From a virus, in IMG/VR virus record IMGVR_UViG_3300025889_001045, positions 1 through 22,456 of that record: a stretch of DNA of 22,456 nt; one strand, given 5' to 3'. Positions 1-22,456 of the stretch are shown here, in pieces. The notes under the pieces are model-generated. The model had not been told where the DNA came from. It was given only the letters and a program-made list of their open reading frames with translations, and did not search any database. Position 1 is the first letter of the stretch. Each line of letters begins with the position of its first letter. The position numbers and the translations under genes are program-made.

Positions 1-3000
1 CAGATTTCGAACGGTATGTGCGTGGTGTCGCAGACCAGTTGCTGCTCGGCACAAAAGAGGAAATGGCAGTGCTGATCGCTCGTGGTGTTCGTTGGGATGC
101 ACCATCCGATCTGGATGAGGCGATCGGTTCGGCTGACGACCTCCGGTTCCCAAACTCGATCCGTGAATGGTTGGAAACGACTGAAGCAGGTAAGAAGTAC
201 GCTCGGGAAACTCATCAGAAATGGCAGAACGTTCGCGCTCAGGGGACGGACGGCACCGTCCGATACAACTACCCGTTTCTGGATGAAACCGGTCGTATTT
301 CCGGGGATGAAGTTGAGCAGAACTGGCGTGCTCTGATTGAGGACATGCAAAGCCGTGTCCGACGGGACACGTTGAACAGCAACGAAAATTTGATGATGGT
401 GATGCGCGGCGACCCGTATGAAGGGATCCCGTATTTCAAGATCACTGCACCTGACGGCACAGAACGGTTCGTTGACGCCTACAAGAAGGTGAGCACTTCC
501 ACCGATCTTCGGATGGATTACTCAGGGTACAACGAAGAATATTTGGATGAGATCCGTCGCATCGTCGCCCAGAAGATCGAGTCGGGCAATGTTGAGGATC
601 TACCTGAGTTGGTGAAGTACAGCATCAGCGAAGCTGAACTTGGTGATGTCGTCGGGGAAAGCCTTGGAGTGCGTGACCGGATGATCACTCATTTCTTCGG
701 GCAGGTGTTCGAAGAGAAAGAGATCATGATCAACCGGTCGCCGGTTGCTCGAGAGTTCTACTATCAGATTGTTGACGATTTGTTGGACAACATGCGTCCC
801 GAAGACGCCAGGTTTGTGATCACTCGGGTGCAGCAGGCGATGCGTCAGGAGCAACGAGATTACGCTCGTGCTGTCCGCGGAGCCGACACGCGTCTACGCC
901 GTTTTGAGGAGCCCGAATATCAGAGTTTGGTTGGAGAAGCCCAAGCGACAACGGCACGTCTCGAAGCAGCCCAACAAACATCGAACCAAGCGAAACAGGC
1001 TGCTCAAGTACGGGTGAAGCAGATCAACAACGAAGTGTCTCGGTTGAACCGTGTGGCGCGTGAAAGCTCCGATGACACTGTGAAGCGCACCATTGAAACG
1101 CAGGTGCGCGAGTTGAAAGCCGAACGGAAACGTTTGAGCGACGAAACAAGAAGAATTGTTGACGAGGAACCGAAGGTCGCCGATCAGATACGTCAGGCGA
1201 AGAAACGACAGAAAGACATTGAGTCGGCTCGGAAGGATCGTGCCGGCGGATATCGGGTTGAGGGCATCAAGCAGTATCGGGTTCCTGACAATCGTCAAGG
1301 GATGTTTGTTGCGAATGGTCGTTGGGTTGACGAGGCTGAGTATCAGCAGATATCGATGCGGGCAAAAGAGGATGCTTTGCCGTTGTCTGAACGTGCTGAT
1401 GCTCGAGCGGCCCGTAAAGAGGTTTCTGCGGCGCAGAAGAAGTTGAATCAGTTGCGTGACGCTGAGGTTGGTGTGTCAGGCAAGTATCGGGTGCCTGATG
1501 GTCAGGGCGGTTTCAGGCTGATTGATGATGCGGCGAGGCAGCGTGAGATCGCCGGATTGCAAACGCAGATCCGTGAGTTGGGTGTGAGAGCGAATGCAGG
1601 CGTTTTGGATGATGACGCGTTCAGGCGTTTGTTGGAAGAAACCGGGTCGAGGCGTTCCACGCTTGATTTTGATGGGTTGACTATTGCTGATGCTCAACGC
1701 TATTTGGGTAGTGAGGAGCGTTGGCGGCGTCTGATTGAACGGGCGAACGCAGATCCGGACATTGTGAAAGCTGGCGCGTTGACCGCTGAACAGATTGATA
1801 TGGCGGCGAAGGCGTACGCGTTGGAACGCACCAAAGAGGTGTTTTACGATGCATCGGCGAAAAGCAACTTTGCTGATGTGATGCGGATCATCGCACCGTT
1901 TGGTTCGGCATGGTGGGAAGTGCTGTCTCGTTATACGCGTGAAGCGTTGCAAAACCCGAACCGGTTGAAGAACGTTGGTGCTTCTGTTCGAGGGTTGCGA
2001 GATGCGGATGTGTCTGGTGACGGTCGAGGGTTCTTCTATGAGGATCCGGTGACCAAGCAGATGATGTTTAACTTTCCGTTTGATGCGGCGTTTGTGCCGT
2101 TCATTTCGGCGTTTGGTGGTTACGTCCTCGGTCAAACCGTTGCCGGTAGGACAGGTGGTCTTGCAAGCCGAGTTCTTAGTGTCGGCGGTGCGCTCGGTGC
2201 GTCTGCGCTCGCAGCAAGCCCGTTCTACAAGGAGAACATCAAACCCGAAATTGTTGCTCCGGTTCGTTCGTTGAGCATGGGTTTCAACATGCTGCCAGGT
2301 TTCGGTCCGGTCGTGCAGATGGCATATCAGAACTTCGCTGGTGATAAGCCGGTGTTGCGTGACTTCGCAGAACTTGTCGCCCCGTACGGTGCTGAGGAGA
2401 TCACTCCGGAAGGTTTCGCTGGCACGCTTGTCCCAGCGTGGGCTGAGAAAATGTTTTCGGCGTTGTTCCGCAACAACCCTGATGTTGACCAGCAGTTCGG
2501 CGACATGTTTATGTCAACCATGCAAGCGTTGTCGGCTTCAGGCGATTACGACATGGGCGACCCGGCCGACATCACCCGTTTGGAGCAAGACGCCAGAAAA
2601 TACGCGAAGTCGCTTCTCCTGTATTCCGCTATCGGACAGTTCACCGGTCCGGTCCGACCGTCGATCGTGTTCGATGTGCCCGTCCAGTTCGACGGACAGT
2701 TGGTGAGCGAAGACATCCGGAACCTTGTTGAGAACGGCAACGTGTACAGCAACTTCTTGTCGGCGGCGTTCCGACAAATGCAAGACGAAGATTTCTACAC
2801 TGCGGTTCCCAGGTTCATTCGGACATTCGGCCCGGATGTTCTCCTGTATGTCGCTGCGTCAACCGAATCAACTGCGAAAGGTCTCGGCGTGTCCGAGCAG
2901 TTCGGCCGGTTCGAACAAGACAACGCAGCGTTCGCTTCAAACCACCCTGAAGTGTTCGGCTATTTCGCTCCGCACGGCACCGACTTCCACTATCAGACAT

Positions 3001-3515
3001 ACCTCCGCCAGTTGAACACCGGTCAACGGCGGCGTGTAACTAATCCTCGAGAGTTGATCGCTGATGCTGAAGCGGTTGTCGGTAAGGCGTTGTATCGGGA
3101 TTTCCGTCGCGAGCAGGGAACTGCACGGTCGGATTTCGCTCGTCAAGAAGCAGCGTTGTTCAAAGATTGGTTGTATGAAACGTACCCTGGGTATAAGACC
3201 GCCGAGTTGGATATCAACGCTCGGGACACGGTGTTGTATCAGTTGGGTCGTGCGTCTAGAGATCCGTTGATTCAAGCGACGGAGATCGGTCGTGCAACGA
3301 ACATGTATTTCGCTGAACGCGATCGTGTGATTGAGGTTGCTCAACGGCGTCGTGCTGAGAAGGGTTTGCCGATGGCGAACTCAAATCAGTTGTCTGGGAA
3401 CGACAACATGGATTTGCGGTTGGGTTTGAGGTTGTATGGTGAGCGTTTGGTTGGCAGGTTCCCGATGTTTGACCGGATGTGGTCTAGAGAGTTGTTTGGC
3501 GAGGTGGAAAGCTGA
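1..3515 (+). CDS. Very large phage virion protein, probable internal/ejection protein (5' partial)
   Basis: The reading frame is open from the first complete codon at position 3, so the GTG at 18 is not necessarily the start and the gene begins upstream. At least 1165 residues are visible. Counting from the GTG at 18, there is a charged helical N-terminal part, strong coiled-coil character at about residues 300-410 and 455-525 (rich in Q, E, K, R), a duplicated motif YRVPDxxQG at about 420 and 490, and a hydrophobic, Gly/Ala-rich stretch at about 690-745. Just before that stretch is a conserved-looking segment containing IIAPFGSAWWEVLSRY. It is followed by three overlapping virion genes and the capsid operon. 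Size, coiled coils and one membrane-prone segment fit a protein injected with DNA or lining the ejection path of a short-tailed phage. I do not recognise an enzymatic domain. A tape measure is less likely because no tail tube genes are nearby. Confidence 0.8.
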   Translation, partial: DFERYVRGVADQLLLGTKEEMAVLIARGVRWDAPSDLDEAIGSADDLRFPNSIREWLETTEAGKKYARETHQKWQNVRAQGTDGTVRYNYPFLDETGRISGDEVEQNWRALIEDMQSRVRRDTLNSNENLMMVMRGDPYEGIPYFKITAPDGTERFVDAYKKVSTSTDLRMDYSGYNEEYLDEIRRIVAQKIESGNVEDLPELVKYSISEAELGDVVGESLGVRDRMITHFFGQVFEEKEIMINRSPVAREFYYQIVDDLLDNMRPEDARFVITRVQQAMRQEQRDYARAVRGADTRLRRFEEPEYQSLVGEAQATTARLEAAQQTSNQAKQAAQVRVKQINNEVSRLNRVARESSDDTVKRTIETQVRELKAERKRLSDETRRIVDEEPKVADQIRQAKKRQKDIESARKDRAGGYRVEGIKQYRVPDNRQGMFVANGRWVDEAEYQQISMRAKEDALPLSERADARAARKEVSAAQKKLNQLRDAEVGVSGKYRVPDGQGGFRLIDDAARQREIAGLQTQIRELGVRANAGVLDDDAFRRLLEETGSRRSTLDFDGLTIADAQRYLGSEERWRRLIERANADPDIVKAGALTAEQIDMAAKAYALERTKEVFYDASAKSNFADVMRIIAPFGSAWWEVLSRYTREALQNPNRLKNVGASVRGLRDADVSGDGRGFFYEDPVTKQMMFNFPFDAAFVPFISAFGGYVLGQTVAGRTGGLASRVLSVGGALGASALAASPFYKENIKPEIVAPVRSLSMGFNMLPGFGPVVQMAYQNFAGDKPVLRDFAELVAPYGAEEITPEGFAGTLVPAWAEKMFSALFRNNPDVDQQFGDMFMSTMQALSASGDYDMGDPADITRLEQDARKYAKSLLLYSAIGQFTGPVRPSIVFDVPVQFDGQLVSEDIRNLVENGNVYSNFLSAAFRQMQDEDFYTAVPRFIRTFGPDVLLYVAASTESTAKGLGVSEQFGRFEQDNAAFASNHPEVFGYFAPHGTDFHYQTYLRQLNTGQRRRVTNPRELIADAEAVVGKALYRDFRREQGTARSDFARQEAALFKDWLYETYPGYKTAELDINARDTVLYQLGRASRDPLIQATEIGRATNMYFAERDRVIEVAQRRRAEKGLPMANSNQLSGNDNMDLRLGLRLYGERLVGRFPMFDRMWSRELFGEVES

Positions 3516-4939
3516 TGGATGAGAAAACCTTGCAGAAGATTGATGAGTTGGTGGAGGCGTTTCGTCGCGCACCTAATGAGGTTGCTCGACGTGAGGTGAC
3601 CGCTGAAGCTGAGCGTTCTTTCCAGTTTATTCCTGGTGCTTTGGAACAGTTCGCTGGGCGTGTGGAGGAGATCGGTGATGCTCTTTTCACGCCGGGTGTT
3701 TTGGACATGGACATGCTTGAAGATCGCCCTGTTCTACAAGACGAGACGCAAGACATGGGTGGAGTAGCGGAACAGTCTGTTGCGGGGAGTGGTCGTGTTC
3801 CCGGAAGGCCCGGTGCTGCGATGCCAGCAGCGGCTTCCGGCCCGATGGAAGAAAGTTCTTACAGTTGGCTTACGCCGGGCTACGACGCGATTGAGTTGGA
3901 ACGTCAAGCACAGCAGGATTTTCCTGGGGTTCCAGAAGCGATAGCAGAAGAGAATATTCGGCGTGAGACTGGCGCGACTCGTGCTGCGAGGCAGGCGTTG
4001 CAAGGCGAGAACGCTATGGCGAACTTCCAAGAATGGAGGCAAGCCACTGAAGCGTTCGCGTTGCTAGCAGAATACGGGTACACCGGTCGACAAGCCCGCA
4101 ACGTCTACGACCAGTTCAAAGAAATGAAGTCTGAAAGGGCGTTCGTTGACTGGGCCCGATCAGGTGTCGGAGTCGGCGAAAGACAACTAACACGCACCCA
4201 AATCCAAGACACGATCGCAGCATGGGCCGCCGGCGACCCCTACACGGCGTATCAGGTCCAAGCACCGGGTTCTGTGCCGCCTCGAATGGCGACTGTTGAT
4301 GGTGTGACCCGGATGACGGATCGTGTCGGTCTTGTCGGCCGGGACGGCGAGTTTTTGCGTGATGATGCTGGGAATATTATTCCTGCGTATGACGCGAATG
4401 CTGTGTCGAATGTGTTGTATAACCAGTTGTCTCAGGATGCGTATTGGGATTTGGCTGACCGGTTGTACAACATTGGTTTGTTGGATGGTTTCGCTCCTGC
4501 TCAGATTGAGTCTGCGGTTGGTTCGTTGTTGAGTGAAGCGACGAGGTATGGGTACACCTACGATAATCTTCTGTATCAGAAGGAGAAGACGTTGGGTGTT
4601 GGTAATGGGATGACGCAGCCTCGTATTGGTCCTCGTTCTTCGAGCGAGTTGAATGTGTATGCGGATGCGGCGCAGGAGGCTGCTGAGGCTGTGTTCGGTA
4701 GGCGTTTGTACGACGACGAGTTGCGTGGTGTGCTTGCTGAGTATGAGGTGATGCGTCGTGAGCAACCGTATTATTCGCGTACGGGTGCTATGACGCCTTC
4801 TGGGCAGGTGTTCAATATCGAGTCGGCTACTGATCAGTGGTTGCGAGAAAACCGGCCGGAACAATATAAGAAAGCTCAACAAGCGGGAATGGTCGGCGGT
4901 CTTTACGATCTAGCAATGGACGGTTTCTTCAGTGAGTAA
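3515..4939 (+). CDS. Phage virion-associated helical protein
   Basis: 474 residues. The ATG at 3515 shares its A with the TGA of the large upstream gene, so translation is probably coupled. The N-terminal half is acidic and low in complexity (about residues 60-120). The C-terminal half is helical with many Tyr, Arg and Glu residues, including a segment like YADAAQEAAEAVFGRRLYDD followed by ELRGVLAEYEVMRREQ. Helical repeats of this sort, with RLxDDEL-type motifs, occur in proteins encoded between portal and capsid genes of environmental actinophages (from memory, no search done). No catalytic motif is evident. A structural or ejection protein is the best guess from position and composition. 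Base composition changes inside the gene: about 4040-4270 is rich in A and C, and 4280-4850 is rich in G and T. Confidence 0.8.
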   Translation: MDEKTLQKIDELVEAFRRAPNEVARREVTAEAERSFQFIPGALEQFAGRVEEIGDALFTPGVLDMDMLEDRPVLQDETQDMGGVAEQSVAGSGRVPGRPGAAMPAAASGPMEESSYSWLTPGYDAIELERQAQQDFPGVPEAIAEENIRRETGATRAARQALQGENAMANFQEWRQATEAFALLAEYGYTGRQARNVYDQFKEMKSERAFVDWARSGVGVGERQLTRTQIQDTIAAWAAGDPYTAYQVQAPGSVPPRMATVDGVTRMTDRVGLVGRDGEFLRDDAGNIIPAYDANAVSNVLYNQLSQDAYWDLADRLYNIGLLDGFAPAQIESAVGSLLSEATRYGYTYDNLLYQKEKTLGVGNGMTQPRIGPRSSSELNVYADAAQEAAEAVFGRRLYDDELRGVLAEYEVMRREQPYYSRTGAMTPSGQVFNIESATDQWLRENRPEQYKKAQQAGMVGGLYDLAMDGFFSE

Positions 4940-5942
4940 CATTGATTCTTCACAAAAACAACAACAACGTGCATACTACGAGCAGCGTTACGGTACGCAA
5001 ATAGACGAAAGTGCGATTTGGGATTGGTCGCCTGTTTACGCGACGGGTTCCGAAATAGTTCGACGTTCAATCGAACGAGAAGCTGCGGAAGGTCAGTATT
5101 GGCTTTCCCAAGAACATTTTTACGCTTATGTTCGTCAACAAGGTTTCGGCAAGTGGCTTGATTTTGCTGAGAACGACCCGGCTTTGTCTTCAGATTTCAA
5201 TGCGACAGCGAAGTTTCTCAAAGACAAAGGGCTCATTCTTCCTCCGGCTCCCGACCAGATGCGCGGTGGTGGTGGAGGAGGTGGCATCACCACCGAACAA
5301 GAAATCGACAACATGATGGCCGACATGCGATCAGCCGCACTCCTCTGGAACGTCCGCATTGACGACGGAACACTCCGCAACCTCGCCACAACCGCAGTCA
5401 ACCAAAACTGGAACCGGCAACGAGTCCTCAACGGCATCGGCGCGTTCGCAGTCGGCCAAGACGCACAAAACACCAACCTCGACCAAGGACCACTCGGAAA
5501 CGCCGTACGAGACATGGCGAAACAATACGGTGTCGCCGTGTCAGACACGACAGTAAAACAACTCCTCCAAGGGTACGTCCAAGGCACCGAATCAGAACAA
5601 TCAATCACCGCCAAGTTCCAACAGCAAGCCATCGCCGCCTACCCGGCACTTTCAGAACGTCTCCGTCAAGGAGAAACATTTGAACAAGTCATCACCCCAT
5701 ACCGTGAAGTTGCTTCTCGAGTGTTGGAAAAAGACCCGTCACAACTTGATTTTGTGAACTCCAACTTGTCGAAAGCGTTCATGAACAACCCGGACGGCAA
5801 GGGTGAACGGCAGATGAGTGTCGGCGAGTTCTCCGAGTATTTGCGAACCAACCGCGAGTTCGGTTACGAGTACACCACCCAAGCGCAAACGAAGGCATAT
5901 CAGATCGCTAACACGTTGGCGCAAGTATTCGGGAGAGCGTAA
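4932..5942 (+). CDS. Phage virion-associated protein with poly-Gly hinge
   Basis: 336 residues from a GTG that overlaps the end of the previous gene by 8 bases. The N-terminal part (about 1-110) is rich in Tyr, Gln and Trp. A run of Gly residues at about 112-119 forms a hinge, and the rest is helical. The C-terminal 110 residues (from about AAYPALSERLRQGETFEQV through VLEKDPSQLDF to the end) resemble a recurrent domain in virion proteins of actinophages and marine phages, placed just before the capsid gene, with the pattern YPxL-x3-I/L-xxGxT followed by PY and LExDP. Function is unknown; an internal virion or ejection role is inferred from the neighbours. Codon use switches abruptly at the Gly run and again near 5705. 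Confidence 0.8.
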   Translation: MSNIDSSQKQQQRAYYEQRYGTQIDESAIWDWSPVYATGSEIVRRSIEREAAEGQYWLSQEHFYAYVRQQGFGKWLDFAENDPALSSDFNATAKFLKDKGLILPPAPDQMRGGGGGGGITTEQEIDNMMADMRSAALLWNVRIDDGTLRNLATTAVNQNWNRQRVLNGIGAFAVGQDAQNTNLDQGPLGNAVRDMAKQYGVAVSDTTVKQLLQGYVQGTESEQSITAKFQQQAIAAYPALSERLRQGETFEQVITPYREVASRVLEKDPSQLDFVNSNLSKAFMNNPDGKGERQMSVGEFSEYLRTNREFGYEYTTQAQTKAYQIANTLAQVFGRA

Positions 5943-6775
5943 TGGCTTTGAACCAATCTCAACAGTCGGCGTACGACATCGTCACGGACACTTTGCGTTC
6001 GTACGGTCTAGAAGGTTTAGATTCGTTCGTCACGGACTACATCACCCGGTTCGAAACTGTAAATCCGGATTCGTTGATGGTCGAAATCCGTAAACAGCCC
6101 GAATATCAGCAGCGGTTCTCAGCGAACGAAGCACGACGCAAAGCCGGGTTGACGGTCCTGTCAGAAAGCGAATATTTGGCTTTGGAACGCGGCTACGCAC
6201 AAATGCTGCGAGCATCCGGAATGCCGACAGGGTTCTACGACAGCCCAGAAGATTTCACGAACTTCATCACGAACGACGTGTCCGTCGCCGAACTGAACTC
6301 ACGCATCGAACAAGGCTATTTGGCTGTCACCATGTCAAACCCTGAAGTGGTGCGACAGATGAAAGAGTTGTACGGCATCTCAGAAAGCCAGTTGGCAGCG
6401 TACTTCCTTGATCCGAACAAAGCAGTCCCAACACTCATGCGGCAAGCAGAATCAGCGCAGATCGCCGCCCAAGGCCGTCTCCTCGCCGGGCAACAAATCA
6501 GCGCCGCACAAGCCGAAGAACTCGCCCAAGCCGGTGTCACCCAAGACCAGGCCCGAGCAGGTTTCGCAGCGATCCAACAAGCACAAGGGCTGTTCACCGG
6601 CACTCTCGAAGAAGGTGAGAACATCAGCCAGCAGGAACAGATCGGCGCGATTTTCGGAACGAACGCCGCAGCACAGCAACGCATCCGGCAAAGGGCTCGC
6701 CGCCGGCAGGCACGGTTCGAAGAAGGTGGCGGTTTCGCTGCTGGAACCGAAGGTGAAATCGCAGGTATTCAATAG
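5942..6775 (+). CDS. Phage virion-associated protein, conserved actinophage family
   Basis: 277 residues. The ATG at 5942 overlaps the TAA of the upstream gene (TAATG). The order of motifs is characteristic of a family I recall from actinophages next to capsid genes: SYGLEGLDSFV near residue 20, a P-E-x-x-x-RF-x-A-x-E-x-R-R-x-x-G-L segment near 55-70, the phrase MPTGFYDSPEDFTNFITNDV near 96-115, and an Ala/Gln-rich helical tail ending with an Arg-rich segment (about 245-258) and a Gly-rich C terminus. No enzyme motif is visible. It closes the four-gene block before the leader of the scaffold/capsid operon. The likely role is a virion or head-associated structural protein; confidence that it is a real gene is high, and the role is inferred. 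Confidence 0.82.
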   Translation: MALNQSQQSAYDIVTDTLRSYGLEGLDSFVTDYITRFETVNPDSLMVEIRKQPEYQQRFSANEARRKAGLTVLSESEYLALERGYAQMLRASGMPTGFYDSPEDFTNFITNDVSVAELNSRIEQGYLAVTMSNPEVVRQMKELYGISESQLAAYFLDPNKAVPTLMRQAESAQIAAQGRLLAGQQISAAQAEELAQAGVTQDQARAGFAAIQQAQGLFTGTLEEGENISQQEQIGAIFGTNAAAQQRIRQRARRRQARFEEGGGFAAGTEGEIAGIQ

Positions 6776-6778
6776 TCC

Positions 6779-6806
6779 ACACAACGATACTAAAGTTGTG
6801 TATGAT
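6779..6806 (+). promoter_or_regulatory. Inverted repeat overlapping a -10-like box (putative operator/promoter)
   Basis: A perfect 7-base inverted repeat, ACACAAC at 6779-6785 and GTTGTGT at 6795-6801, is separated by 9 bases. Its right arm runs into TATGAT at 6801-6806, a close match to the sigma-70 -10 consensus. No convincing -35 box is seen 16-18 bases upstream. It sits 3 bases after the stop of the previous gene and about 95 bases before the scaffold gene, in the largest gap of the structural region. It could be a promoter with an operator for a dimeric regulator, or the repeat could form an RNA hairpin ending upstream transcription (it has no U tract). Confidence 0.45.
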
Positions 6807-6814
6807 CTGTTCGA

Positions 6815-6880
6815 TGCCGTAAGGCAGGAACCCCCAATAGGGGAGCACAGCAGCACCTTCGGTTGCCTCCGATCGAAGGT
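6815..6880 (+). promoter_or_regulatory. Structured 5' leader of the scaffold/capsid operon (three hairpins)
   Basis: Three consecutive stem-loops can be drawn in the noncoding leader. The first is TGCC/GGCA (6815-6818, 6823-6826), capped by GTAA, a GNRA-type tetraloop. The second is CCCC/GGGG (6832-6835, 6840-6843) around AATA. The third is a long stem, 6855-6865 with 6870-6880, of 7 Watson-Crick pairs extended by four mixed GU/AU/GC pairs and capped by CCTC. The ribosome binding site AGGAG lies 8 bases after the last stem and stays exposed. The leader may stabilise the message or regulate capsid expression. I do not match it to a named RNA family. Confidence 0.45.
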
Positions 6881-6900
6881 TGGGCCACAGGAGTGTACAA

Positions 6901-7332
6901 ATGAGCAACGACGACCTCGACCTCGAGCAGGAAAACGGGCGTAACCCTCTTCGGGACCGGATGAAGGTTTTGGAGCAGGAGAACGCCGAGTTGAAAGCTC
7001 GTGCTGATGAAGCCGCAGCGGCCGCCCGTGAACTCGCTTTTGTGAAGGCTGGGATTGACCCAGATCTTCCGGTAGCGAAGTATTTCATGAAGGGCTACGA
7101 CGGCGACATTGAACCAGAGGCAATCCGGCAGGCTGCGATCGAAGCGCAGATCATCCGTGATGCTCAGGCCGAACAGACGAAGCAGGAAGCGGCTGCGTGG
7201 GATCGAACCTCAAAGATCGCTGCTGGTTCAAGTTCGGAACCTGAGATGGATTGGGTGACTCGCATCAATCAGGCAAAGTCGGCGGCGGAAGTCGAGCAGT
7301 TGTTGCAGCAAGCACGCGCTCAGTCCGGATAG
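6901..7332 (+). CDS. Probable capsid scaffolding protein
   Basis: 143 residues from the ATG at 6901. This start is fixed by AGGAG at 6889-6893 with 7 bases of spacing; in-frame upstream codons lie within the leader hairpin. The protein is small, acidic and almost all helical: an N-terminal coiled coil at about 18-45 (LEQENAELKARADEAAAAAR), a middle segment GIDPDLPVAKYFMKGYDGDI, and a Glu/Gln-rich second helix ending in a Q-A-R C terminus. Its position directly before the major capsid gene, together with the coiled coil and charge pattern, is what phage scaffolding proteins show. No protease domain is visible. A minor head protein is the alternative. Confidence 0.75.
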   Translation: MSNDDLDLEQENGRNPLRDRMKVLEQENAELKARADEAAAAARELAFVKAGIDPDLPVAKYFMKGYDGDIEPEAIRQAAIEAQIIRDAQAEQTKQEAAAWDRTSKIAAGSSSEPEMDWVTRINQAKSAAEVEQLLQQARAQSG

Positions 7333-7360
7333 GACTCCCGACCTTCAAAGGTGAACAATC

Positions 7361-8326
7361 ATGGCTTACACTCAGACTTCTAGTCTTTCAGTCGATCAGG
7401 TCGCATTTGACCGGCTCGCATATTTCGCTCTCCGGTCCGAACTTCTGTTCGACGCCGCCGCTGATGTCATGCCGACCCAGCAGGCGATGCCCGGTAGCAG
7501 CGTCACGTTCACGATCTTCAACGATCTGACCGCTGCAACGTCGCCGCTTTCCGAAGCGACCGACGTGACCCCGGTCGCAATGTCCGACAGTCAGGTCACC
7601 GTGACGCTCGCCGAGTACGGCAACGCAGTCGTGACGACCGCCAAGCTGCGCGGCACCGCTTTCCTCGACGTGAACACCGTCGCTGCGAACGTCGTCGGTT
7701 ACAACGCCGGTATCTCACTTGACAGTGTTGTCCGTGACGTTCTGGCTGGCGGCACGAACGTGGTTTACGGTGGTGGCGGTGCTACCACGCCGACGAGCCG
7801 TACCACGGTCGCTGTTGAGGACGAGATCGAAGCGAACGATGTTCGTAAGGTGACCGCCCAGTTGCGTGGCGCGAACGTTCCGACGTTCAACGGCCTGTAC
7901 ATGGGGTTCATCCATCCGGACGTTTCGTACGATCTGCGTTCCGAGACGGGTGTCGCTTCGTGGCGTGACCCGCACGTCTATGTCGACACCGACATGATCT
8001 ACAACGGTGAGATCGGCGCGTTCGAAGGTGTCCGGTTCATTGAGACTCCCCGTGCGAAGATCTTTGAGGACGCTTCGAACGGTTCGGGTTCGGCCGGCAA
8101 CATCGACGTGTACTGCACGCACATCATGGGCCGTCAGGCTCTGGCGAAGGCCCATTCCATCGTTGATGGGAACGGTCCGGTCCCGCGTGTGGTTCGTGGC
8201 CCGGTGGTTGACACCCTCGAGCGTTTCCAGCCGATCGGCTGGTACTGGCTTGGTGGTTACGGCCGGTTCCGTGAGGCTTCGCTTCGCCGGATCGAGTCGT
8301 CTTCGAGTATCGGCGCGAACACCTGA
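7361..8326 (+). CDS. Major capsid protein, N4-gp56-like family
   Basis: 321 residues, ATG preceded by AAAGGTG at 7347-7353. The N-terminal layout is typical of N4-gp56-type HK97-fold capsid proteins: a DRLAYFALRSELLFDAAA-like helix (residues about 17-35), then a strand segment with G-S-S-V-T-F-T-I-F, then SEATDVTPVAMSDSQVTVTL and EYGNAVVTTAKLRG. Later come the segment FIHPDVSYDLRSE and an IMGRQALAKAH segment near the C terminus, matching the usual order of the family. It assembles the icosahedral head. It directly follows the scaffold-like gene and is itself followed by a strong hairpin, consistent with high and separate expression. Codon use in this gene is rich in GTC, ACC, AAC and ATC compared with its neighbours, as expected for the most abundant virion protein. 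Confidence 0.9.
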   Translation: MAYTQTSSLSVDQVAFDRLAYFALRSELLFDAAADVMPTQQAMPGSSVTFTIFNDLTAATSPLSEATDVTPVAMSDSQVTVTLAEYGNAVVTTAKLRGTAFLDVNTVAANVVGYNAGISLDSVVRDVLAGGTNVVYGGGGATTPTSRTTVAVEDEIEANDVRKVTAQLRGANVPTFNGLYMGFIHPDVSYDLRSETGVASWRDPHVYVDTDMIYNGEIGAFEGVRFIETPRAKIFEDASNGSGSAGNIDVYCTHIMGRQALAKAHSIVDGNGPVPRVVRGPVVDTLERFQPIGWYWLGGYGRFREASLRRIESSSSIGANT

Positions 8327-8335
8327 CCTGTTGGT

Positions 8336-8365
8336 GGGGTGCCCTGACAGTGGTTGGGGCACCCC
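8336..8365 (+). terminator. Hairpin terminator after the capsid gene
   Basis: A perfect 9-bp GC-rich stem, GGGGTGCCC at 8336-8344 with GGGCACCCC at 8357-8365, encloses a 12-base loop and starts 9 bases after the capsid stop codon. No T run follows, which is common for terminators in high-GC Gram-positives. It probably reduces read-through into the minor protein genes or protects the 3' end of the capsid message. Confidence 0.7.
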
Positions 8366-8379
8366 GCTAGGGTGTTGTG

Positions 8380-8667
8380 ATGGCAGCGAAGAAAGATCCT
8401 CGTTTGGCTCGGGCTGGTGTGTCTGGGTTCAATAAGCCGAAGCGGACTCCTAATCATCCTACGAAGTCGCATGTAGTTGTGGCGAAGCAGGGTGATCAGG
8501 TGAAGACGATCCGGTTTGGTCAGCAGGGTGTGAAGGGTTCCCCGAAGAAGCAGGGTGAGTCTGCTGCGTATCGGAAGCGACGTGAGGCGTTTAAGGCTCG
8601 TCATGCGTCGAATATTCGTAAGGGGAAGTTGTCGGCGGCGTATTGGGCGGATCGGGTGAAGTGGTGA
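8380..8667 (+). CDS. Small basic conserved phage protein
   Basis: 95 residues from the ATG at 8380, with AGGGTG at 8369-8374 as ribosome binding site; the GTG immediately before it is an in-frame alternative. Very basic and rich in Lys, Arg and Gln. The middle and C-terminal part (from about SHVVVAKQGDQVKTIRFGQ to KGKLSAAYWADRVKW) matches a family I recall from many environmental and marine phages, where it lies next to capsid or other virion genes. The exact role is not known. DNA or RNA binding or packing in the head is suggested only by charge. It is the first gene after the capsid terminator and overlaps the next gene by 4 bases. Confidence 0.8.
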   Translation: MAAKKDPRLARAGVSGFNKPKRTPNHPTKSHVVVAKQGDQVKTIRFGQQGVKGSPKKQGESAAYRKRREAFKARHASNIRKGKLSAAYWADRVKW

Positions 8668-8822
8668 AGAAACAGGTTTGGGATCGTCCGAATCCGAAGA
8701 AACGGTCGAAGCCGTTGAGTTCGGCAGCGAAGAAGTCGGCGAAAGCTGCTGCGAAACGTGCAGGTCGCCGCTACCCGAATTTGGTTGACAATATGAACGC
8801 TGCACGTCGGAGTTCGAGGTGA
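8664..8822 (+). CDS. Very small basic phage protein (52 aa)
   Basis: 52 residues from a GTG at 8664 (GTGA overlap with the upstream stop) to TGA at 8820-8822, which in turn overlaps the next GTG. The product starts MKKQVWDRPNPKKRSKPLSS, continues with Ala/Lys-rich helix and ends with a GRRYPNLVDNMNAARRSSR tail. The PNLVDNM-x-AA motif recurs in tiny phage proteins encoded beside virion genes (from memory). About a third of the residues are Lys or Arg, suggesting nucleic acid binding. Tight overlaps on both sides and the recognisable tail argue that it is real despite its length. Confidence 0.75.
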   Translation: MKKQVWDRPNPKKRSKPLSSAAKKSAKAAAKRAGRRYPNLVDNMNAARRSSR

Positions 8823-9109
8823 GTTGGACGTTCCGACCTCCGACCGATAACAACGTGTCGTTTGTCGGCGGTTTCGACAGTTACGGGTTCCGCGACGATT
8901 TCCATGTTCGCCTGTTCCGTTTCTTCGTGCCTGGTCCGCAGGGACGGAACGTGTTCAAACTTGTTGCCGGTGGTTATACGGAGAACGATCCGTCTGATCC
9001 TTCGCTGGTCGAGTTCGTGTATTACGGCGGTCACGAATATCAGATCGATGACGCTGAACGGTTGTTGTTGATCGCAGCAGGGTATGGGGCGAACATTGAA
9101 GCATCGTGA
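8819..9109 (+). CDS. Conserved phage head/neck-associated protein
   Basis: 96 residues from GTG 8819 (GTGA overlap). The protein looks mostly beta: MSWTFRPPTDNN start, a FHVRLFRFFVPGPQGRNVFK segment, then a GGYTENDPSDPSLVEFVYYG segment and a C-terminal GGHEY...LLIAAGYGANIEAS. I recall similar short proteins from actinophages, with NVFKL, VYYGGH and AAGYG motifs, encoded between capsid and neck genes. No enzymatic motif. A head decoration or head-to-tail role is inferred from its position. Confidence 0.75.
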   Translation: MSWTFRPPTDNNVSFVGGFDSYGFRDDFHVRLFRFFVPGPQGRNVFKLVAGGYTENDPSDPSLVEFVYYGGHEYQIDDAERLLLIAAGYGANIEAS

Positions 9110-9362
9110 GAAGCATCCCGGTTTGGACGTTGATGGTTGTTTCGCCTGTCGTGTCGCTGGCGTTTCGTTTGCTGCGGCCGCGACGCCGAACCGGCGTGCC
9201 GAAGCGGACAGGATCAACCGGACCGAGTCGCAATGGGATCGGGACATGGCGTCGTACAAACGGTTGCGGAAAGACGGGTTGCAACCACCGAAGATTGATG
9301 GTGCCCGTGATCTTGAGACGAAGGCGACGGATCGGGTGCAAGTAGAAACGGGGATGTTGTGA
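9084..9362 (+). CDS. Small conserved phage protein with CxxC motif
   Basis: 92 residues from ATG 9084, which overlaps the previous gene by 26 bases. A TTG at 9096 (giving MKHREKHPGLD) is a plausible alternative because homologues I recall begin near that point. Features are an early GCFACRVAGVSFAAAATPNR segment with a Cys-x2-Cys pair, then a long charged helix containing NRTESQWDRDMASYKRLRKD and a C-terminal ARDLETKATDRVQVETGM. Only two cysteines are present, so a metal site would need a dimer or additional His. Similar proteins occur near capsid genes in actinophages. Function unknown. Confidence 0.72.
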   Translation: MGRTLKHREKHPGLDVDGCFACRVAGVSFAAAATPNRRAEADRINRTESQWDRDMASYKRLRKDGLQPPKIDGARDLETKATDRVQVETGML

Positions 9363-9571
9363 ACCAGCCAGCGAAGAAAACTGTTGCGAAGAAGAGTGTT
9401 GCGAAGCGCAGTGTCGCGTCGTTTCCTACGACCGCTCGGGTGGAGGCTGTAGCAGACGTGTACGCCGATATCGGTAGGCATCGTCTTCGTGCGAAACGCG
9501 GCGATGTGTTTGAGGTTCCGGTAGAGACGGTTGCTCAACTGTTAGAGTCTGGTGTTGTCCGAGAAATTTAG
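9359..9571 (+). CDS. Small basic phage protein
   Basis: 70 residues from GTG 9359, overlapping the previous stop by 4 bases. The N-terminal 20 residues are a Lys/Ala/Val repeat (KKTVAKKSVAKRSVA), like the tails of histone-like or DNA-coating proteins. The remainder is a small compact domain with RHRLRAKRGDVFEVP and a helix ending LLESGVVREI. The second half resembles small head proteins that carry a G-D-x-F-x-V-P strand. Probably a minor virion component; the function is inferred only from position and charge. Confidence 0.72.
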   Translation: MNQPAKKTVAKKSVAKRSVASFPTTARVEAVADVYADIGRHRLRAKRGDVFEVPVETVAQLLESGVVREI

Positions 9572-9579
9572 GAGAGATC

Positions 9580-9711
9580 ATGCCTGTTCCACCTGGCGGG
9601 AAGTATATGAAGTCGAAGAAGCGTGCTTCTACGAACAAGGCTGGTAAGGCTTCGTTTGGTCCGGCGTTGTCGGCGAAGGAAGCGAAGAAGTCAAAGCGTA
9701 AGAAGTACTGA
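9580..9711 (+). CDS. Tiny basic phage protein (43 aa)
   Basis: 43 residues from ATG 9580 to TGA 9709-9711. It has its own ribosome binding site GGAGAG at 9571-9576, and its stop overlaps the ATG of the next gene (TGATG). The sequence starts MPVPPGGKYMKSKKRAST and ends KKSKRKKY; about a third of the residues are Lys or Arg. The well-placed ribosome binding site and the overlap make it convincing even though it is very short. Probably a minor DNA-binding virion protein. Confidence 0.7.
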   Translation: MPVPPGGKYMKSKKRASTNKAGKASFGPALSAKEAKKSKRKKY

Positions 9712-10595
9712 TGACTACTGCGGCGACGCTGATTGATCGTGCTATCCAAGAACTGTTGGCGGGCACGATCGAGGAACGCAACAAGCTGGCTGTGGCATTG
9801 TCGGATACGACATCCACAACGGTGACGTTGACGTACCCGATCGCGTCGCTGCGAGACAACAGCATCATCCAGATCGAAAACGAGTTGATGTACGTCTGGC
9901 AGGCAGATGCCGCATCAAAACAGTTGACGGTTGAACGAGGTTACGGAGGATCGTCAGCAGCAACCCATGCGGCTGGTGTATCAACCGTTACGAACCCGAG
10001 GTTCCCACGACATCAAGTTTTCAACCATTTGAACAGTGACCTCGCCGACCTGTCATCACCAGTCAACGGCCTGTTCCAAATGAAAACATTGGACATCGCC
10101 TACAACGGTTCCGACCGGATGGTGAATCTCACTAACGTGACCGACATCATCGATTTGTACGATGTCCGATACCGTTACCTAAACGACGACTATCCGATCA
10201 TCCGGAACGTTCGCCTGCTGCGGAACATGCCCACCACCGATTTCGCTTCCGGGCTCGTTTTAGCATTGGACTCGTTTGTTCGTGCCGGCACTCTCCGCGT
10301 GTTGTACAAGGCTCCGTATTCGCCGTTCGCGTCGCTGTCAACAACTGTTGCTGATGTTGGTGGCAGCAGTTCGTTGGAAGATGTGTTGGTGTATGGGGCG
10401 CAGATCCGGATGATGGCGGGTCGTGAGGTCAAACGAAATTTCACTGAGTCGCAGGGTGATACTCGACGCGGTGAAGAGGTGCCGCCTGGGGCGATCGCGA
10501 ATTCGATGTTGCAGTTGCAGCGTATGCGTAGGGACAGGATCACTGCTGAAGCGGCCCGTTTGAATCGGGCTTATCCGGTGCGTATCAGAAAGTGA
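9711..10595 (+). CDS. Probable neck/adaptor (head-tail connector) protein
   Basis: 294 residues from ATG 9711. The N-terminal about 90 residues form a beta-rich module: a strand IIQIENELMYVWQADAASKQ, then LTVERGYGGSSAATHAAG, a pattern (I-E-x-E-x-M-x-V ... V-x-RG-x-x-G-x-x-A-x-x-H-x-x-G) that recurs in phage connector and tail proteins. The middle part contains a VTDIIDLYDVRYRYLNDDYP segment and the C terminus is helical and Arg-rich. Location between head genes and the large tail gene suggests that it joins the tail machinery to the portal. The same kind of N-terminal module reappears in the fibre gene at 12474. Exact function not proven. Confidence 0.75.
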   Translation: MTTAATLIDRAIQELLAGTIEERNKLAVALSDTTSTTVTLTYPIASLRDNSIIQIENELMYVWQADAASKQLTVERGYGGSSAATHAAGVSTVTNPRFPRHQVFNHLNSDLADLSSPVNGLFQMKTLDIAYNGSDRMVNLTNVTDIIDLYDVRYRYLNDDYPIIRNVRLLRNMPTTDFASGLVLALDSFVRAGTLRVLYKAPYSPFASLSTTVADVGGSSSLEDVLVYGAQIRMMAGREVKRNFTESQGDTRRGEEVPPGAIANSMLQLQRMRRDRITAEAARLNRAYPVRIRK

Positions 10596-10599
10596 TCTG

Positions 10600-12465
10600 A
10601 TGCCGCTTCTGTCGTTCACTGATCCTTTTACGGGTGGCCCGTCGTTTTATACGGGAACAGCGGCTTCGTCCGACCTTGTTCCTTGGGTTTTCCCGGTGGC
10701 GATCAACGGACGCCCGTATCAGGTTGATACTCGAGCCAGGTTTGTTCGTGCGTTTGAGGACAGGTTGCGTCAGTCAACGGATGATGGTGCGATTCCTGGT
10801 GAGGCGACGATCAATCCGCAGGGTTTGTGGCGTCGAGCGCAAACGTCTTGGCATTTAGGTGCCGGGCAGGATTATGCGGATACGTCGACTACTGCGTCGG
10901 CGAACCGGTTCCGGTCTTCGAAGGGTGTTGATCCTTGGACTGAGGGTGTGTTGTCGTTGTTGCCTGCGACCGAGGTGGCGTTGGTTTCAACGGAAACAAA
11001 TTTGCCGTTGTTGACGGTCGGTACGAGGGTGTTTGTTGGTGACGGGCCGACGTTGAAGCACACTACTGATCTTTCGTCGTGGTCGTCTTCGATCAGTTCT
11101 GGCGGTCCGGCTGGTTCTCCGGACATCACAGCTTTAGGTACGAACGGCACCGATGTTTATGTTGCGTACGACAACGCCGGTGTCTATACGCACACTCCAG
11201 GTTCTGGAACGGCAGCGTTGTTGTACCCGGCGTCGGGTAGCACTGCTTTCACTTTCACGTCGTTTGTGTACGCGAAAGGCTGGGTGTTGGCGTTGCACGA
11301 CAACGACATCCACATCATTTCTAGTGGGTCTTCGTCGCACGCGGCGTTTTACACTCATCCGAACTCTTCGTTCTTGTGGGTTGGTGCAGCAAGCGGCCAG
11401 AACGTTGTGTACACGGCAGGACGCGCAGGTGACATTTCGCTGGTGTACAAACTCGGTTTGAAAGACGACGGCACCGGTTTCGATGTGCCGATCGTCGCAG
11501 CGGAACTCCCAACCGGTGAAAAGATCGTCAGCATCAACGCTTATCTCGGGTTCATTGTTCTCGGCACGAACCGTGGTGTCCGGTTCTGCACCTCAGATGA
11601 AAACAACGATCTGGTTGTCGGCCCGGTCATTGAAACCGGTGCAGACGTTGAGTGCGGTGTCGGGTTCGGACGTTTCTTCTGGTACGGGTGGAGCGACTAT
11701 GACGCAGTGTCGACCGGGCTTGGCCGTCTCGATTTCGGTCAGCTTGTCGCGCAGAACCGGCCGGCGTTTGCGTCTGATCTGATGGCTGGTGATGTTTCGT
11801 CTGGTGTGCAGGGGGCTGTGAAGTCGGTGACGATTTTCAACGGGAACCCGGTGTTCAGTGTTGCTGGTGATGGTGTGTTCGCTCAGACGACCAGCAAGGT
11901 TGTTGAGGGTGTGTTGGATGCTGGCGTGTACCGTTGGGGTATCCCCGACAACAAGATTTTAGCGTTTGTTGATTTGCAGATGGAACCGTTGAACGGTTCT
12001 TTGAAAGTTGATGTTTCTTACGATGGTGGCCCAACGATCGAGATAGCGTCGTTTATCACTCAGCAAGCAACTTTCCAAACGTTCGATGGGCGTACTTCTC
12101 GTTTCAGAGAAAGCACGTTGACGATCAGGTTAGGTCGCGATTCTTCTGACGCGACGAAAGGCCCGGTGTTGCAACGCTGGCAGGCTCGTGCCGTTCCGGT
12201 GCCGACACGTTCCGAGTTGTTCAGCATCCCGCTGTTGTTGCATCCGATGGTGCAGATCGGCACTCGAGATTATTTCTTTGATGTTGAGTATGAACTGTTT
12301 TTGTTGGGACAGTTCGTGAGTTCCGGGCAGGTTGTCCAGTTCCAGATCGGCGAGTCGACGTATAAGGGTGTCGTTGAGAATGTGGAGTGGGAAACACTCG
12401 GATTTTTTGGTTCTCCAATTGAAGTTGAAGGTACCGCAACTGTGACGTTGCGGTCGCTAGCGTAA
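10600..12465 (+). CDS. Large beta-rich tail protein
   Basis: 621 residues. The N-terminal part has a GGPSFYTGTAASSDLVPWVF segment and VDTRARFVRAFEDRLRQSTD, followed by a run of Gly/Ser/Thr/Val-rich strands. Residues about 130-420 contain repeating short strands with D-V-Y-V-A-Y-D-N and G-x-x-V-x-x-x-x-D-N-D-I-H type turns that suggest a beta-propeller. The C-terminal third (from about SLKVDVSYDGGPTIEIASF) is a beta-sandwich-like tail domain. No transmembrane segment. It lies between the neck gene and the fibre gene, so it is best seen as a tail tube/hub or receptor-interacting protein of a short-tailed phage. I cannot assign a named family. Confidence 0.8.
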   Translation: MPLLSFTDPFTGGPSFYTGTAASSDLVPWVFPVAINGRPYQVDTRARFVRAFEDRLRQSTDDGAIPGEATINPQGLWRRAQTSWHLGAGQDYADTSTTASANRFRSSKGVDPWTEGVLSLLPATEVALVSTETNLPLLTVGTRVFVGDGPTLKHTTDLSSWSSSISSGGPAGSPDITALGTNGTDVYVAYDNAGVYTHTPGSGTAALLYPASGSTAFTFTSFVYAKGWVLALHDNDIHIISSGSSSHAAFYTHPNSSFLWVGAASGQNVVYTAGRAGDISLVYKLGLKDDGTGFDVPIVAAELPTGEKIVSINAYLGFIVLGTNRGVRFCTSDENNDLVVGPVIETGADVECGVGFGRFFWYGWSDYDAVSTGLGRLDFGQLVAQNRPAFASDLMAGDVSSGVQGAVKSVTIFNGNPVFSVAGDGVFAQTTSKVVEGVLDAGVYRWGIPDNKILAFVDLQMEPLNGSLKVDVSYDGGPTIEIASFITQQATFQTFDGRTSRFRESTLTIRLGRDSSDATKGPVLQRWQARAVPVPTRSELFSIPLLLHPMVQIGTRDYFFDVEYELFLLGQFVSSGQVVQFQIGESTYKGVVENVEWETLGFFGSPIEVEGTATVTLRSLA

Positions 12466-12473
12466 GGATTGTT

Positions 12474-13325
12474 ATGGCTGCGAAGACGAGACGTGCGTAT
12501 AAGGGCGGTGCTTTGGCGACGACGTTGTCGGCTCCGTTGAATGCTGGTAATACGACGTTTCAGATCACGGCGTATACCGGTTGGCCGTATGGTTCCGATC
12601 CGTTTTATGTGGTGGTTGAGCCTGGGACAGCGAACGAAGAGAAGATGTTGGTGACTCGTTCCGGGTCAACGGATTTGACGTTGAGTGTGGTGTCTGGTGG
12701 TCGTGGTGTTGATGACACGTCAGATTTGACGCATAACACTGGTTCGGTGATTTATCCGGTGTTCACGGCGGTGGATGCGGATGAGGCGAACGAGTTGGCT
12801 TCGACGTTGACTTCGAAGGGTGATTTGTTGACGATGGATTCAGGTCCGTCGTTTGACAGGTTGGCGGTCGGCACCGATGATTATGTGCTGGTTGCTGATT
12901 CTGGTGAGACAACCGGGTTGAAGTGGGCTCAGGTTGCGACTGCCAGTATTGAGGATGGTGCTGTTACTGAAGCGAAGTTGGCTAATAGTGCTGTTACTGA
13001 CGCGAAGTTGGCTGACAGTTTGGTGACTGGTCGAGCGGCGGTGAATTACACGGGTACGACTCAGACGTTGGCGTTGACTGATGCTGAACGCACTTTGTAT
13101 TTTGATAATGCTGCTCAGGTGACGGTGACGATTCCGACGAATGCTTCGGTTGCGTTTTTGACGGGTACTCGAATTGTTGTGTATTCGGCTGGTGCTGGTG
13201 GTGTTACGTTGTCGACTGCGGGTTTGACGGTTCTTGGTGCGAATACGACGTGTGATCAGTATGAGGCGATGTATTTGGAGAAGTATGACACTGATTCGTG
13301 GATTGTGATTGGTGGTACTTCGTGA
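12474..13325 (+). CDS. Tail fibre-like protein
   Basis: 283 residues, ATG 12474 preceded by AAGGA. The N-terminal 100 residues are a beta module with NTTFQITAYTGWPYGSDPFY, a P-G-x-x-x-E-E-K-M-L-V-T-R segment and S-V-V-S-G-G-R-G-V-D...H-N-T-G-S-V, the same type of attachment module as the start of the gene at 9711. Residues about 155-185 carry two tandem copies of a fibre-stem motif (GAVTEAKLANSAVTDAKLAD), encoded by two near-identical 30-base units at 12960-12989 and 12990-13019. The C-terminal 90 residues form a beta-rich tip typical of phage fibres. It probably trimerises and contacts the host surface. The gene has a very strong T/G-ending codon bias. Confidence 0.8.
   Translation: MAAKTRRAYKGGALATTLSAPLNAGNTTFQITAYTGWPYGSDPFYVVVEPGTANEEKMLVTRSGSTDLTLSVVSGGRGVDDTSDLTHNTGSVIYPVFTAVDADEANELASTLTSKGDLLTMDSGPSFDRLAVGTDDYVLVADSGETTGLKWAQVATASIEDGAVTEAKLANSAVTDAKLADSLVTGRAAVNYTGTTQTLALTDAERTLYFDNAAQVTVTIPTNASVAFLTGTRIVVYSAGAGGVTLSTAGLTVLGANTTCDQYEAMYLEKYDTDSWIVIGGTS
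12960..13019 (+). repeat. Two tandem 30-base units in the fibre stem
   Basis: Units at 12960-12989 and 12990-13019 differ at only a few positions and encode AVTEAKLANS and AVTDAKLADS. Such heptad-like A-V-T-x-A-K-L units are common in fibre shafts and can expand or contract by recombination. Confidence 0.8.
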
Positions 13326-14344
13326 CGATTACTTCTTGGATGTGGTTGCCTGGGATTTTGTCGCAGCAAGGTGTTTTCGGTTCGTCAAATATTGCTATCG
13401 CTCATTTCAACAGCCCGTATGTCAGTGTGTATCCTTGGGTTGCTGGGTTCGGCACGAAGTACAGTGATCCTGCGTCGCTACCATCAGGAAATGGTAATGG
13501 TGTTGCGTTCACGACCGCTGGCGATGCGATCGCTGTCGCTCACAACCTCAACCCGCGTATCGCCGCCTATCCGTGGTCTTCCGGATTCGGAACGAAATAC
13601 GCAGATCCTGCGTCGTCACTGCCAGCTAACAGCAACGGTGTCGCGTTCCCGGCCGCTGATGATGCGATCGCTGTCGCTCACAATAGCAGCCCATACCTCA
13701 CTGTCTACGCTTGGTCTGCCGGGTTCGGATCAAAGTACTCGAACCCGGCGACATTGCCAGCAGATGACGGCGAAGGTGTTGCATTCACAACTGCTGGTGA
13801 TGCAGTTGCTGTCGTTCACGCCAATCTTCCACTCGTCACTGTCTATCCGTGGTCTGCCGGGTTCGGAACAAAATACGCGAACCCTGCGGCGTATCCACCA
13901 TTTACTTGTTTTGATGTCGCGTTCACGACCGCTGATGATGCGATCGCTGTCGCTCACGGGGTAACTCCGTATGTCACTGTTTATCCGTGGTCTGCTGGGT
14001 TCGGTACGAAGTACGCAAATCCTGCGTCGCTCCCGGCGTTCGGAGCTTCAGGTGTTGATTTCTCTGCTAACGACGACACGATCGCTGTGGCGCACTCCAA
14101 CTCGCCGTATGTCACTGTCTACCCTTGGTCTGCCGGGTTCGGCACCAAGTACAGTGATCCTGCGTCGCTACCATCAGGAAATGGTAACAGCGTCACTTTC
14201 TCCGCTAACAGCGGTGCGGTCGCTGTGGCGCACAGCACCTCGCCGTATATCAGTGTGTACCCTTGGTCTGTCGGATTCGGCACCAAGTACAGCAACCCTG
14301 CGTCGCTCCCAGCAGGAACTGGTAACGGCGTCGACTTCGACTAA
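13322..14344 (+). CDS. Seven-repeat beta-propeller protein, probable host-binding tail protein
   Basis: 340 residues from GTG 13322, whose GTGA overlaps the stop of the fibre gene; an earlier in-frame ATG at 13298 would overlap it by 28 bases. After a 22-residue N-terminal piece come seven repeats spaced exactly 46 residues apart (starts near 23, 69, 115, 161, 207, 253, 299). Each has the pattern [AI]-A-V-A-H-x3-P-[YR]-[VI]-x-x-Y-x-W-x-x-GFG-[TS]-KY-x-[DN]-PA, then a Gly-rich turn and a V-x-F strand. Seven four-stranded blades would close one ring. This repeat type, WD40/YVTN-like, is seen in environmental phages. Position after the fibre gene and before the lysis genes suggests a receptor-binding or adhesin role. 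The last blade ends abruptly at V-D-F-D. Confidence 0.85.
   Translation: MTITSWMWLPGILSQQGVFGSSNIAIAHFNSPYVSVYPWVAGFGTKYSDPASLPSGNGNGVAFTTAGDAIAVAHNLNPRIAAYPWSSGFGTKYADPASSLPANSNGVAFPAADDAIAVAHNSSPYLTVYAWSAGFGSKYSNPATLPADDGEGVAFTTAGDAVAVVHANLPLVTVYPWSAGFGTKYANPAAYPPFTCFDVAFTTADDAIAVAHGVTPYVTVYPWSAGFGTKYANPASLPAFGASGVDFSANDDTIAVAHSNSPYVTVYPWSAGFGTKYSDPASLPSGNGNSVTFSANSGAVAVAHSTSPYISVYPWSVGFGTKYSNPASLPAGTGNGVDFD
13388..14341 (+). repeat. Seven in-frame 138-base tandem repeats
   Basis: The coding repeats of the propeller gene are also visible in the DNA with a period of 138 bases. Copies 1 and 6 share an identical 41-base segment (13457-13497 and 14147-14187), exactly 690 bases or five periods apart, whereas other copies have drifted. 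This points to a recent copy or gene-conversion event between blades. Confidence 0.85.
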
Positions 14345-14365
14345 CCCAACTTGAGGAGAAATCCA

Positions 14366-14695
14366 ATGTCCAATGCAGAAATCCCCATGACCGCCGCCGA
14401 GCAGGCACAGCGAGTACTTGAGGCTCGACGTGCCGAGGTCGCCCAGTACGACGAGAACATCGCCATGTACGAAGCGATCGCCTCCACTCTTCCTTCAGAA
14501 TGGCCTGAACACTTGTTGCAGCACAAGGGAACGAAAAACCATCAGGCTGCTGCCGCTCAGGCTGCTCCCGAAGATGTCGAGTTGCTCGCACAGTTGTTGA
14601 TGCGTGAGCAGTGCGAAGCGTCAGCGAAGACTGAGAAACTTGAACGTACGAAAGCGGCTGCGATCCTCGCCGTCTTGGAAAGCCGCCAGCCGTGA
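14366..14695 (+). CDS. Small helical phage protein
   Basis: 109 residues from ATG 14366, fixed by GAGGAG at 14353-14358 with 7 bases of spacing; upstream in-frame codons would put the ribosome binding site inside the gene. The protein is almost entirely helical, Ala- and Glu-rich, with a coiled-coil start (AEQAQRVLEARRAEVAQYDE) and a second helix ELLAQLLMREQCEASAKTEK. A segment TLPSEWPEHLLQHKGTKNH sits between them. No motif of known function. It lies between the tail genes and the endolysin and has its own good ribosome binding site. A small tail or chaperone-like protein is possible, but not shown. Confidence 0.75.
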   Translation: MSNAEIPMTAAEQAQRVLEARRAEVAQYDENIAMYEAIASTLPSEWPEHLLQHKGTKNHQAAAAQAAPEDVELLAQLLMREQCEASAKTEKLERTKAAAILAVLESRQP

Positions 14696-14699
14696 TCTG

Positions 14700-15527
14700 A
14701 TGTCTGTCCTGTATCCGACCCGTTACGGCCGTAGGCTTGTCCCGCTTGATGATCTGTTCCGAGAACATCATGTCGACAAGATGCACCCCGAGTTCGCTCG
14801 ACGGTTGCGCTGCTGGTTGGAAGCACAGGGAGGTCATGTCGGTATCGGTGGTTCGTGGCGTGACGACGGATCGCAACCCGACAAGCCAGGGTTCGCACCG
14901 GAGGGACGATCCTTCCACCAGTATCAGCGGTTCGGTTCTGGACTCGTCAAGTTCGCCGCTGTCGATCTCGTCTGCCGCAACGGATCGAACGTCCACCGGG
15001 CACCACGCTGGGATGAAGTGCCGGTGCAGGACTCCGCTATCGCAGCGAAATGGGGTGTCCACGCGAACGTGTCCACCGAATCGTGGCACATGCAACCAAT
15101 CGAGATCGACGGCTGGGCGAGCTGGATCAAAGCCGGATCGCCTGATCCCAGACCGTTCTATCCGACACCTTGTTCACGTCCCAATCTGACACCGGAGATG
15201 ACCATGCGCCTCGTTGACCCACCGCAACGCCTCCTCGACACGAGGCAGTCACGCACACCGAAGGACGGTGAGACGATCTTTGTTACGATCCCTGGCGGGG
15301 CGAAGGCTGCGTTCATCAATCTGACAGTGGTGCATCCTGCCAAGAACGGATACGCGTCTATGTTCTCGCCGGCGTCTGGTCGACCGGAAACCAGCAACTT
15401 GAACTATGTCGCCGGTCAGATCATTTGTAACACGTCGTGGGTGCCTGTCGCACCGAACGGGATGATCGGTGTCTATGTCTCTGCGGCGACGAACGTCATT
15501 GTCGATTTGCAGGCGGTTGCACAGTGA
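14700..15527 (+). CDS. Endolysin: M15-type peptidase fused to an actinobacterial exported-protein domain
   Basis: 275 residues from ATG 14700. Residues about 25-145 are a D-Ala-D-Ala carboxypeptidase-like (M15 superfamily) domain: SWRDDGSQPDKPGF, then SFHQYQRFGSGLVKFAAVDL with probable zinc ligands His73 and Asp89, then STESWHMQP giving Glu127 and His130 (ExxH). This should cut a peptide bond in peptidoglycan cross-links. Residues about 170-275 form a second domain starting with QRLLDTR and ending with VYVSAATNVIVDLQAVA. This RLLDTR-type domain is common on secreted actinobacterial proteins (established pattern, from memory); binding to the cell wall is inferred. No signal peptide is seen, so a holin should release it. 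The downstream genes are the holin and a one-TM protein. Confidence 0.85.
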   Translation: MSVLYPTRYGRRLVPLDDLFREHHVDKMHPEFARRLRCWLEAQGGHVGIGGSWRDDGSQPDKPGFAPEGRSFHQYQRFGSGLVKFAAVDLVCRNGSNVHRAPRWDEVPVQDSAIAAKWGVHANVSTESWHMQPIEIDGWASWIKAGSPDPRPFYPTPCSRPNLTPEMTMRLVDPPQRLLDTRQSRTPKDGETIFVTIPGGAKAAFINLTVVHPAKNGYASMFSPASGRPETSNLNYVAGQIICNTSWVPVAPNGMIGVYVSAATNVIVDLQAVAQ

Positions 15528-15748
15528 GCAACGGCACTCTTGCTATCGCGTTGGCGATCTTGGCACCTGGCGGCGTTCTCGCTGTAATGATTGAACGGAC
15601 CCGCCGAGACAACAACAGAGATCACAGCCGCAACTCTGAACTGTTACATAAGATTGATGGTAAAGTGACTCAGATCGACGGCAAAGTTGACAAGGTTGAT
15701 GAGAGATTGTTCACTCATCTTCAGGACCATTGGAAGGAAGACAGATGA
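15524..15748 (+). CDS. One-TM coiled-coil protein of the lysis cassette
   Basis: 74 residues from GTG 15524 (GTGA overlap with the endolysin stop). An N-terminal transmembrane helix (GTLAIALAILAPGGVLAVMI, about 4-23) is followed by a positive segment ERTRRDNNRDH and then a hydrophilic coiled coil with repeated KIDGKVTQIDGKVDKVDERL. The topology resembles class III or accessory holins of Gram-positive phages, or an anchored coiled-coil protein that helps regulate lysis. It sits between the endolysin and a two-TM holin, so it may be the second holin partner or a lysis regulator. Homology is not shown here. Confidence 0.75.
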   Translation: MSNGTLAIALAILAPGGVLAVMIERTRRDNNRDHSRNSELLHKIDGKVTQIDGKVDKVDERLFTHLQDHWKEDR

Positions 15749-15942
15749 AGAACGCAATCAAGTCTTGGGTGAAGGTTTTCGTGGCGACTGTGTTCGCGTT
15801 GATCCTCGCTGATGGTGTCGATCTTGCCGGGATCGGTGCGGATGAGGTGCGTGGCTGGCTTGCCGCTGGTACTGCTTCGGTGCTGCCGTTGATCATCACC
15901 TGGCTCGATCCGGATGATGACAGGTTCGGTCGAACGCGCTAA
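15745..15942 (+). CDS. Two-TM holin
   Basis: 65 residues from ATG 15745, with GGAAGGAAG at 15732-15740 as ribosome binding site, favoured over an in-frame TTG at 15730. Two transmembrane segments at about 8-22 (WVKVFVATVFALILA) and 38-54 (WLAAGTASVLPLIITWL), joined by a short loop with DGVDLAGIGADEVRG. The C terminus DPDDDRFGRTR is a pattern I recall from actinophage holins (short acidic stretch then D-x-R-[FY]-G). Placed right after the endolysin and the one-TM protein. It would form holes in the host membrane at the end of infection. Confidence 0.82.
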   Translation: MKNAIKSWVKVFVATVFALILADGVDLAGIGADEVRGWLAAGTASVLPLIITWLDPDDDRFGRTR

Positions 15943-16175
15943 TGAATCTTGCTGACCTGTTGGGTCAGGCACCACGAGCACCTGGTACGACGTGTTGGGT
16001 GGCGCTTGCCCGACAGGAGTTGCAGAGTGAGGATCGGGCAACGTTTGAATCTGCGCTGCTTGATCCCGGTGTGACTGCTGTCAGTTTGTCTGAGGCGTTG
16101 CATGTGTTGGGTGTTGATTTGGGCGCGCATACGATCAGCCGTCACCGTCGAGGATTATGCAAATGTCCGAGGTGA
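15942..16175 (+). CDS. Small conserved actinophage protein, helix-turn-helix-like
   Basis: 77 residues; the ATG at 15942 shares its A with the TAA of the holin gene. The sequence has an N-terminal helix, the segment TTCWVALARQELQSEDRATF with a long charged helix, then LLDPGVTAVSLSEALHVLGV and a C-terminal ISRHRRGLCKCPR. The arrangement helix, short turn, helix, then H-R-R-G-x-C-x-C is a pattern I recall from small actinophage proteins. The second half (AVSLSEALHVLGVDLGAHTISRHRRG) looks like a helix-turn-helix that recognises DNA, but this is inferred. It lies between lysis and the acetyltransferase-fold gene. Confidence 0.72.
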   Translation: MNLADLLGQAPRAPGTTCWVALARQELQSEDRATFESALLDPGVTAVSLSEALHVLGVDLGAHTISRHRRGLCKCPR

Positions 16176-16696
16176 GAGTCGTGCCGCTCGAACTTGTTGA
16201 AGCGAATCGGTTTGTCGCTTTGCATCACAGGCATCATCAACCTGTAGTCGGACATCGTTTCAGTCTTGGAATCGTTGACAGCAATGATGTTTTGCGCGGA
16301 GCGTGCATCGTTGGAAGACCTGTTGCAAGATTGGGTGGTCATCCACGACAAACCGTGGAAGTCACGCGTTTAGTCACCGACGGAGTTGCTAACGGCTGCT
16401 CAATGCTTTACGGAGCGGCTGCTCGGGCAGCTAAGTCGATGGGATATCAAAGAATACAGACGTACATTCTTGATATTGAAACTGGTGTGTCGTTGCGTGC
16501 GTCGGGATGGGTTTGTGAAGGTGCGGCTGGTGGCGGTATTTGGAAACACACCGACAACAAGCCTCGTCGGACAGATCAACCAACAGGTCTCAAATCAAGA
16601 TGGTCATTGACTTTCACGAACATGCCACCCAGAGACATCACAATCAATGTTGCTGATGCCGATGTGATGCAATTGAAGTTTGGTGGCATGTCATGA
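16163..16696 (+). CDS. XF1762-like acetyltransferase-fold (GNAT-type) protein
   Basis: 177 residues from ATG 16163, preferred because AGGA at 16151-16154 lies 8 bases upstream; an ATG at 16157 is a close alternative. The sequence has ANRFVALHHRHHQPVVGHRF at the start, then a G-x-x-x-V-G-R-P-V-A-R strand-turn, EVTRLVTDGVANGCSMLYGA, YQRIQTYILDIETGVSLRAS and a GWVCEGAAGGGIWKH segment, ending with a P-R-R-T-D-Q segment. This order matches the XF1762-type family, a divergent GNAT fold found in phages (recognised from memory). The donor and substrate are not known. The last 25 residues (from about TNMPPRDITI) lie outside the family core. A base- or protein-modifying role is possible. Confidence 0.8.
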   Translation: MSEVRVVPLELVEANRFVALHHRHHQPVVGHRFSLGIVDSNDVLRGACIVGRPVARLGGHPRQTVEVTRLVTDGVANGCSMLYGAAARAAKSMGYQRIQTYILDIETGVSLRASGWVCEGAAGGGIWKHTDNKPRRTDQPTGLKSRWSLTFTNMPPRDITINVADADVMQLKFGGMS

Positions 16697-17469
16697 CACT
16701 CGCCGCTGAGCTCGCTGCACGACAGCCGAGACTGTTGACGATCGACATCGAAACGCGTCCGCTCACCGCGCATGTGTGGGGTATACGAGAACAGAACATC
16801 GGCATCAACCAGATCGTGGATCAAGGCGGTGTGATGTGTTGGGCGGCGAAATGGCACGACGAGAAACGAGTCATGTTCTCGTCGGATTTCCATGACGGCC
16901 ACAACGAAATGATTTTGCGTGCCTGGAACCTGTTGGACGAAGCCGACATCGTTATCGGCTGGAACCATCGTGCGTTCGACCTCAAACACCTCCAACGCGA
17001 GTTCGTGCTGGCCGGTCTGGGCGCTCCGACACCGTGGCAAGACGTTGACCTTCTACAAACAGTTCGGAGACGGTTCAAATTCCCGTCGAACAAACTTGAT
17101 TGGGTGGCCCGTGAACTCGGCGTCGGCGCGAAACTGTCGCACACCGGCATGGACCTGTGGCAGCGTTGCATGGACGGCGACGAACGAGCATGGCGGCTGA
17201 TGAAAAAGTACAACATCCAAGACGTAAAGCTCACCGAAACACTGTACGACCGGCTCCTCGGATGGGTGCCGAACCATCCGAACATCAACATGCTCCGCGC
17301 CGAACGGATCTCAGCGTGTTCCACATGCGGATCTCAGAACCTCGAGGGTGTAGGTGTCCACGTCACTGCGACACGCGCCTACGAACGTTTCCGCTGCAAA
17401 GATTGCGGTGCGTACTCTCGAACGTCGCATTCCGATCCTCGCCGTACACAGCATCGTCGTGGCGTCTGA
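16693..17469 (+). CDS. DEDDy 3'-5' exonuclease-like protein with C-terminal zinc ribbon
   Basis: 258 residues; ATG 16693 overlaps the previous stop (ATGA). RNase H-fold exonuclease motifs are visible: LLTIDIETRP with Asp18 and Glu20, GWNHRAFDLKHL with Asp96, and KKYNIQDVKL with Tyr173 and Asp177 (Y-x3-D), i.e. the DEDDy set of the DnaQ-like superfamily. A four-cysteine zinc ribbon follows at about 209-238 (CSTCG ... CKDCG), then a basic tail. No polymerase domain is attached, so it is a free-standing exonuclease that could trim DNA ends, proofread or degrade RNA. Such fusions occur in actinophages (from memory). It is coupled to the GNAT-type gene upstream. Confidence 0.85.
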   Translation: MTLAAELAARQPRLLTIDIETRPLTAHVWGIREQNIGINQIVDQGGVMCWAAKWHDEKRVMFSSDFHDGHNEMILRAWNLLDEADIVIGWNHRAFDLKHLQREFVLAGLGAPTPWQDVDLLQTVRRRFKFPSNKLDWVARELGVGAKLSHTGMDLWQRCMDGDERAWRLMKKYNIQDVKLTETLYDRLLGWVPNHPNINMLRAERISACSTCGSQNLEGVGVHVTATRAYERFRCKDCGAYSRTSHSDPRRTQHRRGV

Positions 17470-17482
17470 CTACGATCTGATC

Positions 17483-17746
17483 ATGGCATCACCGAAAGTT
17501 CCGAACCCGAAACGATCAGCCCGCTACTACCGGGAGAACCCCGAGGCGCGTCGGAAGAAAGCCGAATACGAAAAGAAGTATCAGGCGCAGCCGGCGCAAC
17601 GGAAGAAGGCTGCGGAGCGTCGGAAGTGGCGACGTGCGAACGGTCTCGAGGGTAAGGGCGGTCCGGATGCGTCGCACACGAAGGACGGGAAGTTGGTGCG
17701 TGAGTCAGCGTCGAAGAACCGTGCGAGGAACCGAGGTCGGAAATGA
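17483..17746 (+). CDS. Small very basic conserved phage protein
   Basis: 87 residues from ATG 17483, 13 bases after the previous stop. The sequence KVPNPKRSARYYRENPEAR, a long Lys/Arg/Glu helix, then GPDASHTKDGKLVRESASKN and RARNRGRK is a pattern I recall from many phages (KRSAxYYRxNPEAR, S-H-T-K-x-G-K-L-V and a K-N-R-A-R-N ending). About 40 percent of the residues are charged. The function is unknown; nucleic acid binding is suggested by charge. The stop overlaps the ATGATG of the next tiny gene. Confidence 0.78.
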   Translation: MASPKVPNPKRSARYYRENPEARRKKAEYEKKYQAQPAQRKKAAERRKWRRANGLEGKGGPDASHTKDGKLVRESASKNRARNRGRK

Positions 17747-17841
17747 TGTTGTGGGTGTGTCCGAAGTGCGGGCATGAATGGGCTGGTAACAGTTCGCGTT
17801 GCGAGCAGTGCGGTGCTCACGGCGACCCTGACTACGAGTAG
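17743..17841 (+). CDS. 32-residue zinc ribbon peptide
   Basis: The ATG at 17743 overlaps the stop of the previous gene. The product MMLWVCPKCGHEWAGNSSRC plus EQCGAHGDPDYE has two Cys-x2-Cys pairs (CPKC and CEQC) with the spacing of a rubredoxin-like zinc ribbon. It fits exactly between the upstream gene and the promoter gap at 17842. Such free zinc ribbons may bind DNA, RNA or a partner protein. Coupling and the regular cysteine spacing support a real gene in spite of its length. Confidence 0.65.
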   Translation: MMLWVCPKCGHEWAGNSSRCEQCGAHGDPDYE

Positions 17842-17842
17842 G

Positions 17843-17872
17843 TTGCCAACTGTCACACCGTCTGGTTAGACT
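17843..17872 (+). promoter_or_regulatory. Putative sigma-70-type promoter of the recombination block
   Basis: TTGCCA at 17843-17848 (five of six bases of the -35 consensus) and TAGACT at 17867-17872 (four of six of the -10 consensus) are 18 bases apart, in the only clear gap of this region (64 bases), and are followed 20 bases later by a very strong ribosome binding site. They fit a promoter for the genes starting at 17906. Confidence 0.55.
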
Positions 17873-17892
17873 GCCTACCAGATCCCAACCAT

Positions 17893-17901
17893 AGAAGGAG
17901 G
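17893..17901 (+). promoter_or_regulatory. Near-perfect ribosome binding site
   Basis: AGAAGGAGG matches the anti-Shine-Dalgarno sequence almost completely and lies 4 bases before the ATG at 17906. It fixes the start of the exonuclease gene and suggests high early expression. Confidence 0.75.
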
Positions 17902-17905
17902 ACCC

Positions 17906-18844
17906 ATGGCGCACACCACTGTGCTCAAACCGCCGCATGGCAGCCTAGATTGGCTTCGTCTGCGGCAACGCACCACCGGAGGTCATCCGGTCGTGTCCGC
18001 TTCGGAAGCTGCTGCTGTCCACGACGCACACCGGTTCATATCGAAGTACAAGCTGGCGACCGACAAACTCGCCGAGCAGCCTGTTGTGACCGAAACGAAC
18101 GAGGCGATGGACCGAGGTAACCGTCTCGAACCGGTACTGCTGGACTGGGTGAGTGACAAGATCGGAGAACAAGTTTTCTCACCGGACATCATGTACCGGT
18201 ACAGCGAACCCGGTGTTGAACTGATCGCCACCCTCGACGGTGTCACCGGCCATCCGGAGAACCCCGATCGGATCGTTGAGATCAAAACCTACAACCGTCT
18301 GTTCGACCCTGAGACGATGCCAGCGTACTGGTATTGGCAAGGTGTCCAGCAGGCGTTGTGCGCCGATGTTGACACGGTGATCTGGGGTGTGTTCGACGCG
18401 TCGCTGTCACTACACATCCACGAACAGCATGTGTCCCAACCGGAGAAAGACGATCACATTTTCGCCGTGTGGGATTTCACACAGCAAATCTCCAACGGGT
18501 CGATCCCCGAAGAGTGGGCTCGGACGTTCACCGATCTGAAAGACATCCCTGCCGATTCGAACAGTGTCGCAGATGTCACCGATCTGTCTGCACAAGTCGG
18601 AGAACTGATCGAAGTGCAAACCGAAATGCGCCGCCTGAAAGAACGAGAAGATTCGTTGAAAACGTTGCTCGGCGCACGACTCGGTTCGGCAACTATCGGC
18701 ACGATCAACGGCGAAACAGCGATCACCTGGAAAGAATCGATCCGTGCCGGGTTCGACACTCGACGGTTCCAAACCGATCATCCGGACATCGCCGCCGAAT
18801 ACTCCACACACACCACCTATCGAGTGATGAGGACCAAGAAATGA
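17906..18844 (+). CDS. YqaJ-type (lambda exonuclease-like) recombination exonuclease
   Basis: 312 residues. PD-(D/E)XK nuclease of the YqaJ/RecE-like type: SASEAAAVHDAHRF near 31-44, DRGNRLEPVLLDW with Glu75, then LIATLDGVTG with Asp111, and RIVEIKTYN with Glu125 and Lys127 (the D...ExK active site), followed by YWYWQGVQQALCA with Gln145 typical of this family. The C-terminal third is a helical, charged extension (VQTEMRRLKEREDSLKTLL) that may be a partner-binding arm. It is expected to resect double-stranded DNA and leave single strands for the annealing protein encoded next. Starts under its own promoter and strong ribosome binding site. Confidence 0.88.
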   Translation: MAHTTVLKPPHGSLDWLRLRQRTTGGHPVVSASEAAAVHDAHRFISKYKLATDKLAEQPVVTETNEAMDRGNRLEPVLLDWVSDKIGEQVFSPDIMYRYSEPGVELIATLDGVTGHPENPDRIVEIKTYNRLFDPETMPAYWYWQGVQQALCADVDTVIWGVFDASLSLHIHEQHVSQPEKDDHIFAVWDFTQQISNGSIPEEWARTFTDLKDIPADSNSVADVTDLSAQVGELIEVQTEMRRLKEREDSLKTLLGARLGSATIGTINGETAITWKESIRAGFDTRRFQTDHPDIAAEYSTHTTYRVMRTKK

Positions 18845-19425
18845 GAGATGAACTGCTGAACGTCCTACACAGTTACGCTGTGCCCGATCCGAGAATCGTC
18901 GCGAAACTCCCACGATCCGGCACCCAACTCGACTACGTCGGCCACGCCGAAATCACCCGCATCCTGCTTGAGATCGATCCGATGTGGACGATCGAACCGG
19001 CAGCGTGTGACGACACCGGCCTGCCGGCGGTTCGTAACAACGGCAAAATGTTGGAGGCTGCGTTTTGGTTGACGTTGCTTGGGCATCGCCGTTACTGTGT
19101 CGGTTCGGTGGAGGCCCGCAAAGCGGACGCTGATCTGAGTAAGGAACTGCTGTCGGATGCGATCAGGAACGGTGCGATGCGGTTTGGTATCGCTTTGTCG
19201 CTCTGGTCGAAAGAGGAATGGCAGGCCGGTGATCTGATGCCTGCACCAGTCAAGAAGCCTGGTGCTGCGTCAACACAGGATCGTGTCGTCATGTTCAAGG
19301 TGGCGTGCGAGAAAGTCGGGTTGGATCCCGAACGGGTAGCCGAACATGCTGGTGTGAACCTCGGTTCGGTGGATGATGACGGATTGTCGAAGCTGCGTGC
19401 AGCATTTCAGGAGATGAAAGCATGA
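18841..19425 (+). CDS. Rad52-like single-strand annealing protein
   Basis: 194 residues from ATG 18841 (ATGA overlap with the exonuclease stop). Motifs in order: KLPRSGTQLDYVGHAEITR (22-40), IDPMWTIEP (45-53), a G-L-P-A-V turn, and KELLSDAIRNGAMRFGIALS (101-120). They match a phage family related to Rad52-type single-strand annealing proteins, where the K-E-L-x-x-D-A-x-R-N-x-A-M-R-F-G helix is the most conserved part. Homologues I recall often carry a zinc-finger insertion after KLPRS; here it is absent. A flexible Pro/Ala-rich linker and a small C-terminal helical part (VMFKVACEKVGLDPERV) follow. It would anneal strands made by the exonuclease with help from SSB. Confidence 0.8.
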   Translation: MRDELLNVLHSYAVPDPRIVAKLPRSGTQLDYVGHAEITRILLEIDPMWTIEPAACDDTGLPAVRNNGKMLEAAFWLTLLGHRRYCVGSVEARKADADLSKELLSDAIRNGAMRFGIALSLWSKEEWQAGDLMPAPVKKPGAASTQDRVVMFKVACEKVGLDPERVAEHAGVNLGSVDDDGLSKLRAAFQEMKA

Positions 19426-19781
19426 ACAGGATCACAGTTGTTGGGAATGTCGGTCAGGATCCGCAGTTGCGGTACTCGCCGTCAGGGAAAGCGATCGTCA
19501 AGTTTTCGGTGGCTGACACCACCGGCAAAGACGACCAGAAGAAAACGGTGTGGCATGACGTGGTCGCGTTCGATGAACAAGCTGAGAACGTCGCCGCTCA
19601 GGTGGTGAAAGGTTCCCGTGTGGTTGTGACCGGACGGTTGAACAAGGAACCGTTCGAAGGGAAAGACGGTGTGAAGCGTGTATCGGTCGAGGTAATCGCC
19701 GACGAGGTCGGTGTGTCACTCCGCTGGGGTCAATCATCAAACACGTCTCGAGGGCAGACAGCACCCGAGGAGCCGTTCTGA
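19422..19781 (+). CDS. ssb: Single-stranded DNA-binding protein
   Basis: 119 residues; ATG 19422 overlaps the previous stop. A standard OB-fold SSB core: MNRITVVGNVGQDPQLRYSP at the start, VWHDVVAFDEQAENVAAQVV and KGSRVVVTGRLNKEPFE, then SVEVIADEVGVSLRWG. The short linker ends with the acidic tip EEPF, matching the D/E-rich tail with terminal Phe that binds partner proteins. It is shorter than bacterial SSB (usually 150-180 residues) because the linker is short. It protects single strands in replication and in the exonuclease/annealing reaction encoded just upstream. Confidence 0.92.
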   Translation: MNRITVVGNVGQDPQLRYSPSGKAIVKFSVADTTGKDDQKKTVWHDVVAFDEQAENVAAQVVKGSRVVVTGRLNKEPFEGKDGVKRVSVEVIADEVGVSLRWGQSSNTSRGQTAPEEPF

Positions 19782-19999
19782 TGATCGATCCGTTTGTTGA
19801 GCATGTGACGCCGCCGTGCGGTTTGTGCGGTGAACGTTCCGTGATGCGGGTCGACGCTGACCGTTTGAAAGAATGGCGGAACGGCACGTTCATTCAGGTG
19901 GCGTTCCCTGAGATGACTGTTGATCAGCGGGAACAGTTGAAGACAGGGATCCATAAGGATTGTTGGGATTTGCTGTTCCCAGAACCGGATGCGATGTGA
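19781..19999 (+). CDS. Small conserved phage protein with CxxC
   Basis: 72 residues; ATG 19781 shares its A with the SSB stop. Features are PPCGLCGERSVMRVDADRLK (a Cys-x2-Cys pair), WRNGTFIQVAFPEMTVDQRE and QLKTGIHKDCWDLLFPEPD. The pattern P-P-C-x-x-C-G, W-x-x-G-x-x-I-Q-x-A-F-P, R-E-x-L-x-T-G-I-H-x-x-C-W recurs in small actinophage proteins of unknown function (from memory). One further Cys and a His in the G-I-H-x-x-C-W segment could complete a metal site. Location in the recombination block suggests a role with DNA. Confidence 0.78.
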   Translation: MIDPFVEHVTPPCGLCGERSVMRVDADRLKEWRNGTFIQVAFPEMTVDQREQLKTGIHKDCWDLLFPEPDAM

Positions 20000-20067
20000 T
20001 GTGGTTGGCGGCTCTGGTCTTCCTGGCAGGTATCGGGTTGCTGTTGATAGCGGAGAAGATGCGGTGA
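19999..20067 (+). CDS. 22-residue single-TM peptide
   Basis: ATG 19999 overlaps the previous stop (TGATG) and the TGA at 20065-20067 overlaps the next GTG. The product MWLAALVFLAGIGLLLIAEK plus MR is one transmembrane helix with a positively charged end. It exactly fills the space between two coupled genes. Tiny membrane peptides like this are known from phages, but no homologue can be shown here. It could also be a leader that only couples translation. Confidence 0.45.
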   Translation: MWLAALVFLAGIGLLLIAEKMR

Positions 20068-20228
20068 AGATCCGTGTTGAATGGGGTTGCGGCCGGTGTG
20101 CTGCACGGCTGGTAACTCATACGAAACTGACCGAACCTCCAGTTCATCGTTGCGGTTCGAAACGTCGCAGTGTTCCTCTTGTGGCAACAGATCCAGAACT
20201 CGCACAGAAAGCGTTAGGTCGTGAGTAA
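20064..20228 (+). CDS. Small zinc-ribbon-like protein (54 aa)
   Basis: GTG 20064 overlaps the upstream stop and the gene ends 8 bases inside the next one (GTG 20221). The product begins VKIRVEWGCGRCAARLVTHT and has Cys-Gly-x-Cys plus a later H-R-C-G-S-K-R-R-S, three cysteines and a histidine that can form a zinc site. The C terminus (ATDPELAQKALGRE) is helical. Resembles other phage mini zinc proteins; function unknown. Overlaps on both sides support it. Confidence 0.62.
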   Translation: MKIRVEWGCGRCAARLVTHTKLTEPPVHRCGSKRRSVPLVATDPELAQKALGRE

Positions 20229-20556
20229 GCAACGGGCGAAAGGCACATCGTTCGAAACATTGATCGTCCGCTACCTGAACGACCACGGGTTCCCACACGC
20301 CGAACGTCGAGCATTGCACGGCACCGCCGACCTCGGCGACATCACCGGAACCCCAGGGATCGTATGGGAATGCAAAAACCATAAACAGTTGAGGTTGTCA
20401 GAATGGATGCAAGAAACAGCCGTCGAAACCGTAAACGCCGACGCAGAAATCGGTGTGCTCGTAGCGAAACGGGCAGGTCATGGCACAGCAGACAGCCAAT
20501 ACGCGATCGTCACATTGGAAACGATGGTCCGCTTATTGAAGGCCGCTGGCTGGTGA
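20221..20556 (+). CDS. PD-(D/E)XK nuclease, Holliday junction resolvase-like
   Basis: 111 residues from GTG 20221. Motifs of an archaeal Hjc/VRR-like small nuclease: RAKGTSFETLIVRYLNDHGF with Glu12, ERRALHGTADLGDITG with Asp40, and IVWECKNHKQL with Glu50 and Lys52 (the D...ExK set). The following helix (LSEWMQETAVETVNADAE) and VLVAKRAGHGTADSQYAIV complete a compact domain. The size, about 110 residues, is typical of phage resolvase-like nucleases. It probably cuts branched DNA produced by recombination before packaging. The stop overlaps the next GTG. Confidence 0.8.
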   Translation: MSKQRAKGTSFETLIVRYLNDHGFPHAERRALHGTADLGDITGTPGIVWECKNHKQLRLSEWMQETAVETVNADAEIGVLVAKRAGHGTADSQYAIVTLETMVRLLKAAGW

Positions 20557-21149
20557 CCGCCGCACTGCTCCCGCTGCTACTCGCCGGGTTGACCATCGCA
20601 GATCGCAGAAACCCGACCGTCGCACAACCCGTCGAACAACCCGCCGAGATCATCCCGGCGACAACCGTCGAAACGGTCGCGGCTACTGTCACAGCGACAG
20701 CAACACGAATCACCACCACCACCACCACCACCACAACAACAACGACGACGACGACGTTGCCGGGATGGACAGGACCAATCCCCGAACATTACGGTCCAGG
20801 CAGCGGCTGCACACCACAACAAGCCGACATCATCGCCCGCACCTACCGCACCTACGGGGCATCCGACGACACCATCCTCTGGGCACTCGGAATGATCTCG
20901 AGAGAATCAACGTGTGACAGCAGCGCACACAACGGCAACCGCAACACAGGAGATAACTCGTGGGGAATCTGCCAAATCAACGCTCTCGCCGGCCACTTCA
21001 CAACGAACGGGATCGTGAACGGATACGACCCGTACCGGTTCGCCAGCGACTTTCAACACAACGTCGACGCGTGCGCCGTACTCTGGTCGTATTGCGGGCG
21101 TGGACCTTGGAACTACGGCAACTACTACTGTCAGCAACCAGAATCATGA
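20553..21149 (+). CDS. Secreted or membrane-anchored lysozyme-like protein with Thr15 stalk
   Basis: 198 residues from GTG 20553 (GTGA overlap). N terminus TAALLPLLLAGLTIADRR is a signal peptide or anchor helix. A Pro/Val/Thr-rich linker follows, with 15 threonines in a row at residues 54-68, then LPGWTGPIPEHYG. The C-terminal domain (about 85-198) looks like a lysozyme/transglycosylase fold of the actinobacterial type: ILWALGMISRESTCDSSAHN with probable catalytic Glu118, NSWGICQINALAGHF and a CAVLWSYCGRGPWNYG segment; several cysteines could form disulfides outside the cell. It would cut peptidoglycan glycan strands. It is not in the lysis cassette but among the DNA genes, so it may serve another step of infection. 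Confidence 0.75.
   Translation: MTAALLPLLLAGLTIADRRNPTVAQPVEQPAEIIPATTVETVAATVTATATRITTTTTTTTTTTTTTTLPGWTGPIPEHYGPGSGCTPQQADIIARTYRTYGASDDTILWALGMISRESTCDSSAHNGNRNTGDNSWGICQINALAGHFTTNGIVNGYDPYRFASDFQHNVDACAVLWSYCGRGPWNYGNYYCQQPES
20712..20756 (+). repeat. Threonine triplet tract (ACC7-ACA3-ACG5)
   Basis: Fifteen Thr codons in three blocks, seven ACC, three ACA and five ACG, encode the stalk of the lysozyme-like protein. Pure triplet blocks are prone to slip, so the length may vary between related phages. Confidence 0.9.
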
Positions 21150-21454
21150 ACGACAAACAAAAAATCTTGGAACTTCACGTCCGCAACGACAAAACTTTCA
21201 TTCTGCTATCAGGCCTCTACGACTGGATCAACAGTGTCCACCCCGAAATGATCGCCGAACTCCCGTACGGGCTCAACGCCCAAATCCTGTACATGCTCGG
21301 CGACATCGAATACAACGAAGTTCAAACATGGGATGACTCGATCGTCACCGCGTTCGTTGCGGAACTCACCGAAATCCACGAAACGTGCATCATCACCGGC
21401 TGCAACATCTGTTCAGGGTTACGCACCTACGAGCAGTGGCGGCAATCACGATGA
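21146..21454 (+). CDS. Phage protein of unknown function with CxxxxCxxC tail
   Basis: 102 residues from ATG 21146, overlapping the previous stop by 4 bases. Mostly helical: ILELHVRNDKTFILLSGLYD, a segment VHPEMIAELPYGLNAQILYM and EVQTWDDSIVTAFVAELTEI. The C-terminal 20 residues contain HETCIITGCNICSGL, three cysteines near a His. I do not recognise the family. It sits between the lysozyme-like gene and the DUF3310 gene, overlapping both, so it is part of the same transcript. Base composition is strongly A/C-rich like its neighbours. Confidence 0.7.
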   Translation: MNDKQKILELHVRNDKTFILLSGLYDWINSVHPEMIAELPYGLNAQILYMLGDIEYNEVQTWDDSIVTAFVAELTEIHETCIITGCNICSGLRTYEQWRQSR

Positions 21455-21675
21455 AACAGGCACAAAAAGTTGACCACCCAGCCCATTACACCCGACATCC
21501 GTCAGGGATCGAGTGCATTGATGTCGTCAGACACATGAACTTCAACCTTGGCAACGTCATGAAATACGTGTGGCGCAGCGGAGAGAAAAACGGCGAGCCT
21601 GCTCTTGACGATCTAAAGAAAGCAATGTGGTATCTGGATGATGAAATCCAACGACTAGAGGCTCGTCGTGACTGA
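21451..21675 (+). CDS. DUF3310 (SaV-like) protein
   Basis: 74 residues from ATG 21451 (ATGA overlap). The sequence VDHPAHYTRHPSGIECIDVV followed by NFNLGNVMKYVWRSGEKNG and LDDLKKAMWYLDDEIQRL is the standard DUF3310 signature (H-P-x-H-Y, G-x-E-x-I-D, N-x-x-K-Y-x-W-R, D-L-x-K-A-x-W-Y-L). This family is found in many phages, usually near nucleotide or DNA metabolism genes; its activity is not established. The stop is 8 bases inside the WhiB gene. Confidence 0.88.
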   Translation: MKQAQKVDHPAHYTRHPSGIECIDVVRHMNFNLGNVMKYVWRSGEKNGEPALDDLKKAMWYLDDEIQRLEARRD

Positions 21676-22006
21676 ACGCAACTTGTGGATGCAACAAGCC
21701 GCCTGCCGCGACCTCGGCCCACGACTGTTCTTCCCAGAACGAGGCGAACCAGTCTCCAAAGCAAAAAAAGTATGTGCCACCTGCCCCGTCACCGAAGAAT
21801 GCCTCGCATACGGCATCGCCGAACGGATCGGCATCTGGGGAGGTATCAGCGAATCGGAACGTCGAGCAATGTTCCGAGGGAAGAAACGACCGTCGAAACG
21901 CATCCACCACGGCATCTGGGAAAGCTACCGTAAATGCCAGAACAGCAACAACGGTGAAGCATGCCGCTACTGCTCATACGCGTGGGAAAGGTACACGAAC
22001 CCGTGA
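21668..22006 (+). CDS. WhiB-type iron-sulfur transcription factor with extra C-terminal zinc module
   Basis: 112 residues from GTG 21668. The WhiB core is complete: Cys13, then CATCPVTEEC with Cys36, Cys39 and Cys45 for the 4Fe-4S cluster, and the GIWGG turn at 55-59 followed by basic residues (GKKRPSKR) for DNA contact. WhiB proteins occur in Actinobacteria and their phages, bind the primary sigma factor and change transcription. Unusually, the protein continues with HHGIWESYRKCQNSNNGEAC and RYC, that is His80/81, Cys90, Cys99 and Cys102. This resembles the separate small zinc protein encoded next (C-x..H-x..C-x2-C) and may be a fused zinc knuckle. Probably controls host or late phage genes. 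Confidence 0.9.
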   Translation: MTERNLWMQQAACRDLGPRLFFPERGEPVSKAKKVCATCPVTEECLAYGIAERIGIWGGISESERRAMFRGKKRPSKRIHHGIWESYRKCQNSNNGEACRYCSYAWERYTNP

Positions 22007-22254
22007 GTTTCGTTGTAGAACACTGCCGGGACATCGCCCACCAAGAATCGAAAGCGTTACGGCTCCTCCTCCGAGCGCACGGCCGCTACCCGAGAACACG
22101 CCCAGCGAACATTTTCGAAGGGTTGCCGATAGGGGCACCGAACTGCAACGACCCGTCGTTCTCGTCGCTGTACCAGCATCGAAGCCGGAAAGAACCGGCA
22201 TGTGAAGCATGTAAAATGTGGCGGCGACACCTCGAGAAACATCGCGACAAGTAA
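22003..22254 (+). CDS. Small zinc-knuckle-like actinophage protein
   Basis: 83 residues from GTG 22003 (GTGA overlap with WhiB); an in-frame ATG at 21961 would overlap WhiB by 46 bases and is less likely. The N-terminal half is helical (QESKALRLLLRAHGRYPRTR). The C-terminal half has GAPNCNDPSFSSLYQHRSRK and EPACEACKMWRRHLEKH, giving Cys48, His59, Cys67 and Cys70. The motif Y-x-x-H-x-x-x-x-E-x-x-C-x-x-C recurs in actinophage proteins next to WhiB genes (from memory). It is like the tail of the WhiB protein upstream. Last gene of the operon; a partner or regulator role is inferred. Confidence 0.72.
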   Translation: MSFVVEHCRDIAHQESKALRLLLRAHGRYPRTRPANIFEGLPIGAPNCNDPSFSSLYQHRSRKEPACEACKMWRRHLEKHRDK

Positions 22255-22302
22255 GAGTGGGAGTGCAGTGTTCCCCTACCGGAACGTAAGAGTGGGAGCG
22301 CA
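22251..22302 (+). repeat. 17-base direct repeat flanking a small hairpin
   Basis: GTAAGAGTGGGAGTGCA at 22251-22267 and GTAAGAGTGGGAGCGCA at 22286-22302 differ at one base and are 35 bases apart. Between them is GTTCC (22270-22274) and GGAAC (22281-22285), a 5-bp inverted repeat. The first copy overlaps the end of the last gene. It may be a regulator or replication protein binding site. Confidence 0.6.
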
Positions 22303-22456
22303 CGACAAGACCACCACTAACGACCTGTGCCCGCCGCCGGGTCGACGGTCGGGCTCGGCTGGTGTCGGGACGCGTCAAGGCCCGGCCACCGTGGTAGGTA
22401 GCCGGGCCTTGATGGTCGGTCAGAGTGCGAGGAGTAGGGCGATGCACCCGACGGCG
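22255..22456. other. Noncoding right end of the window
   Basis: After the last gene no convincing complete ORF is present. The region holds the direct repeat, a G/C-rich stretch at about 22327-22375 and the terminator stem. Two weak partial coding options exist at the edge. One is an ATG at 22442 with GAGGAG at 22429-22434 (spacing 7), reading MHPTA. The other is a minus-strand frame from 22455 to a stop at 22420-22422 with the hydrophobic end AVGCIALLLAL. Neither can be decided from this window. Confidence 0.5.
22375..22412 (+). terminator. 12-bp hairpin, probable bidirectional terminator
   Basis: A perfect 12-bp stem, 22375-22386 with 22401-22412 (TCAAGGCCCGGC and its complement), encloses a 14-base loop. 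It lies 120 bases after the last + strand gene and 8 bases before a possible minus-strand stop at 22420-22422. No U run follows in either direction. It most likely ends transcription of the early operon. Confidence 0.7.

Follow-up and report, generated by a model that had tools for sequence, protein, structure and literature searches.

A second, probably exported lysozyme-like enzyme encoded among the DNA genes of an uncultured virus

We found that an uncultured virus (IMG/VR record IMGVR_UViG_3300025889_001045) encodes a second lysozyme-like enzyme that is probably exported and whose gene lies outside the presumed lysis cassette, as the first-pass annotation of this DNA had proposed; its placement among DNA genes recurs in relatives. 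The reading that we consider most likely, and hold with moderate confidence, is an accessory muralytic enzyme that would be exported by Sec independently of a holin and would load the cell wall before lysis. Directly supported are the gene, its conservation, the predicted fold, a candidate catalytic Glu, the N-terminal hydrophobic segments of the family and, for several phages, a location of the gene apart from the lysis operon.

The gene and its setting in the window

The window, by which we mean the whole analysed stretch of 22,456 nucleotides, contains the open reading frame exactly where it had been annotated, complete with a Thr15 tract (Table 1). Its position between a resolvase-like nuclease gene and DUF3310 in the DNA gene block was likewise borne out, with one gene between it and DUF3310. 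At both ends, the gene shares 4 bases with its neighbor: the GTG start with the TGA that closes the resolvase-like gene, and the stop with the ATG (21146) of the gene that follows. A longer reading frame from ATG 20403 (248 aa) was rejected: its extra 50 residues are rich in Arg and come from the resolvase gene read out of frame, and starting at GTG 20553 produces the customary 4-base overlap. The gene is part of an unbroken run in the order YqaJ exonuclease, one gene of no assigned function, SSB, two unassigned genes, RusA-like resolvase, lysozyme, one unassigned gene, DUF3310, WhiB and a last unassigned gene. Upstream, genes overlap from 15942 to 17746, and a 159-bp gap (17747-17905) is the sole break in the gene chain between the lysis cassette and the exonuclease. 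Since all of these genes are on one strand, the window alone does not settle timing; a scan for promoters and terminators gave counts at chance level.

Table 1. Coordinates of the gene, its parts and neighboring features in the window
Feature	Position	Strand	Remarks
Lysozyme-superfamily gene, putatively exported product	20553..21149	+	198 aa, GTG start
N-terminal uncharged/hydrophobic segment MTAALLPLLLAGLTIA	20553..20600	+	16 residues, putative signal peptide or anchor
Pro/Thr-rich linker	20601..20759	+	residues 17-69
Thr15 tract	20712..20756	+	residues 54-68
Lysozyme/SLT-like predicted catalytic domain	20763..21146	+	residues 71-198, ~127 residues
Proposed catalytic Glu118 codon, motif S-R-E-S	20904..20906	+	
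RusA-like/resolvase nuclease gene	20221..20556	+	phrog_244, E 3e-27
Gene of no assigned function, directly downstream of lysozyme gene	21146..21454	+	102 aa
DUF3310 gene (PF11753)	21451..21675	+	one gene further downstream of lysozyme gene
WhiB-family gene (PF02467)	21668..22006	+	actinobacterial host marker
Unbroken run of 11 overlapping genes	17906..22254	+	from YqaJ exonuclease to beyond WhiB
Presumed canonical lysis cassette	14682..15942	+	M15-like protein plus two membrane-protein ORFs (15515-15748, 15730-15942)

The lysis cassette had been annotated at 14700-15942, and an M15-like motif followed by two membrane-protein ORFs was indeed present there, but the presumed endolysin (14682-15527) matched no profile in Pfam or PHROGs and no isolate phage. 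It is M15-like by its conserved motif SFHQ...AVDLV...SWHMQ only, and profile comparison with the M15-type endolysins of relatives gave no match beyond this motif. The protein also has an extra C-terminal domain (RLLDTRQ...VDLQAVAQ), conserved across three further contigs. In three contigs that encode related endolysins, synteny was too low for the presence or absence of the lysozyme gene to be interpreted. Just downstream of the cassette, 16157-16696 encodes a Mom-like DNA-modification protein (phrog_1384, E 2.5e-34), and upstream, 13298-14344 encodes a putative tail protein, perhaps a fibre resembling a beta-propeller, in which an AVAHxxSPYVTVYPWSAGFGTKYxDPASLP-like unit is repeated about seven times.

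The annotated export signal or anchor stood in part. The N terminus is hydrophobic, as it is in the family members examined that have a complete N terminus, but the hydrophobic run of the window copy is not preceded by Lys or Arg and thus has no positive n-region, which makes the signal weak by sequence; most relatives, unlike the window copy, carry Lys/Arg ahead of the run. Cleavage after TIA or TVA is possible in the window copy. A Pro/Thr-rich linker is present in most members examined. The canonical lipobox LTAC, absent from the window copy, was found only in L033 and L034, which suggests that these two proteins are membrane lipoproteins; the lipobox-bearing lysozyme gene together with the primase region is nearly identical between the two contigs (L033:394-1026 and L034:1938-2579). 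In the near-twin contig L001, the Thr15 tract is intact with 8 of the 15 Thr codons changed, all synonymously. Therefore, what is preserved appears to be the Thr run of the protein, and a mere DNA repeat is unlikely.

Conservation, predicted fold and candidate active site

When IMG/VR was searched with the domain, and also with the degenerate pattern N-x-N-x-x-T-x-D-x-S-x-G-x-C-Q, the domain was recovered from 20 other contigs, some of them near-duplicates, and a contig of a metagenome-assembled genome (MAG) brought the number to 21; this contig (G021:C23, from a bin labelled Rhodobacterales) is itself a phage genome. Since the protein recurs in about 20 other uncultured virus contigs, it represents a real protein family, and its members occur in several phage backgrounds that seem to be unrelated. 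Glu118, Gln141 and six Cys (86, 121, 140, 174, 181 and 193) are invariant in all 19 aligned domains. The dN/dS ratio against the nearest distinct relatives was 0.05 to 0.07, with dS saturated or nearly so.

Among the INPHARED isolates, no convincing relative was found: the window protein had no match (best E 0.01), the L041-type domain had none either, and the L005-type domain gave one weak match (E 0.8) to the endolysin region of a Pseudoalteromonas phage. In GTDB contigs, the profile scan returned nothing and the pattern scan only one MAG contig, a phage genome, at the sensitivities used. PHROGs and NCBIfam yielded no meaningful match. With Pfam SLT_3 (PF18896), the window protein scored 19.2 bits, below the curated cut-off of 27 bits, and other family members reached E-values down to 8.9e-5.

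An AlphaFold (AF2) model of the domain, built with 19 sequences, had a pLDDT of 85.3 and a pTM of 0.83; in an earlier prediction for the full protein, the linker was poor and the domain merely fair. VIA-align superimposed the domain model on MltE of Escherichia coli with a Z score of 9.7 (rmsd 2.5 A over 99 residues) and on insect and human c-type lysozymes with Z scores of about 9. Foldseek found the same families with E-values (best E 0.1) that are too weak to carry a fold claim alone. The predicted model supports a lysozyme-superfamily fold with an invariant Glu: S-R-E-S ends a helix and thereby puts Glu118 at the position of the catalytic Glu, profile alignment sets it opposite a Glu of Bombyx lysozyme, and the E-S and G-x-x-Q motifs of the lysozyme/SLT superfamily are present. 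Structure prediction, which the first-pass annotation had set in advance as the test of its lysozyme claim, thus returned the fold, with the Glu in 19 of 19 aligned domains. The predicted enzyme may be either a hydrolase (lysozyme) or a lytic transglycosylase.

A cousin of the domain, the SLT domain of L003 that is encoded upstream of tail genes, was aligned by hhalign with an E-value of 2e-10, again with Glu118 opposite a Glu. In the L003 domain, Trp and Met stand in place of Cys121 and Cys140 (motifs ESGW and GLMQ), from which we infer that the Cys are characteristic of the exported form and would form pairs outside the cytoplasm. L003:82-1107 encodes this tail-type SLT lysozyme, and L003 thus has three peptidoglycan enzymes (tail-type, exported and M15-like endolysin).

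Host, setting in relatives and proposed role

WhiB genes are present in the window and in 8 of the 21 relative contigs; four of the closest relatives have one, which in three is no more than about 1 kb away. WhiB genes are described as confined to the actinobacteria as a phylum, and phages of this phylum are recognised by them (PMC6802176). The virus host is probably an actinobacterium; the WhiB evidence fits Acidimicrobiia, at which the first-pass annotation had hinted from the style of the stalk, no better than other actinobacteria. As for G021, its Rhodobacterales label may indicate the real host or may have arisen from an error in binning.

Across the family, the gene is repeatedly but not always grouped with DNA genes. 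In G021:C23 (41.4 kb), the plus strand carries a RecE-like exonuclease, a Rad52-like protein, then the lysozyme and then SSB, and the minus strand carries terminase, portal, major head protein, large structural ORFs and an amidase endolysin. This contig (L060, L046 and L061) also encodes an anti-restriction protein (phrog_7245). In G015 (46.5 kb), the identified genes are all on one strand, and the lysozyme gene lies beyond a primase-polymerase, about 26 kb from the endolysin; a separate endolysin was thus recognised in both G015 and G021. The gene is likewise within the DNA module in G016 and near helicase and SSB in G001 and G003. The gene is flanked in L003 and L005-L008 by structural genes on one side and holin-like/endolysin genes on the other, and it is close to tail, terminase or endolysin genes in L009, L011, L042 and L045. 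Directly downstream of the lysozyme gene, L003 (8419-9762), L005, L007 and L008 have a gene for another protein that looks secreted and bears very long Thr/Ser/Pro stalks (up to 520 aa); the L005 copy has no PHROGs match. The DNA-gene placement and the opposite strand in G021 keep a role in mid-infection possible, and the several relatives with the gene near tail, holin or endolysin genes, as expected of a lysis helper, keep a lysis role alive.

Actual export, disulfides, catalysis, timing and a contribution to lysis are what we infer. The protein would be made together with the replication and recombination proteins and leave the cytoplasm via Sec without a holin. Its disulfide-stabilised domain would fold outside the reducing cytoplasm, and the Trp and Met of the L003 cousin are consistent with Cys that are particular to the secreted form. 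The flexible Thr/Pro stalk may hold the enzyme near the membrane, or the enzyme may be released from it; either way, it could reach and nick peptidoglycan before lysis and, after membrane depolarisation, help the canonical holin and M15-like endolysin to finish lysis. Against the accessory-lysin reading stand the grouping with DNA genes and not with late genes, which is seen in the window, G015/G016 and G021 and is needless for a pure lysis factor, the absence of a cell-wall-binding domain and the missing positive n-region of the window signal. It had also been argued that early export points to a role other than lysis, but this argument was not supported. Exported endolysins build up in the wall and act after loss of the PMF; Lys44 of phage fOg44 is exported as it is made and accumulates there, and energised cells are unharmed by the engineered secreted SP-LysSPP1 and keep growing (PMC6116005). 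Because exported endolysins are tolerated until depolarisation, early synthesis by itself is no argument against a lysis role.

A bolder reading, which we put forward only tentatively, is that of an undescribed family of stalked, disulfide-bonded surface phage lysozymes that would be made with the replication genes and would reshape the wall early, excluding competitors or priming the wall, a mid-infection function distinct from both entry and lysis. Phages are known to use wall enzymes for entry (virion lysozymes) and for exit (endolysins). Exported lysozymes among replication genes, in G021 on the strand opposite to the recognised late genes, point to either a wall function in mid-infection or advance loading of the wall before lysis. 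The domain is small and soluble, and its function is therefore testable without first growing the uncultured host. A wall-remodelling or host-state enzyme, which would serve neither lysis nor exclusion but a gentle peptidoglycan turnover during infection that would allow continued growth, release muropeptides or wake slow-growing hosts in an Rpf-like manner, is unlikely. A probably exported lysozyme-superfamily domain grouped with replication genes would fit such a wall-remodelling enzyme, as would the WhiB genes of the closest relatives, but WhiB is common in actinophages generally, and the Rpf model (Pfam Transglycosylas, PF06737) was unmatched at E <= 0.1 in 10 members. Nor do we favor a superinfection blocker, which seems quite improbable: made early and tethered at the outer face of the membrane, it would alter peptidoglycan or capture incoming tail lysozymes or tape-measure proteins and so stop injection. 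Phage exclusion lipoproteins such as Llp of T5 and Ltp of TP-J34 are known, and the lipobox of two members, the resemblance of the family to the tail-type SLT of L003, the grouping with DNA genes and the strand in G021 agree with exclusion. However, the intact catalytic motif and strong purifying selection suggest an enzyme rather than a decoy, and several members adjoin lysis or tail genes. A literature search found no exclusion protein of lysozyme fold, no phage Rpf and no exported actinophage lysozyme.

If the lysozyme-like protein were the principal endolysin and the gene at 14682-15527 something else, the failure of the latter's product to match any profile or isolate phage would be accounted for. 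We regard this as very unlikely, since the M15-like H/D/H motif of that product is conserved in three relatives, its gene overlaps the two membrane-protein ORFs, and other family members occur in contigs with an unambiguous endolysin. That the protein has kept the fold but no longer cuts peptidoglycan, acting instead as a binder or inhibitor, would agree with the individually weak Foldseek matches, but members that are about 50% identical all retain SRES, GxCQ and the Glu, and we give this explanation hardly any credence.

Comparison with known systems

With the c-type lysozymes of Bombyx and human, the domain shares the predicted fold and the alignment of the catalytic Glu, but identity is only 9 to 16%, and the second catalytic Asp has no established equivalent in the family. 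To SLT_3 and the lysozyme domains of phage tape-measure proteins there is a partial sequence match in the catalytic region; in contrast to these, the window protein falls below the cut-off, stands alone, is probably secreted and is not a virion domain. MltE/SLT-type (GH23-like) lytic transglycosylases have the fold and the E-S and G-x-x-Q motifs in common with the family, and MltE is also membrane-anchored, but identity is about 14%, and the family is phage-encoded, has six invariant Cys and lacks a lipobox in most members.

Exported endolysins, that is Lys44 of fOg44 and the SAR endolysins Lyz of P1 and R21, have a muralytic domain behind an N-terminal export signal and are exported independently of a holin, features that the window protein would probably share. 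They are, however, the main endolysins of their phages (PMC6116005). An e-endolysin is the main lytic enzyme in the lysis cassette, whereas the gene described here lies in the DNA module in the window, G015, G016 and G021; lysis-cassette placement holds, loosely, only for L003 and L005-L009. Unlike the genes for Lys44, Lyz and R21, the gene of the window is an additional one, located in a replication operon, and its product carries a long Thr/Pro stalk and six Cys.
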